Notes under the pieces: generated by a model | Told to the model about the DNA's origin: nothing | Databases searched by the model: none | The model's input: the letters and a program-made list of their open reading frames with translations, nothing else | Assembly (NCBI GenBank): GCA_019359235.1 | Contig: JAHHHT010000011.1 | Coordinates: 124,001 to 188,000 of the forward strand | DNA: 64,000 nt | Direction of reading: 5' to 3' | Source of the DNA: Oscillatoria princeps RMCB-10 | Lineage (GTDB): Bacteria > Cyanobacteriota > Cyanobacteriia > Cyanobacteriales > Oscillatoriaceae | Program-made: the position numbers and the translations under genes | Shown here: piece after piece, positions 1-64,000 of the stretch | How positions within the stretch are numbered: position 1 is the stretch's first letter | Layout of the letters: each line of letters starts with the position of its first letter

Positions 1-70
1 TAGCATCGTTATTATAGTTGTAGGCGCGGGATGGCCCGCTCTCTTTGAGACACAACGAAAAATTGCAATA

Positions 71-144
71 AACCCGCCCCACCCCACCGCCGGTGTGGCG
101 GGCGGGTTTATCTGAGATATCTGCCGGTGTCAGAGGTTATCTGT
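71..144. repeat. Degenerate copy of the ~63-bp GATATC-type interspersed repeat
   Basis: GC-rich inverted arms (aacccgcccc / ggcgggtt) are followed by tctgagatatctgccggtg and a second ttatctgt block. The same plan recurs at 5336-5398, 5461-5524, 30161-30223 and, as a half copy, near 56950. No gene is seen in the first 218 bases of the window; this repeat is the only structure there. Confidence 0.6.
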
Positions 145-218
145 ACCCCCAACTCTACGGAATATTGTACCATATTTGACAAACAAATACTCGCTCACCC
201 GCTCGAACCGCGAGCCAG

Positions 219-247
219 TAGGGTGCGTTCATCCGGAACGCACCCTA
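219..247. repeat. Palindromic repeat AGGGTGCGTTC / GAACGCACCCT
   Basis: Two 12-base arms (tagggtgcgttc and gaacgcaccct plus a) flank a 5-base loop. Further copies lie at 3395-3421 and 61758-61792. This copy overlaps the end of the minus-strand DUF2079 gene and supplies its last codons and its stop. Confidence 0.85.
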
Positions 248-1740
248 CTACTGACAAACAAATACACCTGATCCCGCTGATAGACAAGCTGAAACTGCCG
301 GCTATTTTTCGCCTCCCCCACCAAACCGGCAGCAAATTCCTCAGTGCTCCTCCATCCCGGATGGCGCACATTCAGCAAGATATAATCAAACTCATGAATT
401 CGCGGCGGGGAGCTGACATTTGTAAAACTCACCACTTGCCGGTGCGTTAAATGCGGCGCAATTTCATGCGCTGTCAGCACACTCCCTCCCGTTTTAATCT
501 CAGAAATCGCCGATCGCGTCGCTTGCCAGGTATCCAGCTCATCCAGATAAATTGACCCAAAATAACCGTACTTCGCCAGCGCTAAAAACGCTAGCATCGC
601 CCACAAAAATAGCAACCTGTCCCGATTGTGGAAAATTTTTGGGACAGGCGAGACGCCTGTCCTACATTCAGACGTAGGCACAGGCGTCTCGCCTGTGCTC
701 AACTTAGCAATCGCCGCCAAAAACAGAAAAGGCAGCACCGGCAGCGAATAGTGCTGCACCAAATTCCGCTGCAATCCCGACTCCGACAGCACATTCAGCG
801 CCAGCGCAGGAATCGCCCCAATTAAAGGAGCAAAATACCGCGGCGACAGCCCCCAAATCACCGGCAGTGCCAGCAAACCCACATATTCCAAACTCCCGGC
901 AGAAAACACCTTTCCCAACACCAACCCCGGCTTCAATAGCAAATTGCCAGCAATCTCCAGCACAGAACTTCCCAAATAAGCGTAGCGCCCCACAGCAGCC
1001 GGTTCCCCACCGCTAAAATAAGGTATAATAACTCTGCTAGCAATCAAAAACCAAGCAACACCTGCCGCAATAGCCATCCCCCCGCACAGCCGCCTCCTCT
1101 CAAAAAACAGCAGCCAGACACCTGTCGCCGCCACCGTCAGCGCCAGCACCGCCTTGCACCCCAAAACAAACGCGATCGCAGCCGCAAACAAGCCCGCCCG
1201 ACCCAGCCGAGCTGCTAAAATAGCTCCTAGAAGTGCCGGCACAGCCATCACTTCCGGGTGGAAATCAAACAAATTGGCATTAAACACCAGCGGGTGCAGC
1301 AAATAAACCGCCGCCACCGCCACCCCCTCCCGCTCACTCAACCCCGCATGGCGGGCGATACCCCACACCGGCACAGCCGCAACCGCCAGCGCCCCCGCTT
1401 GCACAGCAAACAGCCAGTGCACGTCAGGATAAATCCTGTACAGCAAAGCCAGCGGATACAGCACCCAAGCCGCGTGATCTCCCAAAATGTGAAACCCGAC
1501 GATCGAGCACACCGGCTGCTTCCCCTGAGAGATCAAATAAACCCCCTGGTCAAAAATCCCCAAATCAAACGCCCCAGATTGAAACAGAGCGTGTCGCAAA
1601 CTGCTGCAGGCAAACAAAATCAGCGCCGCCGCCCCAACCATCCAAGCCACAGCATTTACTTTCACATTTGTCAATACCCATTTGGGAAAATTTTTGCGAA
1701 AATCTCTGCCATCGACGGGGAATTGTTGCATATTGGCCAC
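229..1740 (-). CDS. DUF2079 family polytopic membrane protein
   Basis: This 503-residue integral membrane protein belongs to the DUF2079 family, whose biochemical role is unknown; members look like the membrane part of lipid-linked glycosyltransferases, which is only an inference. After a short cytoplasmic start the first hydrophobic segment lies at about residues 30-47, and about ten more follow. The family-like motifs FDLGIFDQ (58-65) and NLFDFHPE (156-163) are visible. Two oddities are seen in the DNA. Residues about 347-366 (a Ser/Thr/Pro-rich loop containing TGETPVP and TGVSPVP) are encoded by two copies of a palindromic genomic repeat at 641-698. The last residues (SSRVRSG) and the TGA come from another palindromic repeat at 219-247, so the native C-terminus may have been replaced. 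The gene stands alone, divergent from dxr. Confidence 0.8.
   Translation of the reverse strand: MANMQQFPVDGRDFRKNFPKWVLTNVKVNAVAWMVGAAALILFACSSLRHALFQSGAFDLGIFDQGVYLISQGKQPVCSIVGFHILGDHAAWVLYPLALLYRIYPDVHWLFAVQAGALAVAAVPVWGIARHAGLSEREGVAVAAVYLLHPLVFNANLFDFHPEVMAVPALLGAILAARLGRAGLFAAAIAFVLGCKAVLALTVAATGVWLLFFERRRLCGGMAIAAGVAWFLIASRVIIPYFSGGEPAAVGRYAYLGSSVLEIAGNLLLKPGLVLGKVFSAGSLEYVGLLALPVIWGLSPRYFAPLIGAIPALALNVLSESGLQRNLVQHYSLPVLPFLFLAAIAKLSTGETPVPTSECRTGVSPVPKIFHNRDRLLFLWAMLAFLALAKYGYFGSIYLDELDTWQATRSAISEIKTGGSVLTAHEIAPHLTHRQVVSFTNVSSPPRIHEFDYILLNVRHPGWRSTEEFAAGLVGEAKNSRQFQLVYQRDQVYLFVSSRVRSG
641..698. repeat. Two copies of GACAGGCGAGACGCCTGTC-type palindrome inside a gene
   Basis: gggacaggcgagacgcctgt and cacaggcgtctcgcctgtgc lie back to back inside the DUF2079 coding sequence and keep its frame. 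Other copies are at 29978-30000, 31868-31925 and 61264-61288. Confidence 0.85.
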
Positions 1741-1788
1741 TCCGGTAAAAGTTATCAGACTTGCGCACCCTTGAGTCTCACTCCCTTT

Positions 1789-1861
1789 GATCCCCCCTAG
1801 CCCCCCTTAAAAAGGGGGGAAGAATACAAGCCCCCCTTTTTAAGGGGGGTTGGGGGGATCT
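1789..1861. repeat. Inverted repeat of GATCCCCCC/CCCCCCTTAAAAAGGGGGG type
   Basis: An outer arm gatcccccctagcccccc faces ggttggggggatc, with an inner ccttaaaaagggggg hairpin on one side and a second ccccctttttaagggg hairpin on the other. It lies between the divergent DUF2079 gene and dxr. Related copies are at 32969-33069 and 54592-54625. Confidence 0.8.
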
Positions 1862-1918
1862 AAGACTGGAAGTTTTGCGGAAGTCCTAGGTTAGTGAAAA
1901 CGAGTCCCGATAATTTCT

Positions 1919-1952
1919 TATAGTAGAGTTGCCCTAAAATTGTTAAACAATT
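1919..1952 (+). promoter_or_regulatory. Possible -10 box and palindrome abutting the dxr start
   Basis: A TATAGT box at 1919-1924 is followed by a perfect 15-base palindrome, aattgttaaacaatt, at 1938-1952 that ends exactly at the GTG start of dxr. There is no clear Shine-Dalgarno sequence. The palindrome could be an operator or mRNA hairpin at the start; this is inference from symmetry and position only. Confidence 0.3.
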
Positions 1953-3194
1953 GTGAAAGCGATTACCCTCCTTGGCTCCACCGGCTCGATCGGCACCCAA
2001 ACCCTAGACATCGTAGCGCAGTACCCCGACCAGTTCCGCATCGTCGGGCTGGCAGCGGGGCGCAACGCAGAGATGCTAGCGCAGCAGATACGGCAGTTCC
2101 GACCGGCGATCGCAGCCATCTCCGACGGTGACAAGTTAGCCGAACTGAAACAAGCCGTAGCGGATCTCGACCCGCAGCCAATTCTCCTCGGCGGTGAAGC
2201 CGGCATCATCGAAGTAGCCCAGTACGGCGACGCCGAAGCCGTCGTCACCGGCATTGTCGGCTGTGCCGGCTTGCTCCCCACCATTGCCGCCATCAAAGCA
2301 GGCTTTGACATCGCCCTCGCCAACAAAGAAACCCTGATTGCCGGTGGGCCCGCCGTCATGCCCCTCGTCGAAAAACACGGCGTCAAACTGCTGCCGGCAG
2401 ACTCCGAGCACTCCGCCATCTTCCAGTGCCTGCAAGGCGTCCCCAAAGGAGGCTTGCGGCGGATTCTCCTCACCGCCTCTGGCGGCGCATTCCGGGACTG
2501 GCCGGTGGACAAACTCCCCGAAGTCACCGTTGCCGACGCCCTCAAGCACCCCAACTGGTCAATGGGCCGCAAAATTACCGTAGACTCCGCCACCCTGATG
2601 AACAAAGGGCTGGAAGTCATCGAAGCGCATTTCCTCTTCGGCCTGGATTACGACCGAATCGATATCGTCATCCACCCCCAGAGCATCATTCACTCCCTCA
2701 TAGAACTGCAAGACACCTCAGTCCTCGCCCAGTTAGGCTGGCCCGACATGCGCTTGCCCTTGCTGTACGCCCTCTCTTGGCCCGAGCGAATTTATACCGA
2801 CTGGGAGCGGCTAGATTTAGTAAAAGCCGGCAGCTTGACCTTCCGCGAGCCAGACCATCAAAAATATCCCTGCATGCAGCTCGCATACGCTGCAGGGCGA
2901 GCCGGCGGTTCCATGCCCGCAGTCTTGAACGCCGCCAACGAGCAAGCTGTCGCGCTATTTTTGGAAGAGAAAATAAAGTTTTTGGACATTCCGCGCTTGA
3001 TTGAACATGCGTGCGAGCGGCACGAAGCAGATAACTGCGCTAATCCTTCTTTAGATGACATTTTAGCAGCGGATAAATGGGCGCGGCAACAAGTTCTGGC
3101 TAAGCAGTTCGGCAGTTCCGTGACTCTGCCAAATCCTGTTCCTGCAAAAAAGCTTGAAGTGCCGGTGCGCCCCGATTTAGCACAAATCGGTTGA
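1953..3194 (+). CDS. dxr: 1-deoxy-D-xylulose 5-phosphate reductoisomerase
   Basis: Dxr (IspC) converts 1-deoxyxylulose 5-phosphate to 2-C-methylerythritol 4-phosphate with NADPH and a divalent metal, the committed step of the MEP isoprenoid pathway in the cytosol. The 413-residue product is of normal length with a slightly long C-terminus. The NADPH-binding GSTGSIG is at 8-14, [12 protein letters not shown] at 121-132, the metal and substrate site [10 protein letters not shown] at 148-157, and the second site [20 protein letters not shown] around 204-223 with its paired Glu residues. The start is GTG directly after a palindrome. ispF of the same pathway lies 45 kb downstream in this window. 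No operon partner is evident: the next gene begins 249 bp later beyond a repeat. Confidence 0.97.
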
Positions 3195-3394
3195 GTCAGG
3201 GGCAACTGGCGCAGCGCAGGGAAAAAATGCAAAAATCCCCCATCAAACTTCAAAAAATTTTCCCTGGAAGCTCAGATTGCCCAGCTCGTCGGGCGCGCCG
3301 CCCGCCCTTCGGCGCTGCCGGTGGGAGAAGCCGGAACTGGCGGACGCCGGGGAGTAAACAGTTAAAACAGAGCGATTCAAACCGGCTTTTCTGC

Positions 3395-3421
3395 AGGGTG
3401 CGTTCCTCGGGAACGCACCCT
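3395..3421. repeat. Palindromic repeat AGGGTGCGTTC / GAACGCACCCT
   Basis: Perfect arms agggtgcgttc and gaacgcaccct around a short loop, the same family as at 219-247 and 61758-61792. It lies between dxr and the small membrane protein and could act as a transcript hairpin, but it has no T-run. Confidence 0.85.
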
Positions 3422-3443
3422 ACCAGACTAACAGACAAGACTT

Positions 3444-3662
3444 ATGTCACTCAACCTGATTCTTATCATTGCTGCCTTAATTGTGTCCTGGCTGGTTTTC
3501 ACCGCCTTGCTCAATCTGCTGAAAACAACCCTTAAAACGGCAATCTCAATTGCCGCCATTGTTCTCCTGCTGCAGCTGGTATTTGGCATTGGCCCTCAAG
3601 AGCTTTGGCAGCAAATCATCGAATTGCCCCAAACGCTTTTGCACCCCGTCAGCCGTGAGTAA
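3444..3662 (+). CDS. Small two-helix membrane protein, function unknown
   Basis: A 72-residue protein beginning MSLNLILIIAALIVSW. Two hydrophobic segments are visible, about residues 3-25 and 33-49, joined by a short Lys/Thr-containing loop, so both ends probably face the same side of the membrane. The C-terminal part is amphipathic and ends HPVSRE. I recognise this as a cyanobacterial conserved hypothetical type but cannot name a function. It is on the same strand as dxr; a palindromic repeat separates the two. Confidence 0.6.
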   Translation: MSLNLILIIAALIVSWLVFTALLNLLKTTLKTAISIAAIVLLLQLVFGIGPQELWQQIIELPQTLLHPVSRE

Positions 3663-3665
3663 GCA

Positions 3666-3830
3666 GCACGGGTCAGGGCACTGGGCACTGGGCATTATGG
3701 CATTGGGAGAGGTTGGGCATCATCGCATTGGGCATCATCGCAAAAGGGCACTGCTGAAAATCTTCCCCATACCCCATGCTCTATGCCCCATGCGCTATGC
3801 CCCATGCGCCATGCGGGCGTGCGCCATGCG
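3666..3830. repeat. Degenerate GGGCATTGGG / CCCATGCCC tract
   Basis: Irregular iterations of gggcactgggcattatggca on the left face ccccatgctctatgcccc on the right, so the whole tract can fold back on itself. Similar tracts are at 15776-15896, 45360-45395 and 48407-48455. It fills the space between the small membrane protein and the convergent thioesterase gene. Confidence 0.65.
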
Positions 3831-3831
3831 C

Positions 3832-4290
3832 CTAAAGTCGCGCCAGCGCAGCCTCCAGTGCCGGTGGTAACTGGCGGACAATCTTGTTCTTGTGCCGGTC
3901 AACCGGCACCAGCGTCACCCGAGCGGTGAGATACAGCGCTTGGCCATCGGGCGACTGAATCTGGTACTCGAAGTTGAGGCGCACCCCCACCGGCTCCAGG
4001 CGCAGCCGCACCACAGCCGGCATCCCCATCCGCAGCGCCCGGTGGTAGCGCACCTGCAGCTCCACCACCGGCAGGTCGCACCCCAAAGCCACCAGCTCGG
4101 CAAACTCCAAACCCAGGGAGCGCAAGCACTCCAGCCGCGCTTCCTCCATCCAAGCAATGTAGGAACCGTGCCAGACAATGCCGGCGTAATCCGTGTGGTG
4201 CGGTTGCGCCCGCACTGGATATTCAAACCACCCCCCAGAGACAGGGCTAGCCGGTGGCTGTTGCGCTTGCGTTTGGTTTTTCTCAGACAC
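3832..4290 (-). CDS. Hotdog-fold acyl-CoA thioesterase (4HBT/YbgC type)
   Basis: A 152-residue thioesterase of the 4-hydroxybenzoyl-CoA thioesterase / YbgC branch. After a Gln/Pro-rich start, residues about 22-45 contain the family signature HTDYAGIVWHGSYIAWMEEA, whose Asp is the usual catalytic residue and whose GIVWHGSY forms the start of the central hotdog helix. The rest follows the five-strand pattern and ends ALEAALARL. In cyanobacteria a related enzyme hydrolyses dihydroxynaphthoyl-CoA in phylloquinone synthesis; whether this one does is open, and a general short-chain acyl-CoA thioesterase is equally possible. It stands alone between a repeat tract and the divergent stress protein gene. 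Confidence 0.8.
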   Translation of the reverse strand: MSEKNQTQAQQPPASPVSGGWFEYPVRAQPHHTDYAGIVWHGSYIAWMEEARLECLRSLGLEFAELVALGCDLPVVELQVRYHRALRMGMPAVVRLRLEPVGVRLNFEYQIQSPDGQALYLTARVTLVPVDRHKNKIVRQLPPALEAALARL

Positions 4291-4475
4291 GTTACACTTT
4301 GTTATAAAAAGCTATATTTCTACAAAATATCGTGAGCGACTCCGTTTTATCCTTAAATCGTAAATAGCTGGCTGAGTGTGCCGCTCAGTTTATATCCCTT
4401 TAATAAGGCATACAAATCTTAACTGAGCCTGATGGCCCACACCCACGCTTGCTATTGGAACCAGGAGATTCACCA

Positions 4476-5312
4476 ATGATAGAAAAAATTTTGGTAGCCG
4501 TCGCCGGTCGGGGGCTGTGTGAGGAAATGCTCAAGAAATTGATGGAACTGCCTTCCATCCAGCGGGCGTCCGTCACTTTCTTGCACGTCGTCCCACCCCA
4601 AGTCACCGCCGAAGCGATGGCTGCCAAGTTGGAAGAAGGGGGCAAGATTCTCGCTGAAGCCGTCAAGTCTTTGAACCTAGAGCCGAACCGGGTAACAGCC
4701 AGACTCAAGCAAGGCGACCCGAAAACGACGGTTTGCGAAATGGCGGACGAAATCGGCGCGGATCTGATTATCACCGGCTCGCGCGGGCTGGGGCGGTTGA
4801 AGTCCATCTTGGAAAACTCGGTGAGCCAGTACGTTTTCCAGCTCACCTCTCGCCCCATGCTGCTGGTCAAAGACGACCTCTACCTCAAGAAAATCAACCG
4901 CATCATGGTGGCGGTTGACGGATCTGAGTCGTCCCAGCAGTCCGTGAAGCTGGCCCTGTTCCTGCTGCGAGACATTAAGGGCGGACAGCTGGTATTCGCT
5001 CAGGTCAACCCAAAAGATCCTAATGTCAAACCGGAAACCGACCCAGTTTTTGCCCCTGCAGTCGCAGAGGCGAAGAAGTACGGCATTGCCTATCGCTGCG
5101 TCACCAGCACCGGCAAGGCGGGAGAAGAAATATGCCGCCTCGCCCAGGAGTTGAATGCTGACCTGCTGATGTTGGGCTCGCCAGACCGGCGTCCCTCAAT
5201 AGCCAAGGGGCTGCCGGACCTCGACCGGCTGCTGGGCAGTTCCCTGTCGGACTATGTGCGGGTGTATGCCAACTGCCCCGTGTTGCTGGCCCGCAGCGTG
5301 ACTGCAGCCTGA
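4476..5312 (+). CDS. Tandem universal stress protein (two UspA domains)
   Basis: A 278-residue cytosolic protein of two UspA domains. The first (about 1-130) starts MIEKILVAVAG and carries the ATP-loop pattern GSRGLGRLKSILENSVS; the second (about 140-278) starts IMVAVDGSE and has a looser GSPDRR...GSSLSDYV version, so nucleotide binding may differ between halves. An upstream in-frame TTG at 4449 is possible, but AGGAG at 4463-4467 with 8-base spacing marks the ATG at 4476 as the start. Tandem Usp proteins of this size are common in cyanobacteria and respond to energy or salt stress; the exact role is unknown. It is followed by two copies of an interspersed repeat. Confidence 0.88.
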   Translation: MIEKILVAVAGRGLCEEMLKKLMELPSIQRASVTFLHVVPPQVTAEAMAAKLEEGGKILAEAVKSLNLEPNRVTARLKQGDPKTTVCEMADEIGADLIITGSRGLGRLKSILENSVSQYVFQLTSRPMLLVKDDLYLKKINRIMVAVDGSESSQQSVKLALFLLRDIKGGQLVFAQVNPKDPNVKPETDPVFAPAVAEAKKYGIAYRCVTSTGKAGEEICRLAQELNADLLMLGSPDRRPSIAKGLPDLDRLLGSSLSDYVRVYANCPVLLARSVTAA

Positions 5313-5335
5313 ACGTGCCGGTGCGGCTTGCGCCT

Positions 5336-5398
5336 GTAGGGGCGGGCTCACCCGAGATATCTGCTGGCCGTAAAGGATATCTGTAAACCCGCCCCTAC
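5336..5398. repeat. 63-bp GATATC-type inverted repeat, copy 1 at psbM
   Basis: The outer arms gtaggggcgggctcaccc and aaacccgcccctac flank two direct GATATCTG blocks. It is followed 62 bases later by a second copy. Confidence 0.85.
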
Positions 5399-5460
5399 TT
5401 TGCCAACAAAAAAGGCACCTGGGGAAAACATCCCGGTGCCTGTTGCGCTATTTACCCTCC

Positions 5461-5524
5461 AGGGGAGGGTTCAGCCGAGATATCTGCGCTGCACTAAAGG
5501 ATATCTGCGTCGCCCCGCCCCTAC
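5461..5524. repeat. 63-bp GATATC-type inverted repeat, copy 2 at psbM
   Basis: Same plan as 5336-5398 (aggggagggttcagccgaga ... gatatctgcg ... ccccgcccctac). It ends 9 bases past the psbM stop on the minus strand, so it would be transcribed in the psbM 3' end and could act as an mRNA-stabilising or terminating hairpin. Confidence 0.85.
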
Positions 5525-5532
5525 TGTGAGCG

Positions 5533-5649
5533 CTACGCATCTTTTTTCCCTTCCCGGCTTGCTGTCTGAATATACAGAATCACCAGGAAAACAGCCGGCA
5601 CCAGCACGAAAAGGATGCTAGCCACAAACCCCAGGTCATTAACTTGCAT
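5533..5649 (-). CDS. psbM: Photosystem II reaction centre protein M
   Basis: A 38-residue single-helix thylakoid protein at the PSII dimer interface. The product begins [18 protein letters not shown], continues through one transmembrane helix (about residues 6-28), and ends [12 protein letters not shown], which matches PsbM closely in sequence and length. The start is ATG at 5647-5649, preceded on the minus strand by a GGAG ribosome-binding site in gaggcggagttctt. It is shorter than usual gene-calling limits. The ferredoxin gene lies upstream on the same strand, 47 bases before the start, so the two may be co-transcribed. Two interspersed repeats follow its stop. Confidence 0.95.
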
Positions 5650-5696
5650 AAGAACTCCGCCTCAAAACACTTTCAAAAATCTGCAATCCTAGAATA

Positions 5697-5993
5697 TCAC
5701 GGCTTTGTTTTTACGGTGACGGGGCCGTTGACCAGGGTTTGACAGGCTAGCCGATAAGTCTTCGGCTTTTTCTTGAGTTTGCGCTCCTCCACCTCAGTGC
5801 GAGGCGAGAGATTTTCCATCCCTTCCACGATTTCCACGATGCAGGTGCCGCACTGGCCATAGCCCCCGCAGGTCATCATCTTTCCCACGAAGGTGTAGAG
5901 ATCGATCCCATTTTCCACGGCTTTGAGCCTTAAGTTCGCCCCATCTGCCGCCACCACTTCCCGATTTTCTTTCTCGAATTTGATGTTAGCCAT
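5697..5993 (-). CDS. 2Fe-2S ferredoxin
   Basis: A 98-residue soluble electron carrier with a plant-type/bacterial 2Fe-2S fold. The four cluster ligands are C42, C48, C51 (in [11 protein letters not shown]) and C84 (in RLACQTL). The N-terminal strand [13 protein letters not shown] and the C-terminal strand [10 protein letters not shown] fit the beta-grasp. The start is ATG 5991-5993, with AAGGGG upstream; a GTG- or ATG-initiated extension would add only a low-complexity Arg-rich tail. It differs from photosynthetic PetF in its basic [10 protein letters not shown] segment before the last Cys, so it may serve a dedicated partner. psbM follows on the same strand. Confidence 0.92.
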
Positions 5994-6708
5994 TCCCATT
6001 CCCCTTATTTTTTCTTGAATTGCTCGGGCCCGCCGCCTGCTGGCCCGCTCCGGGTGACGCCGCTGCCGGTGCCGGTGCGGCTTGCGCCTCCGCACACGCC
6101 TCCCTGCCGGCCCTCACTCTGCGCGAGGTCTCAGGCGTCGCCCAGCCCGGTCAGCGGTTTGATTGTTTGTCGCTCGCCTTGGTTTACTTACATTTTATTA
6201 CGAAATATTAAAAAATGTTAAACCCCTCCGGGAGCTCGGTCGCGGGGGAGCTCGGTCGCGGGGGGGTGGGGCAGAAGCGCCGATTTTTTCGCGGCTGTTG
6301 CCGGTCTATTTGCAAAATTGACGCGCACCCAGCGCCCACCTGCCGGTTCGCCACTTGCCCGCACACATTTTTTACCGCCTTCTGGCCAATGCCGGTTTTC
6401 GCAAGCGTTGCCGGACGCGACAGCTTTCTTGCCTGCAACGGTTGCGCCCCGGAAAGCAGCGCACTTGGCTTGTGCTCCGGCAGCCGCTGCCCCCAACAAG
6501 GCTTTTCCTAATATCCGGTTAATGAATTAATTTTTTAAATTACTAGCTTTCTAACAGAGAAAGCTACCCAACTTTATAAAATTTAAATAAATCAAACGGA
6601 GTTGAGAGAAAAGTAGCCGGCGAGCTGGCAAAACCGCCGGTGAGCGCCACCGGCATTGCAAGGCTGTCCGCCGTGCCGGTGGGAGGGGGTGAGGGCTGGG
6701 AGCCGCCA
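5994..6708. other. Gene-free stretch with a GAGCTCGGTCGC direct repeat
   Basis: No convincing gene is seen. Overlapping open frames on both strands have no ribosome-binding sites or recognisable motifs. At 6232-6266 the motif gagctcggtcgcggggg occurs twice in a row; a similar pair lies at 24919-24952. The part after 6510 is AT-rich. Confidence 0.5.
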
Positions 6709-6852
6709 CTAATTACGGCCATAGCCGACAATCACCTGTGGCGCTTCCGGGGGCTGCCAGCTTGATGGGGTGCGGGTTGGGGAAGGCGAAACGCTGACCA
6801 GCATGTGCAGTAACAAGGTGATTGTGGTGGCTTGCAGCAGTTTTTCCAGCAT
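6709..6852 (-). CDS. Small single-helix protein, 47 residues, unknown
   Basis: The frame starts MLEKLLQATTITLLLHMLV at an ATG (6850-6852) preceded on the minus strand by a strong ribosome-binding site, gaggggaggaaagcg, with GGAGG 7 bases from the start. It has one hydrophobic segment (about residues 5-22) and then a Ser/Pro/Thr-rich tail ending VIVGYGRN. A similarly built small protein is at 52732-52893. No function can be assigned; the strong translation start is the main support. Confidence 0.5.
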   Translation of the reverse strand: MLEKLLQATTITLLLHMLVSVSPSPTRTPSSWQPPEAPQVIVGYGRN

Positions 6853-7322
6853 CGCTTTCCTCCCCTCAAGCTCAGGTTGTTCTGGATTTAATGTAAGCCA
6901 CCTGAGGCGGCGGTTCGCTCCCGCTCTGTGACACTGTCTTAAGTGACAGCAATGCCTGAGCGAGCCTGCCGGCACCGGCGGGCGGCGACAGGCCATTCGG
7001 GGGGGACAGCCGGCAAAACTGAACAGCAGCACGGGTTCAGGGAAGGCAGTTTCAGGTAAGGCGGTTTCCGGTCTGTCTGCGGGGAGCCCCGACTCCTGCC
7101 ACCTAACACCCAACACCCAACACCTAACACCTTTTTAATATTCAATTTAAAATTTTTCAACCCCGGCTGTCGCACCGGGGTGCAGTTTTTCTTTCAGGTG
7201 GAGAGCCTCTCCAGTTAAAGGGTTCTCAGGAAGCCGGTCGTTTTTGGCACAGCCGAATTTAAGCTGTATTCCCACCGGCATCTCGAACCCTAAACCCGGA
7301 AAAGCAGGCCGTCTAGCTAGCT
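6853..7322. other. Gene-free stretch with a CCAACACC tract
   Basis: No gene is supported here. A short iteration of cacctaacacccaacaccc lies at 7100-7131, followed by TTTTTAATA. An aaccccggctgtcgcaccgg segment at 7160-7180 forms an imperfect hairpin. Nothing else is recognised. Confidence 0.4.
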
Positions 7323-7583
7323 CTACATCTCTGGTGACTGTTCATCTTTCTTTTTCTTGTTATTCTTGTGGCTTTGCTTACCTCCCACACGACCGATCTC
7401 AGCCATATGCTCGCGATTTTTGCTCACGGCTTCACCCCCCTTGCGGCCAGCCTCTCTAGCTTCTTCGGGCGTGAACTCGTGAGCGGTTCCCTTCTGATGT
7501 GCCGCGTGACCGCCCTTGCTAGCGATTTGGCGCTGCTTCTCCACGTCCATAGAGGCAAATCCGCGCTTGCTTTTTTCTGCCAT
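7323..7583 (-). CDS. KGG-repeat general stress protein
   Basis: An 86-residue, very hydrophilic, probably disordered protein with the stress-induced KGG motif (Con-10/GsiB/YciG type). Three motif copies are visible: GFASMDVEKQRQIASKGG (9-26), FTPEEAREAGRKGG (37-50) and HMAEIGRVGG (59-68), followed by a Lys-rich tail KNNKKKKDEQ. Known members protect cells during desiccation, starvation or salt stress; the mechanism is not settled. The gene is divergent from the PAS-Crp regulator downstream in window coordinates. Confidence 0.88.
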   Translation of the reverse strand: MAEKSKRGFASMDVEKQRQIASKGGHAAHQKGTAHEFTPEEAREAGRKGGEAVSKNREHMAEIGRVGGKQSHKNNKKKKDEQSPEM

Positions 7584-7860
7584 GACCGTACTCCTCGCGT
7601 TTTCAGCTTTTTTAGGGATCTTCTACAAGCTAAGGCTGCTGTTTCTTTGAATCATCTGCCTCAAGAAACAGCATAGTGTAAAATCCGACTGTGTTCAAGG
7701 ATACAGCAAAGCCGCCGTCAGTGGCGAGGGGCTCCCCTTTTCCTGATTCATTTCTGACTCCTGGCACCCACCAAAGCACTGCCAAAGCGAAATCCTGCCG
7801 GTAAGCTAATTTTCCCACCAGTTTACCTTGAAAAATCTCTCAATGGGTCAATGTAAAGAG

Positions 7861-9087
7861 ATGGAAAGTTCTGTATCGTCACTTGAGGAGGGCGAAAATT
7901 GGAGATGTGACGTGAAGGTGGACATATTTGCCCAGAGAATAGAGGGAATCCACGGGCAGCTGACGGAGCTGTACCGACGAGGGGCCGCAGCGTGGGTGCA
8001 GCCGCAATCAGAATTGCTGGCGGCTGCCTTCAAGGAACTCGCCATTGCCTCGGAAGCCTTGCAGGTGGCAGTGGAAGAACTCTGCCAGCAAAATGAGGAA
8101 CTCGCCGGGGCGCGAGCGGCTCTGGAAGCGGAACGCCAGCGCTACCAGGATCTGTTCGAGTTCGCTCCTAACGCCTGCTTGGTAACGGATGAGCGAGGGA
8201 CAGTACGGGAAGCGAACCGCGCCGCCGCCGCGCTGCTCAACGTCTCCCAGCAATTCCTGCAAGGCAAACCGCTGACGGTATTCATTCCCAAACAAGAGCG
8301 CCAGTGCTTTCACTCTCAACTGAGCGGGCTGCAGCAGGGTGACCCGCTGCTCGAGTGGGCGGGACGCTTGCTGCCGCGCAACGGCGACCCTCTAGAGGTG
8401 GCCATCAAGGTGGCCGCTGTCTGCGGTCGGGAAGGCAATGCCTTTGCCTTGCGCTGGCTGCTGCGGGAGATCAGCTCGCCGGCACCGGCGGCGGCGGCAG
8501 AAAACAGCAACTCTCACCCCAGCTTTGACCGCCCTTTGCACGTTTATTCCAAAGGGGAAATCATCCCCCTCCACCCGCAAGCTATCTGGCTAGTCTCTCA
8601 GGGACTGGTGAAGCTTAGCACACTTTGTGAGGGAGGGGAAGAGGTGCTCCTCGGACTGGCCGGCCCGGAAATGCTGTTTGGCTCCAGTCTCACCGCCCTG
8701 CCGGTTTACCAAGCCACCGCCCTCTCGGACGAGGTTCATTTAGGGTGCGTTTCCCTGGCAGAAATATCAGCCTGCCCAAATCTTGCCCGAGCTATCTTAC
8801 CGCAAATTACGCAGCGGCTGCGGCAGACAGAATTACTGCTCGCCATTTCCGGACGGAGACGAGTCAAAGACCGCTTGCACACTCTATTGCGCCTGCTCAA
8901 ACAGCAGATTGGCGAGCCGGTGGCGGAAGGCACTCGCCTGAGCGTTCGCCTCACTCATGAGGAGATCGCCAGCGCTTGCGCCACCACCCGCGTCACCGTG
9001 ACGCGCACCCTCAATCAGTTGCAGCAACAGGGCAAGATTATTTTAGATGCCAAGCACCACCTGATTCTAAGAGATGGGGACTTTTAA
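7861..9087 (+). CDS. PAS domain-Crp/Fnr fusion transcription regulator
   Basis: A 408-residue protein combining a signal-sensing PAS domain with a Crp/Fnr-type DNA-binding half. An N-terminal coiled stretch (about 55-95, Glu/Ala-rich) leads into PAS (about 95-195, YQDLFEFAPNACLVTDERG). A cNMP-binding-like beta-barrel follows (about 215-330), then a long dimerisation helix and a winged helix (about 335-405) with the recognition helix in SACATTRVTVTRTLNQL. The barrel's phosphate cassette reads GPEMLFG...YQATALS and lacks the Arg-Ser pair needed for cAMP, so the ligand is probably not a cyclic nucleotide. In-frame starts at TTG 7828 and ATG 7843 are alternatives; no start has a strong ribosome-binding site. 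Targets are unknown. Confidence 0.85.
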   Translation: MESSVSSLEEGENWRCDVKVDIFAQRIEGIHGQLTELYRRGAAAWVQPQSELLAAAFKELAIASEALQVAVEELCQQNEELAGARAALEAERQRYQDLFEFAPNACLVTDERGTVREANRAAAALLNVSQQFLQGKPLTVFIPKQERQCFHSQLSGLQQGDPLLEWAGRLLPRNGDPLEVAIKVAAVCGREGNAFALRWLLREISSPAPAAAAENSNSHPSFDRPLHVYSKGEIIPLHPQAIWLVSQGLVKLSTLCEGGEEVLLGLAGPEMLFGSSLTALPVYQATALSDEVHLGCVSLAEISACPNLARAILPQITQRLRQTELLLAISGRRRVKDRLHTLLRLLKQQIGEPVAEGTRLSVRLTHEEIASACATTRVTVTRTLNQLQQQGKIILDAKHHLILRDGDF

Positions 9088-9475
9088 GCTGTTAGACTTT
9101 TAATCTGCTTATTGGAGAAAGGAGGCAGATACCCCACAGCTGCATTCCTACCATCTTCCTGGCATCGCGGGGATAGACATAGATAGCGCAAATTATATGC
9201 GCCAAAGCAGCGCCTGCCCCCCACAGCCGGCAGGCCCGACCGAACCGTTTCGCACAACCATTGCAGCCGGTGCGGGCACTTCTTCGAGTCAGGCACAGTT
9301 TGCGGTGAGCCAGTATCCCTTGCGGTGTGGCGTCTGAACTGCAACTCAATGCTGAGTGCCTTCGCCCGCAGTCACAGTGTTTGAGAGTGACAGCAGTTTC
9401 TTTTGGCTTTTAGTGCCGGTCTTCCGCTACCACCAATCGTCCCCCACTTCCTGGCTGGTGTCAAGGCACACAAGC

Positions 9476-9573
9476 TTGACAGACAAAGGCACAAGGCTTC
9501 TATTATAACGTGCCGGCGCTGCTGTGGCTATGTTAAAGGCCAGCAGTGAGCCGGCACCGGCGAAAGCGCCGGC
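9476..9573 (+). ncRNA. Candidate small structured RNA with its own promoter
   Basis: TTGACA at 9476-9481 and TATTAT at 9501-9506 resemble a housekeeping promoter, although the spacing of 19 is long. Directly after it comes gtgccggcgctgctg (9510-9524), which pairs with cagcagtgagccggcac (9541-9557), and then the tight hairpin ccggcgaaagcgccgg. No coding frame follows. GC-rich CCGGC words are common in this genome, so chance pairing is possible; no terminator T-run is seen. Confidence 0.22.
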
Positions 9574-9634
9574 GGCAGGAGAAGATACTGTTGGTGAATC
9601 GATGAGGGGTTAGACCATTCCCGCTCGGCAGTAA

Positions 9635-9710
9635 AGAGGGCGAAGCATTGGCGAAGCGAAATTTCGGGCGCAGTCGTAAAGATCCTCGCCGCCAATGCGA
9701 AAGCCCCTAC
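9635..9710. repeat. GCGAAGCAT-family hairpin repeat, copy 1
   Basis: The left arm agggcgaagcattggcg pairs with the right arm cgccaatgcgaaagcccct. The arms are separated by about 40 bases. Confidence 0.75.
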
Positions 9711-9721
9711 ACTGAATCTCC

Positions 9722-9803
9722 TGTAGGGGCGAAGCATGAGCGCTTTCGGATCTTTGCAATCAGTGAAAAGGATGAATTCGCTCATGCTTCGCCCTTCCCC
9801 TAG
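9722..9803. repeat. GCGAAGCAT-family hairpin repeat, copy 2
   Basis: The left arm tgtaggggcgaagcatgagc pairs with gctcatgcttcgcccttccc at the right end. It lies 11 bases after copy 1. A third copy (13471-13542) is on the far side of the restriction island. Confidence 0.85.
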
Positions 9804-10125
9804 CGCTACCTACAGGCAAACCGAACAACCTACCCCCAAAAGGGGCCATCATGGTGGGGTAAGCCCCCACATCAATTCGCCAACAGCTTCGGAGAATCGC
9901 TCCCACGTCGCCCCAACTCAGTCCCACACCCTGTTTCGCAATGTGATAGAAAAGCAACATTACCGCAGCCGCACCCTCGCACATCTTAGCAAAAAGTTAC
10001 AATCTCCTGTGATGACTTGATGCTGGGAGCAGGCTATACTTTCTGAAGGTGGAAAACCGCTGGAATCAGAGCCGGTCAATTCTAAGCTGGCTCGTAAACA
10101 TTACATTTTAGCAGATAGCTCTCGA

Positions 10126-11242
10126 ATGCCGATGTCCGAAAACGCTCAGCCCACGAAACCCATTCAGAAAATTCTTTTTGGAAGTCCAGGCACAGGGAAA
10201 AGCTATCGCGTGCGTGAGATGGCAATAAACTCCCTGGGGATACAGTGGGACGAGTCAAGCAAATCTCTGACCAATACCATCAAAACTGTCTTTCATCCAG
10301 AATATACTTATTCGGATTTTGTGGGAAAGCTTTTACCCCAAACTACTGGAAGCGGTTCGGTCATCTATAAATTTTATGAGGGACATTTCCTGCGGGCGTT
10401 AGGGTTGGCATACAGACAGCTACTCGATGGCACTAACGAGAATGTTCTTTTAGTTATCGACGAGTTAAACAGGGGGAATGCAGCCGCTATTTTTGGCCCG
10501 GTTTTTCAGCTGCTGGATAGAGAGGAGGATAATTGGTCAACTTATGAAGTTCACTTGTCTGAGCTTGAGATAGTTGGCCTTTTGAAGGCTATGAAATATA
10601 AGGCTTCCACATCCCATGACAGCATACAGGTAGATGGCAGTAACTTTGAGAAATTTTGCGAAATTGAAGAAAAACAGCTGCAACAATAATGCCGGTGGCT
10701 TGCGAGTTTTAAAGAATTTAAGAGAGCGTAAAATTGCCATTCCCAGCAACTTGTCAATTCTGGCAACAATAAATACCTCTGACGAGTTCATCTATTACCT
10801 CGACAGTGCATTTAAGCGCCGGTGGGACTGGGAATATGTGGATGTTCCGGGAAGTGAATACTCTGGGGATGTGCCCGATAAAATAAAAGCTGCCAAGGTA
10901 GTTGTTGGAGATACAGAAGTAGATTGGTCAGATTTTGTAATCAAGCTCAATGAGTTTATAAAATCAAATCATCAGGCCATACGGAGAATTGAGGATAAAC
11001 AGATTGGTTGGTGGTTTTTGAAGCCAGAGAATAACGAGATTTCCGAAGCATCCATCAAAAATAAGCTCATGTTCTATCTTTGGGATAGTGTGTTCTCGAA
11101 AGATAGAAGACCTTTGGAATCTCTTTTATCAGATCCAGGCGGTGAGAAAATAAAACTGATAACATATTCTCAGTTTGTCGCCTTGGCGGAGGAGTTCGTA
11201 ATAGCCATAAGTGATTACGAGCCATCGGAGGATTCCGTATAA
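10126..11242 (+). pseudogene. McrB-like AAA+ restriction NTPase, frameshifted
   Basis: This is the motor subunit of an McrBC/LlaJI-type restriction system. Residues 1-185 hold Walker A GSPGTGKS (19-26) and Walker B LLVIDELNRGN (108-118). The frame then stops at 10687, and the remainder continues one base over, with IPSNLSILATINTSD (sensor 1) and the arginine-finger segment FKRRWDWEYV, ending at 11242. One extra base (or two lost) near 10650-10685 is needed to join the halves; a run of five A at 10672-10676 is the simplest site. There is no N-terminal DNA-recognition domain; recognition would lie elsewhere. The DNA is visibly more AT-rich than its surroundings, which suggests transfer. A sequencing error or a functional frameshift cannot be excluded. 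Confidence 0.75.
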
Positions 11243-11298
11243 GGCATAAATTATCCTCAAAAATCGCAGGGTTGAATTTTAGGAGAGGAAAAATAAAA

Positions 11299-13130
11299 AT
11301 GATAAATTTTGGTAACTTAGAACTCAAGATAAATGAAAAGTATTCTTTCGTCGGAATCGAAAAGAAGGATGGCCAGTTAGTCTTTCACCTTCCTAAAGGA
11401 TTCTCCCCGGCGGATATCCGTGCCTTAAACACCTTTGACAAAAAGCGCGATTTATTCTTTTTATTTTACAGGGTGCTGAATGTCTTTAAGCAAACCAGTT
11501 TGGAAAAAGGCAATTTTGAGAGAGACGCCAAAGCTGACGATCGAGATGGTGTGGTTAAGGAGGATGCCGGCGGGGAAATTAGTTCCAATAATAATGGGGA
11601 GATAATTTTTTATTCCAAAGTAGATGCCCTAACAAGCATCCTCGATGCTTATGATGAGTTGAAAATCCTTACCTTTGTCCAGCGATTAGGTAAATCCGAA
11701 ACCTTGGATTACAGCAAGATACATCGCTATTTGCACAAAGGGATTTTTCTGGACAATGGTGCGATTTATATTGATTCGATGGATGTGCTTCGCAAGGAGA
11801 TCCACTTTGAAGCATCTGATATCGTTGTACTGTTATATCTTGACTGAGATTAAGGAACAGTTACAGGAAGAAGTCCGAGCTGAAGTCCAATCCCTAGCTG
11901 AACAATTCAGACAGCAGTATATTGGAACCGAGTCCAGTTTCTTCAGCGAAAAATCTGATCAGCCCATTTTGAATTGTTTAAAAGATGCCCTGGAAGTCAT
12001 TGACAATTATACGCCGTTAAAAGACCCCGACTACTGGCATTTTTACGATGCCATTGAGGCATTCTTGTTTGGGGAACTGCAGCATTCTGCGGAAGGCGAG
12101 ATTTGGGGCATTAATAACTTTCACATGGTTTGGGAAGCGATGTGTTTGACTTATTTAGTGAAAAACACAGAGCCGGGTTTCCTTGTCTACTTGGACGAGC
12201 GTTTGCTCTCCACCACAATCATTAAGAAATTTAGCTCATAAGATTATTGACCTGTCAGAGGTGTTCAGGGTAAATGGAGCTGAGGTCTTTCCCGATGCTG
12301 TTATTATTCCATCTGAAAAAATGCTTTTATATTCTGACGGAAATTTAAGTTTAGGTTCATATAGAATAACAGCTGACTCTTGGGACATGACGTGGAACGA
12401 TCATGGCTATCAAACTAAATGTACTCTTGTTTTACCTTCAGAAAATCGTGAGATTAAAATTGGTTATCCTAATCAAACTCTGGGAGTTCACACTTTTTAT
12501 AAGCTCAAAAACCAGCTGGCATCAAATGGGGGCACACGGACGGTCGATTCATCATTACCAGAGGAATTTTATTCTTTCTGGGATGTCCCTGATAATTTAA
12601 GCATTGAAGAGCTGCGCATGATGCGCTGTTTGAATCATGTATTCTACAGGGCATGGAAAAAGGGAGTATGTTCAAAGGAGGAGTTTAGTAAGCGTTTTCA
12701 GGGGACAAATTCCTCTGTTTTTCAAAAGTCGCTGTTCCGTAAGGGTACTATTGAGCGTTCTATTTCAGAAATATCCGAACTATTTTCGACATTTGTAAAA
12801 AATGTAGAAAAGTTAACTTCGCGCTTTCATATCGTCGATATTAAATACTCAAGCCCAGAGTATTACCTCAATCCCCAGAATGCAGAGGAAATCAAAAGCC
12901 GAAGCATAAGAAAGCAATTTCTTTATGAATATCTCCTACAAAAGCATCTTCGAGACTCTAACAGCCCTCTAAAAGACTGGGATATAACAAGTGAATTTTG
13001 GCTGCCAGTTTATTCGCCAGACTCATCGGCATTGAGTCCAGGTTCCAAATACCTCGACGGCTATCTAAACCTAACACAAGTTAACATTATGTCTGTGATT
13101 GACAGCTATTTGGAAACTGAAAGCACTTGA
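11299..13130 (+). pseudogene. LlaJI/McrC-like restriction subunit, two frameshifts
   Basis: This is the partner of the McrB-like gene, starting 56 bases after it. Three pieces in successive frames read as one protein of about 610 residues: 11299-11847 (MINFGNLELKINEKYSFVGI), about 11820-12241 (ILTEIKEQLQEEVRAEV), and about 12215-13130 (LAHKIIDLSEVFRVNGAEVF). Each junction needs one base skipped. The N-terminal piece (HLPKGFSP, NTFDKKRDLFF) resembles LlaJI-family endonucleases. IVDIKY near 12831-12848 could be the (D/E)xK half of a PD-(D/E)xK nuclease site, but the best PD candidate (EVFPDAV, near 12285-12305) is unusually far upstream. The restriction assignment therefore rests mainly on context and overall look. 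With three indels in two genes the system is probably dead. Confidence 0.6.
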
Positions 13131-13423
13131 CTTCTTGCAACTTCAGCTTTGCCTTTGTGGGGGGTTTCTCCCGCCCCCTATCCCCCTGAGGAAAGCGCCA
13201 CCAGCATCACCTGCACCCTCCCCCTCACCAGCATATCACTAAAGCCAAAAGACTGAATACCGGCAGCTTTAGCGCCACACAACACCAATGTCCGAAAACC
13301 ACAGATAAAAACAGGTTAATTCACCCTTATCTAAAGCTTAGCCGTGTCGTGCAGCCTCGATAGCTGCGGGTTGAAGCCAATATATTTTTTAAATTTACAC
13401 ACACTCTTCGCCTCCTAACCCGT

Positions 13424-13458
13424 ACCTATCCCTCCCCTTTCAAGGGTAGGTTTTTGCT
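13424..13458 (+). terminator. Rho-independent terminator-like hairpin after the restriction island
   Basis: acctatccct pairs with aagggtaggt (one mismatch) around an 8-base loop and is followed by TTTTGCTTTT. It lies 290 bases after the end of the LlaJI-like gene. Confidence 0.55.
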
Positions 13459-13470
13459 TTTCGCCCCTGC

Positions 13471-13542
13471 AGAGGGCGAAGCATCCCGGAATTAATATAT
13501 TGGTTAGGTAGCAAATCTAGTCACCGGGATGCTTCGCCCCTA
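13471..13542. repeat. GCGAAGCAT-family hairpin repeat, copy 3
   Basis: agagggcgaagcatcccgg pairs with ccgggatgcttcgcccctac. The family occurs at 9635-9803 on the other flank of the restriction island. The 13131-13637 interval otherwise has no gene. Confidence 0.85.
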
Positions 13543-13637
13543 CTTTCCAGACCGACCGGCATCACCGGCTCGCAAAATTTGCGAGCCTATTTTACCACAT
13601 CCCAAAACTATTGTAAAGGAGCCGCAATCTCCCGCCC

Positions 13638-14297
13638 CTACTCAATCCCCTCAAACGGGCCGGTAAAAGTCGGTTGGGGGCGGCTGACGTGAACCCGCCA
13701 CAGCGCCTTAAACCCAGCGATCGCCTCCCGCACACAGTACCACAGCATGGCATCGTTGCTCAACCGGCCCCAGTCCGGTGTCCCCAGCCCAACCGCGTCC
13801 AAACCCAGCCGGCAGCCAATATACACCGCACGAGGCAGATGGTAGCGCTGCGTTACCAAAACCGCCCGCGTCACCCCAAAAACCGCTCTCGCCCGGTAGC
13901 AGCTGTCATAAGTATTCAAACCGGCACCGTCGAGCAAAATATCTTCCGCCGGCACCCCCTGCTCCAAAGCGCAGCGCTGCATTGCCAGAACCTCGCTGTA
14001 GTCCGGACGACAGCTGTCGCCGGTCATCAGCAGCTTGCGCACCCGCCCCAGCTTGTACAGACCCACACCCGCCCGCACCCGGTCAGCCAGCACCGGCGTA
14101 GGACTCCCATCTTCCCACACCCCCGCCCCAAACACAATCCCCACATCCCCCACAGGAACCCGAGCGGGATCTGTGTAGCGCCGGCGCGCTGTGCTTCCCC
14201 GAATGTACCCGCTCAGCCCCAGCGGAACTGACACAGCGCCCACTGCCAAAAAGCCGAGAGCAAAGTGCCAGTTCAGCAGAAACCATTTATCCAGCAT
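13638..14297 (-). CDS. SanA/YdcF-like DUF218 membrane-anchored protein
   Basis: A 219-residue protein with one N-terminal membrane helix (about 10-32) followed by a DUF218 domain. Family motifs visible are VGDVGIVFGAGVWEDG, LADRVRAGVGLYKLG, KLLMTGD, LDGAGLNTYDSCYRA and AVLVTQRYHLPRAVYI. In E. coli, SanA affects cell-envelope barrier function and vancomycin exclusion; the catalytic reaction is unknown. The soluble domain is probably on the outer side of the cytoplasmic membrane. It is monocistronic, with a repeat-containing gap before pyrD. Confidence 0.85.
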   Translation of the reverse strand: MLDKWFLLNWHFALGFLAVGAVSVPLGLSGYIRGSTARRRYTDPARVPVGDVGIVFGAGVWEDGSPTPVLADRVRAGVGLYKLGRVRKLLMTGDSCRPDYSEVLAMQRCALEQGVPAEDILLDGAGLNTYDSCYRARAVFGVTRAVLVTQRYHLPRAVYIGCRLGLDAVGLGTPDWGRLSNDAMLWYCVREAIAGFKALWRVHVSRPQPTFTGPFEGIE

Positions 14298-14350
14298 AAA
14301 TCCGAACCGACTGCCGATTTTATATTTTAGATTTTGGATTTTTGAAGTAT

Positions 14351-14466
14351 TAATTTTAGAACTTACGCAGAAACCGGGTTTCTGAACCAGACTCCTTGAC
14401 TTTCAGCGCCAGGTATCACACCAGAAACCCGGTTTCTTTCATGGTTGTGCGTAAGTCCTAAATTTT
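14351..14466. mobile_element. MITE-like ACTTACGC inverted-repeat element, copy 1
   Basis: The ends taattttagaacttacgc and gcgtaagtcctaaattt are inverted. Inside, two copies of the GAAACCGGGTTTC palindrome face each other. A second copy is at 52574-52673. No open frame is present. Confidence 0.6.
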
Positions 14467-14561
14467 TCTATCCCTCTTCCTCCTTCTTCCGTCTTGGCGC
14501 TCTTGGCTCAGGAGCGGTTCATTATTAATTACCGCCACCAAGCCCATATCCCTGAATAGGT

Positions 14562-15725
14562 TCATTCCCCCGCAGTTCCACTCATCGAATCTATCCCAAC
14601 CGCCTCAGAAATACTCCCCAATCCTCGCTCCTCCAACTTTTGCAGCAGCCCTTCCAGAAGCCCGCGCACCATCCACGGACCTTCGTAAACCAAACCCGTA
14701 TAAACCTGCACAAGAGAAGCGCCGGCGGCTATCTTCTCCCAGGCATCCTCCGCCGTAAAAATGCCGCCGCTGCCAATAATCGCCAGATTCCCCTGGGTTT
14801 TTTGCCAGATAAACCGGATCACCTCTGTAGAGCGCTGGCGCAGTGGAACTCCGCTGATGCCGCCGGCTTCCTCCTTGACAGAATTGCCGGTTTTCTGTAT
14901 AATGTCAGTCTTTAATCCTTCGCGGCTGATAGTGGTGTTGGTGGCAATAATCCCAGCCAGCCGGTAGGTTTGGGCCACTTCTATGACCTGAGCGATGGCC
15001 TCCCACTCCAAGTCTGGGGCAATTTTGACTAAAATTGGCTTAAGTCCCTGGTTTTCCTGCTGCAAGGCGTCCAGGATGCTGGCCAGTTGCGAGGCATCTT
15101 GCAGGGAGCGCAGCCCTGGGGTATTGGGAGACGACACATTGACAGCAAAATAGTCCCCCCAGTCTTTGAGAAGCTGAAAACTAGCTAAATAGTCTGCCGG
15201 TGCTTCCTCCAGGGGTGTTACCTTGGATTTACCGAGATTGATGCCGGTGGGAATCGCGGCCTCAGCGGAGCCCCCAGCAGAGGACAGCTTTGCTGCCAGT
15301 GCTGCAGCGCCCTGATTGTTAAAGCCCATGCGATTCAGGACAGCCGAGTCGAGGGGCAATCGAAACAGTCGGGGGCGCGGGTTGCCCGGTTGAGGGTGCT
15401 CGGTGACGGTGCCCAGTTCAGCAAAGCCAAAGCCAAAATTGGGCCAAATACTGGTGGCGACGCCATCCTTATCAAAGCCAGCTGCCAAACCAACGGGATT
15501 GGGGAATTTCACCCCCCAGAGGGTTTGTTCCAAGCGGGGGTCCTGCAGGCAGCAGGACTGCTGGAACCGGGCTAGAATCCAGTTGGCGGGGGGGGTGAGC
15601 CGGTGCCGGTCTAGCCAGCTGAGTGTCTCTAGGGTTTGATGGTGCAAAAACTCTGGATCGGCTTTCAATCCAGAAAACAAAATAGGACGTACAGCAGAGC
15701 GATAAATATCCAACGGTCGAGTCAA
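14562..15725 (-). CDS. pyrD: Dihydroorotate dehydrogenase (quinone), class 2
   Basis: PyrD oxidises dihydroorotate to orotate in pyrimidine synthesis and passes electrons to quinone at the membrane. The 387-residue length, the N-terminal helical extension ([20 protein letters not shown]) and the catalytic Ser in NVSSPNTPG (Ser199) mark the membrane-associated class 2 enzyme. FMN-binding motifs are [11 protein letters not shown] (78-88), [20 protein letters not shown] (103-122) and the late [16 protein letters not shown] segment. It starts [10 protein letters not shown]. The upstream side faces the divergent multi-GAF gene across a low-complexity tract. Its downstream side is a MITE-like element. 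Confidence 0.95.
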
Positions 15726-15775
15726 AAGTCAGGGTAGGCAAGCCAGGATGGCATTATATCACAGATGCTGGGTGC

Positions 15776-15971
15776 TCATGGGGCATGGCGCATGGGGCGT
15801 GGCGCATGGGGCGTGGGGCGTGGGGCATCGGGCATCGGGCATCGGGCGTGGGGCGTGGGGCGTGGGGCGTGGGGCATCGGGCATCGGGCATCGGGTAAAA
15901 CAATCAATCCCCAATCCCAAATCCTTGCATCCAAAATCTCAAATCCCAAATCCCAAATCCTTGCATCCAAA
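15776..15971. repeat. Low-complexity GGGCATCGGGC and ATCCCAAATCC tracts
   Basis: About 120 bases of irregular ggggcatggcgcatggggc / gggcatcgggc units are followed by about 70 bases of ccaatcccaaatccttgca units. Both types recur elsewhere in the window (3666-3830; linker of the SUMT/HemD gene at 62890-62935). It fills the divergent promoter region of pyrD and the multi-GAF gene. Confidence 0.7.
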
Positions 15972-16036
15972 AGCTCTCCTAAGCTTTGAGGGATGCGAAA
16001 GAGTTCCCTGAAAGGCAGTACCGGTCGATAGATAAA

Positions 16037-18850
16037 ATGGGTCAGCAAAAACAGCCGCCGTCCTACGAAAAACAGCTCGTTGCCTTGGGGCGCACCCTCC
16101 AGACTCTCCGGGAAGAGGAGAATGTCGATGTTTTGATCGAAACCACCCTCAATTACCTGGAAGCCGAGTTTGAGTGCAAACTGCTTTGGATTGGCCTCTA
16201 CGACCGCCTGGATCACCGGCTGCTCGGCAAGGGGGGGCGGACTCCAAACGGCGACCTCTCGCTGCTCAAGCAGCGGTTTACCCTCACTCCTGGCGACCTC
16301 TTGGAGCAGGTGGTGATCCAGCAGCGCCCCGTGGGCGTCCCAGACTTGCGAGAAGAATTGCGAGCTGGGGAATGGCGCAAGGTGGCTCAACAATTTGCCA
16401 TCCAGGGGACGCTGATTTTTCCGATGCGCTACAAAGACCGCTGTTTCGGCGTCGCTTTACTGGGGTCTAATCTGTGGGGGGTGTCGCCCAGAACGGAAGA
16501 GAAGGCTCGGCTGTCGTTGTGCTTGGGCGGACTGGCGGCAGCTCTGTACCAAATTGAGACGGACTGGCTGAGGCAGCAAACCAAGCATCCCGACCAGTCT
16601 CTGCTAAAGCTGCTCACCCAGTTGCGGGAGCTGCTGGGGTCTTCCGATCGCAGTGCGCTCAGCAGCCTCGACCAGTGTCTGGCGGCTGCGGTTGAGGAAA
16701 CCCACAAATTTGTAGCCCCTGACCGAACTAATATCTACTGGTACAACCCAGAGCGGCGCTACTTCTGGTCTCGGGTGAGCAATCATCAAAAAATGACACA
16801 CATGGGTGTTAAAAATCAGCCTGCTTCCGGGCTGATGGTGTCGGACTTGGGCGGTTTCTATCAAGCGCTGCTTTCCGACCAAATAGTCTCAATTGGGGAG
16901 GCTCACTCGTCCCTGAAGGCGGACGTCACGGCTCGCCTGATGCAGCAGATCCGGGCCCGCTCCCTGCTGGCGGCTCCGATCGTGTTTCAGAAGGAAATCC
17001 TGGGCTTTCTGGCGGTGGAGGGCAATGACGCTCGCATCTGGCAGGAGGAAGAAAAAAGCTACGTCCGGGGTGCGGCGCAACTCCTCGCCCTAGTCGCTCC
17101 TGTGGCGGAGATGGAGCGCACCATTGAGCGAGTCAAGCTGGACCGGGATTTAACTGCCGGCATCGCCCGCGCTATCTACAGTGACTCGGACTGGCACGAA
17201 ACCCTGAAAACCGCTGGCCTCGCACTCTTGGAGCGCCTGAAAGCCGACCGGTTTCTCGTCTTGCTCTACAGCGGCGACCGCAATCAATTTGACATTTGCT
17301 ATCAAAACCAGCCCGCTTCCCGCCGGCTGGTGCCCGCGCCTCTTTTGGCTCTCAGTGATGTGGACACTAAGCTGCTGCAGGACAGTCCGGAAGCGATTGG
17401 CATCGAAAATTGGACTGAGGATTTGAAGTTGATGGCTTGGCGCAGCACTCTCCTGGAAAACGGGGCGAAATCGCTGCTGGCTTGCACCACCGGCACCGCT
17501 GGCACCCCGGAGGGGGTGTTGCTGGTGACTTGCGACGCTCCCCGCACCTGGAACGCCACAGAGCGAGAACTCGTTACTGCTGTCAGCCGGCAGATCGGTT
17601 TGGTCCTGCACCAGTGGCAGCTGCACGCCGCCCGGGAGCAAGACCAGCACCTGCTGAATACTGTGCGGTCCGGTCTTTTGTCCCTGCAGCAAACTTCTCT
17701 GACTCTGGAGGAGCTGGAGCGCAGCGTCGTCAAGCAGCTGGCGGAATTCGTCGCCTGCCCCCTCGCCGCCCTGGTTACCTGGTCCTCCGGTAGCAAGGTG
17801 GCGCGGATTGCCGCTGAGGCCGCCGCCAGCTCGCAGTACGCGCTCAACTTAGAGGCCAGTGTGCCGGTCCACACCGAGGCCCTGATTCAGTGGGCCCTGC
17901 TGCAAGCGGAAGGCCCTCTGCCGGTGAGGGCGACGGATCTGCCTTTGGAAACTAAAACTTGGCTGTCTGGCCCCGGTATTGGCCAGATTCTTGTGATGGC
18001 GCTGCGCACCGGCCCGGAACACGAGCCTCAAGGCATCGCCCTGGTGGCGGACCACTCGGAGCGCCACTGGTCGCCAACCGCTGTCAAGGCGATGACTTTT
18101 TTGGGGTCGCAGCTGGCTTGGTCGCGCCGCTATGTGATGCTGTCGCACACCCTCCAGTCGCAGCGGCAAGACTTGGAATGTCTCAACTGGTACAAGCACC
18201 GGCGCTATGAGGATTTCTACCGGGTCATGGCGTCGGGGGTGAAAAAACTCACCGACCTCGCCAATCATAAAGGCAATTTCGGTTCCCTGCAGGTGATGCG
18301 TCTCGAGCAGATCCTGCGGCAGCTAAGCAATTGCCTGGAATCGTTGCACCCCTTGCTCAAAGAGGAGCGCTGGCGTCTGCAAGCCGACCGGGAAATTATT
18401 CCTCTTGCCAGTCTGCTGCGGCGAGTTCTAGAGCGTTTGGGGCCGGTGATTCACCAGCACCAGCTCTGGTGTCAGGTGCACGGTGAGAGTTCTATTAATA
18501 TTAGCGGCGACGCTCTCAAAATTGAGTGGGCTGTCCATGAGGTGTTGCTGGCGGCGTGCCGCCGGTCGCCCCAGGGGGGGCGGATTGATATCTGGTGCCG
18601 GCTTCTCGACTTGCGCTGCGCCGATCTGTCGGTCACCGACAGTGGGGTGATGCCACCAACCCTGATCGCCGACCTCCAGACCGGTCGCTCTGCTGATGTC
18701 CTCGCTCCCTCCAGTTTGGACCAGCCTCCGGGACTTCATCTGGCTATTTGCCTGTCCTTGCTTCAGCAAATGGGCGGCGAGCTGCATTTCTCCCAGATGG
18801 ATGACGGTCGCACGGTGAGCCAGTTTGTCCTGCCTCTGGCTCACAGTTAA
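16037..18850 (+). CDS. Multi-GAF sensor protein with histidine-kinase-like ATPase end
   Basis: A 937-residue soluble signalling protein. The N-terminal GAF-like domain (about 10-160) begins with a helix and LIETTLNYLEAEFECKLLWI. Two or three further GAF modules follow to about residue 720 (for example SVSIGEAH-like and SLLACTTG segments). The C-terminus (about 740-937) has a dimerisation-like helix and a HATPase-like fold with INISGDALKIEWAVHEVLLA and DLSVTDSGV in place of the N and G1 boxes, then GLHLAICLSLLQQMGGEL (G2-like). The H-box is not obvious, so kinase activity is uncertain. The start used is ATG 16037; a TTG at 15986 would extend it into the low-complexity tract. No bilin-binding Cys motif was identified. 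The signal is unknown. Confidence 0.7.
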   Translation: MGQQKQPPSYEKQLVALGRTLQTLREEENVDVLIETTLNYLEAEFECKLLWIGLYDRLDHRLLGKGGRTPNGDLSLLKQRFTLTPGDLLEQVVIQQRPVGVPDLREELRAGEWRKVAQQFAIQGTLIFPMRYKDRCFGVALLGSNLWGVSPRTEEKARLSLCLGGLAAALYQIETDWLRQQTKHPDQSLLKLLTQLRELLGSSDRSALSSLDQCLAAAVEETHKFVAPDRTNIYWYNPERRYFWSRVSNHQKMTHMGVKNQPASGLMVSDLGGFYQALLSDQIVSIGEAHSSLKADVTARLMQQIRARSLLAAPIVFQKEILGFLAVEGNDARIWQEEEKSYVRGAAQLLALVAPVAEMERTIERVKLDRDLTAGIARAIYSDSDWHETLKTAGLALLERLKADRFLVLLYSGDRNQFDICYQNQPASRRLVPAPLLALSDVDTKLLQDSPEAIGIENWTEDLKLMAWRSTLLENGAKSLLACTTGTAGTPEGVLLVTCDAPRTWNATERELVTAVSRQIGLVLHQWQLHAAREQDQHLLNTVRSGLLSLQQTSLTLEELERSVVKQLAEFVACPLAALVTWSSGSKVARIAAEAAASSQYALNLEASVPVHTEALIQWALLQAEGPLPVRATDLPLETKTWLSGPGIGQILVMALRTGPEHEPQGIALVADHSERHWSPTAVKAMTFLGSQLAWSRRYVMLSHTLQSQRQDLECLNWYKHRRYEDFYRVMASGVKKLTDLANHKGNFGSLQVMRLEQILRQLSNCLESLHPLLKEERWRLQADREIIPLASLLRRVLERLGPVIHQHQLWCQVHGESSINISGDALKIEWAVHEVLLAACRRSPQGGRIDIWCRLLDLRCADLSVTDSGVMPPTLIADLQTGRSADVLAPSSLDQPPGLHLAICLSLLQQMGGELHFSQMDDGRTVSQFVLPLAHS

Positions 18851-18874
18851 TTGACATTTGTAACTCAAGTTCGT

Positions 18875-18899
18875 CGTTCCCAGGCATGGCCTGGGAACG
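18875..18899. repeat. Palindrome CGTTCCCAGGC/GCCTGGGAACG
   Basis: Perfect 11-base arms around ATG, 25 bases after the multi-GAF stop. A related copy is at 31994-32017. It could act as a transcript-end hairpin, but no T-run follows. Confidence 0.75.
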
Positions 18900-19087
18900 C
18901 AGTTCAGCAGGCAGTCGCGATGCTCCTGCGGAGCCGCTGCGCTACAACTGCGCACACCGCCAGATCAGAAAACTTGCTCCACCGCGGGCAAGCCGGTAGG
19001 GCATTAGCCCTACCACAAACCTTTTCAAGTCAGAGCCTCTTTTCTGCACTAAGCAGATTAAAAGCGTAACAGCTCAGTGGGGGCCGG

Positions 19088-19351
19088 CTACTCGTCCGAG
19101 TCAAGGCCGGCATTTGTTGGCGGGCTGGCTTTTTCGCACATTTCTTTCAGGTGGGCGGCGATAGCTGCTCGAATCCACTCCCCTGCGCTCACCCCTTGCT
19201 CCGCTGCCAGCCGGCGCACCAACTCGTCCAGGCTCAAAGGCAAGCGCAGAGCGATCGGTTTTTTGGCCAGCGGTTCCGAGCTCAGCGATATGAATCCTTT
19301 TTTTCCCGGCTCCACCGCCACGGCCTGGAACCCCTTGTTTTGTTTCTTCAT
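19088..19351 (-). CDS. Small ribbon-helix-helix-like DNA-binding protein
   Basis: An 87-residue protein with a ribbon-helix-helix pattern: strand KKPIALRLPLSLDELVRRL, turn AEQGVSAGEW, second helix IRAAIAAHLKEM (about residues 30-70). The N-terminal 25 residues are Lys/Gly-rich and the tail is acidic (NAGLDSDE). It may be a repressor or an antitoxin-like regulator, but no toxin gene is next to it. A purine-rich AGAGAGG directly precedes the ATG, closer than usual. Two further RHH-type proteins follow upstream on the same strand (19672-19893 and 19973-20185), with gaps that argue against a single tight operon. Confidence 0.65.
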   Translation of the reverse strand: MKKQNKGFQAVAVEPGKKGFISLSSEPLAKKPIALRLPLSLDELVRRLAAEQGVSAGEWIRAAIAAHLKEMCEKASPPTNAGLDSDE

Positions 19352-19671
19352 CCTCTCTCTTCTTAACGTTCTTATCCCATAAGGAATTATTGCGCTTCCG
19401 CGCTTAACCTATTAGCTATTTATATAGCCGGCTCCTTGCCGCTAATGCTTAAACTGATTACTGTAGAGAAAGGGGCGTGCGGCAAATAAAACGTCAAACC
19501 CCCACGAGAGAACTTTCTACCCAGGAGATTCTAAGGTTTCCAATGTCATCCTTGCTTCGCTCTCAAGAGCAGACACTCAAACCCTGGCCAGTGTGGCGGC
19601 CACCTCCAAAGTGGGCACCGGCAGACCGCCCCCGGTCATCAACCAATCAATCATCCGTGGGGATTGAGCGG
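19352..19671. other. Gap between two RHH-like genes, no gene seen
   Basis: About 320 bases with no supportable gene on either strand. A caccggcagaccgcccccg segment at 19616-19634 recurs at 20436-20454. Confidence 0.4.
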
Positions 19672-19893
19672 TCAAGCCACCTGGCCATCACGCTGCAAAC
19701 CTTCCCTAATCCATCTTCTGATACACTCCGAACGCTGCCCTGCAGGCATTTCAGACAGCGGTTGCCAAATATCCGGTTCAACTCTCAGTGTAATGCGCTT
19801 GTTGAGTTCGCCAAGTCCAGCTGCCCCAACATACTGGTTCTTGCCAAGACGATTCCGCACAATTCCCTTTGGCGCTCCCTTATGTTTGGCCAT
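19672..19893 (-). CDS. Small ribbon-helix-helix-like protein
   Basis: A 73-residue basic protein starting MAKHKGAPKGIVRNRLGKNQ. The RHH-like region is about 33-67: strand KRITLRVEPDIWQPLSEM, turn PAGQRSE, helix CIRRWIREGLQRD. A GGACAGGGA purine stretch lies upstream of the ATG on the minus strand. It is probably DNA-binding; its target is unknown. No toxin partner is evident. Confidence 0.6.
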   Translation of the reverse strand: MAKHKGAPKGIVRNRLGKNQYVGAAGLGELNKRITLRVEPDIWQPLSEMPAGQRSECIRRWIREGLQRDGQVA

Positions 19894-19972
19894 TTTTCGC
19901 TATCCCTGTCCTTTCTTACTTGATAATCATCCCAGTCTTCCGATGGATTGCCAACCTGAAAATCAACCGCTT

Positions 19973-20185
19973 TCACGGCAACATTTCTGCAGACTCCATG
20001 CGATTGATATAGTCAATAACCGCTTTGCGAGCCAGCTCAGTAGGCGTTAATTCCATTTTGGCGCAAAGCGCTAATAAGCGTGGATAGTCAGCTTTAGGGA
20101 TGCGAAGCCCAATCGTTTTACGGTGCAGGGTATCAGGCGATTCCACAAAACGTCCCTCAGCATTTCGCAATTCTGGTCTTGGCAT
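19973..20185 (-). CDS. Small ribbon-helix-helix-like protein with strong RBS
   Basis: A 70-residue protein, MPRPELRNAEGRFVESPD..., with an RHH-like core: strand RKTIGLRIPKADYPRLLALC (22-41), turn AKMELTPTEL, second helix ARKAVIDYINRM. The ATG is preceded on the minus strand by AAAGGAGGAGCAATT, an almost ideal ribosome-binding site. The Arg/Lys-rich strand would contact DNA in a dimer. It is the first of three such small genes in the same direction. No toxin is recognised nearby. Confidence 0.65.
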   Translation of the reverse strand: MPRPELRNAEGRFVESPDTLHRKTIGLRIPKADYPRLLALCAKMELTPTELARKAVIDYINRMESAEMLP

Positions 20186-20470
20186 AATTGCTCCTCCTTT
20201 TGCTATCTATTGTCAGCCTTTGCTAGCTTTTACGTCAAATATTAAGCTTTGTAAAGATTTTTGCCGCAGTGTTTACAGCCACTGCTAGCATTGGATAGAA
20301 TGTAGGCGGGGTTAAACTTTTGTCGGGTGAGCGCCAGCGCTCCCGGCTCGCCGTCCCCCCTTTGGCGCAGTGGAGAACGGTTTTAAGTTTAAAAGCGCTT
20401 AAACCCAGAGCGGGAAGTCCCGGGCACGCTTGAGGCACCGGCAGACCGCCCCCGCACAGCCAAAGAAAAA

Positions 20471-20502
20471 GCCCCCTGGTGGTTATAACCACGGGTGGGG
20501 GC
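20471..20502 (-). terminator. Hairpin with T-run on the minus strand, ahead of the SWIM gene
   Basis: gccccc (20471-20476) pairs with gggggc (20497-20502), enclosing the perfect palindrome gtggttataaccac (20479-20492). Read on the minus strand it is followed by TTTTTCTTT, as in a rho-independent terminator. Read on the plus strand it is a strong 5' hairpin 30 bases before the start of the SWIM gene. Confidence 0.5.
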
Positions 20503-20532
20503 ACAAAAAATTATATCACAGGAGATTATATC

Positions 20533-21222
20533 ATGTCTGCGTTCCAAATCAGCTCGACCCTTCAATCCTATATGTTTTCCCAGGGCATCACCTGGACATT
20601 GCTGGCGGCCAAAGGCAAGGTAGCGGGCCCGATCGACGTCTGCCGACAGCAGCTAACCGTGGAAGTCTGGCCTAATGTCGTTTACGTCCGCCTGGAGAAG
20701 AACGCCATCCGGCGCGAGTGCCCCTGGGGAGTCTCCACCTTTATTTCCTACAAAGACTATTTAGAACATGCTATCACAGAAGCCTTTACCAAGGCAACAG
20801 GCATAAAAACAGACCGGATAAGTGTGAACTATTTCAAAGTTCAATCAGCAACCGACCCCAAGAGAAAACACTCCCTAATGCTGGAAAAACACGGCATTTC
20901 GTGCAGCTGCATGCGATACCAGTGGCTCGACCATCGCATTTGGTGCGAAGCCCCCCACCTGTACAAGCTGATCAAAGAAAACGAAATCTTGCAAGGCCAA
21001 ACCCCCTGCCATCACGCCGCAGCAGTCCTGAAATGGCTAGATTTGAAAAATTTCGCAGATTATTTCCAGGAGTGGCCCACCATCCAAGGGCAGATAATCA
21101 ACGAAGAGGATTACGAGGATGACGAGGATTACGAGGATGACGAGGATGACGAGGATGACGAGGATGACGAGGATGACGAGGATGACGAGGATGACGAGGA
21201 TGACAGCGAATTTTACGGGTAG
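20533..21222 (+). CDS. SWIM zinc-finger protein with acidic repeat tail
   Basis: A 229-residue protein. The central SWIM motif CxC...CxH is formed by C124, C126, C159 and H161 (ISCSCMRYQ ... TPCHHAAAV), expected to bind zinc and to mediate nucleic-acid or protein contact. From about residue 192 the tail is almost only Glu, Asp and Tyr, encoded by a 9-base tandem repeat (GAGGATGAC). The start is ATG 20533 with AGGAG 8 bases upstream; an upstream in-frame GTG lies within the hairpin. Cyanobacterial SWIM proteins of this size are mostly uncharacterised. A secA transcript reading through would be antisense to this gene and stopped by the terminator at 20471-20502. Confidence 0.75.
   Translation: MSAFQISSTLQSYMFSQGITWTLLAAKGKVAGPIDVCRQQLTVEVWPNVVYVRLEKNAIRRECPWGVSTFISYKDYLEHAITEAFTKATGIKTDRISVNYFKVQSATDPKRKHSLMLEKHGISCSCMRYQWLDHRIWCEAPHLYKLIKENEILQGQTPCHHAAAVLKWLDLKNFADYFQEWPTIQGQIINEEDYEDDEDYEDDEDDEDDEDDEDDEDDEDDEDDSEFYG
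21106..21204 (+). repeat. 9-bp coding tandem repeat (GAGGATGAC, about 11 units)
   Basis: The units encode Glu-Asp-Asp or Glu-Asp-Tyr and keep frame. The copy number could change by slippage without breaking the gene, altering only the length of the acidic tail. Confidence 0.9.
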
Positions 21223-21423
21223 GTTTTCTCTCCCATCCCAGACACCGGCTTTCTTTGGGGACTGAAGCGCGAAAAACAGGTCAATTCTGGCAAAAAAACC
21301 CCGTTTCTTAACCGGCAGGGTTTCTCTCCCTGAAATAACTCGCGGTTTGGCAGCAAGCACAGGAGCCGGTGGCTATACGGTCGGGAGAGACGCGACAGGC
21401 CGCGTCCCCACTCCCCATATAGC

Positions 21424-24237
21424 TCAAACCATTTCCGACGCCGAAGCCTGCACCGGCTGCTGCATTTGGGGCTGGAACTGGAACAGAGAATAAACCACAT
21501 TCCGGCGAATGTCAGTCATCATATCCAAGAACAGCTCGTACCCCTCACTCTTGTACTCAATCAGCGGGTCCTTCTGACCGTAGCTGCGCAAGCCCACCGA
21601 CTCGCGCAGGGCGTCCATCGCCTGCAAGTGCTCGCGCCAGAGCGTATCAATCTGCTGGAGGATGAAGAACCGCTCAGCTTGGCGCATCAGCCCCGGCTGG
21701 ATTTGATCCACCTGAGCTTCCTTCAAATCGTAGGCAATCCGCACCTGCTCGTGCAAGAACGTCTTAATCTCATCCATCGACAGCTCCTCTATCTGCACCG
21801 GCTCCAGATCCGCCAGCAGATAGACAAACTCCTTCACCTTGCTCACCAAACTGGACAAATCCCACTCTTCCGAAGGCAAATCCGGGTTAACATACGCCTC
21901 AACGATGTCATCCATCGTCTTTTCAGCATACTTAATCACCTGCTCCTTGAGGTCAAGACCTTCCAGCACCCGCCGGCGCTCAGCATAGATAGCGCGGCGC
22001 TGGTTATTCATCACCTCATCGTACTCAAACACCTGCTTGCGGATGTCGTAATAATACGTCTCCACCTTTTTCTGAGCCCCTTCCAGAGAGCGAGTCAGCA
22101 TCCCCGACTCGATAGGCATATCCTCCTCAACCTGGAACATCTCCATCAGCCGGCTCACCCGGTCCCCGCCAAAAATCCGCAGCAAATTATCCTGCAAACT
22201 CAGGAAAAACCTAGTCGAGCCCGGGTCGCCCTGACGCCCGCAGCGCCCCCGCAACTGATTGTCAATGCGGCGGGATTCGTGGCGTTCCGTACCGATAACG
22301 TGCAGCCCTCCCAGCGTCACCACTTCATCGTGCTCGCGCTTGGTGTACTGCTCGTACTCCTGGCGGATCGCATTGTAAACCTCCCGCAGCTTTTGAATCA
22401 GCGGGTCTTTCGTAGGCGCTTTTTCCGAAGCCGTCGCCACCTTATCTTCGGCCTCAAGTTCCGCAAGCGAGCGCTCGCCGCACTGCCCCACGGCGAACTG
22501 CACTGCATCCTTGAGCTTTTGCTCAGTAACCTTAGACAGCTCAGTGGGGAAAATCTGGGGAGACGCCTTCCAAGTTTTGACTTTCTTCCCGGGGGCAAAG
22601 CCTTGGGGGTTGCGCCGGCGGTCCGCTCCCGGAACCCGGAGCACGCTGACATTCGCTTCATCTTCAGGCAGGACAACTGCCGGCATAAAGTATTCCCGCA
22701 CCTTCAGCCGCGCCATGTAGTCCGCGTTCCCGCCCAGAATGATATCCGTCCCGCGCCCCGCCATATTCGTAGCGATCGTCACCGCGCCTTTGCGCCCCGC
22801 TTGCGCCACAATTTCCGACTCTCGCTCCACATTTTCCGGCTTGGCGTTGAGCAGGTTGTGAGGGATACCGCGCTCGCGCAGCAGCACCGACAGGTGTTCC
22901 GAGTTTTCCACGCTCGTAGTCCCCACCAGCACCGGGCGTCCCTTTTCGTGCATCTCGGCGCACTCTTGAGCGACCGCCAGCCACTTGCCCCTTTCGGTTT
23001 TGTAGACCACATCCGGCAAATCCTTGCGTCCGGAGATCCGGTTGGTGGTGATTGCGGTCACTTCCAGGCTGTATATCTTCTCGAACTCCGCCTCTTCTGT
23101 TTTCGCCGTGCCGGTCATTCCGCCCAGCTTCGGGTACAGCAAGAAGAAGTTTTGATAAGTAATTGTCGCCAGCGTTTGGGTTTCTGGCTGGATGTCCACC
23201 CGTTCCTTGGCCTCAATGGCTTGGTGCAAGCCGTCGCTCCACCGGCGTCCTTGCAGCACCCGCCCGGTAAACTCATCGACAATCACCACCTCCCTGTCGA
23301 GGACGATGTAGTTTTTGTCCCTGATAAACAGCTCTTTTGCCTTCAGGGCGTTAAAAATGTAGTGCGCCCAGGGGTCATTGGGGTCGTAAAGATCCTTAAC
23401 TCCCAGCAGCCGCTCGGTTTCGGCAAACCCTTCGTCGCTCAACAGCACGTTGCGGGCTTTTTCGTCCACCTCGTAGTGCTCTTCCTTTTTCAGAGCGGCG
23501 GCGATGTCGGCGGCTCCCATGTACTTTTCTGTGGGGCGCTCTACTTGGCCCGAAATAATCAGCGGCGTGCGAGCTTCGTCAACGAGAATCGAGTCCACCT
23601 CGTCAATAATGGCGTAGTTGAAGGGGCGCTGCACCACCTCCGCCATCGATGTGGCCATATTGTCCCGCAGGTAGTCGAAGCCCAGCTCGCTGTTGGTGGC
23701 GTAGGTGATGTCGCAGCTGTAGTTCCTGCGGCGCTCGTCCGGGCTCATGCCCTGCTGAATCAGGCCCACTGTCAGTCCCAGGAAGCGGTGCACCTGTCCC
23801 ATCCACTCGGCGTCCCGGCGTGCCAGGTAGTCGTTGACGGTTACGACGTGTACGCCTTTGCCGGTGAGCGCGTTCAAGTAGGACGGCAGGGTGGCGACCA
23901 GGGTTTTTCCCTCACCGGTTTTCATCTCGGCGATTTGCCCTTTGTGCAGGATGGTGCCGCCGAGGATCTGGACGTCGAAGTGCCGCATGCCCAAAACTCG
24001 CCGCCCAGCTTCCCGAACCACCGCAAAGGCTTCCGGCAGCAGCTCGTCGAGCACTTCAGCGGTTTCACTGGGGGATTTGGCTTTTTCAAGCTTCTGTTTG
24101 AACTCCGCTGTCTTGGCTCTCAATGCCTCATCGGAGAGCGCCTTGACGTCTTCCTCCAGGATGTTGACTTCAGTGACGAGCGGCTGATATCTCTTGAGCT
24201 TGCGTGCGTTGGGATCGCCGAGCAATTTTTTCAGCAT
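21424..24237 (-). CDS. secA: Preprotein translocase ATPase SecA
   Basis: SecA drives Sec-dependent export through SecYEG by ATP hydrolysis; in cyanobacteria it serves both plasma and thylakoid membranes. The 937-residue length is normal. Walker A MKTGEGKT is at 105-112, followed by [20 protein letters not shown]; the DEAD-like box is [20 protein letters not shown]. Later, [14 protein letters not shown] and [20 protein letters not shown] of the second motor domain are intact. The C-terminus ends [10 protein letters not shown] without the Cys-rich zinc-binding tail of the E. coli protein, as usual in cyanobacteria. A long open frame on the opposite strand is a shadow of this gene. secA is transcribed toward the convergent SWIM gene. 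Confidence 0.98.
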
Positions 24238-24354
24238 AGCAGGAGAGGGAGACTGGTTCTGTATAAGGAAGTCAGGAGTCAGGAGTCAGGAGTCAGAAGT
24301 TGTCTGAATTCTGAAGTCTCGCTTCTGAATTCCGGATTTTCTATCTTTCTCTTA

Positions 24355-24870
24355 TTATGGAGAATTTTGCCACTCCGGTGCGAGACTGCGGAAATTGTAC
24401 TGGCCGGCACCCGGGTGACAGGTGACGCAGCTGCCGGTTAAGTTTGTCTGGGGCAGTTTGACTCGCGGGTGGAGGGCTTTGAAATATCTCGATTTGGCCA
24501 GCCTGTAGGGCACCTCTTCGTCCTCGGCGTGGGGGCGGGAGAACGCCCGCAGGTAGTTCCAGATGATGACGCGGGGGGGACTCACCGGCAGGTTGAGCTG
24601 CACACCGTAGTGCTGCGGGTCTTGCAGCAGCCGCCGCCAGGTTTCGCCCGGCATGACTTCCGGCGGCAAGCCCACGTGGCAGCCGGCGCAGTTTTCCAGG
24701 TAAAGTTCGGCTCCCAGCTGGAAGCTCTCCGGTATCGGGTCAACCGTGCCGGCTGCCGGTATCTCTGCCGCTCGCACCAGCCCCCACCCCACCGCCACAC
24801 TCCACAGCCCCACGAGCAACACCAGCACTGCCGGCCTGCCCTTACTTCTTAATATTTTCTTTATTGACAT
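24355..24870 (-). CDS. Diheme cytochrome c, exported
   Basis: A 171-residue periplasmic or lumenal protein. An N-terminal signal or anchor (about 13-34, AVLVLLVGLWSVAVGWGLV) ends at AAEIPAAG. Two haem-c sites are present: CAGCH (61-65) and CVTCH (148-152). Between them is a 'diheme cytochrome' type region with TWRRLLQDPQHYGVQL and VIIWNYLRAFSRP. It probably carries electrons at low potential; the partner is unknown. It is upstream of secA on the same strand with a 117-base gap. Confidence 0.85.
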   Translation of the reverse strand: MSIKKILRSKGRPAVLVLLVGLWSVAVGWGLVRAAEIPAAGTVDPIPESFQLGAELYLENCAGCHVGLPPEVMPGETWRRLLQDPQHYGVQLNLPVSPPRVIIWNYLRAFSRPHAEDEEVPYRLAKSRYFKALHPRVKLPQTNLTGSCVTCHPGAGQYNFRSLAPEWQNSP

Positions 24871-24918
24871 AACTCGAACTATATACTATATTAGTAGCCT
24901 TATTGCTTAGGACAAGAA

Positions 24919-24952
24919 GAGCTCGGTCGCAGGGGATCTCGGTCGCAGGGGA
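24919..24952. repeat. Direct repeat CTCGGTCGCAGGGGA x2
   Basis: gagctcggtcgcagggga is followed at once by tctcggtcgcagggga. The same word occurs twice at 6232-6266. Confidence 0.7.
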
Positions 24953-25076
24953 GACCGGCCATGCAGAACCTGGATCTGTCTGAGATGTCCCAATGTCCTT
25001 GAGAGCAAGCATTCTGGCCTTGTCCATGACTGAGCTGTCCATTGCTATCACTCCACTTGGCGGACTTGGCGTCTTG

Positions 25077-26206
25077 GCGGTTCCTTATTCCGGTGCTAGC
25101 TGCACCCCCTCAAACCGGCGTGTAGTCGAGACATCAACCAAAACGCCTCTCAAATTTAGTCATCTCCGAAAGAATGGTCACAAAATCCGCCTGGCTTTTT
25201 GTGAGAAGCTTTTTGTCGTAAATCAGAAATGTGTGCCCATTGGGCACACAAAATAGCTCCCACATTTGTCAATACCCGAACGCCCAGTGCCGAATGCGAT
25301 CATGCCCCATCTATATGATAAAGCCACTTGGCTTCCCGCATGCGTCCACCCTGCGGGAAGCCGCCGCGTCCTGTGGCGGTTCCTTATTCCGGTGCTAGCT
25401 GCACCCCCTCAAACCGGCGTGTAGTCGAGACATCAACCAAAACGCCTCTCAAATTTAGTCATCTCCGAAAGAATGGTCACAAAATCCGCCTGGCTTTTTG
25501 TGAGAAGCTTTTTGTCGTAAATCAGAAATGTGTGCCCATTGGGCACACAAAATAGCTCCCACATTTGTCAATACCCGAACGCCCAGTGCCGAATGCGATC
25601 ATGCCCCAGCTATATGATAAAGCCACTTGGCTTCCCGCATGCGTCTGCCCTGCGGGAAGCCGCCGCGTCTTGTGGCGGTTCCTTGTTCCGGTGCTAGCTG
25701 CACCCCCTCAAACCGGCGTGCGGTCGAGACATCAACCAAAACGCCTCTCAAATTTAGTCATCTCCGAAAGAATGGTCACAAAATCCGCCTGGCTTTTTGT
25801 GAGAAGCTTTTTGTCGTAAATCAGAAATGTGTGCCCATTGGGCACACAAAATAGCTCCCACATTTGTCAATACCCGAACGCCCAGTGCCGAATGCGATCA
25901 TGCCCCAGCTATATGATAAAGCCACTTGGCTTCCCGCATGCGTCCACCCTGCGGGAAGCCGCCGCGTCCTGTGGCGGTTCCTTGTTCCGGTGCTAGCTGC
26001 ACCCCCTCAAACCGGCGTGTAGTCGAGACATCAACCAAAACGCCTCTCAAATTTAGTCATCTCCGAAAGAATGGTCAGCAAAATCAGCATTGGTTTTTGT
26101 GAGAAGCTTTTTGTCGTAAATCAGAAATGTGTGCCCATTGGGCACACAAAATAGCTCCCACATTTGTCAATACCCGAACGCTTAGTGCCCAATGCGATCA
26201 TGCCCA
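25077..26206. repeat. Four tandem copies of a 299-bp unit
   Basis: Units start at 25077, 25376, 25675 and 25974, exactly 299 bases apart; the fourth is partial (about 233 bases) and the most diverged. Each unit begins gcggttcctt and contains two hairpins: tgtgtgccca/ttgggcacaca, and ggcttcccgca/tgcgggaagcc in the three full units. On the minus strand each has TTGACA followed by a gggagctattttgtg segment. A frame of about 75 codons per unit is open on the plus strand but has no ribosome-binding site or known motif. The array lies downstream of the MoxR gene and ends 14 bases before its stop. It may be a non-coding RNA array or the result of local duplication. Confidence 0.9.
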
Positions 26207-26220
26207 ATCCCCACCCCCAA

Positions 26221-27129
26221 CTAAGGAATGGGAACGGAGCGCAGGAGCCGCTCGACGACAGTTTTGGCCCTGCGCCCACCGGCAGGGATGAGCCGGTGGG
26301 AGAGTACCGGCACAGCGAGAAACTTGACATCATCGGGAATAGCGTACTCCCGACCGGCAAGAAACGCCAGGGCTTGCGTGGAGCGCTGCAGGGCAACCGC
26401 ACCGCGAGGGCTGACGCCGAGGGTAATTTCTTCATCTTCCCTTGTCGCCCGCACCAGGTTGAGGATGTACTGCTGCAAAGAGGTTTCCAGCTTGACTTTA
26501 CCGCAGAGCCGGCGCAGTTCCAGCACTTCCTCCAGAGCGATGCAAGGCTGGAGCTCCTCAACGGTGACGCCTTCCTGAAGCCGCTGCAGCATCTGGAGCT
26601 CTTCGGTTTCCGTGGGATACCCCAAAGAGAGGGAGAGGGCGAAGCGGTCCATCTGCGCCTCAGGCAGGGGAAAAGTGCCTTGATACTCGATAGGGTTCTG
26701 AGTGGCAATCACAAAAAAAGGAGTGGGAACCGGACGGGTGACGCCATCCACGGTGACTTGGCGCTCTTCCATCACTTCCAGCAAAGCGGACTGGGTGCGG
26801 GGGGTGGCGCGGTTGATTTCGTCGGCGAGCAAGACGTTGGCAAACACCGGTCCGGGGAGGAATTCAAACTCGCCGCTGCGGGGGTTCCAGATGTTGGTGC
26901 CGGTGATGTCTGTGGGGAGGAGGTCCGGGGTGCACTGAATCCGCTGAAATTTGCCGGCTATCGAGCGGGCCAGGGATTTGGCCAGCAGGGTTTTGCCGAC
27001 GCCGGGGACGTCTTCCAGCAGGGCGTGGCCACCGCCTAGCAGGGCCACCAGGACTAGACGGATAGCCTCCGCTTTCCCGACGATAGTCTGGCCCAGATTT
27101 TTCGTCAGCCGCTCGATATTTTCCCTCAT
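26221..27129 (-). CDS. MoxR-family AAA+ ATPase
   Basis: A 302-residue chaperone-like ATPase. Walker A is VPGVGKTLLAKSLA (about 41-54), Walker B LLADEINRATPRTQSALLEV (about 100-119), and sensor 1 FFVIATQNPIEYQGT, with the arginine finger in EAQMDRFALSL. MoxR proteins help assemble or activate partner complexes, usually with a von Willebrand factor A protein; none is encoded in this window. The gene is last of a minus-strand run after the metallo-hydrolase and ribF (gap 91 bases to ribF), and its stop lies just beside the 299-bp tandem array. Confidence 0.93.
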   Translation of the reverse strand: MRENIERLTKNLGQTIVGKAEAIRLVLVALLGGGHALLEDVPGVGKTLLAKSLARSIAGKFQRIQCTPDLLPTDITGTNIWNPRSGEFEFLPGPVFANVLLADEINRATPRTQSALLEVMEERQVTVDGVTRPVPTPFFVIATQNPIEYQGTFPLPEAQMDRFALSLSLGYPTETEELQMLQRLQEGVTVEELQPCIALEEVLELRRLCGKVKLETSLQQYILNLVRATREDEEITLGVSPRGAVALQRSTQALAFLAGREYAIPDDVKFLAVPVLSHRLIPAGGRRAKTVVERLLRSVPIP

Positions 27130-27220
27130 ATTCGTAGATTTTCCCTGTTTTGGTGGTGCGTCAGAGATCGTGATTTTGCCAGCCGCAGGCAGACGCGACC
27201 GATCGCAGAGGCAGTGTCCC

Positions 27221-28258
27221 CTAGGGGTTGGTGGCGGCGCTGAGTTGGCTCCTTGCGGCGGCGCAGTCGGCGTGAATTTGAGCTTTCAGGGCGTCTAGGG
27301 AGGAAAATTTTTGCTCCGGGCGCAAAAAATGCTCCAAGGTGACGGTTAGGGTTTTGCCATACAAGTCTGCCGACCAGTCCAGCAGGTGCACCTCTGCGGT
27401 GGGCTGGCCGCCCGCTACCGTGGGCCTAATGCCGATATTCATAACGCCGGCTGCTGGTGAGTCTGCGGTGCCGGCACCTGTGACGCGGACTGCGTAAACG
27501 CCTTTTGCCGGCAAAAATTTTTCCAAGGGCAGCTGCAGGTTGGCGGTGGGAAATCCCAGGGTCCTGCCCAGCTGCTGCCCGCTGACGACCTCTCCGGTGA
27601 GGCTGTAGGGCCGGCCCAAGAGCCGGTTGGCTTTGCTCAGGTCGCCGGCTAGCAGCGCTTGGCGGATGTTGGAGCTGCTGATCCGCTCTCCCTGACAGAA
27701 AAGCAGGGGCACGACGGTAACGGCGATGCCGTAGGGGGCTGCCAGCTGTTGCAAGTCCGCCGCCTCTCCCGCACGCCCGCGCCCGAAGCGAAAGTCCTGT
27801 CCCACGCTGACCTGGGTTGCCCCCAGGGAGCGCACGAGTATTTCTTCGACAAATTGCTGGGGGCTTAAATTCGCCAGCTCTCGGTCAAAGGGCAGCAGTA
27901 CCAGCTGCTCGACGCCCATTGCCTTCAGCTGGGCCACCTTTTCCTCTGGGGGGGTGAGCAGCGACTTGGGCTGGCCGGTAAAAAACTCCCTCGGATGGGG
28001 ATTGAAGGTGACTGCAGTCGGGCAGGAGCGTTCGGGCGGGGAAGCTGAGGGCCATTCCCCACTGACCGCTGTCACTGGTTCGGGCTGGGGGGAGCTTGGG
28101 AGTTCCCTGAGCGCTGCCGCTCTGCGGGAGCGGGCTGCAGCGGTGCCATTTAATATAGGCTGTACGACCTGCCGGTGCCCTTGATGCACGCCGTCAAAGT
28201 TTCCTAGGGCAATGGCAGTTGGAGTTAGCGCTGTTGTTAAAGACGATGTTACCCACAC
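27221..28258 (-). CDS. ribF: Bifunctional riboflavin kinase/FAD synthetase
   Basis: RibF phosphorylates riboflavin to FMN and adenylylates FMN to FAD in the cytosol. The 345-residue protein starts at a GTG. The N-terminal adenylyltransferase has GNFDGVHQGH (19-28), TFNPHPREFF and the late GERISSSNIRQALLAGD motif; the C-terminal kinase has GRTLGFPTANL and GVMNIGIRPTVAGG. A Ser/Pro/Ala/Glu-rich insert of about 35 residues (about 38-75) after the first motif is unusual and probably a surface loop. It sits between the metallo-hydrolase and MoxR genes on the same strand. ribD, of the same vitamin pathway, lies 2.4 kb away on the opposite strand. Confidence 0.95.
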   Translation of the reverse strand: MWVTSSLTTALTPTAIALGNFDGVHQGHRQVVQPILNGTAAARSRRAAALRELPSSPQPEPVTAVSGEWPSASPPERSCPTAVTFNPHPREFFTGQPKSLLTPPEEKVAQLKAMGVEQLVLLPFDRELANLSPQQFVEEILVRSLGATQVSVGQDFRFGRGRAGEAADLQQLAAPYGIAVTVVPLLFCQGERISSSNIRQALLAGDLSKANRLLGRPYSLTGEVVSGQQLGRTLGFPTANLQLPLEKFLPAKGVYAVRVTGAGTADSPAAGVMNIGIRPTVAGGQPTAEVHLLDWSADLYGKTLTVTLEHFLRPEQKFSSLDALKAQIHADCAAARSQLSAATNP

Positions 28259-28379
28259 GCTTTACATTTTGACATATTTGGCAGCTGGCACAAGGGTTTT
28301 TTCTCTGAAGTCAGCTGTGCCTCGGTCAGTGGTTTTTGACTTGGGGCTGGAGCCGCGAGCGCTTTCACGCAGGTCAGGC

Positions 28380-29285
28380 TCAGGCTTTGACCGTGATTTC
28401 AGCGGCTCCCTCGGTTTCAGAGACGGAGTTCAAGGGGGGCACCAGCTGGAGCGAAAGCCCTTCCCGCGCTATCAGGCAGTCGGGGAATTCCTGGGCGACT
28501 TGCTCTCCGACGCGGTCGAGAAAGTCGTCGCTGTGCAGGGGGTCGTGGTGGAAGATCACCAGTTTTTTGACTTGGGCTGCTTTGGCCAGTTTCACGGCTT
28601 CTTGCCAAGTTGAGTGCCCCCACCCGACTTTGCTGGACTTTTCTGAGCTATACTCTTCCTCCGTGTAGGTGGCGTCGTAAATCAGGATGTCCGCGTGGCG
28701 AGCCAGCCAGAGGACGTTCTCGTCGAGACGTTCTGGGAAGTGCTCTGTGTCGGTGACGTAGGCGGCTGCGTAGTCTTGCCAGCTGACGCGGTAGCCCACG
28801 GCTTCTCCGGGATGGTTGAGCAGGGCGTTTTCGACGGTGACGTCGCCGATTTTGACGGTTTCCCCGACTGCGATGTCGTGGAACTCCAGCTGCGCTCCCA
28901 TGATCTGCAAGGGCACGGGAAAATTTGGGTGGAGCATCTGGTCGTTGAGGCGCTGCTCGATGGTTGCCCCATTGGGAGCCACCGCTCCATAGATATGGAA
29001 GCGATTGCCTTTGATAAAGGCGGGGGTGAAGAAGGGAAATCCCTGGATGTGGTCCCAGTGGGAGTGTGTGAAAAAGATGTACCCCTCTACCGGCATCTGG
29101 GACAGCAGGGACTGCCCCAATACCCGCAAGCCGGTGCCCCCATCAAAAATCAGGCGATTGTCACCTACCCGCATCTCGACGCAAGGGGTATTGCCACCGT
29201 ACCGTACTGTCTGCGATCCTGGACAGGCGATGCTCCCTCGAACGCCCCAGAAGTGAACTGTGAATTGGTTTTGCTTTCTAGACAT
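28380..29285 (-). CDS. Metallo-beta-lactamase fold hydrolase
   Basis: A 301-residue cytosolic hydrolase. The metal site motif THSHWDH lies at 73-79 (H74, H76, D78, H79), with FDGGTGLRVLG before it, AAYVTDTEH (third ligand region) and a late FHHDPLHSDD. The opening VHFWGVRGSIACPG is typical of a subfamily near RNase Z and PhnP-type phosphodiesterases, so a phosphodiester substrate is likely but not shown. It is the first gene of the minus-strand run leading to ribF (gap 121 bases) and moxR. A G-rich tract lies upstream. Confidence 0.85.
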   Translation of the reverse strand: MSRKQNQFTVHFWGVRGSIACPGSQTVRYGGNTPCVEMRVGDNRLIFDGGTGLRVLGQSLLSQMPVEGYIFFTHSHWDHIQGFPFFTPAFIKGNRFHIYGAVAPNGATIEQRLNDQMLHPNFPVPLQIMGAQLEFHDIAVGETVKIGDVTVENALLNHPGEAVGYRVSWQDYAAAYVTDTEHFPERLDENVLWLARHADILIYDATYTEEEYSSEKSSKVGWGHSTWQEAVKLAKAAQVKKLVIFHHDPLHSDDFLDRVGEQVAQEFPDCLIAREGLSLQLVPPLNSVSETEGAAEITVKA

Positions 29286-29410
29286 GGGTGTAACTCGCTT
29301 TCAAACCTCAGGCGGTTCATCGGTAAGGTTTTACATCAGGGCATAGTCTATATCATCAACTTTAATCTTGTTATCGGGACTTCTGCGCAATACATGCAAT
29401 TTTTGCAGGG

Positions 29411-29515
29411 CTCCGCAGGCGGCGGGGCAGGGGGGCAGGGGGGCAGGGGGCAGGGGGCAGGGGGCAGGGGGCAGGGGGGCAAGGGACAGGGGGGCAAGGG
29501 ACAGGGGGGCAGGTT
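29411..29515. repeat. G-rich tract (GGGGGCAGG units)
   Basis: Over 100 bases of iterated ggggggcagggggcagg-type units on the plus strand, upstream of the metallo-hydrolase gene. The spacing of G runs would permit G-quadruplexes in single-stranded DNA or RNA. Confidence 0.8.
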
Positions 29516-30160
29516 TTTTATAGCGGTTTTCAGCATTCGGCAGGTGCGGGGGGTGCGGGTTAAAGGCGTCCCGGGGCGAACCGCACCTGACTGGAATGCT
29601 TGCTGTGTGCCCCGGCGACTGTAAGCTGTCGCGCACATAACTTACATTTTTCTGCTGTCTCCTAGTTCCGGGGCCAGGCACGGGGCCTACCCCTACAGTA
29701 GGGGAATAAGGCTGCGTGGCCGGCTCTTGCCTCCCTGTTTAGCACAAGCAGATTAATAGCTTAACAGCTTAGCAGCCCTTGGGCTGGTTCCCGCAGGGGA
29801 ATCGCGGCTGCTCGAACTTGCGTCCGCACTCAGAGGGACTTTTTGGAATGCTTCGCGCTCTACTTTGCTCCCGCATCCCCACAGTGGGACGCTCCCGATA
29901 GCGCGACTCTAAATATAGCAGTTCTCAATTAAATGAAGTACAAATATCTGCACCCCCGCACAGGACAACACCCCGCAGGGCAGGCGTCTCGCCTGTCCTG
30001 CTGGGGTGTGTGGCACAGCGATATTAAACCCGCTATAATGTAGCAGTTTCTCAACCAGTAAATAGCATCCAGCTGCTGATATGGTGCGGGTTAAGATCGG
30101 GTTTATAAAGTAATTGTGAAGACTGCTCCGGGGCCTGAAACCGTTAATCTCTCTGCAGTT

Positions 30161-30223
30161 GCAGGGGCGGTCTCACCCCAGATGTCTGCGGTCAGCCTTG
30201 ATTTTTTATAAACCCGCCCCTGC
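30161..30223. repeat. GATATC-type interspersed repeat, diverged copy
   Basis: gcaggggcggtctcaccc pairs with aaacccgcccctgc; the inner block reads agatgtctgc instead of agatatctgc. It is the same family as 5336-5398. Confidence 0.75.
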
Positions 30224-30278
30224 TGACCTCTGACCCCCCACAAGAAACCCGGTTTTTTGAGACTTCACTTTTTCTTTA

Positions 30279-30395
30279 TATAGCGTTTCTCAGATTAGTG
30301 TGCTGCGGAGAAACTCGGTAGGGGCGGTCGTGCCGCACCGCCCCTACGCTCATCGGGTTTATGGGCCATAGTACATCAAATTGAGAAAGGCTATA
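30279..30395. mobile_element. MITE-like element with TATAGCSTTTCTCA ends
   Basis: The left end tatagcgtttctcagattag and the reverse of the right end (tatagcctttctcaatttga) match at most positions. In the middle is a GTAGGGGCGGT/ACCGCCCCTAC palindrome. The total is about 117 bases with no coding capacity. Confidence 0.45.
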
Positions 30396-30632
30396 GATCG
30401 CTCGCACAACCTTTCTTAAGCATTTTGAACAGGGGAGCGCCCCGATTTGGGAAATACACCGGCGGGCTGTGTTCGTGTCCCTTTTATCGGGAAACCCCCC
30501 ACCCCTGACGCCTGACGCCTGACCCCTCGCCGCTGTCCCCTGACCGCTGACCCCCAATCGGTCACGCTTGGGTCTTTTGCGCTGCGGTGTCTTTCCGATA
30601 CACTCAGGTGTGGACAGGCAGCTGTAAAACTG

Positions 30633-31823
30633 ATGGAAAATTTCCCTGTAGACGCTCAACCGGCAGCTCAAACCGCTGTGGCTGTTGAAGGTTCGGACTC
30701 CCCAGACCAATCCCCAACGTCAGGTGCGGGTGCTTTTGACGCTTGCATGATGCAGCGATGCCTGACGCTGGCTCGCCGCGCTCTCGGTCAAACGGCCCCT
30801 AACCCTCTGGTGGGCTCGGTGATTGTGCGGAATGGCCAGATTGTCGGGGAGGGGTTTCATCCGGGCGCGGGCCAGCCCCACGCGGAGGTGTTGGCGCTGA
30901 AAGCCGCCGGCGAACTGGCGAGGGGTGCGACACTCTATGTGAATCTGGAACCGTGCAATCACTACGGGCGGACGCCGCCCTGTTCGGAAGCGGTGGTGGC
31001 GGCTGCTGTGGCCAAGGTGGTGGTGGGAATGGTCGATCCCAACCCGCTGGTGGCGGGCGGGGGGATTGAGCGGCTGCGCCAAGCGGGCATTGAGGTGGTG
31101 GTGGGGGTGGAAGAGGAAGCCTGCCGGCAGCTGAATGAGGCGTTTGCTCACCGCATCACGCACCGGCGTCCCTTCGGCATTCTCAAGTACGCCATGACTC
31201 TGGATGGCAAAATTGGCACGACTGCCGGTCACAGCGCTTGGGTGACTGGCTCGGAGGCTCGCTTTGAGGTGCAGCGGTTGCGGGCGGCTTGCGACGCTGT
31301 GGTTGTGGGGGGCGCTACGGTGCGCTGCGACAATCCCAAGCTGACTTGCCGGGATATTGGCTCGCGCAATCCGCTGCGGGTGGTGATGAGCCGCTCTCTG
31401 GATTTGCCAAGGGAGGCTCACCTCTGGGACACGGATGTGGCTCCCACTCTGGTGCTGGCGCAAGCTGGCGCTAATCCTGAGGTTCAGAAGTGGCTGGCGA
31501 ATAGAGGGGTTGAAGTTGTGGAGCTGACTCCTTTGACTCCGGCAAGTGCGATGGCTTATTTTTACGACCGGCAGTTCCTCTCGGTGCTGTGGGAGTGCGG
31601 CGGGACGCTGGCTGCGCCGGCTATTGCTGACGGCTCGGTGCAAAAGGTTCTGGCTTTTATCGCGCCTAAGATTATCGGGGGCCATTCCGCTCCAACGCCG
31701 GTGGGGGATTTGGGGCTGGCGGCGATGACGGAGGCTCTGGCCCTTCGGGGGGTGACGGTGAGGCCGGTGGGAGCGGACTGTTTGGTGGAAGGCTATTTGA
31801 CACGCAGTGCCGGCTCTACTTAA
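30633..31823 (+). CDS. ribD: Riboflavin deaminase/reductase RibD
   Basis: RibD carries out the deamination and NADPH-dependent side-chain reduction steps of riboflavin synthesis. The 396-residue protein has a non-conserved N-terminal 35 residues, then a zinc deaminase with H83-A-E85 and P107-C108 ... C117 (LEPCNHYGRTPPC). The C-terminal reductase begins about residue 185 with ILKYAMTLDGKIGTTAGHSAW and ends with a glycine-rich WECGGTLAAPAIADG motif. An internal ATG just before MQRCLTLARRAL is an alternative start that would remove the extension. No rib operon is present; ribF lies 2.4 kb away on the minus strand. Confidence 0.96.
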   Translation: MENFPVDAQPAAQTAVAVEGSDSPDQSPTSGAGAFDACMMQRCLTLARRALGQTAPNPLVGSVIVRNGQIVGEGFHPGAGQPHAEVLALKAAGELARGATLYVNLEPCNHYGRTPPCSEAVVAAAVAKVVVGMVDPNPLVAGGGIERLRQAGIEVVVGVEEEACRQLNEAFAHRITHRRPFGILKYAMTLDGKIGTTAGHSAWVTGSEARFEVQRLRAACDAVVVGGATVRCDNPKLTCRDIGSRNPLRVVMSRSLDLPREAHLWDTDVAPTLVLAQAGANPEVQKWLANRGVEVVELTPLTPASAMAYFYDRQFLSVLWECGGTLAAPAIADGSVQKVLAFIAPKIIGGHSAPTPVGDLGLAAMTEALALRGVTVRPVGADCLVEGYLTRSAGST

Positions 31824-31865
31824 AGGGAATAATTTTATTGTCTCTGTTCCCGGGGCACCGGCATT

Positions 31866-31925
31866 CGGCACAGGCGAGACGCCGGTGCTACGCCATCCCG
31901 GGGCACAGGCGAGACGCCTGTGCTA
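31866..31925. repeat. Two copies of the CAGGCGAGACGCC palindrome
   Basis: cacaggcgagacgccggtgc and cacaggcgagacgcctgtgc occur in direct orientation 32 bases apart after ribD, each followed by tacgccatc. Same family as 641-698. Confidence 0.8.
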
Positions 31926-31993
31926 CGCCATCGTTTTGCAAGGGTTGGCTGAGTTTCCCTTGCTTTCAGGGAGGCAGCAGCCCACCCGGAAGG

Positions 31994-32017
31994 CGTTCCC
32001 AGCATGAGCTGGGAACG
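31994..32017. repeat. Palindrome CGTTCCCAGC/GCTGGGAACG
   Basis: Perfect 10-base arms around ATGA. It is the same family as 18875-18899. Confidence 0.75.
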
Positions 32018-32063
32018 AGATAATTAAATATTAACAGTTAACAATTCCCAATTTGTAATATAA

Positions 32064-32687
32064 ATGCTGGAAATCCTTATTTGGACTGTATTTGTCGGCA
32101 CGCTTGGCACGGAGGCGGTGATAGCCGGCAGCTGGGTGCGCTGGCAGCAGGTTCTGGCTAGGCAACAACAACAGGAGGAGGAAGAGATTTTGACTCCAAA
32201 CGATTCTATGGATATCGCAACCGTCTCAGATGAACACCAGTCCACCAACGGCACCGGCTTGCCCCTGCCCAAGGACCCCCGCCTGACCGGCTGGGAGTAC
32301 AAGATTGTGCGCTCCCGGGGGGATTTGTTTGCCGATGCGGCTGTATTCAAGCAGCTGTGCGATGAGGAGGCGCAAGCGGGCTGGATTTTGCTGGAAAAGC
32401 TGGACAACCGGCGGGTGCGGTTCAAGCGTCCGATTGGCATGCGGGAGGTGATTAAAACGGAATTTCTCTCGTATGATCCCTACCGCTCCCATTACGGGCC
32501 ATCTAATACTTGGGTGAACTGGCTGGGGGGGATTGCGGCGGCGACGGCGCTGCTGCTGCCGGCATATTTGGGCTACGCTCTGGTATCCACCACTCTGGCC
32601 TATTCCCGGACGTCAGCGCCGGCACCGGCTGCGCCGGCTCTTCCGGCTGCGAGCCTTTCTGAACCGGATTTGACGCCGCAGCGCTGA
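32064..32687 (+). CDS. Cyanobacterial conserved membrane protein, unknown
   Basis: A 207-residue protein with a hydrophobic start (MLEILIWTVFVGTLGTEAVI, possible first helix at 4-24), a cytoplasmic middle domain (about 70-150) with GWEYKIVRSRGDLFAD and QAGWILLEKLDNRRVRFKRP, and a second membrane helix (about 155-180, WVNWLGGIAAATALLLPAYL). The tail is Ala/Pro-rich. The middle domain looks like a small conserved cyanobacterial fold; its function is not known. It follows ribD by 240 bases across repeats and precedes a terminator-like hairpin. Confidence 0.6.
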   Translation: MLEILIWTVFVGTLGTEAVIAGSWVRWQQVLARQQQQEEEEILTPNDSMDIATVSDEHQSTNGTGLPLPKDPRLTGWEYKIVRSRGDLFADAAVFKQLCDEEAQAGWILLEKLDNRRVRFKRPIGMREVIKTEFLSYDPYRSHYGPSNTWVNWLGGIAAATALLLPAYLGYALVSTTLAYSRTSAPAPAAPALPAASLSEPDLTPQR

Positions 32688-32691
32688 GGGG

Positions 32692-32733
32692 GTTTACCCC
32701 ACCCCCTATCCCCCTCCCCGTTAACGGGGAGGG
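32692..32733. repeat. CCCCACCCCCTA...CCCCGTTAACGGGG repeat
   Basis: A pyrimidine-rich lead (ccccaccccctatccccctc) is followed by the hairpin ccccgttaacgggg and gaggggg. Copies of the same plan lie at 41223-41268 and 47434-47481. Confidence 0.8.
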
Positions 32734-32776
32734 GGGACATGAGGGTGTCGGGGGGCTGGATATTTTGTATGCTTTA

Positions 32777-32836
32777 TCCTCCGGCAGCATCCGGTAGCAT
32801 CCGGCAGCATCCGGCAGCATCCGGCAGCATCCGGCA
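32777..32836. repeat. 10-bp tandem repeat CATCCGGCAG
   Basis: Six to seven near-identical units of gcatccggca, followed by ctccggcaggtttcaacctg. The spacing is regular and without unique spacers, so this is not a CRISPR. Confidence 0.85.
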
Positions 32837-32878
32837 GGCTATCATCTCCGGCAGGTTTCAACCTGCCGCTATACAGAC

Positions 32879-32906
32879 AAAGCCCGCCTTCGCGGGCTAG
32901 TTTTTG
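32879..32906 (+). terminator. Rho-independent terminator
   Basis: agcccgc pairs with gcgggct around a CTTC tetraloop and is followed by AGTTTTTG. It is positioned about 190 bases after the membrane protein gene and would end the ribD-direction transcript. Confidence 0.75.
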
Positions 32907-32968
32907 CAAATTAATTAATCGTATATTTTAATATATAGCAGATTCAACCGAGTGAGGTACAGATATTA

Positions 32969-33069
32969 GATCCCCCCCTAGCCCCCCCTTAAAAAGGGGG
33001 GGACATTTCAAAGCCCCCCTTGCGTAGGGGCGGTGCCACCCACGGAGACCGCCCCGTTTGGGGGGATCT
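32969..33069. repeat. GATCCCCCC repeat with a second repeat nested inside
   Basis: The ends gatccccccctag and ggggggatct and an inner ccttaaaaaggggggg hairpin match the 1789-1861 family. The right half is interrupted by cgtaggggcggtgccaccca and accgccccg, a GTAGGGGCGG-type palindrome like that at 30319-30350. Confidence 0.7.
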
Positions 33070-33771
33070 CCAGACTGTACTCCAGCCAGATGCTTGCCCG
33101 CTATATGTTTTGCTTTGGCAACTGTAATAGCTATTTTTGACTAGCTTTTAGGCTTTAACCAATAAGACAAATTTACATAATCCGTTGATAGACTCATTAA
33201 ATTGCTTCTGGGTGGCTGGCCATAAAAAAGCAAAGTAATTAACCGGATTTAGGGGGCTGCCGGGGTGGCCTTGCCCGGCGTGCGGACGGGGGCGAGGGGG
33301 GCGATGGGATGGGGGGTGCCGGTGGGCGTGCGGGGTGTTGGCCCGTCTTTGGCAGGGGTGAGAAACGGGGTTTCTCTTGCGGGAAAGACGAATGGGTCGG
33401 GGAGGGAGCCAAAAGAAACCGGGTTTCGGAGAGGTATTCCGGCGCGACCGCCGGGGCTATGGGCCATTGGCGGGGGCTGCCGGTGGGCCCGAGTGGCGAA
33501 GATTGCTGTATTTGGGTCAGTGCTGTGCCGGTTGCCGGCGACCCCGCTGGGGACAGGGGCGTGTTGCGCCAGGAGAATTTTCACTCATAGGTCGAGCGCC
33601 CGATGCCGGTCGGGCAAAACTTCAGGGCGGGGTGATCGCTAAAGCCGCGCCGGTGGGTATTCTAAAAGTATCTAAGGGAATTTTCGGATTGCCACTGCCT
33701 GTTCGTATGAGCTAAGACTGATACAGGACAGTTGATTGTCCCCTGTTCTGACCAGCGTCTACCGAGGATAT
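33070..33771. other. Gene-free leader region of the hps operon
   Basis: About 700 bases upstream of hpsA. Open frames on both strands are GC-biased and without motifs. GAAACGGGGTTTC and GAAACCGGGTTTC words occur at 33363-33377 and 33414-33428. No promoter could be assigned with confidence. Confidence 0.4.
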
Positions 33772-36700
33772 ATGGCTAAGCACAAATACAACAAGTTGTT
33801 GTCGCGCCTGCTGCGGGAGATTGTCAAACTCAGCCAAACCCTGACCGGCCAAACTTTGCGGTGGTTATTGCGCTACTATTTTGTGGCCAATCGCTGGCGG
33901 CAGAACCAAGCTGGATTTGTGCTCCCAACTGTGGCCATGATGCTGATGGTGGTGGCGTTGGTGGTGGGCGCTATCATGTTCCGCACCTTCAGGGGGAGCA
34001 TAGAGACGATTGGGATGAAACAGGAGCAGCTGAACGCCAACAGCGCCTACCCGGCGATTGAGCGGGGTAAAGCCAAGCTGGAGTACCTGTTTAACGATCC
34101 GCGCCTTGCATCTGGGGTGCCCGACGAGAAAGTTATGGAAGCCCTGATCCTAAATGATGGAAGTCTGGGGATTAGCGCTCTTGAATCTAGCCCTTATAGG
34201 TTTCCAGATGAAACGCCGGTTGAGCCTACAGATATTGGCGTGAAGCTTGACGATGGGATAACCAAGGCGACTGCTTGGAAGTTTAACACTGATAAGAATG
34301 GTGACGGAAAAACAGACGGCGACGAAGACCTGACCACTATTTATGCCATCGTTACTAGAGCAGAAAGAAACGGTTTTACCATAGATCCCAAAGCTGCCGA
34401 GAACGACCCAAGCCTGACAGATATAGGGAATGACGATAAAAAGAAGGCAGACAATTTTATTGTCCGCAATGGGCCGATAATAAGTTTGTCAGGAAATCAC
34501 AACCCGGCTTGTATGGTGAAAGTAGGCGGCAATCCGGTTGGCTGGTTTAACCCCGAGGGCGGAAGCAGCAGTGCGTATGTCTACAAAAGTTTTCAAGTTT
34601 ATGCTATTGCAGTAAACAATGCCTTAATAAACGGCAAGTCTCTCAATGCGACGCTGTCCACGCTTCAGTATCAACAAGACCGAGCTTTTGAGCGGGGCAA
34701 CAAGTGGGGAGCCTGGTTCCGGTACGATTTGGAAATAGCTCCTGGCCCATCCTTGAACTGGAATGGTGCCATGCACTCGCAAGGGAATATATTTCTGCGA
34801 AGCTACGAAGGTTTCCGGTCTTATTTGATTAGCTCCCCAAAATCTTGTTTCTTCAAAATTCCCGACAACTCATCGATCACGATGCGCAAGGATCAACCTG
34901 TTGAGGGAGAGCCGAATAGTGGGCGTGGGGGACAATTGGTATCTGGGAGGCTTAGCACCAACAACTACGAAGATTCCAAGGTCTATATAGATCCTTTTAC
35001 TGACAGCCCCACGGCCAGCAATTTCATCTCATTGAGCCAAGGGACAGATTCTGTCAAAAACGGCACGCCAATTGACATTTCTACAGATCCAGTCGATTTA
35101 CACACGCAAGCAATATCGAAACCAAAAAATGCTGCGAGTTGGAGCATAGACCCCAACTGGCAGAGTTCGACGCTGAGCAAGCAGCGGGTTAACCAGAAGG
35201 ATAGTTGCGCTCCCTATGTGGATGACACCTATCGCGCCGATAATCGTTGGGGACCGAAGCCGAGCTACAGCAGAGAAACTTATGACACGAAAACGGGCCG
35301 GTGTATACCTCTTCTGAAAGAAGGTGCTATTGGTACGGACATAACAACAACACCGGTGGTAACACCCGATAGGGTCACGGAACTGACTGTTAATGACCCG
35401 CCCCCAAATGATAAAGAGGGGGAAAAGGTGGGTCTGGACGGTTACTGGGAGCGACGGGCCCGGTTTAATGGCCTGCGAGTGATTGTGGGGCAGCGGCTGG
35501 AACTGGGCAATCCCTTTGGCTGGAACCTGGATGCGGACGGTAAGAATAGTGCTGACCAAGACCTGTACCCGCTAGTGCCCCCTATTAAGACTACTGAAAC
35601 TGAAACTAACACCACTCCTAATTGGGCTGGGACGACTCGCCGCAATGAGGCTCGGCAGTACACCACACTGCGGGATAATTTGGCTGCAGTGCAAGCGACG
35701 GCGGTTTATCACTACACCAGCGACAGTGGCTATTTCCCGGTGGCTTTCGTGGCCACAACGGTTCACCCGGGGACGGCGCAAACCCTGAAGGACAGTACAA
35801 AGTTTGAGAATATAGGGTTTGTTCCTAAGGGAGGAACTGCTAAGCAAAACTACACTATTGCCGATTTCTTCTACGGCAAAGGCACGAACGGCTGGGAGTT
35901 CAACGTCGTACCGGGAGCCACCCAAACTGAGGCAGCCTTTAAGAGTGCTATAGAGAACAACCAGCCGCTGAGGAGGGCTTTGACGAACCTGGCCTATTTT
36001 GCCGGCGATCCGGACGGGGATTTCCCGCCCAATCAAGAACCGACCAACAGCACAACGGTTCACCCCTATCCTAATTTGACGATGTGGGGGAACTTTTCCA
36101 ACCTGCGGGAAACGATTCGCCGGTTGGATGCGGGGAATTACGACAACCTCAGCATTGCGGATAAGTCCAACCTGCACACGGCAGCCGGTATGCTGGGGAT
36201 GCTGGCGTACAATATCAGCTATCTCCAGGATTATGATTACAGCCTTAACAGCCTTAACAGTGCGGACTTAAAGACTTTGAATGGGGAGTTGGGAAAAGTC
36301 AGTGCCACTACAACCCCAGGCTATGGCAAGGTTGAAGAGAATACGGGTGCGAATACTGTTACTGTTACTTTACCTGGTGACACGACGGCACTTCCGGCAC
36401 AGCCGATGAGCCTACTTCCTGATGCCTATATTGCAGCACTGCCAGAAACAACTGCGGATCAAAAGAAAATTAAGGATCTAGCTCGACTGATTCACCTGAA
36501 GGAGCAAGCCGAGCGCGATCGCACTTTAGGTTTTATGACAACGCAGACGGGCTATACCTGTGCCATTCCCAATAATACGACTCTGCTCAAACTGCAGAAA
36601 CTCTGCCCTCAAGGGCCAAAGTTCCCCTCTCTGTATTATCTCTTTCCCAAATACAACCACGACCACCAAGGGAAACCCGCGACGGGAGTTACTGTTGCTA

Positions 36701-38382
36701 CTCCAGCTCTCCAACCCACGGGTGCCACCGGCGAACCCTATGTCACTGACACCTACATCTATGACGATGCTAACAAAAAGGGTGCCAACTGGAACTTGAA
36801 CTATCAAGTCCTGGACGACACGAGTAACAATGGTGTGGAGGATGGGACAGAGAATGGCATCGCGGCCATTGCCCTCCAGCCCAGAGCTCTAGCAGACTGG
36901 AAACTGCCGAAGCTCAATAACGGTACGGGGGAAAACGGGATTATTGACGCGACAACCAATGCCAGCGCTGACACGCCGAATGTATCAGTGCCGTTCCTGG
37001 ACAAGGCCATCTTCGATGGCCGGCAGATGATGAGCGTGCGGGTGCTGGATGTGGATTTAAAACTGCTGCTGCAGAATTCCATCAGCAGCGATGATACCTG
37101 GCTGCCAAAGAGCGCTATAGTCTATGCCTTCCGCGAAGATGCGGTGCGGGAGGACGGGATTGCCAGGCCGGTGGGCACTGGTAACATGGATGTGTGGAAG
37201 CCCAGCGATCCGGCGCTGGTCAATGGCATTAGTCCCAAACCGGTTGATTTCCTTGCCGACCCAGACCGGCGTCCTTACGGGTTCCGGTTGCGCAACGGGA
37301 AGGATTTGCGGCGAGTGCCTCAAAAAACCAACCCTAAGAATAAGGACTACAATCAGGACAGCGGTTTGTCCTTTGTTTCGGACAGCCCGGTTTATATCGG
37401 GGGAGATTTCAACCCGCACAGTACGAATGGCACTGTCGATTCCGGTAATCTCCTGGAGGAATTTACCGAACCGCTCAACACTGACTACTCCAATTTCTAC
37501 AGCAGACAGAACTTGAATGTGAGCTTTGCCAAAGCTGAAACAGATACTTGGCGTCCGGCAGAAATAATTTCCGATGCAGTGAGCATTCTTTCCAATACCT
37601 TCTGTGACGGCACGATCCAAAGCGGGATTCGCGCTAATAATGGCGGGTGTAAAGACACTAGAGTCTCTTCGTACAGAGGCGGTCACTGGAAAGGAGATCC
37701 AAGCGGAATGGCAGCAACGGGGGCAGGGTATGTTTGCGAAAATCCTTTCGATATAAGGACAGGAAAACCAATATCTGGGCAAAATCCAGACAACTCAGAC
37801 AAACGGGGCTGTGTTGGGCCAATCAAGGTGTTCCGCAATGGGGAAATAAAATTTTATAACGCCAGCGGCACCCCTACTTCCTACGCACTGGGGGACTACC
37901 GGACGTTCAGCGAGAACAGACAGTTAAACATTGCAGGGCCCGGTCGGGTAAATGCGGTGATTATCAGTGGCACTGTGCCTTCCAGGCAGAACCAGAGCAA
38001 TGGGGGTTTGCACAACTTCCCTCGGTTCCTGGAAAACTGGGCTAGCAGTTTATACGCCACAGGTGCGGAAAAAGAACTGTTCTTCTCTGGTTCGCTGGTT
38101 CAGCTCAACTTTAGCACCTACGCCACCGGGCCCTGGGACCAGGATGCTTGGGAACCGGGGACTTCACCCACAAGTCCAGAAAACTTTAAATATTACTGGC
38201 CACCGAAACGGCGCTGGGGTTACGATGTGGGACTGCAGTACGCCCCACCGGGCAATGTGTCCAGACGGATGGTGCTGCCGTCAGACACACGCAGTGAATT
38301 CTACCGGGAGCCGAACGCAGATGACAAGTACATTTGCAGGCTGCGCAAAGCTATCATGCCCTCAACTAATTGCGGAGGCTGA
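33772..38382 (+). CDS. hpsA: Hormogonium polysaccharide secretion pseudopilin HpsA
   Basis: A 1536-residue protein whose N-terminus has a basic leader and a single pilin-like hydrophobic helix, with a possible prepilin cleavage at AG48/F49 followed by VLPTVAMMLMVVALVVGAIM. Position +5 is Thr, not Glu, an atypical pseudopilin. The very long C-terminal part is Asn/Thr/Asp-rich and likely extracellular. In Nostoc punctiforme the hps locus is needed for hormogonium polysaccharide export and gliding. The start is ATG 33772, with GAGG 5 bases upstream. hpsB begins two bases after its stop, so the genes form an operon. Confidence 0.85.
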   Translation: MAKHKYNKLLSRLLREIVKLSQTLTGQTLRWLLRYYFVANRWRQNQAGFVLPTVAMMLMVVALVVGAIMFRTFRGSIETIGMKQEQLNANSAYPAIERGKAKLEYLFNDPRLASGVPDEKVMEALILNDGSLGISALESSPYRFPDETPVEPTDIGVKLDDGITKATAWKFNTDKNGDGKTDGDEDLTTIYAIVTRAERNGFTIDPKAAENDPSLTDIGNDDKKKADNFIVRNGPIISLSGNHNPACMVKVGGNPVGWFNPEGGSSSAYVYKSFQVYAIAVNNALINGKSLNATLSTLQYQQDRAFERGNKWGAWFRYDLEIAPGPSLNWNGAMHSQGNIFLRSYEGFRSYLISSPKSCFFKIPDNSSITMRKDQPVEGEPNSGRGGQLVSGRLSTNNYEDSKVYIDPFTDSPTASNFISLSQGTDSVKNGTPIDISTDPVDLHTQAISKPKNAASWSIDPNWQSSTLSKQRVNQKDSCAPYVDDTYRADNRWGPKPSYSRETYDTKTGRCIPLLKEGAIGTDITTTPVVTPDRVTELTVNDPPPNDKEGEKVGLDGYWERRARFNGLRVIVGQRLELGNPFGWNLDADGKNSADQDLYPLVPPIKTTETETNTTPNWAGTTRRNEARQYTTLRDNLAAVQATAVYHYTSDSGYFPVAFVATTVHPGTAQTLKDSTKFENIGFVPKGGTAKQNYTIADFFYGKGTNGWEFNVVPGATQTEAAFKSAIENNQPLRRALTNLAYFAGDPDGDFPPNQEPTNSTTVHPYPNLTMWGNFSNLRETIRRLDAGNYDNLSIADKSNLHTAAGMLGMLAYNISYLQDYDYSLNSLNSADLKTLNGELGKVSATTTPGYGKVEENTGANTVTVTLPGDTTALPAQPMSLLPDAYIAALPETTADQKKIKDLARLIHLKEQAERDRTLGFMTTQTGYTCAIPNNTTLLKLQKLCPQGPKFPSLYYLFPKYNHDHQGKPATGVTVATPALQPTGATGEPYVTDTYIYDDANKKGANWNLNYQVLDDTSNNGVEDGTENGIAAIALQPRALADWKLPKLNNGTGENGIIDATTNASADTPNVSVPFLDKAIFDGRQMMSVRVLDVDLKLLLQNSISSDDTWLPKSAIVYAFREDAVREDGIARPVGTGNMDVWKPSDPALVNGISPKPVDFLADPDRRPYGFRLRNGKDLRRVPQKTNPKNKDYNQDSGLSFVSDSPVYIGGDFNPHSTNGTVDSGNLLEEFTEPLNTDYSNFYSRQNLNVSFAKAETDTWRPAEIISDAVSILSNTFCDGTIQSGIRANNGGCKDTRVSSYRGGHWKGDPSGMAATGAGYVCENPFDIRTGKPISGQNPDNSDKRGCVGPIKVFRNGEIKFYNASGTPTSYALGDYRTFSENRQLNIAGPGRVNAVIISGTVPSRQNQSNGGLHNFPRFLENWASSLYATGAEKELFFSGSLVQLNFSTYATGPWDQDAWEPGTSPTSPENFKYYWPPKRRWGYDVGLQYAPPGNVSRRMVLPSDTRSEFYREPNADDKYICRLRKAIMPSTNCGG

Positions 38383-38384
38383 AG

Positions 38385-39077
38385 ATGCAACGGACTAAAC
38401 CCAAACGCACGGAACAAGGGATGACGCTGATGGAGTGCCTGATGGGAATTGTGGTGATCACTATTGTGATCGCCGCCATCACGCCGCCGCTGCTGATCTC
38501 TATGGCCACTCGCGTGCAAAATTACCGAGCCCAACAGGCGATGAAATTGGCTGTGGGGGAACTTGACCGGGTGCGGCTGGAGGTGGAATCAGGGGGGTCA
38601 GCCGCGAACTGGCAGAGCAAACTTCCGCCTCAGGCTAGTGGTTATGACATCACCAAGGTTGGGGCACCGACAACCAAGGTGCCAACCCAAACCACCTGCC
38701 CACTCACAGGTCAAAATGGTGCCGATCCGACAACTACCTGGTGCGGCGCAGACATTAACGGCGATGGCGATTGGGATTTGGGGGTGCAAACGTTTCGCAC
38801 GCCGACTCCCGCAACTACAGGCAATCCAAAAAGTCAACCGATTGCATTCGTGATGGGAGTGCGCGTGTACACGCGATCGGCGATTGAATCTGGCAAACCG
38901 TTAGAGACAACACCAGTTAATTTGGGCCTAACTTCAGGCTATTCAGTGAGCAAACCTCTCGTATCTATTTCCACACCAATTGTTAGAAGCAATTTGAATA
39001 TCTCTGCAGAGGCTTACTGCAATCTGTACAAGAGCATGGGTGTCTTCCCACAGAACGGCGAATGCCCGGGAGATTAG
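38385..39077 (+). CDS. hpsB: Hormogonium polysaccharide secretion pseudopilin HpsB
   Basis: A 230-residue type IV pseudopilin. A short basic leader (MQRTKPKRTEQG) precedes the cleavage site G12/M13 and the helix TLMECLMGIVVITIVIAAI with Glu at +5. The remainder is a soluble beta-rich part with several Cys. A GGAGG at 38374-38378 overlaps the end of hpsA and sets the ATG at 38385. It probably joins HpsC and the following pseudopilin in a minor pilus-like assembly that aids polysaccharide secretion. Confidence 0.85.
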   Translation: MQRTKPKRTEQGMTLMECLMGIVVITIVIAAITPPLLISMATRVQNYRAQQAMKLAVGELDRVRLEVESGGSAANWQSKLPPQASGYDITKVGAPTTKVPTQTTCPLTGQNGADPTTTWCGADINGDGDWDLGVQTFRTPTPATTGNPKSQPIAFVMGVRVYTRSAIESGKPLETTPVNLGLTSGYSVSKPLVSISTPIVRSNLNISAEAYCNLYKSMGVFPQNGECPGD

Positions 39078-39132
39078 CAATCTCAGGGTTGAAGCTGGGG
39101 CGCTTCGCACATTTTTTACGGAACCGGCAGCA

Positions 39133-40188
39133 ATGGCTAAGAAAGACTTTCAAGGAATTATAAGAATTTGCCTGACTCTTCTGAGCCGACGCAAAACGGC
39201 AGGGTTCACTTTAGTTGAACTCTTGGTGTCTGTGATCATCGGCTTCATGGTGATTTCTGGGCTGCTGTTTTTGGTGGTCGAGCTGCTGAATACGGATAAA
39301 AAATCAGCGGCTCTGGCCCAAACCCAGCAAGATATGACGATTGCTCTGGATTACATTGCATCAGACCTGGAAGAGGCGGTGTACGTTTATGAAGGAGAAT
39401 GTCTGAGCCAGACTGGTCGTCCAGAAGACCCCAGTACAAAAACTATAATTGAATATTGTCCGGGTCTGCGCAGTGTTATTCCGTTTCCCGCCGGGGTGAC
39501 GCCGATTCTGGCTTTTTGGAAATTGGATGGAGTTCCTTACAGCACCAAGTCCGAAGACCAATTCCCCAACAATTGTAATGCGGACACAGACACAGAAAAC
39601 ACCTGTAACGCTCTCAAGATAATTCGCAATACCTATACCCTTGTTGTTTACTCTCTGAGAACAGATAATCCCGCCAGCGAGACTTGGGAGGGGCCTGCTC
39701 GAATTACCCGCTATCAACTCCGTCAGTATTCCAACCTGAGTGGGATGCAACAAACACAGGGTTGGACAGACCCTTCAGCTTCGGGAACGAGCTTTCAGAG
39801 CTGGCCTCGCACCACAGATAACCAAGCCGTTTCCGGATATTCAAATCCAACTGCTTATAACGAGGATGTTTTGGTGGATGTGGTAGACTACGGCACCGAT
39901 CCAGAGAAGAGTTGGCCACCTTGTCTACCAACTGCTGATTACAGCAGAACGCCTCCGGATGCCCTCAATACGGCCAATAATACTAGCTTTTATGCCTGCG
40001 TGAAAAAACCAACCGGCAGTCAAGGGGTGGCGGGACAGGATGTGATTGTCTATTTGCGCGGAAACGCTGTAAAACGAGCGGGTCAGACTGGTCGGAATGC
40101 CGCTTATTTACCCAAACTGCAAGCTCAGGTTAAGACGCGGACTGTGTTTAACTATATACCTCCTGACCTGATCAACACTAACCCATGA
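39133..40188 (+). CDS. hpsC: Hormogonium polysaccharide secretion pseudopilin HpsC
   Basis: A 351-residue pseudopilin. After the leader (MAKKDFQGIIRICLTLLSRRKTAG, the last two residues being the cleavage site AG24/F25), the helix FTLVELLVSVIIGFMVISGL has Glu at +5. The mature part is of GspJ type in its long helix (AALAQTQQDMTIALDYIASD) and then extends as an extracellular domain. An in-frame ATG at 39040 would extend it into hpsB; ATG 39133 is preferred because it gives a normal leader. The stop overlaps the next start (ATGA), which shows translational coupling. Confidence 0.85.
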   Translation: MAKKDFQGIIRICLTLLSRRKTAGFTLVELLVSVIIGFMVISGLLFLVVELLNTDKKSAALAQTQQDMTIALDYIASDLEEAVYVYEGECLSQTGRPEDPSTKTIIEYCPGLRSVIPFPAGVTPILAFWKLDGVPYSTKSEDQFPNNCNADTDTENTCNALKIIRNTYTLVVYSLRTDNPASETWEGPARITRYQLRQYSNLSGMQQTQGWTDPSASGTSFQSWPRTTDNQAVSGYSNPTAYNEDVLVDVVDYGTDPEKSWPPCLPTADYSRTPPDALNTANNTSFYACVKKPTGSQGVAGQDVIVYLRGNAVKRAGQTGRNAAYLPKLQAQVKTRTVFNYIPPDLINTNP

Positions 40189-40718
40189 CAACCGCTATGA
40201 CAGCAATCACTTCCTTTTTGAAAAGACGTAAGCGCCGGCAGCTGGAATCGCACAGCTCAACTGCCGGTTTCACTATGATAGAATTGATGGCCGTTGTGGC
40301 TATCGTTGGCATCTTAGCTGCGATAAGCGGTGCAGGCTATCTGGGCTGGATGGCGCGGATGCGAGTCAACAAAGTTCAAGATACTGCTTTGCAGGCAATT
40401 CGCCAAGCTCAAACTACTGCTAGGCAGAAGAAAGGCACTTGGAAAGCCATATTTCAGCAACAGGGCGATCAGGTTCAGTGGGCGGTTAATGTTGACCAAA
40501 CGACTCCCACCAGTTGGAATACCATTGATGAGCCAGATGTTATATTAACTGTGGCTTCCTGGGAGGTTAGTTTTGACTACAAAGGTCAGATTCCTTCAGA
40601 AAATTCACTTCCCCCAAAGCTCGTACTATCCAATAAAAATGGTGGCAATAAGCGCTGCGTGATTGTTAAAACGATTTTAGGTGCGGTCAGTACCGCTAGG
40701 GATGCCGATTGCAATTAA
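40185..40718 (+). CDS. GspH/FimT-like pseudopilin of the hps operon
   Basis: A 177-residue pseudopilin with leader MTTAMTAITSFLKRRKRRQL, cleavage at AG28/F29 and helix FTMIELMAVVAIVGILAAIS (Glu at +5). The mature domain has a QVQWAVNVD segment and ends with two Cys-containing strands (KRCVIVKTILGAVSTARDADC), as in GspH/FimT proteins. Its start overlaps the hpsC stop by four bases. It is clearly related to the protein at 41773-42321 (shared RMRVN, QVQWAV/KVQWAV, KRCV-V--LGAV), so the two arose by duplication. Confidence 0.85.
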   Translation: MTTAMTAITSFLKRRKRRQLESHSSTAGFTMIELMAVVAIVGILAAISGAGYLGWMARMRVNKVQDTALQAIRQAQTTARQKKGTWKAIFQQQGDQVQWAVNVDQTTPTSWNTIDEPDVILTVASWEVSFDYKGQIPSENSLPPKLVLSNKNGGNKRCVIVKTILGAVSTARDADCN

Positions 40719-40899
40719 CCGGCACCTTTCCCACGTTTCATCGCAACAAAAGGCGTTTGCAGATAACAGTTTTTCCTCCCGGCACTGCCGGTCACTTTCT
40801 TACGTTTGATTATTTTTTGTTCTTAACAAAAGCCAGGGTAGCTTTCAAGTTTACCCAGCAAAAGAAACCCGGTTTCTCACCCCCTGCGGACAAGAGAAT

Positions 40900-41083
40900 T
40901 ATAGCAGTAGCCACTTAGGTTAGGACATTAGACATTAAGGGCCGGCTTAGCCTCCCCTGCGGATATACCGAGGGGGATAATATAAGTACCCACGGGAAAA
41001 ATGGCGTAGGACATGTCCCTGATGTCCTTGGCTGTCCTTGGCAGTACGCCTGATGTCCTAATCAATATAGCTGCTGCTATACT
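40900..41083. mobile_element. Possible TATAGCAGTAGCC-type MITE, diverged copy
   Basis: The left end tatagcagtagccacttagg matches the element at 61236-61352. The right end (gctgctgctata) gives only a 12-base inverted match, and the inside is unlike that element. It is tentative. Confidence 0.35.
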
Positions 41084-41125
41084 TTATAAATACGCTCTCA
41101 CCAGCAAGGCGAAAAACACTCATCA

Positions 41126-41660
41126 AACGGATATCCTCTTGCAGAACGCTTGATCGCGTCTCTCCCCTCAAGACACCCCCGGCGGAATTATGCCAGATTT
41201 ATGGCGTTGCACAATTGCAGGATGAACCCCACCCCCCAACCCCCTCCCCGCTAGCGGGGAGGGGGAGTAAGAGAGGGTTTTCGATCTCGCCAAAAAAGTT
41301 TCAATCATCCTTCCACTATGCAACGCCAGATTTATCGCCTCTCTACCCTCTTGACACCCCTTGCGGACTTATGCCAGAAACTGGGTTTCTAAAGCCCTGC
41401 GGACTTAAGAATTGTCCCCTCCTGTGCGAAAACAAACTCATCCAACGGATATCATCTTGCAGAACGCCGAATCGCGTCTGATTTATCGCCTCTCCACCCT
41501 CAAGACACCCCCGGCGGAATTATGCCAGAAACCGGGGAACGCAGGAATTACCCGGTTTCTCACCCCCTGCGGAATTATGCCAGAAACCGGGTTTCTTGGT
41601 AGCCCCGGTTTCTCACCCTTCAAACGGATATCCTCTTGTAGAACGCCGAATCGCGTCTGG
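41126..41660. repeat. Composite repeat array between two pseudopilin genes
   Basis: Three copies of an AACGGATATC / CTTG(C/T)AGAACGC-(C/T)-GAATCGCGTCT-like word (near 41128, 41438 and 41625) alternate with CACCCCCGGCGGAATTATGCC and AGAAACCGGGTTTCT-type words, plus one CCCCACCCCCC...CCCCGCTAGCGGGG repeat at 41223-41268. A partial inverted copy of the first word (gattcggcgttctgcaagag) is at 47600-47619. No gene is seen in 40719-41772. Confidence 0.7.
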
Positions 41661-41772
41661 GACTTTTGAAGAGGGGGGGTGAGGGGGGAGAACCCCTGGA
41701 TGCTAGAATAAGCACCGGCTACAAAAGGGTAGGTGCAAATAAACTCTTAAACTCTAGCTGAGGATGTTTCAG

Positions 41773-42321
41773 ATGGCAGAATACATCCCGATTTTAGCAC
41801 AAAGCAAGCCCCCACACCGGCTGAATCGCGTAACTGCCGGTTTCACCCTAGTAGAAATGATAGTTGTTACAGCTATTGTTGGCATTCTAGCAGCGATTGC
41901 CGGTGCCGGCTTTTTGGGGTGGCTGGCGCGGATGCGAGTTAACGCCGCTCAATATACTGTTTTCCAGGCCATTCGCGAAGCCCAAATAACTGCCAAATTG
42001 CGAAAAAGCACCTGGCAAGCCAGCTTTCGGGAGCAAAATGGCAAAGTTCAGTGGGCGGTTCACCCGGACAATTCCGTGACGAGCATTTGGAATACGCTCC
42101 AGCAAGAAGGCGTTAAAATAGATCCAGCCAACACCACCTTTTATAAAGATAACAAAAACAGTCTGTGGCGAGTGCAATTTAACTATAAAGGTCACGCCAA
42201 CGGACAGCTGGGAAGGATAAACCTAACCACTTCCACCGGCACTCCGAAACGCTGCGTGTTTGTTTCCACCCTCTTAGGTGCCGTGCGCACTGCTGGGGAT
42301 GATAGGTGCGTGAAAAAATAG
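41773..42321 (+). CDS. GspH/FimT-like pseudopilin, second copy
   Basis: A 182-residue pseudopilin, paralogue of 40185-40718. Leader MAEYIPILAQSKPPHRLNRV, cleavage AG23/F24, helix FTLVEMIVVTAIVGILAAIA with Glu at +5, then the shared LARMRVNAAQYTVFQAIREA and KVQWAVHPD segments and the Cys-containing end KRCVFVSTLLGAVRTAGDDRC. The GAGG at 41760-41763 selects ATG 41773 over the earlier ATG at 41764, which is too close. It is separated from the operon by about 1 kb of repeats. It may be co-transcribed or independently expressed. Confidence 0.8.
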   Translation: MAEYIPILAQSKPPHRLNRVTAGFTLVEMIVVTAIVGILAAIAGAGFLGWLARMRVNAAQYTVFQAIREAQITAKLRKSTWQASFREQNGKVQWAVHPDNSVTSIWNTLQQEGVKIDPANTTFYKDNKNSLWRVQFNYKGHANGQLGRINLTTSTGTPKRCVFVSTLLGAVRTAGDDRCVKK

Positions 42322-42344
42322 ATGCCCCTCTTACAGCTGGAGGC

Positions 42345-42474
42345 CAGAAACAGGGTTTTTCTTGTCAGACCGTGAGGGGACAGAAACCGGGTTTCTGCGA
42401 CAACTTTTGCATCCCGCCCGAAAGATTTATACAGAAACCCGGTTTCTCAGCCCCCCAGAAACCGGGTTTCTATA
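42345..42474. repeat. Cluster of GAAACC(C/G)GGTTTC palindromes
   Basis: The word agaaaccgggtttct or its variants occurs at about 42350, 42382, 42432 and 42458, in alternating flavours, just after the pseudopilin stop and up to the stop of cphA. It may act as a bidirectional transcript-end structure between the convergent genes. Confidence 0.8.
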
Positions 42475-45174
42475 TCAGACGGCGTTGCTCACAGAAGAGG
42501 GCACACTGTCGGGAACGGGGAGTGCCGGTGCGACGGAAGGCAAGGTGTTATTATCGGGGATGGGGTTGCGCGCCTCAATCAAGCGAAGGGCACCGCTAAC
42601 CGTTTCCGGGAGAATCACCACCAGACTGCCGGGGGCTGCCCCATCGAGCGCCGTATTAACAGCCAGCGTCTCATCCAAGATAACTTCATACCGGCAGTCC
42701 GGCTTAGCTTGGGCAATTCCCTGAGAGATAAACTTAGCGGCATCGCCGCGAGCGCGTCCCCGGTTGTCGTAATCTTCCTTAACAATAATCCGGTCAAAGA
42801 TTTCCGCCGAGAGCTTGCCCAGCCCGACAAAATCCTGATCGCGGCGGTCGCCCGGGCCACCGACAACGCCAATCCGCTCCCCTGGCCAGTTGCGGACAAA
42901 GCTGCCCACCGCCTCATAGCTCGCCGCATTGTGGGCGTAATCCAGCAGGACGTGAAAGGTTCCCAGATTAAACAGATTCATCCGTCCGGGAGTCTGGCTC
43001 ACCGAAGCCGTGAAGCTGGCCAAAGCGGCGCGAATGTCGTCAATGCTCACGCCTTGGGAATACGCCGCCAGACAGGCAGCCAGGGCGTTGGCAATCTGGA
43101 ACGGAGCTCGCCCTGACAAAGTCAGAGGCACATTCACCGCCTGCTCAATCCGCAGCGTCCAGTCCCCCTTCAAAATCGACAGGTAGCCATTCTCGTAAAC
43201 GGCAGCCAAGCCACCTTTGCGGGTGTGTTCGCGCAGCAGGGGATTGTCTGGGTTCATCGAGAAGTAAGCCACCAGAGCCTTCACCTTCTTGGCCATTGCT
43301 GCCACCAGGGGGTCGTCAGCGTTGAGGACGGCATAGCCGGTGGGCATCACCGTCTCAGCCAGCACACTCTTGACGGCAGCCATTTGCTCAATCGTGTCGA
43401 TATCCCCGATTCCCAAATGGTCAGCAGAGACATTGAGCACCACCCCGACATTGCAGGTTTCAAACGCCAAACCAGAGCGGAGAATGCCGCCCCGCGCCGT
43501 TTCCAGCACTGCCACCTCAACCGTTGGGTCGCGCAAAATCAGCCCGGCGCTTTGGGGGCCGGTGTTGTCGCCTTTTTCCACCAGATACTCGCCGATATAA
43601 ATCCCGTCCGTGGTGGTGTAGCCCACCGTGCGGCCCGTTTGCTTGTAAATGTGGGCCAGCAGGCGCGTGGTTGTCGTTTTGCCATTGGTGCCGGTGACCG
43701 CCAGAATCGGCACGCGGCTGGGCGTTCCGGGGGGGAAGAGCATGTCGATCACCGGCGCAGCCACATTTCGCGGCAGCCCCTGACTGGGGCAGACGTGCAT
43801 GCGGAATCCGGGGGCGGCGTTGACCTCAACAATCACGCCGCCCACTTCGCGCAGCGGGCGGGAGATGTCCGGCGTTACCACATCCATGCCGCAAATGTCA
43901 AGCCCGATAATTTTCGCCACCCGCTGCGCCAGCCAGATATTTTCCGGGTGGATTTCGTCAGTGCGGTCAATAGCAATGCCGCCGGTGCTGAGGTTCGCCG
44001 TTGCGCGCAGGTAGCAGACCTCTCCAGCAGGCAGCACCGTTTTCAGAGTGTAGCCTTTATTTTCCAGCAGCTGGAGGCTGGTGCGGTCAACTTCAATGCG
44101 AGTCAGGATGTTAGCGTGGCCCACGCCGCGATTCGGGTCGCGATTCGTCTCCTCAATCAGCCCCTCAATCGTAGAAACGCCATTGCCCACCACGTGAGCC
44201 GGCACCCGCTCCGCCACCGCCACAAGTTTGCCATTCACCACTAGCACGCGGTGGTCGCGACCGGTATAATAGCGTTCGACAATAACCGAATGAGTTTTGG
44301 AAGCGGCGCTAGCAGCGTCGTAGGCTTCCTCAGCCTGTTCTTTGGAGGTGATGTTGATAGTGATGCCGCGCCCGTGGTTGCCGTCCAGGGGCTTGAGGAC
44401 AATCGGGAAGCCGCCAACTTCCTCAATCGCTTCTTCCAGTCCGTCCAGGTAGCGGATCACCGTCCCCCGGGGGACAGGCACGCCGGCGGTGCGCAGCATG
44501 GTTTTCGTGCCTTCTTTATCGCAGGCGAGCTCAACGCCCAAAATGTTGGTGCAATCCGTGAGGGTGGCCTGAACCCGTTTGCTGTAGACGCCATAGCCGA
44601 GCTGGATCATAGCGCGAGCCGGCAGCTGCAACCAGGGAATGCCTCTAGCCTCAGCCTCTTTGACGATAGTTTCCGTACTCGGTCCGAGAGCCGCCTCCGC
44701 CCAGAGATCCTTGAGGTCTTTGATATCTTGCTCCAGTTCCGACTGGGCGTAGCGCCCGGTATCGACAATACTCTGGCACAGGCGCACAGCCGCTCGCGCC
44801 GCGTAGCGACCGGCTTGCTCCTCGAGGTACTCAAACACCACCTGATAGACGCCGGGGGTGGAAGTTTCCCGAGTGCGGCCAAAGCCTGCCGGCATGCCGG
44901 CCAGTTGCTGGAGTTCCAGGGCGACGTGTTCAATCGCGTGCCCCATCATTGTGCCTTCAAGGACGCGGCTGAGGAACCCACCCCGACAGCCAGGGGAACA
45001 GAAGTGCTCTACCAAACTGGGCAGCGTTTCAACCAGCCCTTGGTAGAAGCCTGGGATTTGATTGGTCGGCTTGTCTGCAAGGTTTTCCAAGTCCAGACGC
45101 ATGACAATCAGTTTGTGGCGTCGGATACTCCAGTAGTTTGGACCCCGTAATGTCTGAATTTTAAGTATTTTCAT
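42475..45174 (-). CDS. cphA: Cyanophycin synthetase
   Basis: CphA polymerises Asp and Arg into cyanophycin, the nitrogen store, with ATP. The 899-residue protein has the N-terminal primer-binding domain (1-160, MKILKIQTLRGPNYWSIRRH), an ATP-grasp domain (about 220-480, with GGFPIVLKPLDGNHGRGITI) for Asp addition, and a Mur-ligase-like domain from about 485 with VTGTNGKTTTTRLLAHI for Arg addition. The C-terminus ends in a Pro/Ser/Val-rich tail. It lies 271 bases after cphB on the same strand, the common cyanobacterial cphB-cphA order. The 3' end faces the pseudopilin gene across palindromic repeats. Confidence 0.97.
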   Translation of the reverse strand: MKILKIQTLRGPNYWSIRRHKLIVMRLDLENLADKPTNQIPGFYQGLVETLPSLVEHFCSPGCRGGFLSRVLEGTMMGHAIEHVALELQQLAGMPAGFGRTRETSTPGVYQVVFEYLEEQAGRYAARAAVRLCQSIVDTGRYAQSELEQDIKDLKDLWAEAALGPSTETIVKEAEARGIPWLQLPARAMIQLGYGVYSKRVQATLTDCTNILGVELACDKEGTKTMLRTAGVPVPRGTVIRYLDGLEEAIEEVGGFPIVLKPLDGNHGRGITINITSKEQAEEAYDAASAASKTHSVIVERYYTGRDHRVLVVNGKLVAVAERVPAHVVGNGVSTIEGLIEETNRDPNRGVGHANILTRIEVDRTSLQLLENKGYTLKTVLPAGEVCYLRATANLSTGGIAIDRTDEIHPENIWLAQRVAKIIGLDICGMDVVTPDISRPLREVGGVIVEVNAAPGFRMHVCPSQGLPRNVAAPVIDMLFPPGTPSRVPILAVTGTNGKTTTTRLLAHIYKQTGRTVGYTTTDGIYIGEYLVEKGDNTGPQSAGLILRDPTVEVAVLETARGGILRSGLAFETCNVGVVLNVSADHLGIGDIDTIEQMAAVKSVLAETVMPTGYAVLNADDPLVAAMAKKVKALVAYFSMNPDNPLLREHTRKGGLAAVYENGYLSILKGDWTLRIEQAVNVPLTLSGRAPFQIANALAACLAAYSQGVSIDDIRAALASFTASVSQTPGRMNLFNLGTFHVLLDYAHNAASYEAVGSFVRNWPGERIGVVGGPGDRRDQDFVGLGKLSAEIFDRIIVKEDYDNRGRARGDAAKFISQGIAQAKPDCRYEVILDETLAVNTALDGAAPGSLVVILPETVSGALRLIEARNPIPDNNTLPSVAPALPVPDSVPSSVSNAV

Positions 45175-45445
45175 AGGACTGTCCGAGGATGATGCGCGAA
45201 TTTGGGAAACAGTTGGGGCATTTTATCTAGTTTCACGCTTGCCAAAGTTGGTAAACTGTTCCTAGTGAACATTTTTTCAGCAGACCTTGGGAGGGGCGGG
45301 AGAAGGGGAGCTTCCGGAGAAGGGAAAGGGGAGGAGAAGGAGAAATTTTCTCCCTCCCCGCTCCACGCCCGATGCCCGATTCCCGATGCGATGATGCCCT
45401 TTCTCCCTTGTGTTTTGTGCTTGGTGCCTTTGTCCTTCTTTGCTG

Positions 45446-46309
45446 TTAGTTGGGAGGGCGGTGTTGAGGGTGAATAACAGCGCGACGGTGACGATCGTAG
45501 CAATCGCCGTGGCAAAGGATATGTACCCGCAGGTTGAAAGCGCTCAAGGGGTCAGTAGCTCCTATGTAAGGCTGATTGGTGTAGAAGTCTTCCGTGGGGT
45601 CGATAACGGTAACCGTGCCTTTGCCCATGACTTTGATCAGCCCGTCGCTTTCAAACATGGCGCAGGTATCCTCGTCAATCCCCACCCCCAGGCGGTCAGG
45701 ATGGGACACCACAGCGCTGATCAGCCTCCCCATGCGATTGCGGTTGTGAAAGTGCTGGTCCACTATCACTTCCGGAATAATCCCCAGTCCGGTGGCCATA
45801 TCCACCAGAGAGCGATTGGGACACTCGCCGCTGCCCCCACCGGCCAGCATGTGATGTCCCATGACAGCTGCGCCGGCGCTGGTGCCGGCCAGGGTTATCT
45901 GGCCGAGCTGCACGAGCAGGCGGATTTTTTCCATGAGCGGCGTATCGGCGAGCAGAGCGCAAAGGCGCAATTGGTCGCCGCCGGTCATAAAAACCCCTGT
46001 GCACCCTTCGAGGTAATCTTGCCAGATGGGCTCTTCTCCCTGCGCCCGCTCCCGGATGTCCAGCACCTCAATAGACTTGGCACCCATTTCCTGAAAAATG
46101 GTAAAGTAGCGGCCCCCAGTAGCGACGGGTTCTCGGGAAGCGCACGGGATAATCGCAATTTTGGCCTCCGTTCCTCCCGAACGAGCAAAAAACGTTTGCA
46201 GGATTTCGCGTCCGTGCACTTTATCTTCCGCTCCGCCAATCACCATGACGGTTGTTTTAGTTGGTTGCGGCATCCGAGGTTCTAGCGATTGATCTTGTAA
46301 CTGCAGCAT
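45446..46309 (-). CDS. cphB: Cyanophycinase
   Basis: CphB is a serine exopeptidase that releases beta-Asp-Arg dipeptides from cyanophycin. The start chosen is ATG 46309 (MLQLQDQSLEPRM), giving 287 residues, close to the family length; a further ATG at 46273 (MPQPTKTTVMVIGGAEDK) is also possible. The catalytic Ser lies in LAGTSAGAAVMGHHM; HFHNRNRMGRL and GIDEDTCAMFE are intact. The open frame continues far upstream, but that part is antisense to trmD and not coding. It is followed by cphA on the same strand. The C-terminal end HPQHRPPN differs from relatives. Confidence 0.95.
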   Translation of the reverse strand: MLQLQDQSLEPRMPQPTKTTVMVIGGAEDKVHGREILQTFFARSGGTEAKIAIIPCASREPVATGGRYFTIFQEMGAKSIEVLDIRERAQGEEPIWQDYLEGCTGVFMTGGDQLRLCALLADTPLMEKIRLLVQLGQITLAGTSAGAAVMGHHMLAGGGSGECPNRSLVDMATGLGIIPEVIVDQHFHNRNRMGRLISAVVSHPDRLGVGIDEDTCAMFESDGLIKVMGKGTVTVIDPTEDFYTNQPYIGATDPLSAFNLRVHILCHGDCYDRHRRAVIHPQHRPPN

Positions 46310-46636
46310 GGCCTTACTTTTAGGCGTAGGTGAGCGATTGGCCGTATCGTGACCACTCAAGAGATATTGCTTCGCTCTGGGTTGTAGCCACCGGTCAGGG
46401 CTAATTCTGGCAGGCCCAAACAACTTCAGGCTGGAAGTCAATTGTCTCACAATCCCCCCCGCTAATAGCGCCAATTCTTGCCAAACCATCACTGGCAGCC
46501 TTTTTACTGGGCAAGACGGGCGGCGCACTGTGACGTGCCGGTCTTGCACAAGCAATGAATTATGATCTGGCATGAAAGGCGCTCTAATTCCTTTCTGCTG
46601 GATTTTCTTAAGGTTTGCCTGCAGCGTGGAGCCACT
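46310..46636. other. Divergent gap between cphB and trmD
   Basis: About 330 bases with no gene. Promoters for both cphB and trmD should lie here, but no clear NtcA site (GTA-N8-TAC) or housekeeping promoter could be assigned by eye. Confidence 0.4.
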
Positions 46637-47341
46637 GTGCGATTTGATGTTGTCACCCTGTTCCCAGATTTTTTCACCTCTGCCCTGGCATCCGGGCTCC
46701 TCGGCAAAGCCCTGGCCAAAAATATTGCCTCTGTCCACTTCGTCAACCCCCGCGACTTTGCCACCGACAAGCACCGGCGGGTGGATGACGAGCCCTACGG
46801 CGGCGGTGCCGGCATGGTGATCAAGCCAGATCCGATTTTTGCCGCTGTGGAGTCGCTGCCGGTGCTGCCCAGACGGGAGGTGATTTTCCTCACCCCCCAG
46901 GGGGAACCCGCGCACCAGAAGCTGTTTCGCCAGCTCGTCCGGGACTTTGACCAGCTGGTTTTGCTCTGCGGGCACTACGAAGGGGTGGACGAGCGGGTGA
47001 TGCACTTAGTCACCCGCGAGGTGTCCCTGGGGGATTTTGTCCTCACCGGCGGCGAAATTCCGGCCCTGGCCCTTATCGATGGGGTGGTGCGCCTGCTCCC
47101 AGGAACCTTGGGCAATGCCGAGTCCCTGATCTGCGAGAGTTTTGAGAGCGATTTGCTGGACTACCCCCACTACACGCGCCCGCCGGTTTTCCGGGGGTGG
47201 GAGGTGCCTCCCGTGCTGCTGTCTGGCCATCACGGGCAAATCGCCCGCTGGCGGCGCGAGCAGCAGCTGCAGCGCACCCGCCAGCGCCGGCCCGATTTGC
47301 TCCCCGAAGCTGAGCGGGGGGAAGGGGGGTTTGGGGAATAA
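46637..47341 (+). CDS. trmD: tRNA (guanine-N1-)-methyltransferase TrmD
   Basis: TrmD methylates G37 of tRNAs with S-adenosylmethionine, preventing frameshifts. The 234-residue protein starts at GTG 46637, with GGAG five bases upstream; this gives the family start (M)RFDVVTLFPDFF. The knotted SAM site is seen in VLLCGHYEGVDERV and FVLTGGEIPALALIDGVVRL, and YTRPPVFRGWEVPPVLLSGH marks the C-terminal tRNA-binding region. The tail is Gly/Glu-rich (AERGEGGFGE). It is divergent from cphB. Confidence 0.95.
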   Translation: MRFDVVTLFPDFFTSALASGLLGKALAKNIASVHFVNPRDFATDKHRRVDDEPYGGGAGMVIKPDPIFAAVESLPVLPRREVIFLTPQGEPAHQKLFRQLVRDFDQLVLLCGHYEGVDERVMHLVTREVSLGDFVLTGGEIPALALIDGVVRLLPGTLGNAESLICESFESDLLDYPHYTRPPVFRGWEVPPVLLSGHHGQIARWRREQQLQRTRQRRPDLLPEAERGEGGFGE

Positions 47342-47433
47342 GTTTTTCAGAAAAGGGTTTTGCGGAAGGGGAACAGTTCCCCGGCAAACAGCTGCAATAC
47401 CGCTATGATTCAAATTGCGTTGCATATTCTGGG

Positions 47434-47622
47434 GATGAACCCCACCCCCCCAACCCCCTCCCCGTTAACGGGGAGGGGGAGAAAGAGATGGGGGTTTTGA
47501 TGAAGGTAATTTGGTGGAATCATCTTTCTAATCAGCAACGCCATTCAAATTGCCCAAGGGTCTGATATTATATCCGGTTGCGCCCGTATTGTAAAGACCC
47601 GATTCGGCGTTCTGCAAGAGAT
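47434..47622. repeat. CCCCACCCCCCC...CCCCGTTAACGGGG repeat and a second repeat fragment
   Basis: ccccacccccccaaccccc, then ccccgttaacgggg and gagggggag (47434-47481), is the family of 32692-32733 and 41223-41268. At 47600-47619 gattcggcgttctgcaagag is an inverted fragment of the 41126-41660 array word. Between trmD and ispF no gene is seen. Confidence 0.7.
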
Positions 47623-47709
47623 TTGCAATCGCGATGCCGGCGCACTGGATATGAGCCGGCACCCGGTGACGGGCGACCGGCCAGTGACCAACTTACAACA
47701 TAAAGCGAG

Positions 47710-48195
47710 ATGAACATCAGAATTGGCAATGGCTACGACATCCACCGGCTGGTTGCCGGTCGCGCTTTGATTCTCGGCGGGGTGAGCATTCCCCACGAGG
47801 TGGGTTTGCTGGGTCACAGTGACGCCGACGCGCTCACCCACGCGATTATGGACGCCATGCTGGGGGCGCTGAGTTTGGGGGACATTGGCCATTACTTTCC
47901 GCCCTCAGACGAAAAGTGGGCCGGTGCGGACAGTTTGGTGCTGCTGGCGCAAGTCAACCAGCTGGTTGAGTCGCGAGGCTGGCGGGTGGGGAACATTGAC
48001 TCGGTAGTGGTGGCGGAGCGACCCAAGCTGAAGCCGCACATACAGGAGATGCGCTCGCGACTTGCCGGTGTGCTCGGCGTCAGTCCCGACCAAATTGGCG
48101 TCAAAGCCACCACCAACGAAAAATTAGGGCCGGTGGGGCGAGAGGAGGGAATCGCGGCGTATGCGGTAGCCTTATTACAGGAGATAGAAAAATGA
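47710..48195 (+). CDS. ispF: 2-C-methyl-D-erythritol 2,4-cyclodiphosphate synthase
   Basis: IspF closes the cyclodiphosphate ring in the MEP isoprenoid pathway, the same pathway as dxr. The 161-residue length is normal for a single-domain enzyme. Zinc ligands D10, H12 and H44 are visible ([18 protein letters not shown]), as are LLGHSDAD and the CMP-binding [21 protein letters not shown] tiny frame begins at the overlapping ATGA of its stop (48192) and ends at 48293; it is too short to call. Confidence 0.96.
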
Positions 48196-48320
48196 AAACA
48201 TTAGTTTATCTGCTCAAACAAGACAGCGAAAAGACAGGCGTGCGGGCAGGCATTTGCCCGCTGCCCTCTCTGGAAGACCCACTGCACGTGTAATGACACA
48301 ATCTGAAGTGGAGATGAGAG

Positions 48321-48458
48321 TTGAAACTGTACATTGAAACGAACTTTGCGATCGGTATCGCCACTGGACGTGACCCCCAAGCGCAGAATTTGTTGGCTCA
48401 ACGCCCACTGCGCCATCGCCTCCTGCCCTATCGCCCACTGCCCAATACCCAGCAGTGA
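48321..48458 (+). pseudogene. Possible remnant of a PIN-domain gene
   Basis: A 45-codon frame from a TTG reads (M)KLYIETNFAIGIATGRDPQ, like the first strand and helix of PIN-type nucleases found in cyanobacteria, with the acidic-Thr-Asn motif ETN. After about 28 residues the frame runs into cgcccactgcccaa-type low-complexity sequence and stops, so it is only a fragment. The match is from memory of the family and not tested. Confidence 0.3.
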
Positions 48459-48473
48459 CTGTAGAAAATAATA

Positions 48474-50261
48474 ATGATTAGATTTTTCCCTATTCTACCA
48501 CCTTTTGGGCGTCGGTGGCTGGCTGTTTTACTAACCCTGGTGATGGCGAGCTCCCTCACCGGCTGCAACGGGAAGCAGAAAACCAAAGCCGCGCAAGTGC
48601 CGCAGCTGATTTCCAGCGTACTCAGCGATCCAAAAACCTTCAACGCTGTCCTCAGCGAAGAGTCGCCGAACATTTTTGGGTTGACCTACGAGGGGCTGAT
48701 TAGAGAAAACGGACTCACCAGCGAGGTGGAGCCGGCGCTAGCGGAATCCTGGGAAATTTCCCCGGACAAAAAGCGGATAGTGTTTACCCTGCGCCAGGGG
48801 CTGAAGTGGTCAGACGGACAGCCACTGACAGCGGATGATGTGGTGTTCAGCTACAACGAAATCTACTTTAACGAAAGCATTCCCACCAGCGCCCGAGACG
48901 TGCTCAGGATTGGCAAGAGTCGAGGCTTCCCGAAAGTGAGAAAACTGGACGACCGGCGGGTTGAGTTCACCATTCCCGAACCCTTTGCCCCGTTCCTGCG
49001 AACCACAGGACTGTCCATAATGCCGGCGCACGCGCTGCGGGAAGCCGTCACCACAAAAGACGAAAAGGGAAATCCCCGCTTTTTATCAACCTGGGGGATC
49101 GACACCAAACCCGAGGAGATTATCGTCAACGGTCCGTACCAGCTAGAAAGCTACGCCACCAGCCAGCGGGTCACATTCCGCCGCAATCCCCACTACTGGC
49201 GCAAGGATAAGGAGGGCAACCCCCAGCCTTATATTGAGCGCATCATCTGGCAAATCGTGGAATCGACCGACACCTCTTTACTGCAGTTTCGCTCTGGGAG
49301 TTTAGACACCCTGGGGGTTTCTCCAGAAAGTTTTTCTCTGCTGAAGCGGGAAGAGAAGCGGAATAACTTTACGCTCTACAACGGAGGCCCGGACCCGAGC
49401 ACGACGTTTATTGCCTTCAATCTCAATAAAGCCCGCAATGCGGATGGAAAACCGCTGGTAGATCCGGTCAAATCCCGCTGGTTCCAGACCTTGGCCTTCA
49501 GACAGGCGGTCGCTTACGCCATCGACCGGCGCAGGATGAGCAATAACATCTACCGGGGGCTTGGCGAGCCGCAAAATTCCTCGATTTCCGCGCAAAGCCC
49601 TTACTACCTGTCACCTGAGGAAGGTTTGAAAGTCTATGACTACAATCCAGAAAAGGCGAAGGAATTGCTCTTGGGGGCGGGATTTAAGTATAATAAGGAT
49701 GGAGAGCTGTTCGATGCGGAAGGCAACCGAGTCCGCTTCACGCTGCTCACCAATGTCGGCAATAAAATCCGGGAAGCGATGGGAGCGCAAATCAAACAGG
49801 ACCTCAGCAAAATAGGCATTCAAGTCGATTTTAAGGCCATTGCCTTCAATACGCTGGTTGACAAGCTGACCAACTCTCTGGACTGGGAGTGCCATCTGAT
49901 TCGCTTTATCGTCGGTGCCGAGCCGAATGATGGGGCCAGTTTATGGGTTCCGGAAGGCAGATTGCACATCTTCAATCAGAACCGGCAGCCTGGACAGCCG
50001 CAGCTGATTGGCTGGGAAGTGGCTCCGTGGGAGCGGGAAATTGGGGATCTCTACATCAAAGCAGCGCAGGAGCTGGATGAAGGGAAGCGCAAAGCCATTT
50101 ATGCCGAAGCCCAGCGCCTCACCCAAGAGTATTTGCCGGTGATTCCCTTGATAAACCCGCTGTTGCTGAGCGCTACCCGCAACCGCATTCAAGGCGTGAA
50201 ATTCTCTGCCTTGGGAGGAATGTTCTGGAACGTTAACGAACTTAAAATAAGTGAGAAGTGA
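48474..50261 (+). CDS. Family 5 extracellular solute-binding lipoprotein, copy 1
   Basis: A 595-residue substrate-binding lipoprotein of the peptide/nickel/opine ABC transporter type. The signal peptide ends at the lipobox LTG-C31. Family segments include SDPKTFNAVLSEES, LAESWEISPDKKRIVFTLR, LKWSDGQPLTADDVVFSY, FRQAVAYAIDRRRMSNNIY and the late LPVIPLINPLLLSA. It should be anchored outside the cytoplasmic membrane and deliver a peptide or similar ligand. No permease or ATPase gene lies in this window. It is nearly identical in most stretches to the next gene (50767-52551), with a shared TAGAAAATAATAATGA-like leader. Confidence 0.9.
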   Translation: MIRFFPILPPFGRRWLAVLLTLVMASSLTGCNGKQKTKAAQVPQLISSVLSDPKTFNAVLSEESPNIFGLTYEGLIRENGLTSEVEPALAESWEISPDKKRIVFTLRQGLKWSDGQPLTADDVVFSYNEIYFNESIPTSARDVLRIGKSRGFPKVRKLDDRRVEFTIPEPFAPFLRTTGLSIMPAHALREAVTTKDEKGNPRFLSTWGIDTKPEEIIVNGPYQLESYATSQRVTFRRNPHYWRKDKEGNPQPYIERIIWQIVESTDTSLLQFRSGSLDTLGVSPESFSLLKREEKRNNFTLYNGGPDPSTTFIAFNLNKARNADGKPLVDPVKSRWFQTLAFRQAVAYAIDRRRMSNNIYRGLGEPQNSSISAQSPYYLSPEEGLKVYDYNPEKAKELLLGAGFKYNKDGELFDAEGNRVRFTLLTNVGNKIREAMGAQIKQDLSKIGIQVDFKAIAFNTLVDKLTNSLDWECHLIRFIVGAEPNDGASLWVPEGRLHIFNQNRQPGQPQLIGWEVAPWEREIGDLYIKAAQELDEGKRKAIYAEAQRLTQEYLPVIPLINPLLLSATRNRIQGVKFSALGGMFWNVNELKISEK

Positions 50262-50766
50262 TAAATAAACCTGCTGCCCGGTGAATTAACCTGCCGCTTA
50301 ACACAGCGGCATCAGTCCACCTGGCGATACCGGAGGTTTGTTACATGGAAGCCCTGTCAGGATTTGCAACTGATATATAGCGGGTCTAAATGATTTGCGC
50401 AACCGCTCTTGGCCCAGAACCCCGGTTTTTTAAAGAAACCGGGGTTCTGAAATGTACACGAAGGTTATTGACGCGCTCTATGTTTGAGAGAAGCTTGCAG
50501 ACAAATTTCATTCCAGACCTGACAGACAACCTGATTTTGCACTGCATTCTGGGACACGCCCGCTCGCATCCCTTGTGCAGTCAAGGTGTTTGTGAGTGGC
50601 AATGCAATGACTTTGGCTTTCCCGGCAGTGCGAGAGGCTTTGCGGGAAGCCGGCGTGTATAATGATTTCAGCAGCGCCGAAACTTTCCTCCCCCTGCGGG
50701 GGCGCTGCGCTAACGGCTGGCTGCAATCCCAGTAAGCTGTGCGAGCAGTTCCTACAGAAAATAATA
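50262..50766. other. Gap between the duplicated solute-binding genes
   Basis: About 500 bases. An AACCCCGGTTT/AAACCGGGGTT inverted repeat is at about 50418-50448. A frame from about 50535 to 50730 reads like protein (VKVFVSGNAMTLAFPAVREA) but lacks a start and a recognised family, so it may be a decayed gene fragment. Confidence 0.4.
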
Positions 50767-52551
50767 ATGAGAGTTTTCCCTATTCTACCAACTTTTGGAC
50801 GTCGGTGGCTGGCTGTTTTACTAACCCTGGTGATGGCGAGCTCCCTCACCGGCTGTAACTGGAAGCTGAAAACCGAAGCATCACAAGTGCCGCAGCTGAT
50901 TTCCAGCGTGCTGAGCGATCCAAAAACGTTCAACGCGGTCCTCAGCGAAGAGTCGCCGAACATTTTTGGGTTCACCTACGAGGGGCTGATTACAGAAAAC
51001 GGACTCACCGGCGAGGTGGAGCCGGCGCTAGCGGAATCCTGGGAAATTTCCCCAGACAAAAAGCAGATAGTGTTTACCCTGCGCGAGGGGTTGAAGTGGT
51101 CAGACGGACAGCCACTGACAGCGGATGATGTGGTGTTTACCTACAACGACCTCTACTTTAACGAAAGCATTCCCACCAGCGCCCGAGACGTTCTCAGGAT
51201 TGGCAAGAGCCGAGCCTTGCCGAAAGTGAGAAAACTGGACGACCGGCGGATTGAGTTCACCGTTCCCGAACCCTTTGCCCCTTTCCTGCGAACCACAGGA
51301 CTGTCCATAATGCCTGCGCACGCGCTGCGGGAAGCGGTCACCACAAAAGATGAAAAGGGAAATCCCCGCTTTTTATCGACCTGGGGGATCGACACCAAAC
51401 CAGAGGAGATTATCGTCAACGGTCCTTACCAGCTAGAAAGCTACGCCACCAGCCAGCGCGTCACCTTCCGGCGCAACCCCCACTACTGGCGCAAGGATAA
51501 GGAGGGCAACCCCCAGCCTTATATTGAGCGCATCATCTGGCAAATCGTGGAATCGACAGACACCTCTTTACTGCAGTTTCGCTCTGGGAGTGTGGACACC
51601 CTGGGCGTTTCTCCGGAAAATTTTTCTCTGCTGAAGCGAGAAGAGAAGCGGAATAATTTTACCATCTACAACGGAGGGCCCGCTCCCGGCACGACCTTTA
51701 TTGCCTTCAATCTCAATAAAGCCCGCAATGCGAAGGGAAAACCGCTGATAGATCCCGTGAAATCCCGCTGGTTCCAGACAGTGGCGTTCCGACAGGCGGT
51801 CGCCTACGCCATCGACCGGCGCACGATGAGCAATAACATCTACCGGGGGCTTGGCGAGCCGCAAAATTCCCCGATTTCCGTGCAAAGTCCTTACTACCTG
51901 TCACCTGAACAGGGTTTGAAAGCCTATGACTACAATCCAGAAAAGGCGAAGGAATTGCTCCTGGGGGCGGGATTTAAGTATAATACGGATGGAGAGCTTT
52001 TAGATGCCGAGGGCAACCGAGTCCGCTTCACGCTGCTCACCAATGGCGGCAATAAAATCCGGGAAGCGATGGGAGCGCAAATCAAGCAAGACCTCAGCAA
52101 AATAGGCATTCAAGTCGATTTTAATGCCATTGCCTTCAGTACGCTGGTTGACAAGCTGAGCAACTCTCTGGACTGGGAGTGCCACCTGATTGGCTTTAGC
52201 GGCGGGGTGGAGCCGAATGATGGGGCCAATTTCTGGGCTCCAGAAGGCAGATTGCACGTTTTCAATCAGAACCTGCAGCCGGGACAGCCGCAGCTGATTG
52301 GCTGGGAGGTGGCTCCGTGGGAGCGGGAAATTGGCGATCTCTACATCAAAGGAGCCCAGGAGTTGGATGAAACAAAGCGGAAAGCCATTTATGCCGAAAC
52401 CCAGCGGATCACCCAAGAGTATTTGCCGGTGATTTACTTGGTCAACCCGCTGTCGCTGAGCGCTATCCGCAACCGCATTCAAGGAGTGAGATTCTCCGCC
52501 TTGGGAGGAGCGCTCTGGAACATTCACGAGCTGAAAGTAACTGAGAAATAA
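50767..52551 (+). CDS. Family 5 extracellular solute-binding lipoprotein, copy 2
   Basis: A 594-residue paralogue of 48474-50261, with signal peptide and lipobox LTG-C30. Most of the sequence is the same; visible differences include KRIVFTLRQG versus KQIVFTLREG and ECHLIRFIVGAEP versus ECHLIGFSGGVEP in the C-terminal lobe, which could alter ligand choice. ATG 50767 is used; an upstream in-frame ATG at 50662 would add a segment with no signal peptide. The transcript may end at the hairpin at 52681-52711. Confidence 0.9.
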   Translation: MRVFPILPTFGRRWLAVLLTLVMASSLTGCNWKLKTEASQVPQLISSVLSDPKTFNAVLSEESPNIFGFTYEGLITENGLTGEVEPALAESWEISPDKKQIVFTLREGLKWSDGQPLTADDVVFTYNDLYFNESIPTSARDVLRIGKSRALPKVRKLDDRRIEFTVPEPFAPFLRTTGLSIMPAHALREAVTTKDEKGNPRFLSTWGIDTKPEEIIVNGPYQLESYATSQRVTFRRNPHYWRKDKEGNPQPYIERIIWQIVESTDTSLLQFRSGSVDTLGVSPENFSLLKREEKRNNFTIYNGGPAPGTTFIAFNLNKARNAKGKPLIDPVKSRWFQTVAFRQAVAYAIDRRTMSNNIYRGLGEPQNSPISVQSPYYLSPEQGLKAYDYNPEKAKELLLGAGFKYNTDGELLDAEGNRVRFTLLTNGGNKIREAMGAQIKQDLSKIGIQVDFNAIAFSTLVDKLSNSLDWECHLIGFSGGVEPNDGANFWAPEGRLHVFNQNLQPGQPQLIGWEVAPWEREIGDLYIKGAQELDETKRKAIYAETQRITQEYLPVIYLVNPLSLSAIRNRIQGVRFSALGGALWNIHELKVTEK

Positions 52552-52573
52552 ACCTGCTGTCCACTTAATTAAC

Positions 52574-52673
52574 ATCAGGACTTACGCACAAGAGACGAAA
52601 CCGGGTTTCTGATTCGGGAACGAGGGCTGACAGTCAAGACTGCTGGTTCAGAAACCCGGTCGTAAGTCCTAAA
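52574..52673. mobile_element. MITE-like ACTTACGC element, copy 2
   Basis: tcaggacttacgcacaagag at the left faces gtcgtaagtcctaaac at the right, with GAAACCGGGTTTC and GAAACCCGG inside. The first copy is at 14351-14466. The right arm has lost the bases between GAAACCCGGT and CGTAAGTCC. Confidence 0.6.
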
Positions 52674-52680
52674 CATTTTA

Positions 52681-52711
52681 AAATACCCGGTGCTTTGCCG
52701 GGTATTTTTCT
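52681..52711. terminator. Rho-independent terminator, possibly bidirectional
   Basis: aatacccgg pairs perfectly with ccgggtatt around a 7-base loop and is followed by TTTC; on the opposite strand the stem is followed by TTTAAAATG. It lies between the solute-binding gene and a convergent small gene. Confidence 0.75.
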
Positions 52712-52731
52712 GGGTTAATTGAAGGGGACGG

Positions 52732-52893
52732 TCAATATACAGGTGGCGGTTTGACGCTTTCCAGTTGGGTGGCTTGCAGGTTCAAGCCGATTGCGCCGGC
52801 ATTTCTGTAATTAATTTTAGGTTGGGCTGTGAGAAACAAAGCCAAAACCCACAAGACTGCGGTGATGGCGATTTCTAATAAGCTTGTTTTCAC
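52732..52893 (-). CDS. Small single-helix membrane protein, 53 residues
   Basis: The start is GTG 52891-52893, preceded on the minus strand by GTGGAGGATTAGACTC with GGAGG nine bases upstream. The product begins (M)KTSLLEIAITAVLWVLALFL, one membrane helix at about 4-22, and has a short tail ending LESVKPPPVY. It resembles in layout the small protein at 6709-6852. It is followed by the terminator hairpin. Function unknown. Confidence 0.5.
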   Translation of the reverse strand: MKTSLLEIAITAVLWVLALFLTAQPKINYRNAGAIGLNLQATQLESVKPPPVY

Positions 52894-53818
52894 GAGTCTA
52901 ATCCTCCACTCTATTTTCAAGACTTTGCCTAGCGAGTCCGTCAACTAAGCCCAAAAACCGGGGGCTCGGATAGCGGCCAGGAAATATCGGTTTGGCCAGT
53001 GACTTCAAACTCCCTTCCTCAGCCCGGATTTTTAAGCGCTGACCGGCAATCTAGGTTTACTGGTTGTGCTTCCTTTTCGGGTGGGATTGATTTCATGCCA
53101 AAGCTTTACCAATATTTGCCAACCTCTCAGTGCGAGGCTGGAAGTTCAGAAGTGCGAGCCTGTTCCCGTGAAAAATTGGGCAACTGCAGCCGCGATGAAA
53201 CTTGCGAACCTCTACAGACTTGTCAGACACAAGTCTAAGACTGATGCCACCAGTAACAAAAGTTAACAAATTTTGAGCGAAACCGAGTTTCTCGAAGGGG
53301 ACTGAGATATTGTATCCTCGCACTTGAGGGGGTGTTTGTAAAGTGCGCCATGAAGATTGCTTTGAAGGTTTCCTTTCTGGCTGCGAGCGCAAGCAGTCGG
53401 AGTTGTGGCGGTTTGCCGCCCCCCGGCAGATGCGCGTCCGCAGGCGTGCGTCATGCGTGCGTCAGAATAGATGCCCCCGCCAGCAAGAGTCTACCTGGCT
53501 GCTGGCTATCAATAATTTAAATCATAAAATAAGCGAGCTGATGCCATTTTGGCGAGTTTTTGCGGGAGGGGCGAGCCAAGGCGCTTAAGCGGGCTAAGCT
53601 CTGAGATTCTTTTTGCAAAAAGATTTTACAAACCCTGTCTGAGTGCGAGGCGGTGCGGGAGATCAAAAAGCAGTCGGCACGGCACTGCCCGCTCTGCAGA
53701 CTGGAACACTGACAAAATTGAAGCAACTGAGCAATAGGATATTAAATGCAGGGTGTTGGGTATTTCGCTACAATCAAAAACCCAACACCCGATTCCCAGT
53801 ACCCTCTAAGCTGATACC
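52894..53818. other. Gene-free stretch ahead of larB
   Basis: Over 900 bases with only short, motif-free frames. At 53751-53790 gggtgttgggt and acccaacaccc form a perfect 11-base inverted repeat 29 bases before larB, a possible regulatory hairpin. Nothing else is recognised. Confidence 0.5.
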
Positions 53819-54592
53819 GTGACTGAACCTGAAGCCCTGCAATCCTTGCTCCAAGCCGTTGCCAGTGGCAGCGTCAGTCCAGACGCCGCCCTGGAAAAAC
53901 TGAAGCACTTTGACTTTGAGCCGGTGGGCGACTTTGCCCGAATTGACCACCACCGGACGCTGCGCACCGGCTTTCCAGAAGTTATCTGGGGTCCGGGCAA
54001 AACGCCCGACCAAATCGCTCACATTATAGAAGCGATGCGCCACCGCAACCCTGTGGTGATGGCCACTCGCATCGAGCCGGCAGTTTACGCCACGCTGCAG
54101 GAAAAAGTTGCCGGTTTGCACTACTACCGGGAGGCTCGCATTTGCGCCACAGTCCCTGCGCCGCTCGAGCCCCGGTATGCCGGCACCATTGCTGTCCTCT
54201 GTGCCGGCACAGCCGACCTGCCGGTGGCGGAGGAAGCCGCTGTCACAGCAGAACTGTGCGGCTTCCAAGTCAAGCGCCTCTGGGATGTGGGGGTTGCCGG
54301 CATCCACCGGCTGCTCAGCAACCGCCATGTCCTTGCTGCGGCGGACGTGCTGGTTGTGGTTGCCGGCATGGAAGGCGCGCTGCCCAGTGTGGTTGCCGGT
54401 ATGGCCGACTGTCCCGTGATTGCCGTGCCCACCAGTGTCGGCTATGGCGCGAGTTTCGGCGGGCTGGCCCCCCTCTTGACAATGCTCAATTCTTGTGCTG
54501 CCGGTGTGGGAGTGGTAAATATCGACAACGGCTTTGGCGCAGCTATTTTAGCCGGCCAGATTCTCAGAACCGCTCACAAGTTGCAAAAGTAG
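53819..54592 (+). CDS. larB: LarB, nickel-pincer cofactor biosynthesis protein
   Basis: LarB carboxylates and hydrolyses nicotinic acid adenine dinucleotide in making the nickel-pincer nucleotide of lactate racemase-type enzymes. The 257-residue protein starts at GTG. It has the N-terminal helical part, TLRTGFPEVIWGPGKTPDQI (about 42-63), and the PurE-like domain from about 125 (AGTIAVLCAGTADLPVAEEA) with VPTSVGYGASFGGLAPLLTM near the end. larC and larE are not in this window, so the pathway may be dispersed or the protein may act in another role. It is followed by a small repeat and the convergent coaE. Confidence 0.9.
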   Translation: MTEPEALQSLLQAVASGSVSPDAALEKLKHFDFEPVGDFARIDHHRTLRTGFPEVIWGPGKTPDQIAHIIEAMRHRNPVVMATRIEPAVYATLQEKVAGLHYYREARICATVPAPLEPRYAGTIAVLCAGTADLPVAEEAAVTAELCGFQVKRLWDVGVAGIHRLLSNRHVLAAADVLVVVAGMEGALPSVVAGMADCPVIAVPTSVGYGASFGGLAPLLTMLNSCAAGVGVVNIDNGFGAAILAGQILRTAHKLQK

Positions 54593-54764
54593 ATCCCCCC
54601 CTGCCCCCCCTTAAAAAGGGGGGGAAAGTAGTTGTAGGGTGGCTCAGATCGGCGAGGCGTGAGGTGAGAATCGCCCTCGATATGACGCACCCTACTCCTC
54701 TTCCTTGGCGTTCTACCCTGCGGGCGATCCGCCGCGTCCTGTGGCGTCTTGGCGGTTTAAATAA
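54592..54764. repeat. GATCCCCCC fragment and a GCGGG..CCGCCGCGTCCTGTGGCG word
   Basis: gatccccccctgcccccc with ccttaaaaagggggg is a partial copy of the 1789-1861 family. At 54716-54757 ccctgcgggcgatccgccgc and gtcctgtggcgtcttggcgg resemble the end of each 299-bp unit (25338-25380). It lies between larB and coaE. Confidence 0.6.
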
Positions 54765-55397
54765 TTAATTCTCCAGAATACTCTCACTCCTAATTCCAGC
54801 GTGCCGGCGCACAGCCAAATCAACCTGTTCGAGCAGATTTTCCAGTCCCGAAGAGTTATCCAAAACCACACCGGCACGAGCGCACTTTTCTTCCACCGGC
54901 ATCTGGCTGCTGATTCTGGCTCCAGCTTGTTCGGGGGTGAGGCGATCGCGCCGCGTCAGACGCTCCAGTTGCTGTGCCGGCGGACAGCACACGACCCAGA
55001 TTTCCGTGACTAAATCCGTCATATTCGCTTCAAACAGCAGGGGAACGACTAACACAATTGCCGGCTGCGGTTGCAATTCGCAAATTGCTTTGACAGAGCG
55101 CTCGCGGACGTAGGGGTGAATCTGCTGCTCAACCCAGCGGCGCTCATCTGGATTATTGAAAATAATATTGCCCAAGTGCTGCCGGTTGAGGGTGCGGTCC
55201 GGGAGGAGAATATCTGAACCGTAGCGCTGGGCGAGTTTGTCGAGAATCGGAGAACCGGGTGCGACGGCTTCGCGGGCGTAGAGATCCGCATCCAGCACCG
55301 GCAGGTGATAGGTGCTGGCGAGGTAGTTAGAGACGGTGGTTTTGCCGGTGGCGATGCCGCCGGTGAGGCCAATAATGCGCTGGGTGGGATTGGTCAT
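54765..55397 (-). CDS. coaE: Dephospho-CoA kinase
   Basis: CoaE phosphorylates dephospho-CoA, the last step of coenzyme A synthesis. The 210-residue protein starts at ATG 55397 (MTNPTQRIIGLTGG); the longer frame adds only eight residues without a ribosome-binding site. The P-loop is GGIATGKT (13-20), followed by TYHLPVLDADLYAREAVAPG, and the lid and CoA region VVPLLFEANMTDLV and RRDRLTPEQAGARISSQMPV are intact. It is convergent with larB. Confidence 0.95.
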   Translation of the reverse strand: MTNPTQRIIGLTGGIATGKTTVSNYLASTYHLPVLDADLYAREAVAPGSPILDKLAQRYGSDILLPDRTLNRQHLGNIIFNNPDERRWVEQQIHPYVRERSVKAICELQPQPAIVLVVPLLFEANMTDLVTEIWVVCCPPAQQLERLTRRDRLTPEQAGARISSQMPVEEKCARAGVVLDNSSGLENLLEQVDLAVRRHAGIRSESILEN

Positions 55398-55697
55398 GCT
55401 GTTTAGTTTACCGCACCGCAAGGGCTATGAGATTGCCTGTGAGCAGAAAGCCGGTGGGCTCCATGACGCTGGAGCTAAAAATCAGCCGCGCCGGTGTATC
55501 ATTATTATACCGACTTGGCCAAGAGAGTATTATAGCGGTTTTAATTGATTTGTGATTTTTTTTAATAAACCGCCAAGACGCCAAGAGCGCCAAAGAAAGT
55601 AAAGAGATAGGATTTCACACATTATTTAAAACTGCTCTATACCGATTTAGGGGTTTAGATTTGCGGCATGCCGGCTTTGGGAAACCGGCACCACAAT
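55398..55697. other. Gap with no gene seen
   Basis: About 300 bases between coaE and the TPR gene. An AAACCGCCAAGACGCCAAGAG word at 55564-55584 is a dispersed low-complexity motif (inverted form near 25066-25080 and 54746-54760). Confidence 0.4.
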
Positions 55698-56909
55698 CTA
55701 CTCCTGGAGAGTTTTAATTGCCTGCATTACCTTCTGGTACTCACCGGCATTGCCCTGCTTCTGGTAAAGCTCACCGGCTTTCTGAAAATCCTCCAGCGCC
55801 CCTTTCTTATCTCCCAGCGAAGCGCGAGCGACACCCCGATAGTAATACGCACCGGCATCACCCGGATTCAACTGCAGCGCTTGATTGTAATCCTCAATCG
55901 CGCCCTGATTGTCGCCCTGTTTAAGGCGAGCCAGAGCCCGGTTTGTGCGGGCGTCAGCAGGATTTACATTCCCCCAGTCCGCATTCACTTGAAGGGCGCG
56001 GTCATAAGAAGCGATCGCCTCTTGGTACTTTCTCAAATCCGCGAGCGCACTCCCCCGGAAAAACCAAGCCTGAGAGTTGTTGCCATTTCTCTGCAGCGAT
56101 TCTTCGTAATCTTCTATCGCGCCCCGCTTGTCTCCCAAGGCGAAACGCGATCGCCCCCGGTTGAGGTAAACACCGGCATCCTTGGGATCGATCTGAATCG
56201 CCTGAGTGTAATCCGTCAGCGCACCCTGGTGATCGCCTTGCACAGCCCGGACAACACCCCGGTTGTGGTAGGCGAGGGCGTTATTGGGCTGGAGCGCGAG
56301 CGCTTGCGTGTAATCTGCGAATGCTCCCGGATTGTCTCCCAGTCTGCGCCGGCACAGCCCCCGACCGTAATAGGCTTCAGCCAGTTCCGGATTCAGCTCC
56401 AGCGCCCGCGTGAAATCTGCGATCGCCTCCTGATAATCTCCCTTAACAGCGCGGACATTCCCCCGGCTGTAGTGGGCACCGGCATTCCTCGGCTGAATCT
56501 CAATCGCTTTCGTATAATCCGCGATCGCACCCGCCAAGTCGCCCGCTTGGCGGCGAGCGACCCCCCGGTTGACATAAACATCCGCTTGACTGGGATTCAG
56601 TTGCAGCGCCCGAGTAAAGTCCTCAATCGCTCCCTGAAAATCTCCCTGCTTGTAGCGAGAAATCCCCCGCATGTTCAAGGTTGTGGCGTCGCTCGCGCCG
56701 CTCTGCTGCGCCTGCAAATAGCCAGCAGAGCTGGCAAGGGCGGGTGCCGGTGCGCACAGCACCACGCCGCAAACCGCCGCCATCCCCGCCAAAAGGACGC
56801 CCCCCGGGCGGCTTCCCGCAGAGTCAGGTAGCGCGTGCCTAAAAAATAGAGGATGAGAAGTTTTTACATTTTGGCTTTTAACTGCTGGCGTTTGACTGTT
56901 ACTCCTCAT
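55698..56909 (-). CDS. Exported TPR-repeat protein
   Basis: A 403-residue protein with about eight tetratricopeptide repeats from residue 80 on (for example GISRYKQGDFQGAIEDFTRA, GNVRAVKGDYQEAIADFTRA, GVARASLGDKKGALEDFQKA), expected to form a superhelical scaffold for protein contacts. A hydrophobic segment (about 37-60, GVLLAGMAAVCGVVLCAPAPALAS) looks like a signal peptide, but it is preceded by 35 extra residues, part of which (DSAGSRPGG) is encoded by a copy of a CTGCGGGAAGCCGCC repeat word. The true start may be inside, or the N-terminus has been extended. A second TPR protein follows upstream on the same strand. Confidence 0.8.
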   Translation of the reverse strand: MRSNSQTPAVKSQNVKTSHPLFFRHALPDSAGSRPGGVLLAGMAAVCGVVLCAPAPALASSAGYLQAQQSGASDATTLNMRGISRYKQGDFQGAIEDFTRALQLNPSQADVYVNRGVARRQAGDLAGAIADYTKAIEIQPRNAGAHYSRGNVRAVKGDYQEAIADFTRALELNPELAEAYYGRGLCRRRLGDNPGAFADYTQALALQPNNALAYHNRGVVRAVQGDHQGALTDYTQAIQIDPKDAGVYLNRGRSRFALGDKRGAIEDYEESLQRNGNNSQAWFFRGSALADLRKYQEAIASYDRALQVNADWGNVNPADARTNRALARLKQGDNQGAIEDYNQALQLNPGDAGAYYYRGVARASLGDKKGALEDFQKAGELYQKQGNAGEYQKVMQAIKTLQE

Positions 56910-56949
56910 ATCATGTCCGGTAGCGTCGATTTTGTAGACTTATCGCTGT

Positions 56950-56978
56950 GGGGGGCGGGTTCACCCGAGAAGATAAGC
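56950..56978. repeat. Half copy of the GATATC-type repeat
   Basis: ggggggcgggttcacccgag followed by aagataagccgg matches only the left half of the 5336-5398 family. It lies between the two TPR genes. Confidence 0.5.
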
Positions 56979-57001
56979 CGGTGGGGTGGCTACTCCTTTC
57001 T

Positions 57002-58162
57002 TTATAGCCGGTGCGTCTGCTTTTGCAACTCGTCGATTTGGGACTGCACCCTTTGGTAATCAGCCATCTTACCCTGTTCCTTGTAGATGGAAGCCGCTTT
57101 TTGCAAATCCTCAAGCGCTTCTTTCAACTGTCCCAGTTTACTGTGAGCGTTCCCCCGCCGGTAGTGGGCACCGGCATTTTTGGGGTCAAGTTCGATCGCT
57201 TTGCTGCTGTCTGCGAGCGCTCCTTGATAATCTGACACGGCGTAGCGGACGAGACTGCGGCTAGTGTAAGCCTCCCCATCCCGGGGATTGCTCTCCAGAG
57301 CCTTGGTGAAATCCGCGATCGCGCCCTGGTAATCCTTTATGGCGTAGCGGGCATTCCCCCGCAGGCGGTAGGCTTCCCCGTCGCTGGGATTTGCCAAAAG
57401 CGCCCGGGTGCAGTCCTCAGCGGCGGCGGCGTAGTCTCTCAGGGCGTAGCGAGCGGCTCCCCGGTGTCTGTAAGCCAGCGCGTCGTTGGGATTGCGGGAG
57501 AGCACCTGGCTGTAATCCTCAAGCGCAGCTCTGTAGTCTCCAAGGGCGTAGTGAGCGTTCCCCCGCCGGTAGTAGCTGTCCGCTCCCTCCGGATTGCGCC
57601 GCACCGCCTCGGTGTAATCCGCCAGCGCCGCCCTGTAGTCTCTCAAGGCGTAGTGAGCGTTCCCCCGCCGGTAGTAAGTGTCTGCTCCCTCCGGATTGCG
57701 CCGCACCGACTGGGTGAAATCTGCCACCGCCTCGGCATATTTTCCCGAGGCGTAGTAGGCATTTCCCCGCCGGTAGTGGGCATCTGCGTCGTTGGGATTG
57801 CGCTCTAGAGCCGCGCTGTAATCTTTCAGGGCGGCTTCATACTCGCGCAGGGCGTAGTTGCTATTCCCCCGCTGGAAATAAGCCGCCGCGTCGCGGGGAT
57901 TTTTCTTTATAACTTGGCTGAACGCCTCCCGCGCTCCCTGAAAATCTCCCCGCTTCAGCAGCTCTAAACCCCGCTCGTAGTCACTTTTGCTCAGTGCTGG
58001 CTCTCTCACCCGAACCGCCTGAATCGCCGGCGCAGCAACCGGCTCCCTGACATCTGAAGCTGCCTGGGCTATCCCCGCCGCCGAGAAGCTCAGTCCCAGT
58101 ATTGCGCCCAGCCCCGCGGCGCACCGCTGAAGCGGATGGTTGCGCAAGAACTTCCGACTCAT
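57002..58162 (-). CDS. Exported TPR-repeat protein
   Basis: A 386-residue protein with a clear signal peptide (MSRKFLRNHPLQRCAAGLGA, hydrophobic to about residue 35 at GIAQAAS) and about nine TPR units from residue 58, many with the almost identical YYRRGNAHYALRDYRAALAD pattern, suggesting recent internal duplication. The start is ATG 58162 with GGGAG 7 bases upstream; a longer frame to 58222 is not supported. It is related to the TPR gene at 55698-56909 (same GNA/GNVR and DFTKAL words), 92 bases downstream of it, so the two may be an operon. The role is probably protein-protein contact in the periplasm. Confidence 0.85.
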   Translation of the reverse strand: MSRKFLRNHPLQRCAAGLGAILGLSFSAAGIAQAASDVREPVAAPAIQAVRVREPALSKSDYERGLELLKRGDFQGAREAFSQVIKKNPRDAAAYFQRGNSNYALREYEAALKDYSAALERNPNDADAHYRRGNAYYASGKYAEAVADFTQSVRRNPEGADTYYRRGNAHYALRDYRAALADYTEAVRRNPEGADSYYRRGNAHYALGDYRAALEDYSQVLSRNPNDALAYRHRGAARYALRDYAAAAEDCTRALLANPSDGEAYRLRGNARYAIKDYQGAIADFTKALESNPRDGEAYTSRSLVRYAVSDYQGALADSSKAIELDPKNAGAHYRRGNAHSKLGQLKEALEDLQKAASIYKEQGKMADYQRVQSQIDELQKQTHRL

Positions 58163-58811
58163 GACTTTCTCCCTCTCACATCTAAGTAGTGCCTGTCGTT
58201 TCCAGACGAAAAAGGCTCTCAATCCTTGTTCTGTGGATTTTTCCTAAAAAAAGAGATTCGCACGCTCTGTGGAACTTTCCGCTTTCAGACGCTCCCCGAT
58301 TTTTATTATTTTACTGTTTCTCCAGCCGCCCCGATGCCGGCCCGACAGAGGCGGCGGCGCTCTCTCCACCGTCTCTCCCCCCCGCGTCACCGGCTTGAAG
58401 GTTGAGTTGCTCGACTTGGCTCAACTCCCGGCACTTCAAGGTGCCGGTGCGGAACAAACCGGCTGTCTTTTAATTTCCATCGCCGCACCCCTTTCAGATT
58501 GAAGCTGCAACCCGAATCTTTTCCTTGCGGTCGCCTGAGAGCGAAGATTAATCACAACTTTCTCTTTTTAGATCAGGTCGGGTTGATTAACCGAAATTCA
58601 GTTGCCAATCCCCAATGCCATACGCCCAATGCCCGCTCTCAGAGAGCTTCTGAGTATTCAACGTGAGGTGATATTAAGTGGCGAGGCTGTCGAATGAGTT
58701 TCGCTCAACTGAGCTCCCACAAGTGAGCCACACTAGAAAAAGCGACTGGTAACGAGCTTCTTCCAGCTGTTACACCTAAAGATAACAACATCTTTCTTCA
58801 AAACTTCACCC
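58163..58811. other. Gene-free stretch between divergent genes
   Basis: About 650 bases without a supportable gene, divergent promoter region of the TPR gene and the 807-residue gene. A short caatgccatacgcccaatgc low-complexity tract lies at 58613-58632. Confidence 0.4.
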
Positions 58812-61235
58812 ATGACTGTGGCAACCTTTCGTATATGCGGCGTCGCAATTGACTCTGAGCGCCGGGGGGTCGCTGGGGTGCGAGTCGAAGCGTGGGACAA
58901 AGACCCGCTCTGCAATGACCTGCTGGGCAGCGCCATCACTGATGAGCGGGGGAGCTTCCAGATAGACTTCGATGAATCTTATTTCCGGGAGCTTTTCTTT
59001 GACCGGCAACCGGACATTTTTTTCAAACTTTTTAACCAGGGCCAGCTGATCGAAAGTACCGAAAATTCCGTTCTGTGGAATGCCGAGATTGGAGAAACTG
59101 AGATGGTGATTCAAGTGGATATTCCGGCTGGCAGCACATTCGAGAAGGAGCGCCTGCACTTTAAGACGCTCTTGCTGAGCAACCCCAATTACTTTGGCAA
59201 TCTTCTCGACAGCCCCTACGAAGCAGTAACACAAATTGCCGGCAACACGACCTACGAGGAACTGACCTGCATTGGCTTTAACCCAGATAAAAACTTGCTG
59301 GAGGCGACCATTGCCCTCAAGCTGCCTTTTGGCTATGGCGGGGGCTTGTGCGGAGCAGGCTCGACGGAATACGTGCGCTTTTTCCTCAATTACGGAAGCG
59401 GTTGGGAAGACGCCGGGGTAGCCGGTGTGAGCGTCCACGACATTCCCAACCAACTCGACTGCGCGCAGCAACCGGACAAACCTCTGACCTATGTCGTGAC
59501 GCAGAAGATCCAGCCCAAAACTGACAAGTGCGGCCAGCCGGTGCTGCCACTGGTTCGCGCCGTGCTATCCTGGAATGCGGTGCCGAGCACCAATCCAGAT
59601 GAGCCGCCGGTGTGGGGCAATGCGGTGGAGTGTCACATCCAGATCAAACCTCGCCGAAAGAACTTCATCGACCTGATCGCCGATCTGAGCGCCCTAATCG
59701 GGCAAGAAATTAAATTGCCCCCGGAATACGAGCCGGTTGAACTCACACCGATTCCCTTACCCGACCCGCCGCCTTTCGCACTGGCCGATTTGGCGCAACT
59801 GTATGGGGGCGGAAAGGCCGGCATCACCGCTCAAACCGAGGAAAAAACCTTCGTCGAACCCCATCGCTTCGGGCTGAGCGACATTTATACAGCGCTCGCC
59901 TCTCCTGCGCTCAATTCGCAAGCGGTGTCTGCGAAAATTGCCGAGTGGCAGTCTGTCAATCTCAACTGGCAGAAAGCTGTCGAGGCGCTCAACGAGATCG
60001 ATTGGAATGTCAGCTACGAAGAACTCGAATGTTTGGGATTGGATTACAATCTGGAACGGCTAGTGGCAACCTTCCGCATCAAGCGCCCCACCGGCTACTC
60101 TGGCAACCTCTGCACTCCAGGAAGCATGGAGCACATCGCCTTCTGGGCTGACTGGGACAACACTTGCCAGTGGACTTATCTGGGAACAGTCACTGTAAAC
60201 GTCCACGACATTGCCGAGATTCCAGCTGAGGGTTTGTGTTACTCTGCTATTTTGCCGGTTGACCTGACTTACCACCGGCAGAACTGCGAGGTCCCCAAAA
60301 TCGCTCGCGTGCGTGCTGTTCTTTCCTGGAATTCGCCGCCTTCTGAAGCGGACGCTGACGCGCCGGCTTACTGGGGGAACCGGCTCGACGCCCACGTCCA
60401 GATCAAACCGGGGCCGGTGCTGGAACCGGGTGAGGTGAAACCGGTCATCGGCGTACTCGGCGGCATTCCCACGAGTAAAATCAACTATAGCACCGGGTTG
60501 ACTGCACCCGACGCTTTTTTCGCACTCAACGGCATTGCGCCAGACTCTCTGGGACGCCCCTGTCCGTTCGGCGGTCGGGTGGTTGTCCAGGGGCCTTCGT
60601 TCCCTGGCTACAAATACCGCGTCCAGGTAAAGAAGGCAACAGATCCTGACACGTCTTGGGTGCCGGTCAAGACGAAGCTGAGGCTGGTGGACTGGACGGG
60701 CACGATTTTCACCGAGTTACTTCCTGATGGTGACGGCTTCTTCACCTTCGCAGCCCCCCAATTTAATATAGACAGCGTGCTTGCCTGGTGGGACACTGCT
60801 GGCGACGACTTGTGGGATGTCAAATTGGAGATTGCTGGCGTGACTGAGGAAGCGCAACACCGCATCCAGCTGGACAACACCGCGCCTGAGGTGGATATTC
60901 ACATCGACAGTGGCGGCGACTGCAAAGATTTCGTCGTTGAAACTGTCATCAATGGCAGCTTTGTGGCTCGAGATCCATACTTCGGCAGCTTCAGCCTGTA
61001 TACTTTGCCGTTCGCCGCACCGGCTGGACAGCTCAACCCGAGCAGCGGCACTCTGCAGACCGGGACATTCCTTGGCGACGATCAGTGGACGCTGGACACG
61101 CATGACATGGCCCCTTGCGGCTATGTGGTGGCGGTCACAGCTGTGGACAGGGCGATCCTCAACAGCGCCTCGGTGGGGCACTACAGCTCGGACTCCGTAG
61201 GCTTCTGCCTGCGGGAGAATGTGCAGCCTGACTGA
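58812..61235 (+). CDS. Unknown protein: transthyretin-like start, duplicated Cys domain
   Basis: An 807-residue protein with no signal peptide. Residues 5-85 (RICGVAIDSERRGVAGVRVE, ITDERGSFQIDFDE) look like a transthyretin/carboxypeptidase-regulatory-like beta-sandwich. Then two copies of a domain of about 135 residues occur, 147-280 and 400-533, sharing YEEL-C-G, a Gly-rich stretch before a Cys (C180/C434), VSVHDIP / VNVHDIA, RAVLSWN-(V/S)P, and WGN followed by (I/V)QIKP. A Pro-rich linker separates them. The C-terminal 200 residues contain HRIQLDNTAPEVDIHID, which is like bacterial Ig-type sandwich repeats. It is not recognised as a known family as a whole. It stands alone, upstream of a MITE-like element. 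Confidence 0.7.
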   Translation: MTVATFRICGVAIDSERRGVAGVRVEAWDKDPLCNDLLGSAITDERGSFQIDFDESYFRELFFDRQPDIFFKLFNQGQLIESTENSVLWNAEIGETEMVIQVDIPAGSTFEKERLHFKTLLLSNPNYFGNLLDSPYEAVTQIAGNTTYEELTCIGFNPDKNLLEATIALKLPFGYGGGLCGAGSTEYVRFFLNYGSGWEDAGVAGVSVHDIPNQLDCAQQPDKPLTYVVTQKIQPKTDKCGQPVLPLVRAVLSWNAVPSTNPDEPPVWGNAVECHIQIKPRRKNFIDLIADLSALIGQEIKLPPEYEPVELTPIPLPDPPPFALADLAQLYGGGKAGITAQTEEKTFVEPHRFGLSDIYTALASPALNSQAVSAKIAEWQSVNLNWQKAVEALNEIDWNVSYEELECLGLDYNLERLVATFRIKRPTGYSGNLCTPGSMEHIAFWADWDNTCQWTYLGTVTVNVHDIAEIPAEGLCYSAILPVDLTYHRQNCEVPKIARVRAVLSWNSPPSEADADAPAYWGNRLDAHVQIKPGPVLEPGEVKPVIGVLGGIPTSKINYSTGLTAPDAFFALNGIAPDSLGRPCPFGGRVVVQGPSFPGYKYRVQVKKATDPDTSWVPVKTKLRLVDWTGTIFTELLPDGDGFFTFAAPQFNIDSVLAWWDTAGDDLWDVKLEIAGVTEEAQHRIQLDNTAPEVDIHIDSGGDCKDFVVETVINGSFVARDPYFGSFSLYTLPFAAPAGQLNPSSGTLQTGTFLGDDQWTLDTHDMAPCGYVVAVTAVDRAILNSASVGHYSSDSVGFCLRENVQPD

Positions 61236-61352
61236 TATAGCAGTAGCCACTTAGATTACGACGTAGGACAGGCGTCTCGCCTGTCCCAGAGACCTTGAGG
61301 GATCGGAGGGAACGCAATTCTTACGTCCGTGCCCTAAGTGGCTACTGCTATA
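61236..61352. mobile_element. MITE-like element with perfect 19-base inverted ends
   Basis: tatagcagtagccacttag (61236-61254) and ctaagtggctactgctata (61334-61352) are perfect inverted repeats. Inside is the GACAGGCGTCTCGCCTGTC palindrome (61264-61288) and a ggatcggagggaacgcaat segment. No transposase is encoded. The element begins directly after the stop of the 807-residue gene. Confidence 0.75.
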
Positions 61353-61396
61353 GAGACGCGACGGGCGCGTTCGTACATACTGATGGAGTTCCCTTG

Positions 61397-61749
61397 CTCG
61401 AACGATGGAGCTCTGAACTCGAACGATGGAGCTCTGAACTCGAACGATGGAGTTCTGAACTCGAACGATGGAGCTCTGAACTCGAATGATGGAGCTCTGA
61501 ACTCGAACGATGGAGCTCTGAACTCGAACGATGGAGCTCTGAACTCGAACGATGGAGCTCTGAACTCGAACGATGGAGCTCTGAACTCGAACGATGGAGC
61601 TCTGAACTCGAATGATGGAGCTCTGAACTCGAACGATGGAGCTCTGAACTCGAACGATGGAGCTCTGAGCTCGAACGATGGAGCTCTGAGCTCGAACGAT
61701 GGAGCTCTGAGCTCGAACGATGGAGCTCTGAGCTCGAACGATGGAGCTT
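61397..61749. repeat. 21-bp minisatellite, about 17 units
   Basis: The unit ctcgaacgatggagctctgaa is repeated with a few variants (acgatggag/atgatggag); the last four to five units carry GAGCTC in place of GAACTC at the junction. Being a multiple of three, it is open in two plus frames and on the minus strand, but there is no ribosome-binding site or known protein. It lies between two MITE-like copies. Confidence 0.95.
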
Positions 61750-61757
61750 GTATAGGG

Positions 61758-61792
61758 GTAGGGTGCGTTCCCTCTTAGGGAACGCACCCTAC
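61758..61792. repeat. Palindromic repeat AGGGTGCGTTCC / GGAACGCACCCT
   Basis: Arms gtagggtgcgttccct and agggaacgcaccctac. It is the same family as 219-247 and 3395-3421, placed between the minisatellite and the second MITE-like element. Confidence 0.85.
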
Positions 61793-61796
61793 GAGT

Positions 61797-61904
61797 TAGA
61801 GCAATGGACAGTCAGTTAAGGACAGGGCATCTCACTTTCTAGTAGGGATAGGGAGCGGAGGGAACGCCTGTCCTACGTCCATGCCCTAACTGCCTACTGC
61901 TATA
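61797..61904. mobile_element. Second MITE-like element, diverged
   Basis: The right end (ctaactgcctactgctata) and the inner ggagggaacgcctgtcctac and cgtcc-tgccctaa stretches match the element at 61236-61352; the left end (tagagcaatggacagtcagt) is decayed. The two copies flank the minisatellite. Confidence 0.55.
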
Positions 61905-62094
61905 CACGCTGTCGCCCGCGCCCAAGATGTGTGTGAGCGGTAGCCCGCAAGGGAGGGGATTGGGGTGCCGGGGTCATCCCTGGAAGTTTCAATCCCGTTT
62001 CCGGGATTCAGCTGGCCAAAAATCTTCTCCTCCTACCCCCTGCTAAAATCATTATCGCATTAATATGGGCTTCTTTGCACAACCGGGATGCTCC

Positions 62095-63675
62095 CTATGC
62101 TGTCGCCCACTCGACAATCCCTTGCAATAACCCTTCCAGCGTATATTCTCTCGCTTCCACATCCACCCGCCCCAGCAGTTCCCTGCAGGTTTTAGAGGTT
62201 TGCGGGCCTATCGTTGCCAGACAGACGCCCTCTAGCAGTGGCGCAACGCCGTGCGCACCGGCACCCTCTACCAGCAGGCAAAAGTTTTTCACCGTCTTGG
62301 AACTGGCAAAGGTAATCGCATCCACCTTTCGCCGCTGCAGGGCGTCCCAGGCTGCCGGTGCGATCGCCTCCGGGCACCGCGACTCGTATGCCGGCACTTC
62401 CACCACTTCCGCACCTTGTCCGGTTAATTCCTTTACCAAAACTTCCCGCCCGCCGGTTTCCACCCGAGGAAAGAGAATCTTCTTCCCCGCCACACTTTCT
62501 GGGAAATTAGCCACCAAGGCATCCGCCACAAAATTGGGCGGGATAAAATCCGGCTGCAAACAGCGCTGTTGCAGGCTAGCAGCGGTTTTTTCTCCTACGA
62601 CTGCAATTTTAACACCCCCCAGGGCGCGGGCGTCTCTGCCACCGGCAGCCAGCCGCTCGAAAAAGTAGTCCACACCGTTGGTGGAAGTGAGAATCAGCCA
62701 GTCGAACTCCTGCAAGCGGGCGATCGCGCCGTCGAGCGGCTCCCAACTGGAAGGCGGGCCAATTTCTATGGCCGGCATCTCGATAACTGCAGCGCCGGCA
62801 GTCTGCAACCGCTGGCTGAATTCCCCCGACTGGCCGGCGGATCGGGTGACTAAGATGGTTTTGCCCGATAAAGGCTGTTGGGGATTGTGCATTTTGGATT
62901 TTGGATTTTGGATTTGGGGTTGAGGTTCCTTCTCCTGCATCAAAAAGTCGCGGAGTCCCACAACTTGCCCAATGACAATCACTGCCGGCGAGAGAGACTG
63001 ACCGGCAGTTTTCTGGACAATATCAACTAGAGTGCCAGTCCAGACTTGCTGTTCCGGGTGGCTCGCCCAGCGAATTACCGCCACTTTCGAGTCGGGGGGG
63101 AGCCCATGCCGGTGCAGCATGCGGACAATTTCACTCAGGCTGCGCCCCCCCATCAAAAACACCAGAGTCTCGATCCGCACTAGGGTGTCCCAGTCCAGGG
63201 CATCCAAGTCGTGAGCGCTGGCGACGGCAAAGCACCGGCTCAGTACGGGATCGGTGAGGGGAATGCCCGCTAGCATTGGTGCGGCTAGGGCTGAGGAGAT
63301 CCCCGGAACCACCTCAAAATCGCAGTTGGCTTCTATCAGCGCCTGGAGTTCCGAGGCGCAGCGGCCAAAAATGAAGGGGTCGCCGCTTTTGAGGCGCACC
63401 ACTTGCTTGCCGGCTTTGCACAGACCCACCAGCAGCCGGTTAATTTCCGATTGGGGGGTGCTCGGCTGTCCTCCCCGCTTGCCCACATCCAGCACTTCTG
63501 CAGATGCCGGCACTAGCTGCAGCAGGGGCGATTCCGGAAGCGCCCCCACATCGGCGAGGGCGTCGTGGACTAACACCTCGGCTCGCGCCAGCAGCTGTTG
63601 CGCCCGCACGGTGAGGCAGGCCACATCTCCGGGCCCGCCACCCACCAGATATACTTTCCCCCTTGCCCCAGTCAT
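62095..63675 (-). CDS. Fused uroporphyrinogen-III methyltransferase/synthase
   Basis: A 526-residue fusion. Residues 1-245 are a SUMT (CobA-type) methyltransferase with KVYLVGGGPGDVACLTVRA, VRLKSGDPFIFGR and VVPGISSALAAPMLAGIPLT, which makes precorrin-2 for siroheme or cobalamin. Residues about 275-526 are uroporphyrinogen-III synthase (HemD) with ILVTRSAGQSGEFSQRLQ and AITFASSKTVKNFCLLV. The linker (about 246-262, PQIQNPKSKMHNPQ) is encoded by an atccaaaatccaaaat-type low-complexity repeat found elsewhere in the window. The start is ATG at 63675. cysH lies divergently 83 bases away, consistent with siroheme for sulfite reductase. Confidence 0.93.
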   Translation of the reverse strand: MTGARGKVYLVGGGPGDVACLTVRAQQLLARAEVLVHDALADVGALPESPLLQLVPASAEVLDVGKRGGQPSTPQSEINRLLVGLCKAGKQVVRLKSGDPFIFGRCASELQALIEANCDFEVVPGISSALAAPMLAGIPLTDPVLSRCFAVASAHDLDALDWDTLVRIETLVFLMGGRSLSEIVRMLHRHGLPPDSKVAVIRWASHPEQQVWTGTLVDIVQKTAGQSLSPAVIVIGQVVGLRDFLMQEKEPQPQIQNPKSKMHNPQQPLSGKTILVTRSAGQSGEFSQRLQTAGAAVIEMPAIEIGPPSSWEPLDGAIARLQEFDWLILTSTNGVDYFFERLAAGGRDARALGGVKIAVVGEKTAASLQQRCLQPDFIPPNFVADALVANFPESVAGKKILFPRVETGGREVLVKELTGQGAEVVEVPAYESRCPEAIAPAAWDALQRRKVDAITFASSKTVKNFCLLVEGAGAHGVAPLLEGVCLATIGPQTSKTCRELLGRVDVEAREYTLEGLLQGIVEWATA

Positions 63676-63758
63676 ACGCGCTGCCTTAATAATGTTTTTA
63701 ATTATACAGATACCGCAGTCCGATATTCTAGAAATGCAGGATACAGAATAAAGCTACC

Positions 63759-64000
63759 ATGACCGATTCCGCAGCAACTGCTGTTGCAGCTTCCCAGTTT
63801 AACCTCGATGAGCTGAACCAGAAATACGCCTCAGCCCATCCTAGAGAGATTCTGGCTTGGTGTGTGGAGAATATCCCCACCGGCCTGGTGCAGACCAGTG
63901 CCTTTAATGTGGATGATATCGTGATTACGGATATTCTCTACCGCGACCTCAAACCGGCGGTGCCGGTGCCGGTGATATTTCTCGATACGCTGTACCACTT
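63759..64000 (+). CDS. cysH: PAPS/APS reductase, 5' part
   Basis: The start of phosphoadenylyl-sulfate (or adenylyl-sulfate) reductase, which reduces activated sulfate to sulfite with thioredoxin. The first 80 codons read MTDSAATAVAASQFNLDELN, then ASAHPREILAWCVENIPTGL and TSAFNVDDIVITDILYRDL, with VIFLDTLYHF at the window edge, all typical of CysH. The gene runs past base 64000, so the catalytic ECGLH end is not visible. It is divergent from the SUMT/HemD fusion. Confidence 0.9.
   Translation, partial: MTDSAATAVAASQFNLDELNQKYASAHPREILAWCVENIPTGLVQTSAFNVDDIVITDILYRDLKPAVPVPVIFLDTLYH

Follow-up and report, generated by a model that had tools for sequence, protein, structure and literature searches.

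Array between moxR and a cytochrome c gene

The window is the whole 64,000-nucleotide stretch of Oscillatoria princeps RMCB-10 DNA that was analysed. A tandem array occupies the gap between moxR (26221–27129), identified by Pfam as an AAA_3 ATPase gene, and a dihaem cytochrome c gene (Pfam DHC, 24355–24870). Both genes and secA (21424–24237), which comes after the cytochrome gene, are on the minus strand. The array was detected by TRF as a single one at 25075–26205 (period 299, 3.8 copies, 97% matches, score 2148), and the moxR stop codon lies 15 bp from it. Its copy number is that of one assembly.

The array is non-coding. Its units, three complete ones of 299 bp and a truncated fourth, were delimited from the TRF call and unit identities, with spacing also used for the complete ones, and given no strand. 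Units 1 to 3 lie at 25075–25373, 25374–25672, and 25673–25971. Unit 4 (25972–26205, 234 bp) is cut off at unit position 233. Starts are spaced 299/299/299 over the first 111 nt of the units, which bears out the tandem 299-bp units described in the first-pass annotation, and one extra base in unit 4 puts its later part 300 from the preceding copy. Identity among all four units is 0.96–0.99; units 1–3 are 0.98–0.99 identical to one another and 0.96–0.97 to unit 4. Unit 4 is probably the resident copy, since it is the most diverged of the four and continues into the flank on the moxR side. Ahead of the array are TTGGCG repeats, and TGGCGGTTCC occurs within the window at the four unit starts only.

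Each unit contains a plus-strand hairpin element recognized by covariance model R1, at 25151–25260, 25450–25559, and 25749–25858 (71.9 bits each) and at 26048–26158 in unit 4 (72.7 bits). The palindrome TGTGTGCCCATTGGGCACACA, already reported for every unit, is present in all four copies (25230–25250, 25529–25549, 25828–25848, and 26128–26148; no strand assigned) and is terminator-like on the minus strand. It is contained in palindrome module H (TTGACA...CTATTTTGTG-palindrome-CACATTTCTGA), matched on the minus strand by model R2 at 25217–25274, 25516–25573, 25815–25872, and 26115–26172 (68.9 bits each). The second hairpin that had been noticed, GGCTTCCCGCA...TGCGGGAAGCC, was located by sequence match, with no strand assigned, in the three full units only (25330–25362, 25629–25661, and 25928–25960); it is missing from unit 4 and from the rest of the genome. 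On either strand, one unit folds more stably than its dinucleotide shuffles (z = −3.1 each).

The minus-strand TTGACA site of the first-pass annotation is indeed in every unit (e.g., 25267–25272), but a promoter scan found no sigma-70-like promoter inside the array, and a promoter role for the TTGACA was rejected because no −10 lies at 16–18 bp. The statement that no recognized protein is encoded also held: four array-overlapping ORFs, including a 75-aa ORF repeated in the units, had no Pfam match, and a protein-coding repeat was rejected. Rfam gave no match at E ≤ 1 in 24800–26400 and none at gathering across the window, so a known RNA family was rejected as well. Elsewhere in the window, 11 copies of GAGGATGAC at 21106–21204 encode the acidic tail (E/D repeats) of the ORF at 20479–21222, and 102-bp tandem repeats at 57489–57783 probably code for protein on the minus strand.

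A dispersed hairpin element of the genus

Comparison of one unit with its own genome revealed two kinds of dispersed pieces. The first is the right end of the unit, where ...CCCTGCGGGAAGCCGC... continues into TGGCGGTT; this short repeat has relatives in further families of the same order. The second is ~118 nt long and comprises an imperfect inverted-repeat core of ~66 nt, TCCGAAAGAATGGTTTTTACAAA...TTTTGTATATATGCTTTCTTCCGGAA, followed by the palindrome. The 299-bp unit is a mosaic of dispersed repeats.

R1 models this ~118-nt hairpin element. At a threshold of E ≤ 0.01 it gave 67 matches in the RMCB-10 genome, 105 in Oscillatoria sp. PCC 10802, and 34 in the Prado101 MAG, counts that include some reverse-strand shadows of the same inverted repeats. 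This covariance search, which had been proposed in the first-pass annotation, found no copy of the element outside the genus in a sample of 120 genomes of the order, 118 of which belong to other genera, and module H was absent from all 59 other genomes of the order that were searched. Phage and plasmid origins were rejected; the core pattern was unmatched in viral contigs, and no plasmid match was found.

All 39 RMCB-10 element loci outside the window are intergenic according to a gene caller based on codon usage, which also finds the window's known genes. Flanking genes are divergent at 8 loci, convergent at 9, and codirectional at 21, with one of the 39 at a contig end, which is what random placement predicts. 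Across these loci the family does not prefer either strand relative to the genes. At 20 of the 39 there are two or more copies, always in direct orientation and 171–264 bp apart. At least 35 have an element locus with a matching flank in PCC 10802, and 4 have none among the PCC 10802 element loci compared. This sharing shows the family to be old and, for the most part, vertically inherited. Heptamer-type runs (CATGGGG, GGGGCAG, and similar) occur in the window at 3765–3832, 15777–15976, 29424–29513, and 30494–30554, and runs of the same kind often adjoin hairpin elements at other loci.

Identity to PCC 10802 at 28 aligned loci is 0.897 in the core, a value depressed by three loci that look misaligned (L119, L112, and L084), 0.835 in the two-core spacer, and 0.784 in the right part, compared with 0.780 in other intergenic sequence (11% gaps) and 0.872 at third codon positions. 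At 23 of the 28 loci the core is more conserved than the intergenic sequence around it, which suggests something more than a passive family. Covariation in the element stems exceeds that of shuffled and slid controls, with the clearest signal in the palindrome and at the core tip. Structure is conserved in relatives, where the first-pass annotation had considered that it might not be. Because the counts come from model-fitted alignments and are inflated by relatedness, and because palindrome repair by template switching could mimic covariation, this signal supports the hairpins and is no proof of RNA. Assignment of a putative RNA strand from G-T versus A-C mismatches failed, as the strand-neutral count of 25:15 is not significant for either strand.

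Subfamily S2 lacks the palindrome and mostly consists of two cores with a conserved spacer. Its left cores differ from its right cores, and each kind groups with cores in the same position at other loci instead of with the partner beside it: in 10 of 12 and in 17 of 18 cases (27 of 30 in total) the closest core holds the same position at a different locus. Such position-wise clustering indicates that the S2 dimer spread as a unit. TTTTGTATATATGCTTTCTTCCGGA is nearly invariant, and the outer arms of S2 are conserved more in sequence than in pairing. Between species, core identity is ~0.94 in dimers and ~0.88 in single copies when the three misaligned-looking loci are left out, and 0.90 and 0.86 when they are included. 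The consensus fold of the whole dimer is weak (−18 kcal/mol, covariation term almost nil), and a large consensus RNA fold of the dimer was rejected on these values.

In PCC 10802, near-identical S2 dimers (97–99%) adjoin or sit between 163-bp TA-flanked MITEs with ends TATAGCAG...CTGCTATA. The composite of dimer and MITE, ~620 bp, is 97–99% identical at four places with unrelated flanks (L146:1373–1991, L181:1330–1947, L167:1407–1939, and L152:1318–2031). The arrangement is as if two MITEs had carried the dimer, and dispersal with MITEs is one visible route in this genome. The same MITE-type ends (TATAGCAGTA..CACTTAGG) are found in the window at 40900, 61236–61352, and 61885, with none expected by chance. 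Between two such ends, at 61397–61748, lies a 21-bp tandem unit (CTCGAACGATGGAGCTCTGAA; 16.8 copies, 97% matches).

Two functional readings of the family were weighed against these data. The dimeric form may, tentatively, be a functional multi-copy element unique to the genus, acting either as a structured RNA of ~300 nt or as a paired nucleoprotein site, with the moxR array as a derived, tandemly amplified member. Support comes from the positional clustering of S2 cores, the near-invariant TTTTGTATATATGCTTTCTTCCGGA, and the higher identity of dimer cores than of single-copy cores. If functional, the dimer would represent a new class of genus-specific multi-copy element. It is unlikely that the elements are genes for a structured-RNA family, transcribed per copy or per dimer, with the moxR array as a multi-copy RNA locus; a family of near-identical RNAs from the array had been one proposal of the first-pass annotation. 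In favour are conserved hairpins with two-sided changes, the higher conservation of the core than of the sequence around it, and a placement that does not follow gene direction, as would suit an independent gene. However, no conserved promoter was recognized, Rfam gave no match, mismatches (25:15) do not resolve a strand, the whole-dimer fold is weak, and the S2 outer arms keep sequence over pairing.

The moxR gap in three species

Genes on both sides of the moxR gap are 91–95% identical among relatives, yet three species hold three different arrays. In the Prado101 gap there are two complete units (291 and 301 bp, ~295) with the same layout as those of RMCB-10; the contig breaks off within the array. 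These units are 0.80 identical to each other and 0.72–0.74 to the RMCB-10 full units; overall, RMCB-10 and Prado101 units share 70–77% identity. The PCC 10802 gap contains a tandem 128-bp unit made of two related 64-bp halves, with 11.2 copies in the longest stretch, more past a sequencing gap, and a dozen or more in total. This unit retains module H and lacks the core. Palindrome stems vary by species yet stay paired (GTGTGCCC/GGGCACAC, GTGTACAA/TTGTACAC, and GTGTACC/GGTACAC). The hairpin module is all that the three arrays have in common. Module H also forms arrays at other sites, with 86-bp spacing in PCC 10802 (C4:681–682 kb) and 118-bp spacing in genome G000 (C8:470–474 kb). H matches ~131 bp apart over 4.4 kb at C5:44076–48489 of PCC 10802 make up a further large array.

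A young duplication had been one proposal of the first-pass annotation. The copies are indeed recent or recently homogenized, being 96–99% alike compared with 70–77% identity to Prado101. That the array is merely a young neutral duplication of unique intergenic sequence, as such similarity, the one truncated copy, and the lack of recognized coding potential might suggest, is nevertheless highly improbable and largely refuted: the sequence belongs to an old dispersed family, and tandem copies recur in the gap of three species and at 20 of the 39 other RMCB-10 loci. The unit is not single-copy elsewhere, a possibility the annotation had also raised. The array looks like fast-changing, satellite-like sequence rather than a gene.

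Read in the moxR direction, the palindrome of each copy resembles a terminator (9 pairs, loop of 3). Four such hairpins, with tails TTTCTGATTT, lie from 15 bp to about 1 kb past the moxR stop, and the palindromes are kept in the gap in the same orientation in Prado101 and PCC 10802. These observations agree with part of a further suggestion, that the array is a transcript-end buffer whose repeated terminators end or protect moxR transcripts and shield the cytochrome c–secA genes. It is unlikely, however, that the array exists for this purpose, as the element family-wide has no orientation preference and does not favour sites following genes on that strand, the tail is just moderately T-rich and weaker in PCC 10802, and a single hairpin would suffice.

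The moxR gap offers a clear example from nature of satellite-like turnover in bacteria. With the three-species comparison it becomes possible to test whether tandem expansion is driven by palindromes, and whether constrained cyanobacterial intergenic hairpin repeats serve any host function.

Origin of the array and comparison with known repeats

The array probably arose by local tandem amplification of a non-coding segment carrying a genus-specific, REP/BIME-like dispersed hairpin repeat. This origin is favoured by dispersed copies in the same genome that are restricted to the genus in the searches made, by the intergenic position of all 39 other loci and the tandem copies at 20, and by the sharing of at least 35 loci with PCC 10802. 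Core conservation above intergenic levels at 23 of 28 loci, covariation above controls, differing arrays in one gap between genes that are 91–95% identical, TGGCGGTTCC at the four unit starts only, and terminator-like hairpins on the moxR strand are further points in its favour. Weighing against it, core conservation hints at a family that is more than passive, no transposase could be linked to the element itself, and the covariation comes from model-fitted alignments and could be mimicked by template switching.

As judged from the array boundaries, unequal recombination or replication slippage at short repeats (TGGCGGTT/TGGCGGTTCC at unit starts, TTGGCG ahead of the array) may have duplicated the segment. 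Palindromes in single-stranded DNA would favour such events, and recombination may afterwards have homogenized the copies and kept them alike. Less certainly, the palindromes could serve moxR transcription as repeated 3′-end or terminator hairpins, which would be a side effect of the array and not the family's role.

No description of this repeat was found in a literature search that mostly lay outside subscription papers, and an earlier description is possible. Like MITEs, the element is dispersed, non-coding, and built of inverted repeats. Its core is an inverted repeat, but no defined ends, terminal inverted repeats or target duplication were seen for the element itself, whereas separate MITEs flank one dimer subgroup in PCC 10802; most of its loci are old. 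Among cyanobacterial repeats, LTRR repeats have been named (PMC2408588) and small dispersed repeats (SDR) cited (PMC3116915). As in SDR and LTRR/STRR, short repeats with hairpins occupy intergenic positions, some in tandem, and the right end of the 299-bp unit holds a short dispersed repeat of the SDR kind. STRR/LTRR units are heptamers or 37-mers, whereas the arrays described here have units of 64–299 bp, and the searches turned up no relative of the core in any other genus.

REPs are intergenic, palindromic, and often paired and in tandem arrays (PMC3733652, PMC3116915), with a unit of 20–40 bp (PMC3733652). Similar to REP/BIME/REPIN sequences, the element is extragenic (39 of 39 other RMCB-10 loci) without coding content, and palindromic, with covarying hairpins, high copy number, pairs, and tandem arrays. 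Y1 transposase genes are present in both the RMCB-10 and PCC 10802 genomes, and with the shared intergenic, palindromic, paired, and tandem character they would fit a classical REP/REPIN system mobilized by a Y1 (RAYT) transposase. Such a system is very unlikely here, and RAYT mobilization was rejected, because none of 14 Y1 transposase loci carries the element, 1.5-kb flanks included; moreover, most element loci are old and shared. In contrast to REPIN inverted doublets, all pairs are direct and 171–264 bp apart. The element (~118 nt, core ~66 nt, two-core form ~300 nt) is also far longer than a REP, is limited to one genus, and has no recognized GTAG/CGTC tag. It is not filed as a REP because it differs, as tested, in three features that define REPs, namely unit length, Y1 transposase link, and inverted doublets, and it is rated instead as a variant of intergenic hairpin repeats that works like REP/BIME.
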